Shown here piece by piece: positions 1 through 36,809 of a stretch of DNA of 36,809 bases. The stretch comes from Alkalibacterium sp. (lineage in GTDB: Bacteria > Bacillota > Bacilli > Lactobacillales > Carnobacteriaceae_A). Under the pieces are notes generated by a model that saw only the letters and a list, made by a program, of their open reading frames with translations, ran no database searches and was not told the origin of the DNA. Numbering within the stretch: the first letter of the stretch is position 1; the number at the start of each line of letters is the position of its first letter. The stretch spans positions 1-36,809 of the forward strand of contig RECC01000032.1 of the NCBI GenBank assembly GCA_007692455.1, in the 5' to 3' direction. A program made the translations under genes and the position numbers.

Positions 1-2
1 CC

Positions 3-224
3 CAACGGTCATGCTACTGCAAGTCCTGTTTTAATAAAAGTTCAGTTGAAGAAGTCATCATCGAAAATATTGAAGAGATGCAGTTTTTGTTTCCTGAACT
101 TAAAATTACGACGACTAATGTTTCTGAGTGGTGCGGCAATCCCGTTCATTTTAGGAAAGTGCGAAAAATACTGAAGGATAATTTTGTTGCCGTGGGTTCA
201 ACGAGTGACCGAGTGTATGAATAA
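3..224 (+). CDS. C-terminal fragment of an unrecognised protein (cut by window edge)
   Basis: Frame 3 stays open from the first bases to a TAA at 222-224, giving about 73 residues with no start inside the window. The fragment begins with a cysteine cluster (C-Y-C-K-S-C) and has a later W-C-G-N, so a metal site or a deaminase-like fold is conceivable, but I do not recognise a family. It ends 28 bp before a hairpin shared with the convergent metQ gene, which fits a real gene end. No function is assigned. Confidence 0.4.
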   Translation, partial: QRSCYCKSCFNKSSVEEVIIENIEEMQFLFPELKITTTNVSEWCGNPVHFRKVRKILKDNFVAVGSTSDRVYE

Positions 225-252
225 GAGCATTTAACGCAATAGGAAAATGAAA

Positions 253-287
253 AAGCCAGATTACCCGATAAAAGAGTAGTCTGGCTT
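253..287 (-). terminator. Terminator of the metNIQ operon
   Basis: A 12-bp stem (AAGCCAGATTAC with GTAGTCTGGCTT, one wobble) around an 11-nt loop lies between two convergent genes. On the minus strand it is followed by TTTTTCATTTT, so it mainly ends metQ. On the plus strand the trailing TTCCTTC is weaker, but it may also serve the upstream fragment. Confidence 0.8.
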
Positions 288-303
288 CCTTCAAATTCAA
301 TGT

Positions 304-1194
304 TTAATCATTTACGTCGAATGAGGGTTCAAGGTGGCCGTTTTCTGCCAGCTCTTCAAGGAAATCATAAACTTCCTGGCTGGTAAAGGCGGCATGCAGT
401 GCCTGAATAGCATCAGAATCCTGATTGTCTTCACGAACAACAAGCTGCTGGGCAAAGGTAAAGCCCTGATCGTCTTCAAGGAAGACCGCATCTTCCGGTG
501 TGAGGTCCACTGCTTCAATGTAAGTCGGATAGTTGAAGACTAGTTCAACGCCGTCCTGATAGGCAGAAGACAGGTTAAGCAAATCGATTGTAGTGAAAGT
601 AAAGTCGTAAGGGTTCTCTTGCACATCATCAACTGTGGCATCAAAGCCGACGCCTTCAGTCAGTGTAATCAGGTCATAATCAGCGAGAATCATTAGTGCA
701 CGTGCTTCGTTAGTCGGGTCACTTGGAATGGCGACTTCTGCACCTTCTTCAATATCATCGATTGAATCGTAAACTGGTGAATAGAAACCAACGATAGCGT
801 TATAGATTGGCTGAATAGCTACCAGATTTCCGTCGCGTTCAGCATTGAACATTTCCATGAAGGGTTCATGCTGAGCAAAGCTGGCATCGACTTCACCGTT
901 CAAAACGGCCTCATTGTATTGAATGTTATCAGATACTTCAACCAGCTCAACTGTATAGCCGTCTTCAATCACTTCATCGGCAATTTCGACTACATCGGTC
1001 ATTGGCGGCAGGTGAGAAGCCACTTCGATAACAACATCTTCACCTGCGTCCTCGGCTGTATCATCAATCGTTTCCTCAGTAGTTTCCTCTTCGTCGACTC
1101 CTGTGTTCTCTTCAGAGGTATCGTCTGTTGCCGCGTCTCCACAAGCTGCGAGCAGAAGGGCAGTACTTCCTAATAGTAAACTTTTCTTAAACAT
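304..1194 (-). CDS. metQ: MetQ-type substrate-binding lipoprotein (NlpA family)
   Basis: Substrate-capture protein of a D/L-methionine-type ABC importer, anchored outside the membrane. A signal peptide ends in lipobox L-A-A-C with Cys18 as the lipidated residue. Residues 19 to about 53 form an Asp/Glu/Thr-rich flexible linker, longer and more acidic than usual, and the NlpA ligand domain fills 55-294. It is the last gene of metN-metI-metQ, 23 bp after metI. Methionine is the family default; dipeptides or other amino acids are possible because no SAM or T-box leader is seen upstream. The acidic linker may reflect a saline or alkaline habitat (inference). Confidence 0.9.
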   Translation of the reverse strand: MFKKSLLLGSTALLLAACGDAATDDTSEENTGVDEEETTEETIDDTAEDAGEDVVIEVASHLPPMTDVVEIADEVIEDGYTVELVEVSDNIQYNEAVLNGEVDASFAQHEPFMEMFNAERDGNLVAIQPIYNAIVGFYSPVYDSIDDIEEGAEVAIPSDPTNEARALMILADYDLITLTEGVGFDATVDDVQENPYDFTFTTIDLLNLSSAYQDGVELVFNYPTYIEAVDLTPEDAVFLEDDQGFTFAQQLVVREDNQDSDAIQALHAAFTSQEVYDFLEELAENGHLEPSFDVND

Positions 1195-1217
1195 AATCGT
1201 TTCTCTCCTTTAGATGC

Positions 1218-1904
1218 TTATCTTTTATCCAGTTTTTTGGCCAGTTTCAGCCCGAGCCACTGGAATACTTCAACTAAAATAATAATCAGTACAATAGCGG
1301 TATACATAATATCGGTTTCGTAACGCTGGTAACCGAAGCGAATGGCAAAGTCACCGATTCCGCCTCCGCCGACAACACCCATAATGGTCGAGTAGGATAC
1401 AAAGCTGATAACAGCGGTTGTGAAGCCAATGACTAAACTGCTTCTGGCTTCAACAAATAAAAATTTCCAGACGAGCTGCCAGTTTGTCGCTCCCATAGAC
1501 TGAGCGGTTTCGATGATGCCTTTTGGTACTTCCATCAGAGACTGTTCAACGAAACGCGCATACAGGGCTATGGCAATCACAACCATGGGGAATGAAGCCG
1601 CGATAGGGTCACCCGTGGCCCGTCCGTAAACCTGTCTAACAAAGGGTTGCATCGCAACCACCAGTAGAAGGAAAGGAAATGAGCGGATAATATTGACCAG
1701 AATATTTATCAGCCGATTCACGAATCGGTTAGCCATCGGGCGGCTGTCAGCTGTCAGATAGAGCAGTGTGCCCACGGGGATACCAAGAAGAATGGCGGCA
1801 ATCATGGCAAAGAACAGCATGATGCCCGTTTCCCATAGACTGTCAAATAGTCGGGGTGAAAATTCAATGACGCGTTCGATATAAAGCGCTAGTGACTCAG
1901 TCAT
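1218..1904 (-). CDS. metI: MetI-type ABC transporter permease
   Basis: Membrane subunit of the MetNIQ importer, 228 residues, about the normal MetI length. Roughly five hydrophobic segments are visible, and the cytoplasmic coupling (EAA) loop is the E-T-A-Q-S-M-G-A-T region near residue 130, which docks onto the MetN ATPase. Its ATG overlaps the end of metN by 8 bp (ATGACTGA), so the two are translationally coupled. The family is clear; the substrate is inferred from MetQ and gene order. Confidence 0.92.
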   Translation of the reverse strand: MTESLALYIERVIEFSPRLFDSLWETGIMLFFAMIAAILLGIPVGTLLYLTADSRPMANRFVNRLINILVNIIRSFPFLLLVVAMQPFVRQVYGRATGDPIAASFPMVVIAIALYARFVEQSLMEVPKGIIETAQSMGATNWQLVWKFLFVEARSSLVIGFTTAVISFVSYSTIMGVVGGGGIGDFAIRFGYQRYETDIMYTAIVLIIILVEVFQWLGLKLAKKLDKR

Positions 1905-2634
1905 GTGCCAGCACCTCGATTGCCCGTTCCAGATAAGGTTTCTGGATGATAGACTTGTCTGACTGCTTAATTGTAATAATATCTTTAATTTCGCCAGCTT
2001 CCATTAAAGCGGCCCGCTTACACAAGCTTTTGATTACAGGCAGTTCGTGGGTTACAACAACGCTGGTCATCTTGAATTCTTCATGAGCTTTTCTCAGGAC
2101 TTCTACAATCTCTTCCGTTGTGTTCTGGTCCAAGGCAGAGGTGGGCTCGTCACACAAGAGGAGTTTCGGTCGTGTGATTAGTGCGCGGGCAATACCGACC
2201 CTCTGTTTTTGACCACCACTGAGTTCTCCTGGGTAACTGAATTTCTTATCTTCCAGACCGACAAATTCAAGGACGTCATCAACAGTCAGACAGTTTGGGT
2301 AATCATGTAAAGTCAGCGGAAGTCTCACATTCTCGGCAACGGTTTTGTTGTTGAGCAGATTGAACTGCTGAAAGACCATACCAATCTGTTTCTGCTGAAG
2401 ACGCAGTTCTTTTCGATTTAGTTCAGTCAATCGAACGTTATCGACCATGACCATCCCGCTATCTGGCTTTTCAAGAGCATTGATCATACGCAGCAGAGTG
2501 GACTTTCCTGCCCCGCTCTCGCCAATGATGCCAAAAGCTTCACCTTTTTCCACATTCAGACTGATTTGATTTAAGGCTAAGAGATTTGTTTCTTTTCCAT
2601 AAAATGTTTTTTCAATGTTTTGGAGTCGGATCAT
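1897..2634 (-). CDS. metN: MetN-like ATPase lacking the C-terminal regulatory domain
   Basis: ATPase of the importer. Walker A GESGAGKST is at 38-46, the Q-loop at 89-90, signature LSGGQ at 138-142, Walker B LLLCDEP near 158-164 and the switch His at 196. Typical MetN proteins are about 340 residues because of a C-terminal ligand-binding NIL/ACT-like domain that gives trans-inhibition by methionine. This one stops at 245, right after the nucleotide-binding domain, with the next gene overlapping, so the domain is absent rather than frameshifted off. Start ATG follows AGGAGG at normal distance. Assignment as MetN rather than another amino-acid ATPase rests on metI and metQ next door. Confidence 0.88.
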   Translation of the reverse strand: MIRLQNIEKTFYGKETNLLALNQISLNVEKGEAFGIIGESGAGKSTLLRMINALEKPDSGMVMVDNVRLTELNRKELRLQQKQIGMVFQQFNLLNNKTVAENVRLPLTLHDYPNCLTVDDVLEFVGLEDKKFSYPGELSGGQKQRVGIARALITRPKLLLCDEPTSALDQNTTEEIVEVLRKAHEEFKMTSVVVTHELPVIKSLCKRAALMEAGEIKDIITIKQSDKSIIQKPYLERAIEVLAHD

Positions 2635-2683
2635 CCGTCTATAGACCTCCTAATAACAACACGCCGTTTAAACAACACAGCTA

Positions 2684-2712
2684 ATTATATGTACTCTGCA
2701 TGGGCTAAGCAA
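2684..2712 (-). promoter_or_regulatory. Promoter of metNIQ
   Basis: On the minus strand TTGCTT (2707-2712) and TATAAT (2684-2689) are separated by 17 bp, about 50 bp before the metN start. The leader is too short for a SAM riboswitch or T-box. Confidence 0.7.
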
Positions 2713-2895
2713 TAAAATGGGACATTTTTATCTATTGGTCTAATTTAGTGAAGTAAGTGATGTTAGCGAAACAGGTGGGTGCCTATCTGAATAAGGTTGG
2801 TTTTAAAGCTTTTCTAAGCGAATATGTGTAGATAAACATATCAATTTTACTTTTGATAATAGGTACAATATTGTTTTTAAAGGCCGCGCGGGCAC

Positions 2896-2927
2896 AAAAA
2901 ACCACCTACAGACTGTTCTGCAGGTGG
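2896..2927 (-). terminator. Terminator of candidate small RNA 1
   Basis: On the minus strand a 10-bp stem CCACCTGCAG/CTGTAGGTGG (one G-U pair) is followed by TTTTTTG. On the plus strand there is no U-run and one pair is broken. Confidence 0.8.
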
Positions 2928-2998
2928 CAAAAAAGGAGTGGTGACCTAACACTTGGAGGAGTGCAGGTAACCAAAAATAAGTTGGTTGTTGTGGGTAT
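2896..2998 (-). ncRNA. Candidate small RNA 1, with an anti-Shine-Dalgarno apical loop
   Basis: No ORF is present, but the minus strand encodes a compact RNA. First comes a small AACCAA/TTGGTT hairpin. Next is a long hairpin at 2940-2972 with nested arms GGT/ACC, ACCT/AGGT and CACT/AGTG closing on loop CCTCCA. A C/U-rich stretch (ACTCCTTTTTTG) follows, then an intrinsic terminator. The loop is complementary to Shine-Dalgarno sequences, as in known Firmicute CU-rich sRNAs. A -10 (TATACT, 3005-3010) lies just upstream but a good -35 is not evident. Strand choice rests on the U-run and on a G-U pair in the terminator stem that would be an A-C mismatch on the other strand. Confidence 0.55.
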
Positions 2999-3092
2999 GA
3001 TTAAAGTATACGGTTAGGATTTGAATTTAATATGAACTTTTTTAGAAAAAACATTGAATTTATTTGAATGGATGAATACTTATGAGGGCGAC

Positions 3093-3125
3093 AAAAAACC
3101 ACCTTTTCCTCTAGAAAAGGTGGTT
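3093..3125 (-). terminator. Terminator of candidate small RNA 2
   Basis: A perfect 12-bp stem (AACCACCTTTTC/GAAAAGGTGGTT) is followed on the minus strand by TTTTTTGTC. Its distal arm shares AACCACCT with the terminator of the neighbouring small RNA, hinting at duplication. Confidence 0.85.
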
Positions 3126-3273
3126 GGGGATAAGACAAAGCGTCTTAATGTCATTTGAGAGTAGACCATTCAATTCGGGGAGAATGAATAACGGCCTCAA
3201 ATAGTTTATCTTTTCAAAGAATAATCAGATTTTTCGGGGGATCCATCTGATATTCTTTTTGGGGAGAAAAGAA
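3093..3273 (-). ncRNA. Candidate small RNA 2, with four C-rich motifs
   Basis: About 180 nt, leftward, no ORF. In order it shows hairpin A (ATTCTTTT/AAAAGAAT, 3252-3274, loop CTCCCCA), hairpin B (ATCAGAT/ATCTGAT, 3224-3251, loop with CCCCC), and hairpin C (ATTTGAG/CTCAAAT, 3153-3202, inner stem closing on TCCCC). Then come a small AAGAC/GTCTT hairpin (3132-3146), single-stranded ATCCCCAACC and a strong terminator. Four UCCCC motifs, three in apical loops, recall the UCCC-bearing sRNAs of staphylococci and Listeria that bind ribosome binding sites. A TTGATA-N17-TAAAGT promoter precedes it. Alternative: a structured 3' UTR of the pfpI gene upstream. Confidence 0.55.
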
Positions 3274-3279
3274 TCGTGT

Positions 3280-3308
3280 ACTTTATTTCCACATTGCTAG
3301 TTTATCAA
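3280..3308 (-). promoter_or_regulatory. Candidate promoter of small RNA 2
   Basis: On the minus strand TTGATA (3303-3308), a 17-bp spacer and TAAAGT (3280-3285) predict transcription from about 3273, just ahead of the first C-rich hairpin. A hairpin with arms GACAAAT/ATTTGTC at 3318-3349 lies between this and the end of the pfpI gene and lacks a U-run. Confidence 0.45.
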
Positions 3309-3365
3309 ATTCATTCAGACAAATCCTTAAATTTCACTAAGCATTTGTCGTTAGAAAATGAAAAT

Positions 3366-3884
3366 TTACTCACTAAGTGCATCCAGCATCGCTTTGTTGA
3401 ATGCCGGTAGATCATCTGGCGTACGGCTGGAAATCAGTCCGGAGTCATCTATAACGACTTCTTTGTCATGGAAGTTGGCACCGGCATTTTTCAAATCAAT
3501 AGCAACCTGTGATACGGATGTGATGTCTTTACCTTTAAGCACTTCAGCATTAATCAGTAGTTGCGGTCCGTGGCAGATTGTAAAGATGGGCATCTTATTA
3601 TTGGCAAAGTAGCGGGTAAAGTCCAGGAAGCGTTCATCTTTACGCAGTTTGTCAGGGGAATAACCACCTGGAATCAGCAGGGCATCAAAATTTTCGGGAG
3701 ACACCTCTCCTATGCCTTTGTCAATCGTTACTTTTGTATCTTCTTTTTTCCCTGTTACCGTTTCGCCTGCGTCGAATCCAATCGTCGTCAGAATATGTCC
3801 TGCTTTTTCGAGTTCTTCTTTAGGTGAAGTGAATTCAACATCTTCAAATAAGTCTGTCATCACTACAGCAATCTTTTTACTCAT
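3366..3884 (-). CDS. DJ-1/PfpI family protein (type 1 glutamine amidotransferase fold)
   Basis: A 172-residue single-domain DJ-1/PfpI protein, likely cytosolic. The nucleophile elbow I-C-H-G-P places catalytic Cys104 next to His105, and Glu14 (in D-L-F-E-D-V-E) matches the conserved acid. Relatives such as B. subtilis YraA-type proteins are linked to repair of glycated proteins or methylglyoxal handling, though protease activity has also been claimed. The gene sits divergent from methylglyoxal synthase, 168 bp apart, which favours an aldehyde-stress role (inference). Good SD (AGGAGGAG). A 15-bp palindrome lies in its promoter region. Confidence 0.88.
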   Translation of the reverse strand: MSKKIAVVMTDLFEDVEFTSPKEELEKAGHILTTIGFDAGETVTGKKEDTKVTIDKGIGEVSPENFDALLIPGGYSPDKLRKDERFLDFTRYFANNKMPIFTICHGPQLLINAEVLKGKDITSVSQVAIDLKNAGANFHDKEVVIDDSGLISSRTPDDLPAFNKAMLDALSE

Positions 3885-3916
3885 TGTCTTAACTCCTCCT
3901 TATTTTCTCATCTATT

Positions 3917-3931
3917 TATAGTTTAACTATA
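3917..3931. promoter_or_regulatory. Perfect 7-1-7 palindrome in the pfpI promoter region
   Basis: TATAGTTTAACTATA is a perfect 15-bp palindrome 33 bp upstream of the pfpI start. It overlaps a plausible promoter (TTGCGC-N17-TAAACT, minus strand), so it is placed like a repressor operator. The 7-1-7 layout resembles Fur/PerR boxes, but the sequence does not match their consensus, so the regulator is unknown. Confidence 0.45.
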
Positions 3932-3959
3932 AGGAAAAATAGGCGCAAGCTATACGATT

Positions 3960-3973
3960 TGTAACCGTTTTCT
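3960..3973. promoter_or_regulatory. Candidate cre (CcpA) site upstream of mgsA
   Basis: TGTAACCGTTTTCT differs from the cre consensus TGWAANCGNTNWCA only in the last base and keeps the central CG. It lies about 40 bp upstream of the mgsA -10, and on the other side about 30 bp beyond the palindrome in front of pfpI. Carbon-catabolite control of methylglyoxal synthesis would be sensible. Confidence 0.45.
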
Positions 3974-4010
3974 TATTTAAGAACTTTTTGCTATAAATAT
4001 ATTTATTTTA

Positions 4011-4019
4011 TGTTATGAT
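4011..4019 (+). promoter_or_regulatory. Extended -10 promoter of the mgsA operon
   Basis: TGTTATGAT gives an extended -10 (TG-N-TATGAT) 33 bp before the mgsA start. No convincing -35 is present at the optimal spacing. Confidence 0.5.
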
Positions 4020-4052
4020 GAAAAAAATAACTCGAAATGGAGGGGTAAGGGA

Positions 4053-4475
4053 ATGAACATCGCACTTATTGCGCACGATAAAAAGAAAGATGATATCGTC
4101 AAAATCGCTCAGTCATATTCGCTTATTTTAGAAAAGCATAAGCTGTTCGCGACGGGTACAACCGGGAAGCGCATTGCCGAAGAAACTGGGCTTGAAATAC
4201 ATCGCTTCAAATCGGGTCCGCTTGGAGGTGATCAGCAGATTGGTGCTTATATATCCGATAACAAAATGGATCTGGTTATTTTTATCCGGGATCCACTGAC
4301 TGCTCAAGCACATGAGCCGGATATTTCCGCACTGCTCAGGCTGTGTGATGTTTACGAAATTCCACTGGCAACAAACATGGGTTCAGCAGAAGTTCTGCTC
4401 AGAGGACTCGATGCCGGTTTTTACAGCTGGCGTGAAGTGTCAAGAGGTCAGGAAAGAGACACGCTCCATTTTTAG
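4053..4475 (+). CDS. mgsA: Methylglyoxal synthase
   Basis: Converts dihydroxyacetone phosphate to methylglyoxal and phosphate, a bypass that relieves sugar-phosphate stress. The 140-residue length is typical. Diagnostic motifs are G-T-T-G-K (35-39), which binds phosphate, and P-L-G-G-D-Q-Q (56-62) with catalytic Asp60, plus the N-terminal A-L-I-A-H-D-K-K. The start follows GGAGGGG. First gene of an operon with a small membrane protein and alanine dehydrogenase. A cre-like site lies upstream. Identification is secure. Confidence 0.97.
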
Positions 4476-4487
4476 AGAGGTGACAGA

Positions 4488-4685
4488 ATGCTGCTGATTA
4501 TTGGAATTGCACTTATACTTTACGGGTATATAACCTTTAAGTATTCGCATAAAAAAGGAACAGGACAAAAGCGACACAACCAGTCAGCTCAACTTCCTGA
4601 GTGGTTTCCGCTGATGCACAAATTCGGCGGCTTGTTATTAATTATTATTGGTCTTCTATTGAGTTTGACCTACTTTATCCTATAA
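4488..4685 (+). CDS. Small two-helix membrane protein, unknown function
   Basis: A 65-residue protein with hydrophobic helices at about 1-16 and 46-65, separated by a basic, Lys/His-rich loop. No family is recognised. It sits 12 bp after mgsA and 21 bp before alanine dehydrogenase, with its own SD (AGAGAGGTGA), so it is probably a real translated operon member. No charged catalytic pattern is visible. It could be a membrane anchor or a small regulatory subunit, but nothing in the sequence decides this. Confidence 0.7.
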   Translation: MLLIIGIALILYGYITFKYSHKKGTGQKRHNQSAQLPEWFPLMHKFGGLLLIIIGLLLSLTYFIL

Positions 4686-4706
4686 ATGAATGAGGAGTTA
4701 ACCATT

Positions 4707-5837
4707 ATGATTATTGGCGTACCTAAAGAAATTAAGAACAACGAATTTCGTGTAGCACTTACACCAAGCAATGCAGAACGACTGGTAAACAACGGTAACC
4801 GCGTATTAATTCAATCCCAGGCTGGTGAAGGCAGCGGGTTTGAAGATGACGAGTACAGCAGAGGGGGAGCGGAAATACTGAACTCCGCCGATGAAGTGTG
4901 GGCTCAATCTGATATGATTATGAAAGTTAAGGAACCATTGAAAGAAGAGTACCGTCAGTTTAGAAAAGGTTTGATCCTGTTTACCTATCTGCATCTTTCC
5001 GCCGTACCGGAACTGGCACAGGCCTTAGTTGACAGTGAAGTGACTGCCATCAGTTACGAAACGGTAGAAAAAAATGGAAAATTGCCTCTTCTCACGCCTA
5101 TGAGTGAAGTGGCTGGACGTATGTCGGTTCAAATTGGAGCACATCATCTGGAGAAGAAATCAGGGGGATCCGGTGTCCTGTTAGGAGGTGTACCGGGTGT
5201 AAGCAGTGGTACCGTCACTATACTGGGCGGCGGTGTGGTTGGTGAAAATGCCGCTCGAATGGCTATCGGAATGCGTGCGAAAGTCAATATTATTGAGTTG
5301 AGTACTGAACGTATGCGTGAACTGATTAATATGTTCGGAAATAATGTGCAGACATTAATGTCCACGCCTGCCAATATTGCCAGAGCAGTTGCGGAGTCCG
5401 ATCTGGTTATCGGTGGTGTCCTCATTCCAGGCCGCAAAGCACCAAAGCTTGTCACGGAAGAGATGATCAAATCAATGAAAAAAGGTTCAGTTATTGTTGA
5501 TATTGCCATTGATCAAGGTGGAAACTTTGAAACGTTGAATGAAGCAACTACACATGATGAACCGACTGTTGTTAAACATGGTGTTCTACATTATGGGGTT
5601 GCCAACATACCGGGAGCCGTACCGAAGACATCGACGATTGCCTTAACTAACGACACGATGCTTTATGCCCTCAAACTTGCTAACTTGGGTGTGGAAGAGG
5701 CCATGAAAAAAGATGCCGGTCTTGCAGCGGGAATGAATGTCTACAAAGGGAAAGTGACCAACAGACCCATAGCGATGGATTTAGGCTATGAGTATACTGA
5801 ATTAGCTGATTTGTTCAATCAGCCTGTTGAAGTCTAG
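4707..5837 (+). CDS. ald: Alanine dehydrogenase
   Basis: NAD-dependent interconversion of L-alanine with pyruvate and ammonia. I take the ATG at 4707 ([10 protein letters not shown]), which has GAGGAG 9 bp upstream; an in-frame ATG at 4686 lacks an SD and would add seven residues. The resulting 376 residues match the family. The N-terminal catalytic domain has E-F-R-V-A-L-T-P and Y-L-H-L; the Rossmann segment is [11 protein letters not shown]. Co-transcription with mgsA places it at the pyruvate node. A bidirectional hairpin terminator follows. Confidence 0.96.
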
Positions 5838-5870
5838 CCAGTTTGTTATAGTTGCTTTAATTGCATAAAA

Positions 5871-5945
5871 AAAGCTTATCTCAATTGAACAGTTTACTCA
5901 GACACTGACGTCCGGGTAGCGGTTCAAAAGGGATAAGCTTTTCTT
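5871..5945. terminator. Bidirectional terminator between ald and the DUF378-type gene
   Basis: A long imperfect hairpin: outer arms AAGCTTATC/GATAAGCTT, then TTGAAC/GGTTCAA, with a 20-30 nt interior. It is followed by TTTTC on the plus strand and by TTTTTTTATG on the minus strand, serving both convergent genes. Confidence 0.8.
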
Positions 5946-5961
5946 GTATAGCTTTTCTAAG

Positions 5962-6183
5962 CTACCTGTCGCGTAATCGGCTTCCGCCTCTTGGGGTAAA
6001 GGAATAGTACTTGAAGCACCATAGTGCACTTAATCCAATCAGGATATAGACAATACGGACGCCCCATTCATCAGGACTGCCTAGAACAGTTTCTACCATA
6101 TTGAATCCGAATAAACCGATAAGTAATAAATGAATGCCGCCTATAATGATTAAAGTCAACGCTACACGATCTAAAATTTTCAA
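5962..6183 (-). CDS. DUF378-type small membrane protein
   Basis: A 73-residue protein with two transmembrane helices (about 7-30 and 42-60) and a basic tail ending in R-G-G-S-R-L-R-D-R. The pattern D-R-x-A-L-x-L-x-I-I-G-G-I-x-x-L-L-x-G-L-F-G-F-N matches DUF378 proteins such as B. subtilis YuzA, which have no known function. The start is TTG (6181-6183), fixed by GGAGGG six bases upstream; there is no suitable ATG. Stand-alone gene, convergent with ald. Confidence 0.8.
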   Translation of the reverse strand: MKILDRVALTLIIIGGIHLLLIGLFGFNMVETVLGSPDEWGVRIVYILIGLSALWCFKYYSFTPRGGSRLRDR

Positions 6184-6340
6184 ATGAATCCCTCCTTCTT
6201 AGTAGTTATAGTCTAATGATACGAAATTTATGTATAAATGTCGATTGTTTCTCATTAAGCAGGAGAAAATAAACACATTATTTATGAAAAGAAGAAAATG
6301 AATAGAATTTACTTTTGGGGGTGGGCAATTTTTAACTCTA

Positions 6341-6349
6341 TGTTATACT
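6341..6349 (+). promoter_or_regulatory. Extended -10 promoter of fhs
   Basis: TGTTATACT provides a TG-N-TATACT extended -10; the -35 region is G-rich and poor. Transcription from about 6356 leaves a 90-nt leader. Confidence 0.6.
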
Positions 6350-6364
6350 GAAAAAGTAACAGTC

Positions 6365-6431
6365 AATGAACAAATGTAAACACTTACATTTGTGTAACAG
6401 TCCAAATTCTGGACACTGCAAATAGTTCATT
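6365..6431 (+). promoter_or_regulatory. Structured fhs leader containing a cre-like palindrome
   Basis: Three nested helices are possible. P1 is AATGAAC (6365-6371) with GTTCATT (6425-6431), directly abutting the SD AGGAGGGG. P2 is CAAATGTAA/TTACATTTG (6371-6392, perfect 9 bp; it shares one base with P1). P3 is GTCC/GGAC (6400-6414). As DNA, 6375-6388 (TGTAAACACTTACA) matches the cre consensus at all but one position (CA for the central CG), about 25 bp after -10. It could be a CcpA roadblock, an RNA switch, or both. It does not match the ZTP (pfl) or THF riboswitch consensus. Confidence 0.45.
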
Positions 6432-6445
6432 CAGGAGGGGTACAA

Positions 6446-8116
6446 ATGGTAAAAAGCGATATTGATATAGCACAGGCAACGAAGATGGTTCCGATTGATG
6501 AGATTGCTCATAAGTTGGGAATTGACGGGGATTCTTTGGAACACTATGGGAAATATAAAGCTAAAGTAGACTACAGTGCCTTACATAACCATCAAGGCAA
6601 AAATGGTAAACTAATACTAGTCACTGCCATTAACCCGACACCTGCCGGAGAAGGCAAGACCACGACTTCTGTGGGACTAGGAGATGCACTGCAGAAAATT
6701 GGCAAAAAAACAGCCATTGCACTGCGAGAACCCTCACTCGGTCCGGTATTTGGAGTCAAAGGTGGAGCAGCTGGTGGAGGCTATGCTCAAGTTGTCCCAA
6801 TGGAAGATATCAATTTGCATTTCACTGGAGATATTCATGCAATCGGCGCAGCAAACAACCTTGTGGCTGCAATGATTGATAATCACATTTATCAGGGGAA
6901 TGAGCTGAATATTGATCCAAGACGGGTTACCTGGAGACGGGCCATTGACATGAACGACCGTCAACTACGCTCAATCGTCAGCGGTATTGGTGCCCGTACA
7001 AACGGTATGCCGAGAGAAGACGGTTTTGATATCACAGTCGCTTCTGAAATCATGGCTGTACTCTGTCTGTCAAATAACATGGATGAAATGAAGACGAAAC
7101 TTAAAGATTGTCTGGTAGGCTATACGTATGATAACGAGCCGGTCAGATTAGGTGAACTGAAAGCTGAAGGAGCGGTATCTGCACTGTTGAAAGATGCCTT
7201 GAAACCGAATCTTGTGCAGACACTTGAAAAAACACCGGTATTTATTCATGGCGGACCTTTTGCGAATATTGCTCATGGCTGCAACAGCCTGCTGGCGACT
7301 AAAATGGCACTGGCTCACGCAGATTATGTCGTGACAGAAGCCGGCTTCGGAGCAGATTTGGGTGCTGAAAAATTTATTGACATTAAATGCCGTATAGGTG
7401 GACTTAAGCCCGATGCAGTCGTTATCGTCGCAACCATTCGTGCCCTGAAAATGCACGGTGGCGTCAAGAAAACAGAACTGGCTGAAGAAAATACAGAAGC
7501 ACTGAAAAAAGGCCTGCCTAATTTGCTTAAGCACATTGAAAACGTACAGAATACCTTCTCGCTTCCTGCAGTCGTAGCAATCAATGCATTCCCTGGTGAT
7601 ACAGAGGAAGAATTAGCTGTTCTCAAGCGTGCCATTGAAGAAACTGGCAGCAAGGTTGTTCAGTCCGACGTCTGGGCAAAAGGTGGAGAAGGCGGAGTGG
7701 AACTGGCTGAAGAAGTTGTCAAATTGACTGAAGAAAATTCTTCCATGACATATGCCTATGAGCTTAGTGATTCAATCGAAGAAAAAGTGGATAAAATTGT
7801 CCGAAACGTTTATGGTGGAAAAGGAACAGAATGGAGCAAGAAAGCTAAAAATATGGCTAAGCGTCTAGAGAAGCTGGGTTATGGAGACTTGCCTATCTGT
7901 ATGGCTAAGACACAGTACTCATTATCCGACAATGCCACATCTCTTGGACGTCCGGAAGACTTCAATGTCAACATCAGAGATTTAACAGTCTCAGCCGGAG
8001 CAGGGTTTATTGTCGTCTTGACAGGTAACATCATGCGTATGCCGGGCTTACCGAAAGTACCTTCTGCGGTACAGGTTGATGTGAATAATGAAGGAAAAAT
8101 CTCCGGCTTGTTTTAA
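6446..8116 (+). CDS. fhs: Formate-tetrahydrofolate ligase
   Basis: ATP-dependent ligation of formate to THF giving 10-formyl-THF for purines and formyl-Met-tRNA. The 556 residues match the family. The P-loop [11 protein letters not shown] is at 65-75, followed by the [15 protein letters not shown] segment that binds formyl phosphate and folate. Start ATG follows AGGAGGGG. Head of a folate block: fchA begins 11 bp downstream and folD lies beyond a terminator. Its leader suggests carbon-source or RNA-level control. Confidence 0.98.
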
Positions 8117-8127
8117 GGAGGAAGCAG

Positions 8128-8772
8128 ATGAATGAATTGACTATTGAAGGGTATCTTACGGAACTGGGTAAAAAAGAAGGCACACCCGGGGGCGGAAGCG
8201 CGACCGCCTATATCGGATCGATGAGCGCCGCTTTGATTCGTATGGTAGCTGACATTCAAAAAGACAAGAAAAAGTATGCTGAATATAAAGAGACTATCGA
8301 AGAGGCGTTGGCGAAAGCCCATGACCTCAGGCAGTCCTTTGAACAACTGGCAAGAGAAGATGCAGTAGCCTTTGAACCTGTGCTGAAAGCATATAAATTG
8401 CCAAAAGATACAAAAGAGGAAAAGCGGGAACGCGATGAAGCCGTTGAAAAAGCTATAAAAGGCGCGGCAAAGCCACCGTTAACCATGCTTGAAAAAAGTC
8501 ACGAGCTCTTGGATTTGATTGAAGAGCTTACCCGTATGAAGATGAAGGGGACAATCGTCAACGACTTGATGGTGGCCGTTCTCTTTATGGGCACAGTTCT
8601 GGAAACGGCAGTATTGAATGTGACGATTAATACTAAACTATTGTCCGATGACCAGACACGTTTTGAGCTGGAAGAACAAGCCCAGGAGCGTCTGTTGTCG
8701 GGGAAGGAACGTATCAGCCGTTTGTATGAGCAGATTCATTATTTTTTAATGACTGACGAATGGGCAGATTAA
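8128..8772 (+). CDS. fchA: FchA-type methenyl-THF cyclohydrolase / cyclodeaminase-fold protein
   Basis: A 214-residue protein of the formiminotransferase-cyclodeaminase C-terminal family: E-G-T-P-G-G-G-S-A-T-A at about 17-27 is the folate-site signature. As a stand-alone protein it fits FchA (methenyl-THF cyclohydrolase) of amino-acid and purine fermenters better than a histidine-degrading FTCD, since no hut genes are nearby. It follows fhs by 11 bp with SD AAGGAGG, so the two are co-transcribed and catalyse adjacent steps. It overlaps FolD in cyclohydrolase activity. Formimino-THF deaminase activity cannot be excluded. Confidence 0.88.
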   Translation: MNELTIEGYLTELGKKEGTPGGGSATAYIGSMSAALIRMVADIQKDKKKYAEYKETIEEALAKAHDLRQSFEQLAREDAVAFEPVLKAYKLPKDTKEEKRERDEAVEKAIKGAAKPPLTMLEKSHELLDLIEELTRMKMKGTIVNDLMVAVLFMGTVLETAVLNVTINTKLLSDDQTRFELEEQAQERLLSGKERISRLYEQIHYFLMTDEWAD

Positions 8773-8787
8773 TTTAAGTGGATGAGT

Positions 8788-8825
8788 GAGCAGTACTTGC
8801 TGATTTGGAGTACTGCTCGTTTTAT
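8788..8825 (+). terminator. Terminator after fhs-fchA
   Basis: A perfect 10-bp stem GAGCAGTACT/AGTACTGCTC with an 11-nt loop, followed by GTTTTATTC. It separates fhs-fchA from folD, so folD transcription depends on read-through or its own promoter. Confidence 0.85.
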
Positions 8826-8858
8826 TCGCTGACTGAATTGTAGTTGAGGAGGCACACT

Positions 8859-9710
8859 ATGACAAAAGAATTAAAAGGCAGACCGGTAGCTAAAGCACTT
8901 TTAGAGCGAACACAAAAAACGATTAATGATCTCGGCAAAATAGATTGTCATCCGACACTTGCGATTGTCAGGGTTGGAGATGACCCGTCATCTATTTCAT
9001 ATGAGAATGCGGCCGTAAAAACGATGAACCGCGCTGGTATTGCAGTTGAATCTGTAGTTTTTGATAAGGAGACACAAGCGGAAGACGTACTTAAAGCCAT
9101 TGAGGGCTTGAACAGTAATAATGGCATACATGGTGTTCTGGTGATGCAGCCCCTTCCGGAGTCGCTGTCACGAAACGACATTGCCCGTTGCCTTAATCCT
9201 TCAAAGGATATTGATGGGCTGACACCGGAAAATCTGGGACGAGTCGTCGAAAATGACCAGACTAACCTCGCTCCGAGCACACCCAAAGCTGTTATGGCTC
9301 TACTCGAGTACTATGGCATTGAAGTGGAAGGGAAAGATGTCTGTGTCATTGGCAGCAGCCCCGTAGTCGGCAAGCCTTTGTCTATCATGCTACTGAACGA
9401 AGAAGCAACGGTAGCGAATGTTCATGTGAAAACAAAAGATACTAAACAGTATACCCGTCAGGCGGATATTGTCATTTCAGCCACAGGAGTCGTGGAACTG
9501 GTGACGGCAGATCACATTAAAGAAGGAGCCATTGTCATTGATGTCGGGTTTGGCTACAAAGACGGAAAAGCTGTCGGCGATGTCAAATACGATGAAGTCT
9601 TTGAAAAAGCAGCTGCAGTGACCCCAGTTCCTGGAGGCGTAGGGTCTATTACAACGGCTATACTGGCCGAACAGGTTGCTCAGGCCGCATGGAATCAGCG
9701 GACAAAATAG
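8859..9710 (+). CDS. folD: Methylene-THF dehydrogenase / methenyl-THF cyclohydrolase
   Basis: Bifunctional FolD, interconverting 5,10-methylene-THF, 5,10-methenyl-THF and 10-formyl-THF. Start is the ATG at 8859 with GAGGAGG 7-8 bp upstream; an in-frame TTG at 8844 overlaps that SD and is rejected. The 283 residues match the family. Y48 and K54 (S-Y-E-N-A-A-V-K) are the active-site pair, I-D-G-L-T-P-E-N-L-G-R is the folate loop and V-I-G-S-S-P-V-V-G-K-P the nucleotide-binding loop. It runs into the cyclo-ligase gene 17 bp downstream. Confidence 0.98.
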   Translation: MTKELKGRPVAKALLERTQKTINDLGKIDCHPTLAIVRVGDDPSSISYENAAVKTMNRAGIAVESVVFDKETQAEDVLKAIEGLNSNNGIHGVLVMQPLPESLSRNDIARCLNPSKDIDGLTPENLGRVVENDQTNLAPSTPKAVMALLEYYGIEVEGKDVCVIGSSPVVGKPLSIMLLNEEATVANVHVKTKDTKQYTRQADIVISATGVVELVTADHIKEGAIVIDVGFGYKDGKAVGDVKYDEVFEKAAAVTPVPGGVGSITTAILAEQVAQAAWNQRTK

Positions 9711-9727
9711 GGTGAGGAGGATACACA

Positions 9728-10309
9728 ATGAGTAAAGACACTATGCGAAAAAGCATGCTGCTTTCTCTGGATAAGATTGGACGTTTCGAGCGACAACGTG
9801 TTGAAAAAGACATGCACGCTACTCTGTTTGACTCGATATTATGGCAGGAGGCTGAGTGCATTGGTCTGACTGTGTCCGGTGAAGGGGAATGGGATACGCG
9901 GGCTATTATGGAAAAGGCCTGGAGTGAAGGCAAGCGCGTTTGTGTTCCGAAATCGATTCACAACGAACGTGCCCTGCATTTCTATGAACTGACCTCGTTT
10001 GATCAACTGGAAAAAGGCTATTTTGGCATTGAGGAACCTCAGACGGATAAAACAGTGCGTTGTGAGAAAGAGGCAATTGATTTGCTGATTGTGCCTGGCC
10101 TTGTATTTTTGGCTTCCGGGTACCGTATTGGTTACGGAGGCGGATTTTTTGACCGTTTCCTGAAAGATTTCACTAAGCCGACTGTCTCTCTTCTGCATTC
10201 GAATCAAATTGTAGAATCTTTCCCTATCGAAACACACGATGTGCCGGTCGATTTCCTGCTCACAGAAGAAGGGATACAAAAAGCAGGCTTGGATAAGGAA
10301 ACTTTGTGA
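9728..10309 (+). CDS. 5-formyltetrahydrofolate cyclo-ligase
   Basis: ATP-dependent return of 5-formyl-THF (a storage or by-product form) to 5,10-methenyl-THF. The 193 residues and the C-terminal signature G-Y-R-I-G-Y-G-G-G-F-F-D-R identify the MTHFS/YqgN/YgfA family; the N-terminal basic helix (R-K-S-M-L-L-S-L) contributes to ATP binding. SD GGTGAGGAGG. It is co-transcribed with folD. The promoter for the folate transporter begins within about ten bases of its stop codon. Confidence 0.95.
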   Translation: MSKDTMRKSMLLSLDKIGRFERQRVEKDMHATLFDSILWQEAECIGLTVSGEGEWDTRAIMEKAWSEGKRVCVPKSIHNERALHFYELTSFDQLEKGYFGIEEPQTDKTVRCEKEAIDLLIVPGLVFLASGYRIGYGGGFFDRFLKDFTKPTVSLLHSNQIVESFPIETHDVPVDFLLTEEGIQKAGLDKETL

Positions 10310-10316
10310 GCGAGTC

Positions 10317-10345
10317 TTGTTAACTACAGCCAACTCGCTTATAAT
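10317..10345 (+). promoter_or_regulatory. Promoter of the THF riboswitch-folT unit
   Basis: TTGTTA (10317-10322), 17-bp spacer, TATAAT (10340-10345), placing the start near 10352, immediately before the aptamer. Confidence 0.75.
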
Positions 10346-10357
10346 AAAGAAGGAAAA

Positions 10358-10452
10358 TAAGAGTAAGAGAAAAACGTTAAGTGCTGGATGGATGGGATGT
10401 TGCCTCCAGACGAAAAAACGGTGGTTTTGCGATTTTTCTCTGCATCCGCTTT
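10358..10452 (+). promoter_or_regulatory. Tetrahydrofolate (THF-I) riboswitch aptamer
   Basis: The order GAGTA, CGTTAAGTG, GATGGGATGTTGCC, CGAAAAAACGGTG, TGCATCCGC reproduces the conserved blocks of the class I THF riboswitch: junction GAGUA, CGUUAAGUG, GGGAUGU, CGGUG, and the 3' GCAUCCGCU that forms P1 and the pseudoknot. Folding supports GGATG (10386-10390) with the CATCC at 10443-10447. It precedes a folate ECF transporter, the classic location. Confidence 0.92.
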
Positions 10453-10478
10453 AAAACTTAGCTGTTTTTTAGCGAGGA

Positions 10479-10560
10479 CTCTTTAATTTTACTGGGGCTA
10501 CCGTACTCAGTTGAATGCCTTTTTCGGTTGCATAACTGGAAAAGAAAAAAATTAAAGGAG
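10479..10560 (+). promoter_or_regulatory. SD-sequestering expression platform of the THF riboswitch
   Basis: CTTTAATTTT (10481-10490) is perfectly complementary to AAAATTAAAG (10548-10557), and flanking CT pairs with AG across one bulge, burying the folT SD AAAGGAG. A second hairpin (CAGTT...ATGC / GCAT..AACTG, 10508-10538) sits inside. No U-run follows, so control looks translational. The alternative pairing that frees the SD is not resolved. Confidence 0.55.
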
Positions 10561-10570
10561 ATCTTCGATT

Positions 10571-11530
10571 ATGACTTCAACACCGTATACTGACAGTCGT
10601 CAGAACAGATTTTTGCACTATATTATTGTGGGTGTGCTGGCTCCCGTTTTTCTGTCCTTTGTAATCCCATACTTACGGACACGGACTGGAACGAACGGCA
10701 TGGCTTACTTTTTAGGACAGTACGACAGCTGGCAGATTATCCTGGCTGATAGTCTGTTTTTATTCCTGTTTACAGGAGTCCTGTTTTCTCTGGGTGCTTT
10801 TGTCCTGAAAAAATTGAGAGAAGAAAGCATCCTGATCAGCCTGCTTTTAGGCCTGCTGATTACCGGCGCTTCCTATATTCTTTTTTTACAGAATGAAGTG
10901 CTTCAAGTGCAAGCGATTTACGAAGGGAACGGCGTGATTTACGCAATCTCCTTTCTGATGTATGCCTGGCTTTTGATCTACCGGACTGTCAGACTTTCAG
11001 AGTGGCAGCTCGGCAACCACACTAGAGGGATTGCCATCGTTGGCTTGCTGGTTGCAATGAACATTACACTTGGCCGAATTGGCATTACTACCCCGGTGGT
11101 GCGGATTACCTTTGCGTTCCTACCAACCGCTCTGATAGGGCTTCTGTTTGGACCTTGGGTAGCGGGTGTAGCTGCAGTTTTAGCAGACTTACTTGGCTTT
11201 ATTGTGGGCGGTGGAGTCGGCGGCTTCTTTCCCGGTTTCACACTGTCTGCTTTTCTGACCGGACTTATTTATGGGGTGTTTCTTCATAAGCGCAAGGTCT
11301 CAACGAAGCGTGTCATCATGGCCGAGGTTGTTATTGCTGTGTTTGTTAACCTGACCTTAAACACATTATGGCTCAGAATATTAACCCAGAATCCTATTGC
11401 GGTTCTTCTTCCGCCAAGACTGATTCAGAATGCTGTCATGATAGTCGTTCGTGTGTTTACTGTAAGGTTCATTGCCAATAACAAGCAGTTAAGAAGAGTG
11501 TATATGAAATATTCAACAGCCAGACACTAA
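10571..11530 (+). CDS. folT: FolT-like folate ECF S component with an N-terminal membrane extension
   Basis: Residues ~150-315 resemble the folate-specific substrate-binding subunit of energy-coupling factor transporters: a helix with A-M-N-I-T-L-G-R, then several helices rich in Gly and Ala (L-L-F-G-P-W-V-A-G-V). The protein is 319 residues, nearly twice the usual ~170-180. The first ~145 residues add about four hydrophobic helices (roughly 14-36, 52-78, 86-106, 118-138) of unknown role. The extension is translated, since the start ATG at 10571 has AAAGGAG 10 bp upstream and the sequence is continuous. The riboswitch supports folate as substrate. The shared ECF module is not in this window. 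Confidence 0.85.
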   Translation: MTSTPYTDSRQNRFLHYIIVGVLAPVFLSFVIPYLRTRTGTNGMAYFLGQYDSWQIILADSLFLFLFTGVLFSLGAFVLKKLREESILISLLLGLLITGASYILFLQNEVLQVQAIYEGNGVIYAISFLMYAWLLIYRTVRLSEWQLGNHTRGIAIVGLLVAMNITLGRIGITTPVVRITFAFLPTALIGLLFGPWVAGVAAVLADLLGFIVGGGVGGFFPGFTLSAFLTGLIYGVFLHKRKVSTKRVIMAEVVIAVFVNLTLNTLWLRILTQNPIAVLLPPRLIQNAVMIVVRVFTVRFIANNKQLRRVYMKYSTARH

Positions 11531-11549
11531 CCGGCTGAAATAGTGAATG

Positions 11550-11600
11550 CCCCGGACTGGAGTGAAGCGTACGTCTTCCTCTCGGACCGGGGTCTTTTTA
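11550..11600 (+). terminator. Terminator of folT
   Basis: CCCCGG (11550-11555) pairs with CCGGGG (11587-11592), with GAAG/CTTC inside the loop, followed by TCTTTTTATA on the plus strand only. Confidence 0.75.
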
Positions 11601-11608
11601 TATACATA

Positions 11609-12028
11609 TCAGGAAGGTGGTGTCTGGCGCTGGTACTTTGCATACCATTCGATAGATTTAATCCATTCTACGTGCCGGATGTCTTCGAGTCTGAGCTTGG
11701 TAAGGGACTGGTTGCGGCGCTTCAGGTATATGATTTCTTCTTGGACGCCTTCTATGACGCCTTCGATATCAGGCAGATACTGTCCGTCTTTTACAATGTC
11801 CAGCTGCACAGCGACTGGTTTTTTCAATGTATAACTTTTGTAAAAAATTGTACTGATTTCCTCGGCAGACAGTTTCTCTTTCGGATTGATGAGAGCAGTC
11901 TGCGTATTTTTCTTCTCTTTCTTCAATGCTTCGGCATGATCGGACAGCATCATGCCCATCCACTTCATCTTGCCACGGTCTTTGTACCCGAGCGCATCGG
12001 GCGACAGTTTAACTATTTCCTGTGCCAT
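11609..12028 (-). CDS. YolD-like protein
   Basis: A 139-residue YolD-family protein, recognised by D-R-G-K-M-K-W near residue 20 and a C-terminal Y-L-K-R-R-N...L-E-D-I-R-H-V-E pattern. YolD proteins are usually encoded beside UvrX/YqjW Y-family polymerases and are thought to act with them, perhaps as a UmuD-like accessory; the biochemistry is unproven. It follows uvrX by 51 bp on the same strand with SD GGAGGAG, so it shares the SOS-type promoter upstream of uvrX. Confidence 0.88.
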   Translation of the reverse strand: MAQEIVKLSPDALGYKDRGKMKWMGMMLSDHAEALKKEKKNTQTALINPKEKLSAEEISTIFYKSYTLKKPVAVQLDIVKDGQYLPDIEGVIEGVQEEIIYLKRRNQSLTKLRLEDIRHVEWIKSIEWYAKYQRQTPPS

Positions 12029-12079
12029 CTCAACTCTCCTCCTTTAAATAAATAGTGTATGTGCAGATTTTCCAGTTAT

Positions 12080-13375
12080 TTACTTTTCCTTGCCTGAACG
12101 GTGCCCGCCAAGTAGCTTGGACCGGTACAGTGCCATGCCTCCATTTGCCAAACTACTGGCATGCAAAAGAGAGGTATAGCCGAATTTGTGCCGTATGGAA
12201 TCGATAGTCCGGTCAAGGTCCTCCTGGTTAATGAGCGTTTCGGCTGATTCAAACAGGGAAAGCTGCAGGGCTGATTTTGGTTCTATTTTTCCAAAGGTAA
12301 CATTCACGACCCGGATGGGCACAGCTTTGTAATGACGGTTGAACAGAATAAGCAGGCCTTCAATGATTTTTTTGGAGGAATCGGTTGTTTCAATAGGCAG
12401 CTGGTGACTGAATCCGCGTTCCTCAATATCTTTTGAAAAACCGATGCTGAGTTTTACTAGACCGGTGGTCAGATGGTGCCGGCGCAGACGGGTGGCGTTC
12501 TCCTCAGCCATTTCACGGATTACAATTTCCACTTCATGTTTTTGAGTGTAGTCCCGGTTTAAAATCTGATTTTTGCTGAAAGAAGTCGCCTTAGGGACGA
12601 AGGATTCAGACAGGCGGGTGCGGTCTATGCCGTGTGAATGAAAGAAAAGCTGCTCACCGATGACACCGAACCGCTTTTTCAGTTTTTTTATATCTGTTTG
12701 GGAAAGATCATAAATTGAGCGGATGCCTATATTTTGAAGGTGTTTTTCTGTGCGGGATCCGATTCCCCAGAAATCTTTCAGCGGAGAAATTTTCCAGACG
12801 GTATCCTGAACATCTTCGTAGTGCCAGGCTGCTATGAAATTATTCTGCTGATCATGCTTGGCTTCGTGGTCTAGTGCCAGCTTTGCCAGAAGAGGGTTGT
12901 CACCAATACCTACTGTGACGACGAGATTCAACTCTTTCCAGACCAGATACTGGATGCGTCTGGCAATGTCTTCGGTGCTTCCGAACAAACGGTGAGAGTG
13001 AGTGACGTCGAGAAAGGATTCATCAATACTGTAGACATGCAAGTCTTCTTCTGACACAAAACGCTTAAATATGTTAACGATATCCAGGTTTTTTTCTAAG
13101 TATAAGGCCATGCGCGGTTCCACTATGTCGATGGAGGCATCTTTTGGAATTTCGTACACACGGGTGCCTGTTTTCACACCATATAATTTCTTGACTAAAG
13201 GAGAGGCGGCAAGCACGAGTCCGCCGTTATTGTCCGGCTTACTCACTACGGCTACCTTTGCCTTCAGCGGATGCTCTTTTCTCTCGACTGCCTCCACTGA
13301 AGCGAAGAAAGATTTCACATCAATACATAAGATATCTCTGTAGGGTTCATTTGAGTAATCCATTATTTGTAGCAT
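12080..13375 (-). CDS. uvrX: Y-family (UmuC/UvrX-type) translesion DNA polymerase
   Basis: Error-prone lesion-bypass polymerase, 431 residues. The palm carries I-D-V-K-S-F-F-A-S-V-E with metal-binding Asp19 and S-I-D-E-S-F with Asp118/Glu119. The thumb helix-hairpin-helix W-G-I-G-S-R-T and the little-finger domain follow. The UvrX/YqjW subgroup is supported by the adjacent yolD gene. The start ATG follows AAGGAGAT. The promoter (13413-13441) holds a LexA-like element in its spacer, implying induction by DNA damage. UvrX genes are often on mobile elements, but nothing mobile is seen here. Confidence 0.93.
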   Translation of the reverse strand: MLQIMDYSNEPYRDILCIDVKSFFASVEAVERKEHPLKAKVAVVSKPDNNGGLVLAASPLVKKLYGVKTGTRVYEIPKDASIDIVEPRMALYLEKNLDIVNIFKRFVSEEDLHVYSIDESFLDVTHSHRLFGSTEDIARRIQYLVWKELNLVVTVGIGDNPLLAKLALDHEAKHDQQNNFIAAWHYEDVQDTVWKISPLKDFWGIGSRTEKHLQNIGIRSIYDLSQTDIKKLKKRFGVIGEQLFFHSHGIDRTRLSESFVPKATSFSKNQILNRDYTQKHEVEIVIREMAEENATRLRRHHLTTGLVKLSIGFSKDIEERGFSHQLPIETTDSSKKIIEGLLILFNRHYKAVPIRVVNVTFGKIEPKSALQLSLFESAETLINQEDLDRTIDSIRHKFGYTSLLHASSLANGGMALYRSKLLGGHRSGKEK

Positions 13376-13412
13376 GATAGGATCTCCTTAACGGGAATAT
13401 ATGTTTGATTTA

Positions 13413-13441
13413 ATTATAGGAACAAACATTCGGTTCGTCAA
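13413..13441 (-). promoter_or_regulatory. uvrX-yolD promoter with LexA (SOS)-like element
   Basis: Minus strand TTGACG (13436-13441), 17-bp spacer, TATAAT (13413-13418). The spacer holds CGAATGTTTGTTCC (13419-13432), 11 of 14 matches to the Firmicute SOS box CGAACRNRYGTTYG. An overlapping CGAAC-N5-GTTTG has better half-sites but one extra base of spacing. LexA bound here would block the promoter. Confidence 0.6.
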
Positions 13442-13561
13442 GGGGAACGTGTCCGAAAAACAAAGTCATTTTTGTCCGATACGTTCAGTGGAAATTTAAA
13501 TATGTCTATAAAAATGGTGTAGATATAAGGTTTAAGAGCATTGGATGATGTGGAAAAAGAA

Positions 13562-13960
13562 ATTTAAGGAAGCTTCGATTGGTATTCGGCATAGTGAAAG
13601 CTGAAATTTTTTTGAGTCCGCCGAAGAAGCGAGCTGTTCGGCAAAGTGAAGACGGATGAACGACTGAGTCTACCAAAGAAGAAGTGGGTTAGGTAAAGTG
13701 AAACAGAAGTTGAGGTTGAGTTTGCCGAACACGTGACGAGTTCAGCCGACTGAATCAGAAACAGCGAGTGAGTTTACCCAAGTGAGCTAAAGTTCAGCAG
13801 ACTCAGTATGAAACGGGTGCTGACTTTACCTAAAGATAGGCGACTTTGGCATACTCGTACGAAAAATATGGCTGGGTATACCCAACTAACAGTCTCTTCA
13901 GCACACTCACGCAGTCAACCACTCTGAGTGTGTCAAACTAGGCACATACGACATAAAAAA
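13562..13960. repeat. Array A: eight degenerate 52-bp units, each with a 35-bp inverted repeat
   Basis: Units start at 13562, 13614, 13666, 13718, 13770, 13822, 13874 and 13926, a constant 52-bp period without indels although sequences have diverged. The consensus is about GAGTYTRCCRAA at positions 1-12 and GTTCRGCAAAGTGAA at 23-37; the first and last units are the most decayed. Positions 1-35 form an imperfect inverted repeat (unit 1 GCCGAA/TTCGGC, unit 2 TACC/GGTA, unit 4 GAGT/ACTC). No ORF or promoter is evident. It fills the gap between the uvrX promoter and the ohr terminator. Not CRISPR: the units vary throughout and linkers are only 17 bp. Confidence 0.75.
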
Positions 13961-13995
13961 GCGGAAACCGCCATCAGAATCAATGGGGTTTCCGC
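13955..13995 (-). terminator. Terminator of ohr
   Basis: A 9-bp stem GCGGAAACC/GGTTTCCGC with a 17-nt loop, followed on the minus strand by TTTTTT. A second perfect palindrome (AATGAACAGG/CCTGTTCATT, 14009-14031) lies just before it with no U-run. Confidence 0.85.
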
Positions 13996-14046
13996 TTCTA
14001 TTCAAATGAATGAACAGGAGGCCTGTTCATTACATTATTAGTATCT

Positions 14047-14484
14047 TTATTTACCGTCTACATAGGGAACAGCTTTAACGGTCGCTTCAATGTTACCCTG
14101 GGTTGCCTTGGAATACGGGCAGAAAGCGTGCGCTTTGTCTGCAAATTCCTGAGCTTTTTCTTCCGACATGTCTTTCATGCCGACTTCAATTTCCACGCTT
14201 AATTTAAATCCATTGTCAGACGGATCTTTCAAAAGATGCACGGTTAAAGTAACCTGTGAGTCGTTATCAATACCCGCTTCTTTTTTGTAGTGATCGAGAG
14301 CGGCATGGAAGCAGGCGCTGTAGCCTAAAGCAAAGAGCTGCTCAGGGTTCGTTCCGTTTCCGGCTCCGCCCATTTCTTTAGGGGTATCAATATCCATTTT
14401 GACTGAACGGTCGGGTGAATGACTTTCCCCTTCACGGGCTCCTGTATTGACTGCGGCAGTAGTATAAACAACTTTGTCTGGCAT
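14047..14484 (-). CDS. ohr: Organic hydroperoxide resistance protein (Ohr, OsmC family)
   Basis: Thiol peroxidase that reduces organic and fatty-acid hydroperoxides, 145 residues. The peroxidatic Cys58 is in G-Y-S-A-C-F and the resolving Cys122 in A-F-C-P-Y-S, the standard Ohr pair; Arg17 (G-A-R-E-G) matches the conserved active-site arginine. SD AAAGGAGCG. Single-gene unit with an extended -10 promoter and its own terminator. No OhrR gene or clear OhrR operator is seen here, so regulation is unknown. Confidence 0.95.
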   Translation of the reverse strand: MPDKVVYTTAAVNTGAREGESHSPDRSVKMDIDTPKEMGGAGNGTNPEQLFALGYSACFHAALDHYKKEAGIDNDSQVTLTVHLLKDPSDNGFKLSVEIEVGMKDMSEEKAQEFADKAHAFCPYSKATQGNIEATVKAVPYVDGK

Positions 14485-14516
14485 GCTATCGCGCTCCTTT
14501 TCTTTAGTCTATTTTT

Positions 14517-14525
14517 AGTATAGCA
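14517..14525 (-). promoter_or_regulatory. Extended -10 promoter of ohr
   Basis: Minus strand TGCTATACT (TG-N-TATACT) lies directly downstream of the preceding gene's terminator U-run, which occupies the -35 region. Confidence 0.55.
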
Positions 14526-14527
14526 CT

Positions 14528-14559
14528 AAAAAAAAGAAAGGCTAAATAATAGCCTTTCT
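14528..14559 (-). terminator. Terminator of the lipL-ywfO-HAD run
   Basis: Stem AGAAAGGCT/AGCCTTTCT (9 bp), 7-nt loop, followed by eight Ts on the minus strand. Confidence 0.85.
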
Positions 14560-14595
14560 ACCATAATTTTCTAATTTTCAGCTGACCGTTTCAGT

Positions 14596-15405
14596 CTACA
14601 GGGCAAACTGTTCAATGGCCTTAGCCACACCGTCTTCAGCGTTTGATGCTGTAACATGATCTGCGACTGCCTTGACCTGATCTGTTGCATTGGCCATGGC
14701 TACTCCGATGCCGGCCCATTCAATCATGTCGATGTCGTTTCCGCCGTCTCCTAAAGTCATGACGGCTTCACGGGGGATGGAAAGCAGTTCGGACAACTCT
14801 TTGACAGCAGTCCCTTTGCTGGCTTTTTTATTCAAAAGCTCCAGGAAGAAAGGTTCACTGCGTAAAATAGTGTAGCGGTCCCACAGTTCCTTAGGCAGAC
14901 GGGCGATAGCAGCTTCGAGAATAGGTTCTTCGTCAATCATCATCATTTTATTGTAGCGGGTATTTATATCCATTTCGTCTGGGCGACGGTAAAATAATGG
15001 CAGTCCAATCAGGTACGCTTCCCTTATGGAATAGGCACTGATGTCTCTGTTTGGCGTGAAGATGCCTTCATTATGGATAGCGTGGAAGTGAGAACCTGCT
15101 TGTTCTGCCGCTTCCTGAAGAACCACATAGTCCGAGTGGTCCATCATGTGCTGAACGACAATCTCACCGGTTTTAACTTCCTGAACCAGCCCGCCGTTAT
15201 AAGTGATGACATAATCATCATCATCTTCCAAGCCGAGTTCTTCCAGAAATGCTGTTGCGCCAGGGAAAGGGCGTCCCGTACAGATGACGATTTTAATTCC
15301 TTTCTCTTTAGCTGCATGTAAGGCATCTTTTACCGCAGGACTGATTTTATGGTCCGGGTTCAAGAGGGTACCGTCTAAATCTATTGCAATTAATTCAACT
15401 GTCAT
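14596..15405 (-). CDS. Cof-type HAD-IIB sugar-phosphatase-like hydrolase
   Basis: A 269-residue cytosolic HAD-superfamily phosphatase of the Cof/YidA group. Motif I D-L-D-G-T-L has nucleophile Asp9 and acid/base Asp11; motif II is V-I-C-T-G-R-P; motif IV is L-G-D-G-G-N-D-I-D-M with two metal-binding acids. The large C2B cap sits between motifs II and III. Substrates are typically sugar phosphates, PLP or FMN and cannot be told from sequence. It follows ywfO by 14 bp, with its SD (GGAGA) in the intergenic gap. Confidence 0.92.
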   Translation of the reverse strand: MTVELIAIDLDGTLLNPDHKISPAVKDALHAAKEKGIKIVICTGRPFPGATAFLEELGLEDDDDYVITYNGGLVQEVKTGEIVVQHMMDHSDYVVLQEAAEQAGSHFHAIHNEGIFTPNRDISAYSIREAYLIGLPLFYRRPDEMDINTRYNKMMMIDEEPILEAAIARLPKELWDRYTILRSEPFFLELLNKKASKGTAVKELSELLSIPREAVMTLGDGGNDIDMIEWAGIGVAMANATDQVKAVADHVTASNAEDGVAKAIEQFAL

Positions 15406-15419
15406 ATTCTGTCTCCATT

Positions 15420-16760
15420 CTATTTTTCTTCAGGATGAATAACGGCGCCATTTAGAATGTAGCGCTTAAAGACATCGTATTCTTCCTGAAACATGTTGAT
15501 TGCCTGAGAGTGTTCTTCAAGGAATTCTTTTGGAACAAACAGGCGGTGATCACCATGCAGGCTGCCGCTAAGAGTCTTGACTATCGGGCTTGCCTTGCTT
15601 AATTCAATCAATGATCCGTCTGAATGCATCAAGTGAATGGGGGTCTTGTTTTTTAGTTTATAGTCATAAGGCAAATCAGAGCTGCTGTTTGTCATAGTGA
15701 ACAATTCCTTATCATAATTCAGACTGCCCACAATGTCACGTAATTTTTCAACAATATCTTCATCACTATCTTTTTTGTACCTAATTGACTTCAGGGGCTT
15801 ACGGTTCAAGAACATCTTGGATAATTCGCTCAAATAGGCATCCTTGCTCTCTGTCCAAAGGATAATGGCTGTCTGAAGTACACCATCATCGAGTTTCAGG
15901 TAGTCACTCAGTTCGGCATCTTCCTTGAAAAAAGGCTCGAGCAGTTCAAAGGATGGATAGAGTGTATTGTCATTGAACAGTTGCTTGGCGCGGTAAAGCA
16001 GGCGGTCCAGCGTGACTTCCATGCCACGGGAAGCCGGATGAAAATAGACTTGCATGTACATCTGAAAACGGCTGACAATATAATCTTCCACAGCATGCAT
16101 GCCCTGATACTGAAAAGCGATGCCGTCTTTATAAGGGCGAATCACGCGCAAAACTCGTGACAAATCAAAGGCGCCGTATGTGGCACCGGTGAAATAGGCA
16201 TCTCTCTGGAGGTAGTCCATGCGGTCCGCATCAATCTGACTCGAAATAAGCTGAACGACTTGCGGGTTAGGGTGCTCTTTTGTAATGACACTGGCAACCT
16301 GATTAGGGAAGTCGTGAGACACCCGCTTAAGTACGGCATTGATTTCTGTTTCTTCCGAAAGAATAATATCCGTAGTAATGCTCTCATGGTCGGTTTCAAA
16401 TATTTTTTCAAAGGTATGTGAAAAAGGACCATGTCCGACATCGTGCAGGAGGGCGGCACAGAGGGTGACCAGTCGCATACTGCAGTCCCATTCGTCCGGA
16501 TAATTGCGTTCGAACATGTCTACGATTCGACGGGTCAGTTCATATACACCCAGTGAATGGGAGAAGCGGGAATGCTCCGCACCGTGAAAAGTAAACTGAG
16601 ACGTGCCGAGCTGCTTAATGCGGCGGAGCCTCTGGAATTCTTTTGTATCAATTAAATCGAGTATAAGGGTGTGGCGGACATGAATATAGTCATGTACCGG
16701 ATCTTTAAAGACTTTTTCAATCGGCAGGCGATCGAGTTTTTCATAGGAATCAATACTCAT
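15420..16760 (-). CDS. ywfO: YwfO-like HD-domain phosphohydrolase
   Basis: A 446-residue HD-superfamily protein of the SAMHD1/dGTPase-like class. Metal ligands are His63 (A-E-H-S-R-F-S-H), His106-Asp107 (L-L-H-D-V-G-H-G) and a later Asp in R-M-D-Y-L-Q-R-D. Relatives hydrolyse dNTPs; the exact substrate here is unproven. The start ATG at 16760 has only a distant AGGGAG 21 bp upstream and no alternative in-frame start, so initiation looks weak. It lies between lipL and a HAD phosphatase, all leftward. In B. subtilis ywfO also lies near lipL (ywfL). Confidence 0.9.
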   Translation of the reverse strand: MSIDSYEKLDRLPIEKVFKDPVHDYIHVRHTLILDLIDTKEFQRLRRIKQLGTSQFTFHGAEHSRFSHSLGVYELTRRIVDMFERNYPDEWDCSMRLVTLCAALLHDVGHGPFSHTFEKIFETDHESITTDIILSEETEINAVLKRVSHDFPNQVASVITKEHPNPQVVQLISSQIDADRMDYLQRDAYFTGATYGAFDLSRVLRVIRPYKDGIAFQYQGMHAVEDYIVSRFQMYMQVYFHPASRGMEVTLDRLLYRAKQLFNDNTLYPSFELLEPFFKEDAELSDYLKLDDGVLQTAIILWTESKDAYLSELSKMFLNRKPLKSIRYKKDSDEDIVEKLRDIVGSLNYDKELFTMTNSSSDLPYDYKLKNKTPIHLMHSDGSLIELSKASPIVKTLSGSLHGDHRLFVPKEFLEEHSQAINMFQEEYDVFKRYILNGAVIHPEEK

Positions 16761-16860
16761 CTTGACTGCTTTTTGCGTGAACTCCCTATTAAAGGAAGGA
16801 GCTGATATTCAGGCAAAAAGCGCTCCTTTCGTATCCCATCAGCACAATGGGGAAGTATTG

Positions 16861-17700
16861 TTAAGGTAACAATTTATCGTTTCTTTTCTTCATTTTTTCC
16901 AGTCCCTCTTCATAAAAGGAGTGAACACGTGACGTCAGTTCGCCGGGAACGACGGAAACACCAGCTGTTTCAAATACTCCGGTCAGTCTGTCTTTCACTT
17001 CTTCAACCGAGAGTGAGGTGTTGAAAGCCTCTGCCAGGGTGGTCATGGAATCTGGGTTGACGTCCGGAAAAGTCCATTGGGTTTCAGTTCCCTTCAGGCC
17101 GTTTTCATAAAACGAACGGATCATTTCTGCCCGTTTAGTCTGATTGCCGCTGACACTCAAGTAAATCATAATGGCAATCCCCCCGCGTATACGCCTTTGT
17201 GCGGTTCCAGCAATTTTTTTGCCTTTGATACTTAGATCAAAAGCACCTGGGCAGTAGGAGTCAGTCACCTCGAAAGCGTCAATCTCTTTAGTCATATCTG
17301 AAAAGGCTGCCTGAATAAGCCGGTGCATTCGCGAGTATGCCTCATCGATTTCCAGACGTCCCTCTTCTTCAGGGAACACTATGGAAAAGTTGAGAATACC
17401 GTCATCTCCGACCACAGCGAGCCCGCCTGAGTTGCGGACCAGGTAATCATAGGAGAAGTCACTGAAGAGTGAAAGGCTGTCCTTGAAAAAAGGCAGCTTA
17501 GTGTCCATCATACCTAACACAACGACAGGTTCTGTCTGCCAGAAGTGCAAAATGGGGTGGTTCGTTTCACCGGCTTCTTTGATAAAAGCATCGGTCAGGG
17601 CAAAAGGTGCAAAAAGATGGTCGGTATAAAAATCGGGCAGGCTGTCGTACAGGTAATAAGGTTGTTGATAGTGCGTTAGAAAATCCAGAGAAACTGTCAT
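16861..17700 (-). CDS. lipL: Octanoyl-[GcvH]:protein N-octanoyltransferase (LipL)
   Basis: An amidotransferase that moves octanoyl or lipoyl groups from GcvH to 2-oxoacid dehydrogenase E2 subunits. The BPL/LplA/LipB fold is shown by R-N-S-G-G-L-A-V near 89-96, G-I-L-N-F-S near 101-106 and I-K-G-K-K-I-A-G-T-A-Q-R-R at 158-170. Cys150 in S-Y-C-P-G-A-F-D-L-S is the acyl-thioester nucleophile typical of LipL rather than a ligase. At 279 residues it is a normal length. SD AAAGGACGG. First gene of the leftward run lipL-ywfO-HAD. Confidence 0.9.
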   Translation of the reverse strand: MTVSLDFLTHYQQPYYLYDSLPDFYTDHLFAPFALTDAFIKEAGETNHPILHFWQTEPVVVLGMMDTKLPFFKDSLSLFSDFSYDYLVRNSGGLAVVGDDGILNFSIVFPEEEGRLEIDEAYSRMHRLIQAAFSDMTKEIDAFEVTDSYCPGAFDLSIKGKKIAGTAQRRIRGGIAIMIYLSVSGNQTKRAEMIRSFYENGLKGTETQWTFPDVNPDSMTTLAEAFNTSLSVEEVKDRLTGVFETAGVSVVPGELTSRVHSFYEEGLEKMKKRNDKLLP

Positions 17701-17780
17701 TCTTGTCCGTCCTTTATATCATCTGATTAGTATAAAATTAAGTATACCAAAAATCAGTAGAATTAGGAGCGGTAAAAAGA

Positions 17781-17810
17781 TTGAAAGAGACGCACGAGTG
17801 TATTTATGAT
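17781..17810 (+). promoter_or_regulatory. Promoter of ywiB-rpoE
   Basis: TTGAAA (17781-17786), 18-bp spacer, TATGAT (17805-17810); start near 17817, leaving a short leader with GGAAGGAG before ywiB. Confidence 0.65.
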
Positions 17811-17862
17811 AAACTGAACGGGAGAGTAAACAGAAAGTTAAGTAAAGGAAGGAGCAGCAATT

Positions 17863-18303
17863 ATGCCTTCAAAGGAATTGCAGAACGGTCTGCCGGCTGA
17901 AGTGAAAATGGAAACGTCTTATGTTCAAAACGGCGAAACCCATCACCACTCATTTGAAGAAAATGGTCGGATTGTGTACATCAACAACAGCTATTATATA
18001 CGCTTCGAGGAAACGCATGAAGATGGAACGGTGCCGATTACTGTGAAAATCAACCCGGATGGTGTTGTACATCTTACTCGAAATGCTGAGCAGACGATGC
18101 GTCTCACTTTTGACAGCGATGAAGTAACCCGTGCAAATTATAAGACACCTGCAGGAATAATGGCGCTGGAAGTAACCACAGAGGACTTGAGAGTCAGTTA
18201 TTATGATCGGCCTTTTGCCGGTCGGGTAAAGGTCAACTATGCGCTTCATGTCAACCAGCAGAAATTAGGGGATTATCAAATACGGTTGCGTTTTACCACG
18301 TAA
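17863..18303 (+). CDS. ywiB: YwiB-like DUF1934 protein
   Basis: A 146-residue beta-rich, lipocalin-like DUF1934 protein of unknown function. Typical features are Y-I-N-N-S-Y-Y-I-R-F-E-E and a C-terminal Y-A-L-H-V-N...L-G-D-Y-Q-I-R-L-R-F. In many Firmicutes ywiB is near argS and rpoE; here argS is absent and rpoE follows by 65 bp. Start ATG has SD GGAAGGAG. The pairing with rpoE is conserved, but no mechanism is known. Confidence 0.9.
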   Translation: MPSKELQNGLPAEVKMETSYVQNGETHHHSFEENGRIVYINNSYYIRFEETHEDGTVPITVKINPDGVVHLTRNAEQTMRLTFDSDEVTRANYKTPAGIMALEVTTEDLRVSYYDRPFAGRVKVNYALHVNQQKLGDYQIRLRFTT

Positions 18304-18368
18304 TCATGTAGTATAAATTGGTTAAGTAAAGAAAAAGTGAAGTCTATGATAGAAAGGACGTAAATGTC

Positions 18369-18956
18369 GTGGAATTAAATCAGTTTAGAGGACAGGCGAA
18401 AAATGAGCTGGCTATGGTCGATGTGGCTCACGCGATACTTGAAACAACAGGGCAAGTTATGGAGTTCAATGATCTGCTGGCGGAAGTAGCTGATTATCTT
18501 GAGCTGGAAGATGACGTATTGGAACAGGAAATGATTCAGTTCTATACCGACTTGAATGTGAACGGCCGATTCATTTCTCTTGGAGATAACCGCTGGGGAC
18601 TGCGTGCCTGGTACCCGATTGACTCTATTGATGAAGAAATAACGCATGATAACGACGAAGAGGACGAAAGACCCCGTCGTAAAAAGCATAAAGGCTTTGA
18701 TGCTTATGAAGATGAAGAAGCTGACGAAGAAGAACTTGAAGAAGAGGAAGAAGAAGTTGTCACATATGGTGACCGTGTAGAAGTGGATGAGCACGGTGTT
18801 ATGGTAGATGATGATGATGAAGAAGATTTGGGCGAGTATAAAGCCGATCTGGAAGATTTAGGCGATGAAGAAGAGGACAGCGAAGAGCTGAAAGGCCTGA
18901 ATATTGTGGACGACGAAGAAGTGCTCGATGACGATGAAGAAGAGGAAGAAGAATAA
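18369..18956 (+). CDS. rpoE: RNA polymerase delta subunit
   Basis: Delta factor, which raises RNAP recycling and promoter selectivity in Firmicutes; 195 residues. The N-terminal HARE-HTH domain covers about 1-85 (Q-F-Y-T-D-L-N-V-N-G-R-F-I-S-L...W-G-L-R-A-W-Y-P), then a Lys/Arg patch (R-R-K-K-H-K-G) and an Asp/Glu-rich disordered tail. The start is GTG at 18369, 10 bp after AAGGA. An ATG five bases after the same SD opens a four-codon frame (ATG TCG TGG AAT TAA) that overlaps the GTG. A strong terminator follows. Confidence 0.95.
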   Translation: MELNQFRGQAKNELAMVDVAHAILETTGQVMEFNDLLAEVADYLELEDDVLEQEMIQFYTDLNVNGRFISLGDNRWGLRAWYPIDSIDEEITHDNDEEDERPRRKKHKGFDAYEDEEADEEELEEEEEEVVTYGDRVEVDEHGVMVDDDDEEDLGEYKADLEDLGDEEEDSEELKGLNIVDDEEVLDDDEEEEEE

Positions 18957-18977
18957 TCATTCTTTGACCCATTTATG

Positions 18978-19008
18978 AAAGAAGCGTCCACGGGCGCTTC
19001 TTTTTTTA
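18978..19008 (+). terminator. Terminator of rpoE
   Basis: AAAGAAGCG/CGCTTCTTT hairpin with an 8-nt loop running into TTTTTTT. A further hairpin CACACACGA/TCGTGTGTG without a U-run lies at about 19037-19060. Confidence 0.85.
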
Positions 19009-19180
19009 TAGATAAAAACAAAGCCATAAAGCGGTCCACACACGACTAAAATCGTGTGTGTTCCCACTTGAAGAACTTTTGGGATGGAATAATTTGAAGA
19101 AAAGAGGCAGGAGCAGCAACACCTAAGTCGTTTATCAAGATTTTACACGTATTAGCCCAACTGGCCGTAATGTAATGAAT

Positions 19181-19494
19181 GAGTTGTATGAAATAATGGA
19201 CTATTAGTACGGGTGGCTGTATTTGTTGAGATGAGTTGTATTTAGAAAGGGCTTCAGGGTACAGCTCACCAGAATGAAATGTCATCAGTTGTATTCAGAC
19301 GGGCGCTCAGCATGCAACTGATCAATTTTGGAAATAGCGAGTTGTATCCAGTAAGTTATTCTAGATACAACTCAACTTTATTTTTTGAAAGAGCCGTATC
19401 TAATGTCTCCCATATTATACAACTGACTATAAAATGTTAAACGAGTTTTACCTAATACGATAAAGATTTCTTCTTTATCAGGTAAAGGATTTAA
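19181..19494. repeat. Array B: six degenerate 52-53-bp units, each with an inverted repeat
   Basis: Units start at 19181, 19233, 19286, 19339, 19391 and 19443 (spacings 52, 53, 53, 52, 52). Each opens with GAGTTGTAT or a variant (unit 3 CAGTTGTAT, unit 5 GAGCCGTAT, unit 6 GAGTTTTACCT). In units 1-5 the inverted arm ends exactly 35 bp after the start: unit 4 is a perfect GAGTTGTATC/GATACAACTC, and unit 3 keeps pairing by changing both ends (CAGTTG/CAACTG). Unit 6 forms a longer hairpin (TTTACCT/AGGTAAA around GATAAAGA/TCTTTATC, 19447-19486). No ORF. It fills the rpoE-pyrG gap; 19061-19180 shows no further recognisable element. The architecture is the same as array A. Confidence 0.75.
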
Positions 19495-19533
19495 GCGGGA
19501 AACAAAACAATTGTTTTTTAAAAGAATTTTTTC

Positions 19534-19573
19534 TTGACTAGTGGGAGGGAAATCTTTAAACTATTCATTGGGC
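19534..19573 (+). promoter_or_regulatory. pyrG promoter with GGGC start site
   Basis: TTGACT (19534-19539), 17-bp spacer, TAAACT (19557-19562), then a predicted start at GGGC (19570-19573). A transcript beginning pppGGGC is what permits CTP-dependent reiterative G addition at pyrG promoters of Firmicutes. Confidence 0.8.
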
Positions 19574-19630
19574 ACCCTACGTCGATTTTTATCAGACGAG
19601 AGGGTCAGGAACAGAGTGAATTAACAATAC

Positions 19631-19672
19631 GCTCCCTATTCTATTGATTTAGAATAGGGAGTTTTCTGTTTT
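19631..19672 (+). terminator. pyrG leader attenuator
   Basis: Perfect 12-bp stem CTCCCTATTCTA/TAGAATAGGGAG, 6-nt loop, then TTTTCTGTTTT. Its 5' arm begins GCTCCC, complementary to a poly-G 5' extension. In the established B. subtilis mechanism, low CTP gives poly-G transcripts that pair with this arm, prevent termination and let pyrG be expressed. Confidence 0.88.
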
Positions 19673-19716
19673 ACGAGCAGACTGTTTTCCCATAATAAAA
19701 AGTGGAGGGACAAAAA

Positions 19717-21324
19717 ATGACAAAGTATATATTTGTAACAGGTGGAGTCGTATCATCAATCGGAAAAGGGATTGCTGCCGCTTCGCTTGGACGCCTGCTG
19801 AAAAACAGAGGACTGAAAGTGACTATCCAGAAATTTGACCCGTATATTAACGTGGACCCGGGAACGATGAGTCCGTATCAGCACGGAGAAGTATTTGTGA
19901 CGGATGATGGGGCAGAGACCGACTTGGACTTAGGGCACTACGAACGATTTATTGACATCAATTTGAATCAGTTTTCTAATGTCACGACCGGGAAAGTCTA
20001 CTCAGAAGTTATTAACAAAGAACGTCGCGGGGACTATTTAGGCGCAACGGTTCAAGTCATTCCACACATTACCGATGAAATTAAAAAGAAAATCAGACGA
20101 GCAGCTCAGACGACTGATTCTGATGTTGTCATTACAGAAGTCGGCGGAACAGTAGGGGACATTGAATCGCTGCCGTTTCTTGAAGCCCTGCGTCAAATGA
20201 AGAGTGACGTGGGTGCGGATAATGTCATGTACCTGCATACGACATTGATTCCTTATCTAAAAGCTGCCGGTGAAATGAAAACCAAGCCGACTCAGCACAG
20301 TGTAAAGGAACTCCGCAGCTTGGGTATTCAGCCGAATGTCTTGATCGTTCGCTCGGAATACCCGGTCGACCAGCATACAAAAGACAAGCTGGCACTCTTT
20401 ACAGATGTGGATTCGAAGGCAGTCATCGAGTCGCTGGACGTTGAAACACTGTATACCATCCCGTTGAATCTACAGAAACAGGGGCTGGATCAAATTGTCG
20501 TGGACCACTTGAAACTTGACGTGCCGGAAGCGGACATGACTGAGTGGAAGGAACTGGAAGAAAAAGTACGCAATCTGAAGAAAACTGTACGTATTGCGAT
20601 TGTCGGCAAGTATGTTGAACTGCCGGATGCTTATTTGTCTGTTGTTGAAGCACTGAAGCACGCCGGCTATGCGGCTGATGCCGATGTGGCAATCAAATGG
20701 GTGAATGCTGAGACGCTTTCTCCGGAAGAAGTAGTTAGTGAACTGAAAGACGTTCAAGGGGTACTGGTACCGGGCGGTTTTGGCGAACGCGGTCTAGAAG
20801 GAAAAATGCTGGCCATAAAATATGCAAGAGAAAACAAAGTACCGTTCTTCGGTATCTGCCTGGGGATGCAGCTTGCTGCTGTTGAGTTTGCGAGAAATGT
20901 GGCCAATCTTGAAGATGCCGGTTCAGCTGAAGTAAACCCGGATGTGACACACAACATTATTGATTTAATGCCGGACCAGAAGAATGTAACGGAAATGGGT
21001 GGAACATTGAGATTGGGGCTATATCCTTGTCAGTTACAGGAAGGAACCGTAACTGCTGCAGCCTATGAGAATCAGGAAGTGGTTCAGGAACGTCATCGTC
21101 ACCGTTATGAGTTCAATAACGAGTACCGCGAGCAGCTGGAAGAAAAAGGTCTCGTCTTCTCAGGCGTCTCACCAGACAACCGCTTAGTTGAAATCATTGA
21201 AGTGAAAGACCACCCGTATTTTGTCGGCTGCCAGTTCCATCCGGAATTCATTTCTCGTCCGAATCGTCCGCAACCTTTGTTTAAAGCCTTTATAGAGAAA
21301 TCACTTGAAAATCAGGAAAGCTAA
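19717..21324 (+). CDS. pyrG: CTP synthase
   Basis: Converts UTP to CTP with ATP and glutamine. Start is the ATG at 19717 with GGAGGG 7 bp upstream; an in-frame GTG at 19702 overlaps the SD and is rejected, leaving 535 residues, the normal length. The N-terminal amidoligase has the P-loop [10 protein letters not shown] (near 9-18) and D-P-G-T-M-S-P. The C-terminal class I glutaminase has G-I-C-L-G-M-Q-L with the Cys nucleophile near residue 380 and a final F-H-P-E. Expression is governed by the attenuator upstream. Confidence 0.99.
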
Positions 21325-21374
21325 TCTAATATAAACAGCAAAAAGTTTATGAAAAAACACACAAATTCACCAAA

Positions 21375-21419
21375 AGATAATGATTATGACTAGTTTTATT
21401 GCGACGTTTTATATATAAT
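21375..21419 (+). promoter_or_regulatory. fba promoter region with Fur/PerR-like box
   Basis: TATAAT at 21414-21419 is a consensus -10; no good -35 is seen. Upstream, AGATAATGATTATGA (21375-21389) matches the 7-1-7 Fur box TGATAATNATTATCA at 13 of 15 positions (12 of 14 specified). It lies upstream of the -35 position, so simple repression is uncertain. Confidence 0.4.
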
Positions 21420-21484
21420 TGTAGATGAGACCGAATGCGTATATCGGTTTAAAAAGTGCGCAAAATTTTGAGGAGGCTATATTT

Positions 21485-22342
21485 ATGAGTCGTTTAGTAA
21501 GTATGACAGATATGTTGAACAAAGCTTTGGCTGAAAAATATGCAGTTGGGCAATTCAACATCAATAACCTGGAGTGGACACAAGCCATTTTACAGGCAGC
21601 ACAGGAAGAAAAATCTCCAGTTATTTTAGGTGTTTCTGAAGGAGCAGCTAAATACATGGGTGGATTTACAGTTGTTTCCGCAATGGTAAATGCATTACTG
21701 GAAGAAATGGACATTACTGTACCTGTTGCATTGCACCTGGACCACGGTTCTTCTTTCGACAAGTGTAAAGAAGCAATTGACGCTGGATTCTCTTCAGTTA
21801 TGATTGACCACTCACACGACCCAATTGAAGACAACATTTCCTTCACTAAAAAAGTAGTTGAGTACGCTCATGCTAACGGTGCTTCAGTAGAAGCAGAAAT
21901 CGGAACTGTCGGCGGAGAAGAAGACGGCGTTGTCGGTGGCGTTATGTATGCTGACAAAGAAGAGTGTAAGCGTATGGTAGACGAAGCTGGAATCGATGCT
22001 TTAGCAGCGGCTTTAGGTTCTGTTCACGGTGACTACGACGGCGAGCCAAAACTTGGCTTTGACGAAATGAAAGAAATTTCTGACTTAACAGGTGCACCAT
22101 TAGTGCTGCACGGTGGATCAGGAATCCCAACTCACCAAATCGAAAAAGCAATCGAATACGGTCATACTAAAATCAACGTAAACACTGAGTTACAGCAAGT
22201 ATGGACTCGACGCACACGTGAAGTGATTGCCAACAACGACAAAGTTTACGATCCGCGTAAAATTATCGGACCTGGTAAAGAAAACATCACTGCAACAACT
22301 AAAGCTAAAATGAAAGAATTCGGTTCTTCAAACAAAGCTTAA
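21485..22342 (+). CDS. fba: Class II fructose-1,6-bisphosphate aldolase
   Basis: Zn-dependent glycolytic aldolase cleaving fructose-1,6-bisphosphate to DHAP and glyceraldehyde-3-phosphate. Start ATG at 21485 follows GAGGAGG; an ORF start 60 bp upstream lacks an SD and adds non-conserved residues. The 285 residues fit the family. H-L-D-H-G-S-S carries the catalytic Asp and a Zn His, V-H-G-D-Y and V-L-H-G-G-S-G complete the metal and phosphate sites, and I-N-V-N-T-E-L is the C-terminal phosphate motif. Codon use looks biased toward preferred codons, as for a highly expressed gene. Its product DHAP is the substrate of MgsA, also in this window. Confidence 0.97.
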
Positions 22343-22362
22343 GTTTAACTAACTAATAATGG

Positions 22363-22405
22363 CACCTCTTTTGAACGACACGTCGTTCTTAAGGGGTGTT
22401 TTTTT
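22363..22405 (+). terminator. Terminator of fba
   Basis: CACCTCTT/AAGGGGTG outer arms with an inner GAACGAC/GTCGTTC stem, then TTTTTTT. Confidence 0.88.
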
Positions 22406-22407
22406 GC

Positions 22408-22647
22408 GTGCACAAATAAATAATATTCCTATTCCTTTATGATTCTCCCAAGCAATTTCATGAGTGCTGAATGTTTAGGAATAATCTGGCTTTCGGCCAG
22501 ATTAAACAACTTAATTTTCACTTCTAGTTTAGATGAACTATACTCAAAGACTATAAAAAAGGAAAAGACACTCAGGCGGCCGATAGACCACTTTTTCAAG
22601 TACTTAAAGGTTTTAAATATGAAAATATAACGAATTCGAGATAAAAG
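22408..22647. other. Intergenic region after fba, no gene seen
   Basis: No supported ORF: a 63-codon frame at 22439-22630 lacks an SD and family features. The only structure is an 8-bp hairpin AATCTGGC/GCCAGATT at about 22483-22503 without a U-run on either strand. Confidence 0.5.
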
Positions 22648-22678
22648 ACTAACTTTTTGTTAGTGCATAGTGTATACT
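22648..22678 (+). promoter_or_regulatory. Promoter with inverted-repeat operator for the flavin pair
   Basis: TATACT (22673-22678) is a good -10. The -35 position is occupied by a perfect inverted repeat ACTAAC-TTTTT-GTTAGT (22648-22664), placed to bind a dimeric repressor of MarR/HxlR or TetR type. The leader to the start codon is about 108 nt. Confidence 0.5.
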
Positions 22679-22792
22679 GGTAAACGGAGTAAGGTTGTCA
22701 GCTGTGAAAATAAATAGTGCAATTGCCTTGGAAGCAGCACTACATTAAGAATAAGTAAGCGAGACAAAAAAGTATATCGAAAGAGGGATGGC

Positions 22793-23857
22793 ATGACTTT
22801 TGAAGACTACAGAATAGATTCAAGTAACGGTCTGGAATTTGGCTTGTATACATTGGGGGATCACCTGGCAAATCCGCATACGGACAAGCGTATACCGGCT
22901 CATCAGCGGCTTGAGGAAATTATTGAAATGGCTAAACTGGCAGAAGAGGCGGGCATTGACTTAATTAGTGTCGGTGAGAGCCACCAGGAGCATTTCACTA
23001 CTCAGGCTCATTCAGTTGTTTTATCAGCGATTGCCCAGGCGACTGAAAAAATGAAAGTCAGCAGCTCTTCGACTATTTTGAGCACTTCAGACCCGGTCAG
23101 AGTATTTGAAGACTTCGCGACCATCGATTTGCTCTCAAAAGGCCGAGCGGAAATAGTCGCCGGACGCGCTTCACGAGTCGGCCTCTTTGAATTGCTGGGA
23201 TATGACCTAAGGGATTATGAAGAACTCTTTGAGGAGAAATTTGAACTCCTGCTGAAAATTAATCAGCAGGAAATTGTCAGCTGGGAAGGCGAATTTAGAA
23301 AACCTTTAGTCGATGCGCACATTCTGCCGCGTCCTTATTCCGGCCAACTGCCTATTTGGCGCGCTGTCGGCGGGACACCCGCAAGTGCCATCAAAGCAGC
23401 TTACCAGGGTGTTCCTATGTATCAGGCGATGCTCGGCGGACCCGCATCTGTTTTTAAGCGTCCAATTGATGCCTATAGAGATACACTCGACAGCCTGGGC
23501 TATAATTCAGAAGAGTTTCCTGTTGCCACAGCTGGATTTTTCTATGCAGCCGAAACAACGCAACAGGCACTTAAAGAATATTATCCTCATATTAATGAGG
23601 GAATGAAACTGACTAATGGAAGAGGCTTTCCTAAACAGGCGTTTGCTCAGGGCAGACACAGGGGAAATGTCATGAATGTGGGAAGCCCCCAGGAAATTGT
23701 TGAAAAAATACTTTATCAGCATGAGCAGTTCAATCACCAGCGCTATATTGCACAGATGGATTTTGGTGGAGTGCCCTTTGATAAAATTATGAAAAACATT
23801 GAACTCATTGGAGAAAAAATTCTTCCCGAAGTCAAGAAATACACAGCACAAAAATAG
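22793..23857 (+). CDS. LLM-class flavin-dependent monooxygenase
   Basis: A luciferase-like monooxygenase, 354 residues, TIM-barrel fold, expected to oxidise a small organic substrate with O2 and reduced FMN. Typical features are the N-terminal F-G-L-Y-T-L-G-D-H, the strand with G-V-G-E-S-H, R-A-E-I-V-A-G-R-A-S-R, and the F-P-V-A-T-A-G-F-F-Y segment near residue 245. The next gene, 12 bp downstream, encodes an FMN reductase, so the two form a two-component monooxygenase. Substrate unknown. SD GAGGGATGG. A palindromic operator upstream suggests it is induced by a chemical signal. Confidence 0.9.
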   Translation: MTFEDYRIDSSNGLEFGLYTLGDHLANPHTDKRIPAHQRLEEIIEMAKLAEEAGIDLISVGESHQEHFTTQAHSVVLSAIAQATEKMKVSSSSTILSTSDPVRVFEDFATIDLLSKGRAEIVAGRASRVGLFELLGYDLRDYEELFEEKFELLLKINQQEIVSWEGEFRKPLVDAHILPRPYSGQLPIWRAVGGTPASAIKAAYQGVPMYQAMLGGPASVFKRPIDAYRDTLDSLGYNSEEFPVATAGFFYAAETTQQALKEYYPHINEGMKLTNGRGFPKQAFAQGRHRGNVMNVGSPQEIVEKILYQHEQFNHQRYIAQMDFGGVPFDKIMKNIELIGEKILPEVKKYTAQK

Positions 23858-23869
23858 GAAGGTGATGTT

Positions 23870-24436
23870 ATGTCTACAGTTCTCATATCGGGATCAAAAG
23901 TCGGTTCCAAGACGCGAACAGCTATGGAAGCCGTCAGAAAAACAATTGAAACGAACTATCCGGATGAAGAAGTGACCCTGCTTGATTTAAGTGAATTTGA
24001 CCTAGTCTTCAGTGACGGAAGGGATTACCGGGAGTATAAAGGAGACACTAAAATAGTAACAGAAGCCGTTATGGCGGCGGACACCTTGATTATAGGGACG
24101 CCAATTTTTCAGGCATCGATACCCGGTTCGCTGAAAAATGTCTTCGATCTGCTCCCACAGGACGGCTTGAGAGAAAAGGTGGCCAGTATTGTGGTAACTG
24201 CCGGCTCTGTCAAACATTTCTTGATTGCCGAAACGCAGCTGAAACCGATCTTGTCTTATATGAAAGCACAGATTGTTCAGGACTATCTCTTTATAGAAGA
24301 AAAAGATTTCTTCAGAAAAGAAATCGTCAATGATGATGTTCACTTTAGAATTGAGCGTCTAATCGAAAATACGTACTTGCTTTCAGGCACTTATAAAAAA
24401 ATGCTTCAGGAAACAGAGGACGCCTACGACTTCTAA
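23870..24436 (+). CDS. NAD(P)H-dependent FMN reductase
   Basis: A flavodoxin-fold reductase of 188 residues. The FMN phosphate loop is S-G-S-K-V-G-S-K-T-R-T near 7-17 and the isoalloxazine-contacting segment is T-P-I-F-Q-A-S-I-P-G-S-L-K near 77-89, as in SsuE/YwqN-type enzymes. It probably supplies reduced FMN to the adjacent LLM monooxygenase. SD GAAGGTGATG overlaps the gap after the first gene. An intrinsic terminator follows. Confidence 0.9.
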   Translation: MSTVLISGSKVGSKTRTAMEAVRKTIETNYPDEEVTLLDLSEFDLVFSDGRDYREYKGDTKIVTEAVMAADTLIIGTPIFQASIPGSLKNVFDLLPQDGLREKVASIVVTAGSVKHFLIAETQLKPILSYMKAQIVQDYLFIEEKDFFRKEIVNDDVHFRIERLIENTYLLSGTYKKMLQETEDAYDF

Positions 24437-24452
24437 AAATGAATAAATATAT

Positions 24453-24489
24453 GCAGGGTATGTCCATCAAAGGGATGCCCTGCATTTTT
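24453..24489 (+). terminator. Terminator of the flavin pair
   Basis: GCAGGGTAT/ATGCCCTGC (9 bp, one wobble), followed by ATTTTTAATT. Confidence 0.8.
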
Positions 24490-24590
24490 AATTACTATTC
24501 AAAAGAATAATGCATAATCATCAGATGTGATAGAAGTGTGTCAATTGTATATTGCTCATTAAATCACGTGTTTTTTTGTCCGAATTAGGA

Positions 24591-24619
24591 TTGTATTGGA
24601 TTGGTGATTTGATTATACT
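24591..24619 (+). promoter_or_regulatory. Candidate bioY promoter
   Basis: TTGTAT (24591-24596), 17-bp spacer, TATACT (24614-24619). A perfect TTGACA follows at 24630, but its matching -10 would leave almost no leader. No BirA operator is recognised. Confidence 0.55.
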
Positions 24620-24674
24620 AAAAGTAGTTTGACAAATTACCATAATTAACTTAAACGATAGAAGGTTTTTTAGT

Positions 24675-25241
24675 GTGAAAAGATTGTCTTCAAATGATTT
24701 AACTCAAATTGCATTATCAGCAGCACTTCTCGCTGTTTCTTCACTAATCGTTATACCGGTTGGTGTTGTTCCAATAACTCTGCAAGTATTTTTCTTCTTT
24801 TTCCTTCCTGCACTACTCGGTCCCATCAAAGGAATAATGGTTGTTGCTCTTTATCTGTTTATGGGCTTAGTCGGCCTGCCGGTATTTGCCGGTGGAACAG
24901 GAGGGTTAATGAGTGTGTTATCGCCGTCCTTCGGTTATCTTCTGGGAGCATTAGCAGTTGCCTGGATAGTCGGGAAAACCTTTCTTAAGCAGAGGAGCCT
25001 ACTTTATAAATCAGCAGTCATGACTGTAGCGCTGTTGTTGCTGTATGCAGTGGGGATGAGTTACCAGTACCTTATAATGAACTATGTACTCAGTACGCCA
25101 CTTTCGCTGAACAGTATTTTAACGATAAATTTAACGGTATTTTTACCGATTGATCTAGTAAAACTTGTTTTTGCATTCGGTCTGTATGAAAGACTGAAAA
25201 AGTTGCCTTTCGCCCGCCGAATCGATAAACTAGTAACGTAA
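24675..25241 (+). CDS. bioY: BioY biotin transporter S component
   Basis: Membrane biotin-binding subunit of an ECF importer, 188 residues, about six helices. The BioY hallmark segments are L-x-V-S-S-L-I-V-I-P-V-G-V-V-P-I-T-L-Q-V near 20-39, Y-L-x-x-G-L-V-G-L-P-V-F-A-G-G-x-G-G near 56-75, and P-S-F-G-Y-L-L-G near 80-88. Start is GTG at 24675, with GAAGG about ten bases upstream. No biotin biosynthesis genes are here, which fits a biotin scavenger. The next gene, murA, starts 51 bp later on the same strand. Confidence 0.95.
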   Translation: MKRLSSNDLTQIALSAALLAVSSLIVIPVGVVPITLQVFFFFFLPALLGPIKGIMVVALYLFMGLVGLPVFAGGTGGLMSVLSPSFGYLLGALAVAWIVGKTFLKQRSLLYKSAVMTVALLLLYAVGMSYQYLIMNYVLSTPLSLNSILTINLTVFLPIDLVKLVFAFGLYERLKKLPFARRIDKLVT

Positions 25242-25292
25242 ATGACCCTAATGAAGCTAACTGACAAAGACATCAAAAGTGAGGATATAAAA

Positions 25293-26564
25293 ATGACACA
25301 AAAATTAATTGTAAATGGTGGACATGAACTATCAGGTGAAGTGACTATTTCAGGCGCTAAAAACAGTACGGTCGCATTGATACCGGCCTCGATTCTAGCT
25401 GACAGCCCAGTCACTCTGGAAGGCGTACCAAATATTGCGGACGTCCATTCCTTAATTGAAATATTAAATGATATGAATGTTAAGACAACATTCGAAGGAA
25501 CGACTTTAACCGTTGATCCAACTGAGATGGTGTCGATTCCTATGCCAACTGGTAAGATCAAAAGTTTAAGAGCATCCTATTACTTTATGGGCGCATTGCT
25601 CACGAAGTTTGGCCAGGGAGTCGTGGGCTTGCCTGGTGGGTGTTTCCTCGGACCACGCCCGATTGACCAGCACTTGAAAGGGTTCAGAGCCCTGGGTGCT
25701 TCGGTCGAGAATGAACTCGGTGCTATGTACCTGAAAACAGATGAAGATGGCTTGCAGGCTTCTCGTATCTACTTCGATGTGGTGTCCATAGGTGCCACAA
25801 TTAATGTCATGCTTGCTGCAGTTAAAGCTAAAGGCAGAACCATTATCGAGAATGCTGCCCGTGAACCGGAAATCATCGATGTCGCTACGCTTCTGAACAA
25901 TATGGGAGCTAAAGTAAGAGGAGCAGGAACGGATGTCATTCGCATTGACGGTGTAGAAGACATGCACGGCTGCCGTCACACAGTAATTCCGGACCGTATT
26001 GAAGCGGGAACCTACTTGATTATGGCAGCGGCTAAAGGAAAAGATGTTGTTATTCGTAATGTCATCGTAGAACACTTGGAAAGTATGATTGCAAAAATGG
26101 AAGAAATGGGTGTACCTATGGAAATAGGGGAAGACTATGTTCGGATTACAAAACCCGAAGTTCCTCTTAAAGGTGTATCCATTAAAACGTTACCTTATCC
26201 GGGCTTCGCGACCGATTTACAGCAGCCCTTCACGCCACTTCTAATGATGGCAGAGGGTGAGTCCATGATTGTTGACACGATTTATCCTAAGCGAATCAAT
26301 CACATTCCAGAATTGAACCGTATGGGTGCAAAAGCCAGAGTTGAAAGTGACGTCATTTTAATAGAGGGCGGCACGCATCTCGAAGGAGCTGAAGTGAAAG
26401 CCAGTGACTTGAGGGCCGGTGCCTGTCTCGTTGTTGCCGGGTTGATTGCTGAAGGACAGACTAAAATTGACGGTGTAGATAATATCTTAAGAGGATACGA
26501 TCATATCGTAGAAAAACTGACTGCTCTTGGAGCGGACTTATACATGGAAGAGAGAGATGAATAA
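25293..26564 (+). CDS. murA: UDP-N-acetylglucosamine 1-carboxyvinyltransferase
   Basis: First committed step of peptidoglycan synthesis: enolpyruvyl transfer to UDP-GlcNAc. Start ATG at 25293 follows GAGG; the upstream ATG at 25242 directly abuts the bioY stop and lacks an SD. The 423 residues fit. Lys23 (S-G-A-K-N-S) and Cys117 ([10 protein letters not shown]) are the catalytic residues; a Cys here, not Asp, is the fosfomycin-sensitive form. Location beside fba and rho matches the second paralogue (MurZ/MurA2) of Firmicutes, so another murA may exist elsewhere. Rho begins 18 bp later. Confidence 0.96.
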
Positions 26565-26582
26565 GAATAGGGGTCTTTGAGA

Positions 26583-27839
26583 GTGGCAAATTTTTTAACA
26601 TTTAATGAGCTGAAAGAGCTCACGCTTAAAGAAATATATGAACACGCCAAAAGACTGAAAATACCTTACTACAGCCAGATGAATAAGAAGGAATTGGCAC
26701 TGGCAGTCATTCGTGCACAGGAAGAGAAACAAGGGTATTTTCAGGTGAGTGGGGTACTGGATAAAGTCAGCAGTCAGGATTTTGGCTTTCTGCGACCGAT
26801 AAACTACTCGCACAGTAATGAAGATATCTATATTTCCGCCTCGCAGATGACACGTTTCGGTTTAAGAAACGGGGACAAAATTACAGGGACAGCCCGACCG
26901 CCTAAATCAGGTGAACGCTATTACGGCTTAATGAATGTCCAGCTGGTTAATGGAAAAAATCCGGAAGAAGCAAGAGAACGGCCACACTTTCCAGCGCTGA
27001 CCCCCTTGTATCCGGATCGTCGGATAAATCTGGAGTCAGATGAGAATGCCTTGTCTGCCCGCATGATAGATTTAATTGCGCCCATTGGTTTTGGTCAAAG
27101 AGGGCTGATTGTCGCGCCGCCCAAAGTAGGGAAAACGACATTACTTAAGGAAATTGCTAACGGCATCAAATCAAACCACCCCGATGTGGAACTGATTGTT
27201 CTACTGATTGACGAGCGTCCCGAAGAAGTAACGGACTTGGAACGCAGCATTGACGGGGAAGTGGTCCATTCCACTTTCGACCAGCAGCCTCAAAATCACG
27301 TAAAAGTCAGTGAGTTGGTTCTTGAACGTGCACGACGTTTAGTGGAAGATAAGCAGGATGTAGTCATCCTGATGGATAGCATTACACGTTTGGCACGAGC
27401 CTATAACTTAGTGGAACAGCCGAGTGGGCGTACATTGAGTGGAGGGATTGATCCTGCTGCGTTGTACAGACCTAAACGCTTCTTTGGTTCGGCTCGAAAT
27501 GTGGAAGAAGGCGGAAGCATGACGATTGTAGCCACGGCACTTGTTGATACAGGCAGCCGCATGGACGATGTCATCTATGAAGAATTCAAAGGAACGGGTA
27601 ATATGGAAGTTCATCTGTCAAGAGAGCTGGCAGAAAGACGCATTTACCCTGCTATCGATATTAAACGTTCAAGTACCCGTAAAGAAGAAATGCTGTTGAC
27701 CAAGAAAGAACATGAAGCAGTTTACAAGCTGCGACGCGGCATGCGAAATGACTCGCTTGAGTACACGGATCAGTTTATCAAAACGCTGAGACGATATGGA
27801 AAAAATGAAGCATTTGTGGAAAAAGTACTTAAGCAGTAA
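26583..27839 (+). CDS. rho: Transcription termination factor Rho
   Basis: Hexameric RNA helicase for factor-dependent termination, 418 residues from the GTG at 26583, which has AGGGG at optimal distance; a TTG six bases earlier is too close to that SD. It has an N-terminal Rho-N helix bundle (1-50), a cold-shock-like RNA-binding domain (50-125; D-F-G-F-L-R-P), and P-loop A-P-P-K-V-G-K-T-T near 177-185. Walker [10 protein letters not shown] and the Q-loop region [11 protein letters not shown] follow. It lacks the long acidic or basic insert found in some Rho proteins. Translated from the murA transcript, ahead of rpmE2 as in many Firmicutes. Confidence 0.97.
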
Positions 27840-27876
27840 AGCACATCAGCATGGATAGCAGTAAAAAAATAAACTG

Positions 27877-27905
27877 TTGCATCTGAAAAAAATCCATGCT
27901 ATTAT
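27877..27905 (+). promoter_or_regulatory. rpmE2 promoter flanked by an inverted repeat
   Basis: TTGCAT (27877-27882), 17-bp spacer ending TGC, TATTAT (27900-27905). AGCATGGAT (27848-27856) and its perfect complement ATCCATGCT (27892-27900) lie 44 bp apart, the second copy abutting the -10. The sequence does not match the Zur consensus. Confidence 0.6.
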
Positions 27906-27911
27906 ATGTAA

Positions 27912-28034
27912 TGTTGCATATATAAAGAACCGGACAGAAAGACGGCACCCAGTGTCAGTTGAACTGTCTATAACTGAAGGTTAAGAGAACTATGAAATCG
28001 CTAAGGTTTCATGGCATGAAGGAGTGAAAAAGAT
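27912..28034 (+). promoter_or_regulatory. Structured 5' leader of rpmE2
   Basis: A 120-nt leader with several possible hairpins: CAGTT/AACTG near 27956-27975 and ATGAAA/TTTCAT at 27992-28012, the latter shortly before SD GAAGGAG. It could be an autoregulatory ribosomal-protein leader, but I cannot match a known motif. Confidence 0.3.
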
Positions 28035-28286
28035 ATGAAACAAGGAATTCATCCAGAATATCGTCAAGTGGTGTTTATGGACACAACGACAGGATTTAAA
28101 TTCATGTCAGGGTCTACTAAAACAGCAAGTGAAACAGTAGAATGGGAAGACGGAAACGAGTACCCTCTAATCCGTATGGAAATCTCTTCAGATTCTCATC
28201 CATTTTATACTGGTCGTCAGAAGTTTGCTCAAGCAGACGGACGTATCGATCGTTTCAACAAGAAATACAACTTGGAAGAAGAATAA
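28035..28286 (+). CDS. rpmE2: Ribosomal protein L31 type B
   Basis: An 83-residue large-subunit protein. It starts [10 protein letters not shown] and has [15 protein letters not shown] and [10 protein letters not shown], all type B signatures. The zinc-binding cysteines of type A L31 are missing, so this is the Zn-independent form often expressed under zinc limitation. SD GAAGGAG. It has its own promoter and terminator downstream of rho. Confidence 0.97.
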
Positions 28287-28293
28287 TCGATTT

Positions 28294-28320
28294 AAAGCTC
28301 TGGTCTCCAGGGCTTTTTTT
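28294..28320 (+). terminator. Terminator of rpmE2
   Basis: AAAGCTCTGG/CCAGGGCTTT stem with loop TCT, running into TTTTTTT. Confidence 0.88.
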
Positions 28321-28628
28321 GATGCCTAAAAATATCATCTTACGGTATTTATCACAGGCCAGCTGCATAAAGAAGATACCCTTTGAAATAGACAAATCAT
28401 ACCAGCAGACATACCTTGGAACGATGTACTAAACAAGCTGCACACTTGGCCTGTCGGTAAAAATCTACTTTTGAAACTGTCCTGGTAAATGTCGTGCTGT
28501 TTTCTTATATCTTTTTGAACAAGTGCAATAGAATATTGGTGTGGATTAATCAAAGTATGTTAAAATGAGATTGTATTTTGCGTCAAGCTTTTATAATAAA
28601 ATGAATAGTTTAACTCAGGAGGAAATAA
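28321..28628. other. Intergenic region before ddl with a long-range inverted repeat
   Basis: No supported gene. TTTATCACAGGCCA (28348-28361) is nearly complementary to TGGCCTGTCGGTAAA (28447-28461), enclosing about 85 nt. A consensus -10 TATAAT at 28592-28597, with a TTGTAT-like -35 at slightly short spacing, probably drives ddl; SD CAGGAGGA precedes the gene. Confidence 0.45.
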
Positions 28629-29684
28629 ATGAAACTTTACTTAATTTATGGGGGAAAAAGTGCAGAGCACGAAGTCTCCATTAAGTCAGCGCATTCGATT
28701 TTAAACATAATTTATTATGAGCACTATACTGTTATACCTGTTTATATTACAAGAGAAGGCAAATGGTTAAGAGGGGAAGACATTAACCAGCTGGATGAGG
28801 TTGTCAGTTTCGAAGAAATGAACGACACTAATGCCAAGACTCCCTTTAACTTTATTGAGATGATGGAAGGCGAATCCGTTGCGTTTCCTGTACTCCATGG
28901 GCCGAATGGCGAAGACGGAACGGTCCAGGGCTTGTTTGAAGTCTTTGATATTCCGTACGTCGGCGCGGGCGTATTGGCCAGTGCCATAGGAATGGATAAA
29001 ATTATCAGCAAGAGCGTATTTAAGGAAGCAGGACTTCCTATTCTGCCGTATAAAGAAGTCAGGTTGACAGACTGGAAAGTGGATGCCGCGCAAGTCGTGG
29101 ACTCCCTTGCAGCTGAATTTGACTATCCGATGTATGTGAAACCAGCAAATCTAGGATCCAGCGTAGGGATTAGCCGTGTACTGGATAAAGACAAGCTGAA
29201 AGAAGCGGTTGATTTAGCCTTCGAATATGATCACCGAGTTGTTGTTGAAAAAGGGGTCAAGGCTCGTGAAATTGAAGTAGCTGTTTTAGGAAATGAAGAT
29301 ATTCACACATCTGTTCCGGGTGAACTGGTGAAGAACAAACCTTTCTATGCGTACGAAGACAAGTACCTGAATGAAGAAGTCTTCCGTCAGGTCCCTTCCG
29401 ATATTTCTCCAGAATTAACTAAAAAGTTAAGAGAACTTGCTGCTCAGGCCTTTCATGCTATTGATGGCAGCGGTGTATCGAGAGCAGACTTTTTCCTGAC
29501 AGAAGAGGGCGAAATATACCTTAATGAGGTCAACACATTCCCTGGCTTTACAAAGACCAGCATGTACCCTCGTGTGTGGGCTAAAACAGGCCTGCCTTAC
29601 CAGGATTTAATCGAAGAAGTCATTCAGCTGGGTATCAGACGTCATAAAGATCGTCTTGAAATCAGCACGCGACGCAATAAATAA
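28629..29684 (+). CDS. ddl: D-alanine-D-alanine ligase
   Basis: ATP-grasp enzyme joining two D-Ala for the peptidoglycan stem. The 351 residues are typical. Motifs include Y-G-G-K-S-A-E-H-E-V-S at 7-17, H-G-P-N-G-E-D-G-T near 90-98, and Y-V-K-P-A-N-L-G-S-S-V-G near 169-180. The specificity loop reads F-Y-A-Y-E-D-K-Y (239-246): Tyr246 marks the D-Ala-D-Ala type, whereas intrinsically vancomycin-resistant lactobacilli and leuconostocs have Phe and make D-Ala-D-Lac. So D-Ala termini and vancomycin susceptibility are inferred. murF follows 33 bp later. Confidence 0.97.
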   Translation: MKLYLIYGGKSAEHEVSIKSAHSILNIIYYEHYTVIPVYITREGKWLRGEDINQLDEVVSFEEMNDTNAKTPFNFIEMMEGESVAFPVLHGPNGEDGTVQGLFEVFDIPYVGAGVLASAIGMDKIISKSVFKEAGLPILPYKEVRLTDWKVDAAQVVDSLAAEFDYPMYVKPANLGSSVGISRVLDKDKLKEAVDLAFEYDHRVVVEKGVKAREIEVAVLGNEDIHTSVPGELVKNKPFYAYEDKYLNEEVFRQVPSDISPELTKKLRELAAQAFHAIDGSGVSRADFFLTEEGEIYLNEVNTFPGFTKTSMYPRVWAKTGLPYQDLIEEVIQLGIRRHKDRLEISTRRNK

Positions 29685-29717
29685 CCGAATGGTCAAGAAA
29701 TGGAAATGGAGATTACT

Positions 29718-31103
29718 ATGCCAAGTTGGACAATAAAGGAAATTACAGAAGCTGTTAATGGAAAAATGATATCTGCAATCGGCGACGAAAGTATTACAGG
29801 GGTGTCTTTTGACACACGCCTGCTTGAAAAAGGCGATTTGTTTATTCCTCTGACTGCCGAAAGAAACGGTCATGAGTTTATTCAATCCGCTATAGACAAG
29901 GGAGCTGCCGCCGCTTTATGGAGTGACAATCTGACTAGTGCTCCGGCGGACTTTCCGCTGATTAAAGTTACGGATACTGAGAAAGCCTTTCAGGATTTTG
30001 CCCGATACTATTTAAAGAAAGTCGGACCGAAAGTTGTCGGTGTAACCGGGAGTAACGGAAAAACAACGACCAAAGATATGGTAGCTGCAGTTGCTTCGGC
30101 GCGTTACCGGACGCACAAAACAGAAGGGAACTTCAATAATCATCTGGGGATGCCGCATACTATTTTGAGGATGCCAGCCGACACCGAAGTGCTTATCCTT
30201 GAAATGGGCATGAGTGAGAGTGGTGAGATTCATCTGCTGTCAAATATGGCCGAACCGGATGTCGCAATCATTACAATGATTGGAGAATCGCATATAGAGT
30301 TTCTAGGGTCACGGGAAGCGATATCTCAAGCGAAATTGGAAATAGTAGACGGTATGAAGGGTGGCACTCTTATATATCCTGTGGATGAGCCGCTACTCCG
30401 CGAAAAAGTGAAAGGCGGGTATGTGCAGGATACAGTCAAACGCATCCTGACTTTTGGCCATAGTGAGGAAGCGGATATTTACGCAGTGAAAACTGAGCCA
30501 GAAGTTAGACACACATTGTTCGCTACAAACTCAATGCCGAATACCGAATGCCGTTTGCCAATACCGGGGATTTATAATGTCCAGAATGCCCTATCTGCGA
30601 TTTTGGCAGGCGAAGTGCTGGGTGTTACTCAGGAAGAAGCATTTGAACAGCTGGAAAACTTCCAGCTCACTAAAAATCGTCTGGAGTGGAAAGATGGCAT
30701 TAATGGTACAACAATTTTAAATGATGCGTATAATGCCAGTCCGTCTTCGATGAAAGCCGTTTTGAACTATTTTCAGAATATCGACTTGCCGGGCAGACGT
30801 ATTATCGTGCTGGGTGATGTTCTAGAATTGGGTGACCAGTCGAGAGAGATGCACGAAAGTCTAAGTGAAGCCGTTCATCCTGACAAAATTGATTTGCTTG
30901 TTTTGTTTGGACAAGAAATGAAGTCATTGGATAATAAGTTAAAGCCGAAAATGGCAGAGTCCAGACTGGTCCATTTTTCCGGTGAAAAGGCTGAGTTGAC
31001 TGATTTTCTCAGGACGCGTCTCAAAGAGGATGATACTATTTTAGTGAAGTCAAGCTTAAGTACAGGCCTGCTGGAAGTTGTGTCCGAGTTAAGTCTGGAC
31101 TAA
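29718..31103 (+). CDS. murF: UDP-MurNAc-tripeptide:D-Ala-D-Ala ligase
   Basis: Adds the Ddl product to the UDP-MurNAc tripeptide, the last cytoplasmic step of stem-peptide assembly. Start ATG at 29718 (M-P-S-W-T-I) has TGGAGA about six bases upstream; the in-frame ATG at 29700 has no SD. The 461 residues fit. The P-loop V-T-G-S-N-G-K-T-T-T is at 109-118, N-N-H-L-G-M-P-H-T follows near 144-152, and the C-terminal domain has D-A-Y-N-A-S-P-S-S-M. Linked to ddl as in enterococci and lactobacilli. Confidence 0.97.
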   Translation: MPSWTIKEITEAVNGKMISAIGDESITGVSFDTRLLEKGDLFIPLTAERNGHEFIQSAIDKGAAAALWSDNLTSAPADFPLIKVTDTEKAFQDFARYYLKKVGPKVVGVTGSNGKTTTKDMVAAVASARYRTHKTEGNFNNHLGMPHTILRMPADTEVLILEMGMSESGEIHLLSNMAEPDVAIITMIGESHIEFLGSREAISQAKLEIVDGMKGGTLIYPVDEPLLREKVKGGYVQDTVKRILTFGHSEEADIYAVKTEPEVRHTLFATNSMPNTECRLPIPGIYNVQNALSAILAGEVLGVTQEEAFEQLENFQLTKNRLEWKDGINGTTILNDAYNASPSSMKAVLNYFQNIDLPGRRIIVLGDVLELGDQSREMHESLSEAVHPDKIDLLVLFGQEMKSLDNKLKPKMAESRLVHFSGEKAELTDFLRTRLKEDDTILVKSSLSTGLLEVVSELSLD

Positions 31104-31145
31104 AACTGATAAAACGTATTCATTCGGGTTAATCATGAAAACGAG

Positions 31146-31174
31146 TTGAAAACAAGTCAATTACGTGATAAGAT
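31146..31174 (+). promoter_or_regulatory. Promoter of cshA
   Basis: TTGAAA (31146-31151), 17-bp spacer, TAAGAT (31169-31174). Transcription from about 31181 gives a leader of about 255 nt. Confidence 0.6.
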
Positions 31175-31270
31175 GATTTTTGGAATAAGCGATCCGTTCG
31201 TTTAGTGGATAATGTCTTTTATCCGTAGCTAATAATATAAAATTAAATACTGAGTCAAGTTAACTAATAA

Positions 31271-31412
31271 CCCTGGTGTACCGGCATCGAATTTAAGTGA
31301 CGTACGCTAGGGTCTTTGTATGAAAGAACAGAAACGGTTCTTTCTTTTAGTTCTGTAGTTCTTCTGTTATGGAGTAACTCCCCCTTGGCTCGCAAACGAA
31401 TTGACGCTAAGG
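31271..31412 (+). promoter_or_regulatory. Long structured cshA leader with a possible attenuator
   Basis: Three hairpins occur in series. H1 is CCCTGGTGTAC/GTACGCTAGGG (31271-31312, 11 bp with wobbles). H2 is GAAAGAAC/GTTCTTTC (31322-31344), directly followed by TTTTAGTT and so terminator-like. H3 is CCTTGGC/GCTAAGG (31383-31412), just before SD AGGAGG. Long structured leaders are known for cold-shock and DEAD-box helicase mRNAs; this one matches no motif I know. Confidence 0.5.
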
Positions 31413-31435
31413 AAAATAATAGGAGGAAACATTTT

Positions 31436-32908
31436 TTGAAATTTAATGAACTAGATTTACTACCAGAACTACTCAAATCCATACAGGCTATGGGATTTGA
31501 AGAAACAACACCCATCCAGGAACAGACTATCCCTCTTGCTTTAGAAGGAAAAGATGTTATTGGACAAGCACAGACAGGAACAGGTAAAACAGCTGCTTTT
31601 GGTTTGCCGATGTTACAGAAAATCGACGTTAAAAACCACAATGTTCAAGGGCTGGTCATTGCACCGACTCGTGAACTAGCTATCCAGACACAGGAAGAAA
31701 TTTTCCGTTTAAGTAAAGATAAACGCGTAAAAGTAACATGTGTTTATGGTGGAGCAGATATCAGTCGCCAAATTAAGCAAATTAAAGGTGGAGCACAGAT
31801 TGTTGTTGGGACACCTGGACGTATGCTGGATCATATTCGCCGTAAAACGTTGAAACTGAATCAAGTAGAAACACTTGTTTTAGATGAAGCAGATGAAATG
31901 CTGAATATGGGATTCATCGAAGATATCGAAACAATCATCAAAGAAATCCCAACTGAACGTCAGACACTTCTATTCTCAGCGACTATGCCAGCACCAATCA
32001 AACGTATTGGTGAGCGTTTCATGAACGATCCTGAAACGGTTCGTATCAAAACGAAGACATTGTCTGCATCTACTATTGAACAGTACTATACAAAAGCTAG
32101 AGATAACGAGAAATTCGATATCATGACTCGCTTGTTGGATGTACAAAATCCTAAATCCACTATCTTATTTGCACGTACAAAACGCCGTGTAGACGAATTG
32201 GCTAAAGGATTGGAAATGCGCGGATACCAAGCAGAAGGTATTCACGGAGACCTTTCTCAGAGTAAACGTATGAGTGTCTTAAAAGACTTTAAAAAAGGGA
32301 ACATTGATATTTTAGTAGCAACAGATGTAGCTGCTAGAGGACTTGACGTAACTGGCTTGTCACATGTGTACAACTATGACATTCCCCAGGACCCTGAAAG
32401 CTATGTCCACCGTATTGGCCGTACTGGTCGTGCAGGTGAAAAAGGTGTAGCTGTTACATTTGTAACGCCTCACGAAATGGGTTACCTTCGTACAGTTGAA
32501 AGCTTGACGAAACAGTCAATGACTTCTCTACGTCCACCAACAAACGATGAAGCACTGGAAAGTCAATTGCAGACTGCCATGGCTGATATTCAGAAAATGG
32601 TTGACGAAAATGGTCTGGATAAATATGAGAATGCAGCTGAAAAGCTGTTAAGCTCTTATTCAGCTGAAGATTTAGCAGCTGCTTTAATTAAGACAATCGT
32701 TAAAGATGCAACTGAAGTACCCGTTAAAATCACACCTCAACGCCCATTGCCAAGCAAAGATAAACGCCGTGGTGGTGGCGGAGGAAAAGGTGGAAACCGT
32801 AACTATAAAGGTAAAGGTGGAAACCGCAGTAATTACAAAGGAAAAGGTCGTTCAGGCGACAACAGAGGGAAAGGCCGCTCAGGAAGCCGTCGCTCTAACA
32901 GCAAGTAA
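31436..32908 (+). CDS. cshA: DEAD-box RNA helicase CshA
   Basis: ATP-dependent RNA helicase of the degradosome and cold-shock response. The start is TTG at 31436 (M-K-F-N-E-L-D), fixed by AGGAGG nine bases upstream; the frame stays open 120 bp further 5', but those residues are not helicase-like. 490 residues. Motif I A-Q-T-G-T-G-K-T is at 45-52, then P-T-R-E-L-A, D-E-A-D near 150, S-A-T and [10 protein letters not shown]. The C-terminal tail after about residue 440 is a Gly/Lys/Arg-rich RNA-binding region with K-G-K-G-x repeats. Position ahead of acpS is conserved in Firmicutes. Confidence 0.96.
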
Positions 32909-32930
32909 TTACAACTGAACAGTTAAGATA

Positions 32931-32990
32931 GCCGTTGCACTTGTCTCAAAAGGGTTTTTCCCTTGGAAGGCAAGTGCGGCGGCTTTTCCT
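32931..32990 (+). terminator. Terminator of cshA
   Basis: A 13-bp stem GCCGTTGCACTTG/CAAGTGCGGCGGC (with wobbles), inner AAGGG/CCCTT hairpin, then TTTTCCTTTT. Confidence 0.85.
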
Positions 32991-33093
32991 TTTCCTGTTA
33001 ATATGCGATATTAAATGACATTCAGTGGTTAATCTGGTAACATTATACAGTAGCTGACTGATCAAACTAAAACAGTGGAATTGAGGAATAGAA

Positions 33094-33444
33094 ATGATTG
33101 TTGGCGTCGGATTAGACGTTGTAGAAATTGAACGGATTAACAAAGCCTACATAAAAAAGCCGGCATTCTCGCAGCGTGTATTGACTGAGAGAGAACTGGA
33201 GATTTTTAACACCTTAAAGGGGAGCAGACAAGTCGAATTTCTTGCGGGTCGTTTTTCAGCAAAAGAAGCCTTTTCTAAAGCACTTGGGACAGGTATTGGA
33301 AAGACGACATTTTTAGATATAGAAATACTTCCTGATTCACGAGGAAAACCTGTTATTACGTTGAGTCCGTTCGAAGGAAACGCATGGGTCTCTATTTCTC
33401 ATACTGGAACACTTGCCATTGCTCAGGTGATTTTAGAAAAATAG
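33094..33444 (+). CDS. acpS: Holo-[acyl-carrier-protein] synthase
   Basis: Transfers 4'-phosphopantetheine from CoA to ACP. The 116 residues match the trimeric AcpS class. V-G-V-G-L-D-V-V-E-I-E-R near 3-14 has the Mg-binding Asp8, and F-S-A-K-E-A-F-S-K-A-L-G-T-G near 53-66 carries the second metal ligand Glu57. SD GAGGAAT is modest. In most Firmicutes alr (alanine racemase) follows; here mazE follows directly. Confidence 0.95.
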   Translation: MIVGVGLDVVEIERINKAYIKKPAFSQRVLTERELEIFNTLKGSRQVEFLAGRFSAKEAFSKALGTGIGKTTFLDIEILPDSRGKPVITLSPFEGNAWVSISHTGTLAIAQVILEK

Positions 33445-33580
33445 TAACACAAACCGTATCATTCTGATTTCTTGAGTCAAAGAATTGTCACAAAGTCAGT
33501 TATGATTCACAGTTTTTTCATGATAAACTAACAGAACAGGAATAAGAATGGTATTTTCTTATGGCTAGGGTATTCATTGC

Positions 33581-33635
33581 AGCTTCTGACTCTGTTGGTA
33601 TGGAAGCTGATTATTAGCTTTTAGTGGTAATAATC
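33581..33635 (+). promoter_or_regulatory. Two hairpins in the acpS-mazE gap
   Basis: AGCTTC (33581-33586) pairs with GAAGCT (33603-33608), and GATTATTA (33609-33616) pairs perfectly with TAATAATC (33628-33635), followed by TTTTGGAGGG. The second could be a weak terminator for acpS or could affect the mazE SD that follows at once. A seven-codon SD-preceded frame (ATG at 33548) lies upstream. Confidence 0.4.
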
Positions 33636-33652
33636 TTTTGGAGGGCATATTC

Positions 33653-33904
33653 ATGGAAGAGCAGCATAACAAAAAAATGGTAATTGAACTAGATCAGTCA
33701 GTTTACGAAGAGATAGAAGAGTATTGTTATGAGGAAAATATTAAGGAATCTGAATTGTTATCTGAGATTTTTCAATGCTTTGTTCGTGACACAGTGAATA
33801 AAATGGACGCCATGAGGAAAGGATACACAGAAATGGGACGCATCAATCTGGAGATTTGCTCCGAATTTGATGACTGCGAGAGCGAAGCGCATACTCATAT
33901 CTGA
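33653..33904 (+). CDS. mazE: MazE/EndoAI-type antitoxin
   Basis: An 83-residue antitoxin from the ATG at 33653, which has GGAGGG seven bases upstream. The N-terminal half (M-V-I-E-L-D-Q-S-V-Y-E-E-I-E-E-Y) fits a ribbon-helix-helix DNA-binding domain, and the C-terminal R-K-G-Y-T-E-M-G-R-I-N-L-E-I matches the toxin-binding segment of B. subtilis EndoAI. It should dimerise, neutralise MazF and repress its own operon. The N-terminal half is more acidic than in EndoAI. The toxin gene follows 76 bp downstream, a wider gap than the usual tight coupling. Confidence 0.88.
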   Translation: MEEQHNKKMVIELDQSVYEEIEEYCYEENIKESELLSEIFQCFVRDTVNKMDAMRKGYTEMGRINLEICSEFDDCESEAHTHI

Positions 33905-33957
33905 AAAACATTTTTATTTCGATTACATTGATATCGAGATAATTATCTAATCCAAAA

Positions 33958-33979
33958 GGCTCCTTCGAGGAGGAAAGCC
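33958..33979 (+). promoter_or_regulatory. Hairpin masking the mazF Shine-Dalgarno
   Basis: GGC and GCC flank CTCCT-TCG-AGGAG (33960-33972), so most of the AGGAGG SD of mazF is paired in a short stable stem. This would lower toxin translation relative to the antitoxin. Confidence 0.55.
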
Positions 33980-33980
33980 T

Positions 33981-34337
33981 ATGGTTAAACGTGGAGATAT
34001 TTTCTATGCAGATTTATCCCCAGTTGTGGGGTCGGAACAGGGGGGCATGCGCCCGGTATTAATTGTTCAAAATAATGTCGGGAATAAGTACAGCCCAACT
34101 GTTATCGTTGCCGCGATAACTACTAAGATCGAAAAAGGAAAAATGCCGACTCACGTCGAAGTGAGTGCGAAGCAAGGGCTGGAAAAAAATTCTGTCATTC
34201 TGCTTGAGCAAATCAGAACTATTGATAAACAGCGTCTAAGAGATCAAGTTACCCAGCTTAACTCGGAAACAATGAACTTAGTTGATGAGGCATTGGCAAT
34301 AAGCGTTGGACTATCCAACAAATACAAACACATATAA
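33981..34337 (+). CDS. mazF: MazF/EndoA mRNA interferase toxin
   Basis: Sequence-specific, ribosome-independent endoribonuclease, 118 residues. The N-terminal [21 protein letters not shown]-type start with R-P-V-L-I-V-Q-N holds the catalytic Arg; A-A-I-T-T-K and the [10 protein letters not shown] segment follow, all as in B. subtilis EndoA, which cuts at UACAU. Whether specificity is the same is not visible. The C terminus is intact. The SD sits in a hairpin. Confidence 0.96.
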
Positions 34338-34355
34338 AGTTTAATACTTAGTCAA

Positions 34356-34393
34356 AAACAGACCTGAGCACTCCAAAATCAGGTCTGTTTTTT
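34356..34393 (+). terminator. Terminator of mazEF
   Basis: A perfect 12-bp stem AAACAGACCTGA/TCAGGTCTGTTT, 11-nt loop, then TTT. The queT promoter begins four bases later. Confidence 0.88.
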
Positions 34394-34396
34394 ATA

Positions 34397-34425
34397 TTGA
34401 AAAGAATAGCTGAAAATGGTAAACT
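34397..34425 (+). promoter_or_regulatory. Promoter of the preQ1 riboswitch-queT unit
   Basis: TTGAAA (34397-34402), 17-bp spacer, TAAACT (34420-34425). Confidence 0.7.
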
Positions 34426-34447
34426 TACTCTCGTTGTCTTAATTGAC

Positions 34448-34486
34448 CGTGGTTCGAAAGTGCCAACCCACGATATAAAAACTAGG
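34448..34486 (+). promoter_or_regulatory. preQ1-I riboswitch
   Basis: P1 stem CGTGG (34448-34452) with CCACG (34468-34472), a loop starting TTC and ending AACC, then the A-rich tail ATAAAAACTAGG (34474-34485) that forms the H-type pseudoknot. This is the class I preQ1 layout (GGUUC...ACCC...AUAAAAACUA). The tail overlaps the queT SD (AGGAGG), so ligand binding should block translation. Confidence 0.85.
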
Positions 34487-34497
34487 AGGAAATGACA

Positions 34498-34992
34498 ATG
34501 AAAACAAAACAATGGGTTTTGAACGCGATTATCGGTTCACTCTATTTTGCAATTACCATGCTGATTGCTCCATTTGGATTTGGGGCCATCCAGTTCCGTC
34601 TGTCAGAAATGTTAAATCATCTGGCAGTGTTTAACAAAAAATATGCTGTAGGAGTAACTGCCGGTGTTATTTTGACCAATCTGGTCTTTTCACCATTTGG
34701 CCTTTACGACTGGGTACTGGGAGTCGGACATACCATCGTATCTTTTGCGGTATTTTTCCTGCTCACAAAATATGTACAATCGCCTGTTAAAAAAATGATG
34801 ATAAATACTGTCGTGTTTTCCGTCTTCAGTTTTATGATTGCTTTGATGCTTCTGCTGATAGGGGCTGAGGAAGTCTTTTGGTTTACTTACCTTACGGTAT
34901 TCTTAGGCCAGTTCCTTACTATGGGAATCGGTATTCCAATCATTCAGACACTGAACAAGAAACTCGACTTCAACAAACGAATGGAAGCCTAA
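34498..34992 (+). CDS. queT: QueT queuosine-precursor transporter
   Basis: A QueT-family (PF06177-type) ECF S component for uptake of a queuosine precursor, about five helices, 164 residues from the ATG at 34498. An in-frame ATG six bases earlier is only two bases from the SD and is less likely. Family features are A-P-F-G-F-G-A-I-Q-F-R-L-S-E-M-L-N-H-L-A-type sequence near 24-44 and N-L-V-F-S-P-F-G-L-Y-D-W near 60-71. The preQ1 riboswitch supports preQ1/preQ0-like substrates. The ECF module must come from elsewhere. Confidence 0.94.
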   Translation: MKTKQWVLNAIIGSLYFAITMLIAPFGFGAIQFRLSEMLNHLAVFNKKYAVGVTAGVILTNLVFSPFGLYDWVLGVGHTIVSFAVFFLLTKYVQSPVKKMMINTVVFSVFSFMIALMLLLIGAEEVFWFTYLTVFLGQFLTMGIGIPIIQTLNKKLDFNKRMEA

Positions 34993-35040
34993 AAAAAATC
35001 AGTCACCTCGTGTCTTAAAGACAGGGTGGCTGATTTTTTT
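34993..35040. terminator. Bidirectional terminator between queT and the CBS gene
   Basis: AAATCAGTCACC/GGTGGCTGATTT outer stem with inner TGTCTT/AAGACA; seven Ts on the plus strand, TTTTTTTT on the minus strand. Confidence 0.9.
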
Positions 35041-35049
35041 GAAATTAAA

Positions 35050-35688
35050 TTAATCGTTATGCAAGTCTTCCACTTGAACAACTTTGTATCCTTTTTTGTC
35101 AAGAACTCTTGAAATCTCATCTACAGTTTTTCTTGTTACACCAGGTTCCAGAGTCATAATCATGCGTCGAAGCATATTTTCTCTCTGAACATCAAGTGTG
35201 ATACAGCTCATGATAGAACAATGACGGTTGATTAATTTGGAGATATTCGCCAAGTCGCCTTTTTCACCAGGAGAAGCAATGGTCAGAACAAAGCTTCCCT
35301 GATCAAGGCTCCATGACTGCTGAAGTAAATCAATCAATGTACTGTGAGTCAAGATGCCATAGAAGTGATTGTTGTCATCAAGAACAGTAATGTATGGTAA
35401 ATCTTTAATCATGAAAAAGATTTTAAAGAAAGAAGAGCTAAGGTGTACATATTTTGTCGCATTCTTAAGTAAGTGCGTAACCGGTAGGCTCATATCTCCT
35501 CCGTTTGCCTTATGACGATAAATATGCATTTTGTAAATATTCCCACGGAAGATTTTTCCGCTTTTATCTAAAACTGGTACACAACGGAAACCTGTGTCTT
35601 CTAACAGTTGAATGGCATCTTCCAAAGTTGTTTCTTCTGAAATGGTTGTGACGCTGCTTTTTGGTACAGATAATTGTTTAATTAACAT
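35050..35688 (-). CDS. CBS-pair protein with C-terminal ACT-like domain (CbpA-like)
   Basis: A 212-residue cytosolic protein with two CBS motifs (about 1-65 and 70-130) and a C-terminal ACT-like region (about 135-205, starting S-F-V-L-T-I). This resembles Listeria CbpA-type c-di-AMP-binding proteins, which pair CBS and ACT domains; ligand binding is inferred only. There is no transporter or enzyme domain, so it probably acts as a nucleotide-sensing regulator. SD AAGGAG. It is transcribed alone from an extended -10 promoter and convergent with queT. Confidence 0.78.
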   Translation of the reverse strand: MLIKQLSVPKSSVTTISEETTLEDAIQLLEDTGFRCVPVLDKSGKIFRGNIYKMHIYRHKANGGDMSLPVTHLLKNATKYVHLSSSFFKIFFMIKDLPYITVLDDNNHFYGILTHSTLIDLLQQSWSLDQGSFVLTIASPGEKGDLANISKLINRHCSIMSCITLDVQRENMLRRMIMTLEPGVTRKTVDEISRVLDKKGYKVVQVEDLHND

Positions 35689-35734
35689 TTAGTGTAGCTC
35701 CTTCTCATCTTAATTTTCGTGTTTTCACATTTTC

Positions 35735-35743
35735 ATTATAACA
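35735..35743 (-). promoter_or_regulatory. Extended -10 promoter of the CBS gene
   Basis: Minus strand TGTTATAAT (TG-N-TATAAT). It is divergent from, and close to, the trmR promoter. Confidence 0.65.
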
Positions 35744-35752
35744 GATTCGTTC

Positions 35753-35781
35753 TTGGTTAAGTAGAATATTCAGTGTAAAAT
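35753..35781 (+). promoter_or_regulatory. Promoter of trmR
   Basis: TTGGTT (35753-35758), 17-bp spacer, TAAAAT (35776-35781). Confidence 0.6.
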
Positions 35782-35811
35782 ATAGAAAAATAAGGGAAAC
35801 GAGGAGAACAA

Positions 35812-36528
35812 ATGCGCAAGCTTAATGAGATGATGGACAGACCTGTTATTCACGACCGTGTTAGAGATTATCTAAGGAGTAACCAGAAACAGCTGACTGG
35901 GAAACTGAAAGAACTTGAAAAATGGGCAAATGACAATAGAGTGCCAGTTATTCCTCATGAAACAGTGGTGTTTTTCAATTGGTTCCTTCCGATTCTTCAG
36001 CCCAAGCACGTATTGGAAGTTGGAACAGCAATTGGATTTTCGGCAGCTTTAATCAGTGAAATCATTGGTCCCGATGGTCATGTTTCTACTATAGAACGAA
36101 ATCCGGATATGATAAAGAAAGCTAAAGCGAATTTCAAATCACTTGAGCTGGAAGACAGGGTAACACTAATGGAAGGACAGGCCCATGAATGGCTAGAAAA
36201 AATAGAATCAGCATCAATGGACTTTATCTTTATGGACAGTGCTAAGGCCAAGTATTACGATTTTTTTCCAGATTGCTATAGAATTCTTAAAAAGGGAGGA
36301 GTAATAGCAGTAGACGATGTGCTCCAGGGGGGGACGATACTAGATGATGAAGAAGATGTACCGAAAAGAAGAAAGAAAATTCATAATAAGTTGAATGCAT
36401 TTTTAGACGTAATTCTGGATCATCCTGATGTAGACGCAACAATTCTCCCTATTGGGGATGGACTGTTATTAGTAACCAAAAAAGAGTATGCTGACTTCGA
36501 GTTCATGCGTCCTGAAAAAAAGGTCTGA
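35812..36528 (+). CDS. trmR: O-methyltransferase, probably tRNA 5-hydroxyuridine methyltransferase
   Basis: SAM-dependent class I O-methyltransferase of the YrrM/TrmR type, which in B. subtilis methylates 5-hydroxyuridine-34 of tRNA. 238 residues. SAM motif I is L-E-V-G-T-A-I-G-F-S (68-77), motif II ends T-I-E-R, and the metal/substrate loop is F-M-D-S-A-K-A-K-Y-Y. V-D-D-V-L follows. SD GAGGAG. Related catechol-type methyltransferases share the fold, so the tRNA substrate is inferred from similarity. Last gene before the rRNA promoters. Confidence 0.85.
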   Translation: MRKLNEMMDRPVIHDRVRDYLRSNQKQLTGKLKELEKWANDNRVPVIPHETVVFFNWFLPILQPKHVLEVGTAIGFSAALISEIIGPDGHVSTIERNPDMIKKAKANFKSLELEDRVTLMEGQAHEWLEKIESASMDFIFMDSAKAKYYDFFPDCYRILKKGGVIAVDDVLQGGTILDDEEDVPKRRKKIHNKLNAFLDVILDHPDVDATILPIGDGLLLVTKKEYADFEFMRPEKKV

Positions 36529-36586
36529 GAGAAACGTTGTCATAAAGGCATTTGTAATTTAATTTAAATAAATGTATTAAAACTAG

Positions 36587-36615
36587 TTGACGTTTGAAGG
36601 AAAACTTGGTATATT
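36587..36615 (+). promoter_or_regulatory. rRNA operon promoter P1
   Basis: TTGACG (36587-36592), 17-bp spacer, TATATT (36610-36615), with an A/T-rich upstream region. Its transcript passes through a GTTGTT/AACAAC hairpin. Confidence 0.75.
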
Positions 36616-36696
36616 TATATCCGTTGTTGATTAACAACACCGACGTTTTCTTTCGAAACAACTGGTTGAGAAAATAAAAAATATTTTAAAAACTTG

Positions 36697-36725
36697 TTGA
36701 CACACGATTGAAAACAATGTAATAT
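36697..36725 (+). promoter_or_regulatory. rRNA operon promoter P2
   Basis: Consensus TTGACA (36697-36702), 17-bp spacer, TAATAT (36720-36725), preceded by an A/T tract suited to be an UP element. Confidence 0.85.
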
Positions 36726-36732
36726 AGTAAGA

Positions 36733-36809
36733 GTTGACACAACAAGTCAACAACAAACGAACGAGATAGATCTTTGAAAACTGAACAAAGTAGAAACAAC
36801 CAAATGTGC
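36733..36809 (+). promoter_or_regulatory. rrn leader with GTTGAC/GTCAAC hairpin and boxA-like motif
   Basis: The hairpin at 36733-36751 is followed by GATCTTTGAAAACTGAACAA (36769-36788), the antitermination-type leader sequence found just upstream of 16S rRNA in Firmicutes. The 16S gene itself is outside the window. Confidence 0.85.

Follow-up and report, generated by a model that had tools for sequence, protein, structure and literature searches.

An intergenic array of palindromes between an rpoE-like gene and pyrG in Alkalibacterium sp. (array B; NCBI GenBank assembly GCA_007692455.1, contig RECC01000032.1) is probably an array of genomic sites that a cognate NERD-domain protein binds, as judged from sequence comparisons. 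Computation on the 36,809-nucleotide stretch that was analyzed (hereafter the window), on the rest of its genome (G000), and on related genomes has shown three patterns that support this reading. Three array classes share one geometry and are each associated with a different NERD gene, the half-sites are conserved above the loops and spacers, and half-site similarity tracks NERD protein identity across species.

Array B is made up of twelve half-sites of 13 bp each (like GAGTTGTATCCAG), whose orientation alternates and which form five 35-bp palindromes and one lone half-site at each end (Table 1). The palindromes are about 52.5 bp apart, which is near five helical turns. With a geometry-only detector, the rpoE-pyrG intergenic region has a score of 13.0, whereas the highest score among 500 first-order shuffles is 6.7 and none reaches 13. 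The five unit starts given in a preliminary description of this DNA are exact, with a 35-bp palindrome at each. The inverted arms that it assigned to these units are present as palindromes, but the right arm of the first is eroded to a half-site match of 4/8. A sixth unit that it placed at 19443 is not a 35-bp palindrome; this is a lone half-site located exactly one period out. A companion hairpin element is found near five of the nine class B arrays of the genome (the window, C25, C91, C80, and C94, inverted in C94), and nhmmer found no match to it among the sampled relatives. An Rfam search of the window matched nothing apart from a THF riboswitch (RF01831, 72.3 bits), which is distant from array B at 10357-10453 on the (+) strand, upstream of a gene at 10571.

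Table 1. Positions of array B, array A, and associated features in the window, with copies of the companion hairpin on other stretches.
Feature	Position	Strand	Remarks
Array B	~19151-19455		Intergenic, between rpoE-like gene and pyrG
Class B palindrome 1	19181..19215	no strand	Right arm eroded
Class B palindrome 2	19233..19267	no strand
Class B palindrome 3	19286..19320	no strand
Class B palindrome 4	19339..19373	no strand	Best preserved, both half-sites 8/8
Class B palindrome 5	19391..19425	no strand
Lone half-site CAGTTGGGCTAAT	19151..19163	(-)	One period upstream of palindrome 1; eroded beyond CAGTTG
Lone half-site GAGTTTTACCTAA	19443..19455	(+)	One period past palindrome 5
rpoE-like gene (HARE-HTH)	18369..18956	(+)	Upstream neighbor of array B
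Terminator-like hairpin	18978-19003		3' of rpoE-like gene
Companion hairpin element	19025..19083	(-)	nhmmer; within shared block
pyrG leader hairpin	19623-19670		Downstream of array B
pyrG (CTP synthase)	19717..21324	(+)	Downstream neighbor of array B
Array A	13614..13908	no strand	Six class A palindromes in steps of 52 bp, half-site like GAGTTTGCCGAAG; each end flanked by a lone half-site one period away
Companion hairpin copies elsewhere	L034 3431-3508; L035 3268-3344; L036 3328-3401; L037 3594-3658

G000 has at least three classes of array that share their geometry and differ in half-site, namely nine arrays of class B, seven of class A, and seven of class C, all with periods of 51-53 bp. 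The class B arrays (window, C25, C91, C80, C94, C53, C13, C49, and C86) have five palindromes each, with start spacings of 52, 53, 53, and 52 bp in eight of the nine and 52, 53, 52, and 52 bp in C25. Four of these copies (C25, C91, C80, and the window) have in common a block of 430-509 bp that includes the companion hairpin. Array A has six relatives (C40, C46, C47, C79, C18, and C67), in which six palindromes, or seven by count in C46, are spaced 51-52 bp apart. It is invisible to the geometry-only detector (score 0; its own shuffles up to 5.0) because its arms match each other at just 7-8 of 12 positions, and a less strict chain score (11.0 at 13614, with five spacings of 52 bp) and its half-site consensus both detect it. 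On C29, class C (GAACTGGTCTCAA) forms five palindromes spaced by about 51 bp, and it has further places on C83, C47, C51, C55, C94, and C46; its half-sites are in register at 51-52 bp steps in all seven places. Lone half-sites lie one period after the last palindrome in all seven class A arrays and one period before the first in six of them, and the class B arrays likewise have terminal lone half-sites with weaker matches. Based on mechanical ORFs, the 15 class A and B arrays with both neighbors known are located between convergent (seven) or tandem (eight) genes and never between divergent genes, which argues against operators. The preliminary description had proposed a class of element, possibly with array-specific recognition; this proposal is strengthened by the three or more classes with one geometry, by further half-sites in species of the same genus, and by the association of the classes with their own NERD genes.

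In G000, one array of each class adjoins a NERD gene, which differs between the classes (C18 for class A, C25:7028 for class B, and C29 for class C). Homologous proteins are encoded beside the class B array of C25, between two arrays of G009 (L136), and beside arrays of G003 and G006. The two proteins tested match PF08378 above the cut-off of 22.1 bits (L034, 59.3 bits, E 6.4e-16; L136, 55 bits, E 1.4e-14). Among 12 genomes of the genus, 85 places match PF08378, and 79 have a reading frame of at least 200 aa; the six with shorter frames were dropped. Based on a profile of the aligned set, 69 of the 79 are array-type NERD genes (at least 232 bits) and 10 are other NERD genes (at most 41 bits). 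A strict array, for which at least three palindromes whose arms resemble one another had to lie within 600 bp of the gene, is present beside 22 of the 69 array-type genes, compared with none of the 10 other NERD genes and two of 258 control genes (p 1.3e-14). All of these controls are mechanical ORFs taken solely from the samples of G009, G003, and G006, and both positives flank one and the same array. The array is downstream of 16 of the 22 genes and upstream of seven, one of these having both. Two further NERD genes of G000 (C25:16460 and C92) have no strict array. The outcome that the preliminary description had named as refuting its reading, namely arrays no commoner than in shuffled sequence, was not obtained. 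A looser count finds arrays beside 27 of 79 NERD genes, six of 258 controls, and none of 237 shuffles. One match in this looser count (L226) consists of three unlike hairpins and is absent from the strict count. The lack of a strict array at 47 of the 69 array-type genes may be true absence or may reflect the detector, which is known to overlook degenerate arrays. At five loci (L136 12881-14225, L181, L195, L201, and L253), arrays flank the NERD gene on both sides, like a composite element. Separately, in the NERD-linked arrays of L181, L201, L217, and L218, successive units switch back and forth between two half-site types, as would be the case with two specificities or a heterodimer.

NERD domains occur in many bacteria, and little is known of their role. 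The partner protein has about 304 aa and consists of a NERD domain (PF08378) with a D..ExK motif, a Cys4 zinc ribbon, and a C-terminal region, which we take to be HTH-like by resemblance and which has no family match. Residues invariant across 22 aligned proteins include G39, G42, E43, D47, Q74, D76, E89, K91, N92, C220, C223, C237, C240, and W274. The partner is thus a NERD-domain protein with a PD-(D/E)XK-like motif and a zinc ribbon, for which nuclease activity is predicted. Among 294 genomes of the order, the protein is found in 60, spread over 21 of 74 genera. A PDB profile search found no solved relative beyond weak zinc-ribbon matches (best E 0.034, zinc-binding stretches only). No NERD relative was confirmed in viral contigs, where 66 stretches matched a pattern, or found on plasmids with one query protein. 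PADLOC and NCBIfam gave just partial matches far below the cut-off, to the NERD parts of PglW, MAD6, and similar proteins, and PHROGs matched only a family of unknown function. Several array-type copies (in G148, G295, G155, G224, and others) contain internal stops, which suggests frequent gene loss. One alternative is that NERD proteins bound to arrays of the same class bridge distant sites in chromosome architecture, with the nuclease fold being a structural or regulatory relic. The helical phasing of the arrays, the seven to nine dispersed members per class, and the absence of arrays between divergent genes are consistent with this role. However, the D..ExK motif is invariant in the aligned proteins, and several classes per genome together with broken copies resemble gene birth and death more than housekeeping, such that an architectural role appears rather unlikely.

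For the binding-array reading, the relationship between the proteins and their half-sites is central. Among 28 NERD genes with half-sites read by eye, near-identical half-sites are found in six of nine pairs at 60% or higher protein identity, four of 36 pairs at 40-60%, and none of 333 pairs below 40%. The nine close pairs are drawn from a small number of orthologue groups and lack independence. Half-site similarity and NERD identity have a correlation of 0.50, which is reached by none of 300 label permutations. Two close pairs (73% and 64% identity) have clearly different half-sites. In G003, an orthologue of the class A NERD protein (68% identity) has class A half-sites, as identified by a class A weight matrix, at positions 3128, 3232, 3283, 3387, and 3439 of L208, with steps of 104, 51, 104, and 52 bp and close to the gene start at 3012. 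The orthologue of G011 (68% identity) likewise has class A half-sites in register beside it, and its locus is nearly identical in sequence to this G003 locus. With the same matrix, no class A arrays were found at orthologues with about 62% identity (G006, G007, and G010). It is the register rather than the number of matches that constitutes the evidence, since a G000 locus (L227) likewise has ten above-threshold class A matches that are scattered and out of register.

Other species of the genus have different half-sites with the same 51-53 bp period, based on samples of 20 stretches from G009, 10 from G003, and 10 from G006, several of which are short. In G009, a half-site GAGTTGCTTAGAG forms three palindromes at 51 bp in four places, and a second half-site GGATACAACTT is present; the half-sites of G003 and G006 are GAACTRGTCTCAA and GAGTTGCCGCGCAA, respectively. 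Some top chains of this sample (e.g., L156 and L134) are single hairpins with chance neighbors or low-complexity DNA. The pairing of a NERD gene with an array is also found in other genera and in another family of the order. Among 19 loci from other genera and families, 12 have at least three palindromes at steps of 51-53.5 bp with a score of at least 9 and up to 12 units, a count made without a shuffled control; the chains in L319 and L322 of this set are convincing in part only. Array-like rows are present in two of 13 family-level loci (L269 and L276). At nine NERD loci from named genomes, including Oceanobacillus limi and Enterococcus columbae, no convincing array was found within the stretch examined. 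A scan of named genomes for the class B palindrome pattern (29 stretches) likewise found no such array among chains scoring at least 7; these consist of recurring Vagococcus allomyrinae hairpins, one pair of terminators, and chance chains in AT-rich DNA. In viral contigs, 29 stretches have a class B-like palindrome, and no such array is present among the chains listed. A BLASTN search of one class B array and its flank against 59 relatives found no match at E 0.001, which is understandable because half-sites differ between species. The V. allomyrinae hairpin (AAGTTGTATAAAA..TTTTATACAACTT) recurs in L056, L062, L063, L076, L077, L082, and L084, mostly near the stretch end, and is probably the end of a multi-copy mobile element unrelated to the arrays.

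The interval between cysK and pspA has an array in two of 10 genomes (G000 and G009), with half-sites of different classes, and none in the other eight. At first sight this resembles in-place replacement of an ancestral array, but independent insertion is equally likely given the eight empty genomes. This presence and absence indicates that arrays come and go between genomes and, together with the shared blocks, suggests array mobility. It is also what may be expected if the arrays were functionless remains of ordinary MITE-like insertions with NERD genes as passengers, as is the block shared by four class B copies. Such remains would not explain the pattern of conservation, in which class A half-sites and spacing are kept where all else has drifted to background, or the tracking of NERD identity by half-sites. 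With the first of the seven C46 palindromes left out, the identity between class A arrays is 69% for half-sites, 29% for loops, and 32% for spacers, and the spacing is nonetheless kept. Between unlike unit positions of class A, the corresponding values are 68%, 26%, and 31%, such that like positions resemble each other no more than unlike ones do. Between class B arrays, the values are 75%, 45%, and 38%. Taken together, an origin of the arrays as functionless insertion remains is distinctly unlikely.

The palindromes may also be read as RNA or cruciform hairpins, such as a multi-hairpin RNA, tandem terminators, or a structured leader, and some units do have perfect or near-perfect stems. Under this explanation, the two arms of a palindrome are expected to covary, and the preliminary description had suggested testing this within each array. 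Class A arms do not covary, with arms agreeing at 0.649 of positions compared with 0.682 when arms were shuffled between palindromes (n = 43). Class B arms do show some matching (0.750 compared with 0.682 when shuffled and 0.726 +/- 0.010 when shuffled within unit position; n = 45). The change at both stem ends of unit 3 in array B, described previously as a compensatory pair, is weak evidence for base pairing, as position 1 of class A is paired at 0.37 compared with 0.54 in shuffled arms. G-T and A-C mismatches are roughly equal on the strand read (26/36 in class B and 43/36 in class A). In addition, lone half-sites one period out, linker lengths that are kept though the linkers diverge, and the lack of an Rfam match in the window save the riboswitch elsewhere all stand against hairpins, which makes this explanation very improbable. 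The class A arms are better described as independently conserved half-sites, i.e., putative DNA recognition sites, rather than a covarying RNA stem. Finally, although array B lies upstream of pyrG, its interpretation as the operator array of a pyrG regulator has hardly any plausibility, given that class B occurs at eight other unrelated sites, that the 15 arrays with known neighbors are never between divergent genes, and that the pyrG leader hairpin is also present in array-less relatives (e.g., L119 and L121).

Among known systems, the REP/BIME/REPIN repeats and their RAYT (TnpA-REP) proteins are the nearest in style. As described in the accessible parts of the sources, these are palindromic repeats that lie between genes, frequently in rows and with alternating orientation; they are paired with a single protein gene, which in many cases has the repeats on its own flanks (PMC8266576, PMC3733652, PMC8049555). 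In contrast to the repeats as presented there, the consensus of 28 NERD-linked arrays lacks the GTAG/CGTC tag. Moreover, the NERD-linked arrays are phased at a fixed 51-53 bp, their partner is a NERD protein, and what is recognized appears to be double-strand half-sites rather than a hairpin, with covariation absent in class A arms and slight in class B. Matches to the Y1 transposase family (PF01797) are absent from the G000 assembly, which is 89.5% complete, and are present in five of the 12 genus genomes. The arrays resemble CRISPR arrays in having regularly spaced palindromic units with differing intervening sequences. However, CRISPR repeats are near-identical with unique spacers of about 30 bp, whereas in class A the half-site identity between units and between arrays is 68-69%, with spacers of 17-18 bp, and the unit number is small and fixed per class. 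In addition, none of the searches made points to a Cas protein as the partner, and the neighbors of array B are the rpoE-like gene and pyrG. As for NERD-domain proteins, the array partner belongs with these by its PF08378 match and its retained D..ExK motif. The accessible part of the SmdA paper states that the role of NERD in bacteria was unstudied before that work (PMC9040797). Literature searches for NERD in connection with palindromes, repeats, or arrays, with most subscription journals beyond reach, found no link described. Judged on these limited searches, the combination of NERD and palindrome arrays is apparently an undescribed kind of protein-and-repeat system.

In the binding-array reading, array B would be partnered with the NERD gene at C25:7028 of G000 (L034, 2040-2966), and array A with the one at C18:330 (L054). 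The zinc ribbon and the C-terminal HTH-like region would read the half-sites, and protein dimers may bind cooperatively, stacked along one face of the DNA. Because the nuclease-type motif is invariant in the aligned proteins, binding may go together with cleavage or processing of DNA by which the arrays are spread, repaired, or homogenized. The whole system would then consist of one gene and an intergenic population of its target sequences, in the style of REPIN/RAYT with an unrelated enzyme. Counted against this reading are the array-type NERD genes without a strict array, the close NERD pairs with different half-sites, the class A orthologues at about 62% identity without class A arrays, and the class B arms that match slightly above chance even within unit position.

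On balance, we lean towards an undescribed and widespread system in at least two bacterial families, in which each genome would have several paralogous NERD nucleases, every one having a separate DNA code and a separate set of helically phased intergenic palindrome arrays. The proteins and sites would diversify together, such that sister species have other codes with the same geometry. A specificity-switching nuclease would, in other words, have arrived independently at the REPIN/RAYT lifestyle. If true, dispersed palindrome populations paired with one protein gene extend beyond the RAYT transposases. One branch of the NERD proteins would also gain a testable DNA target, as well as dozens of natural protein and half-site pairs for residue-by-residue comparison of specificity.
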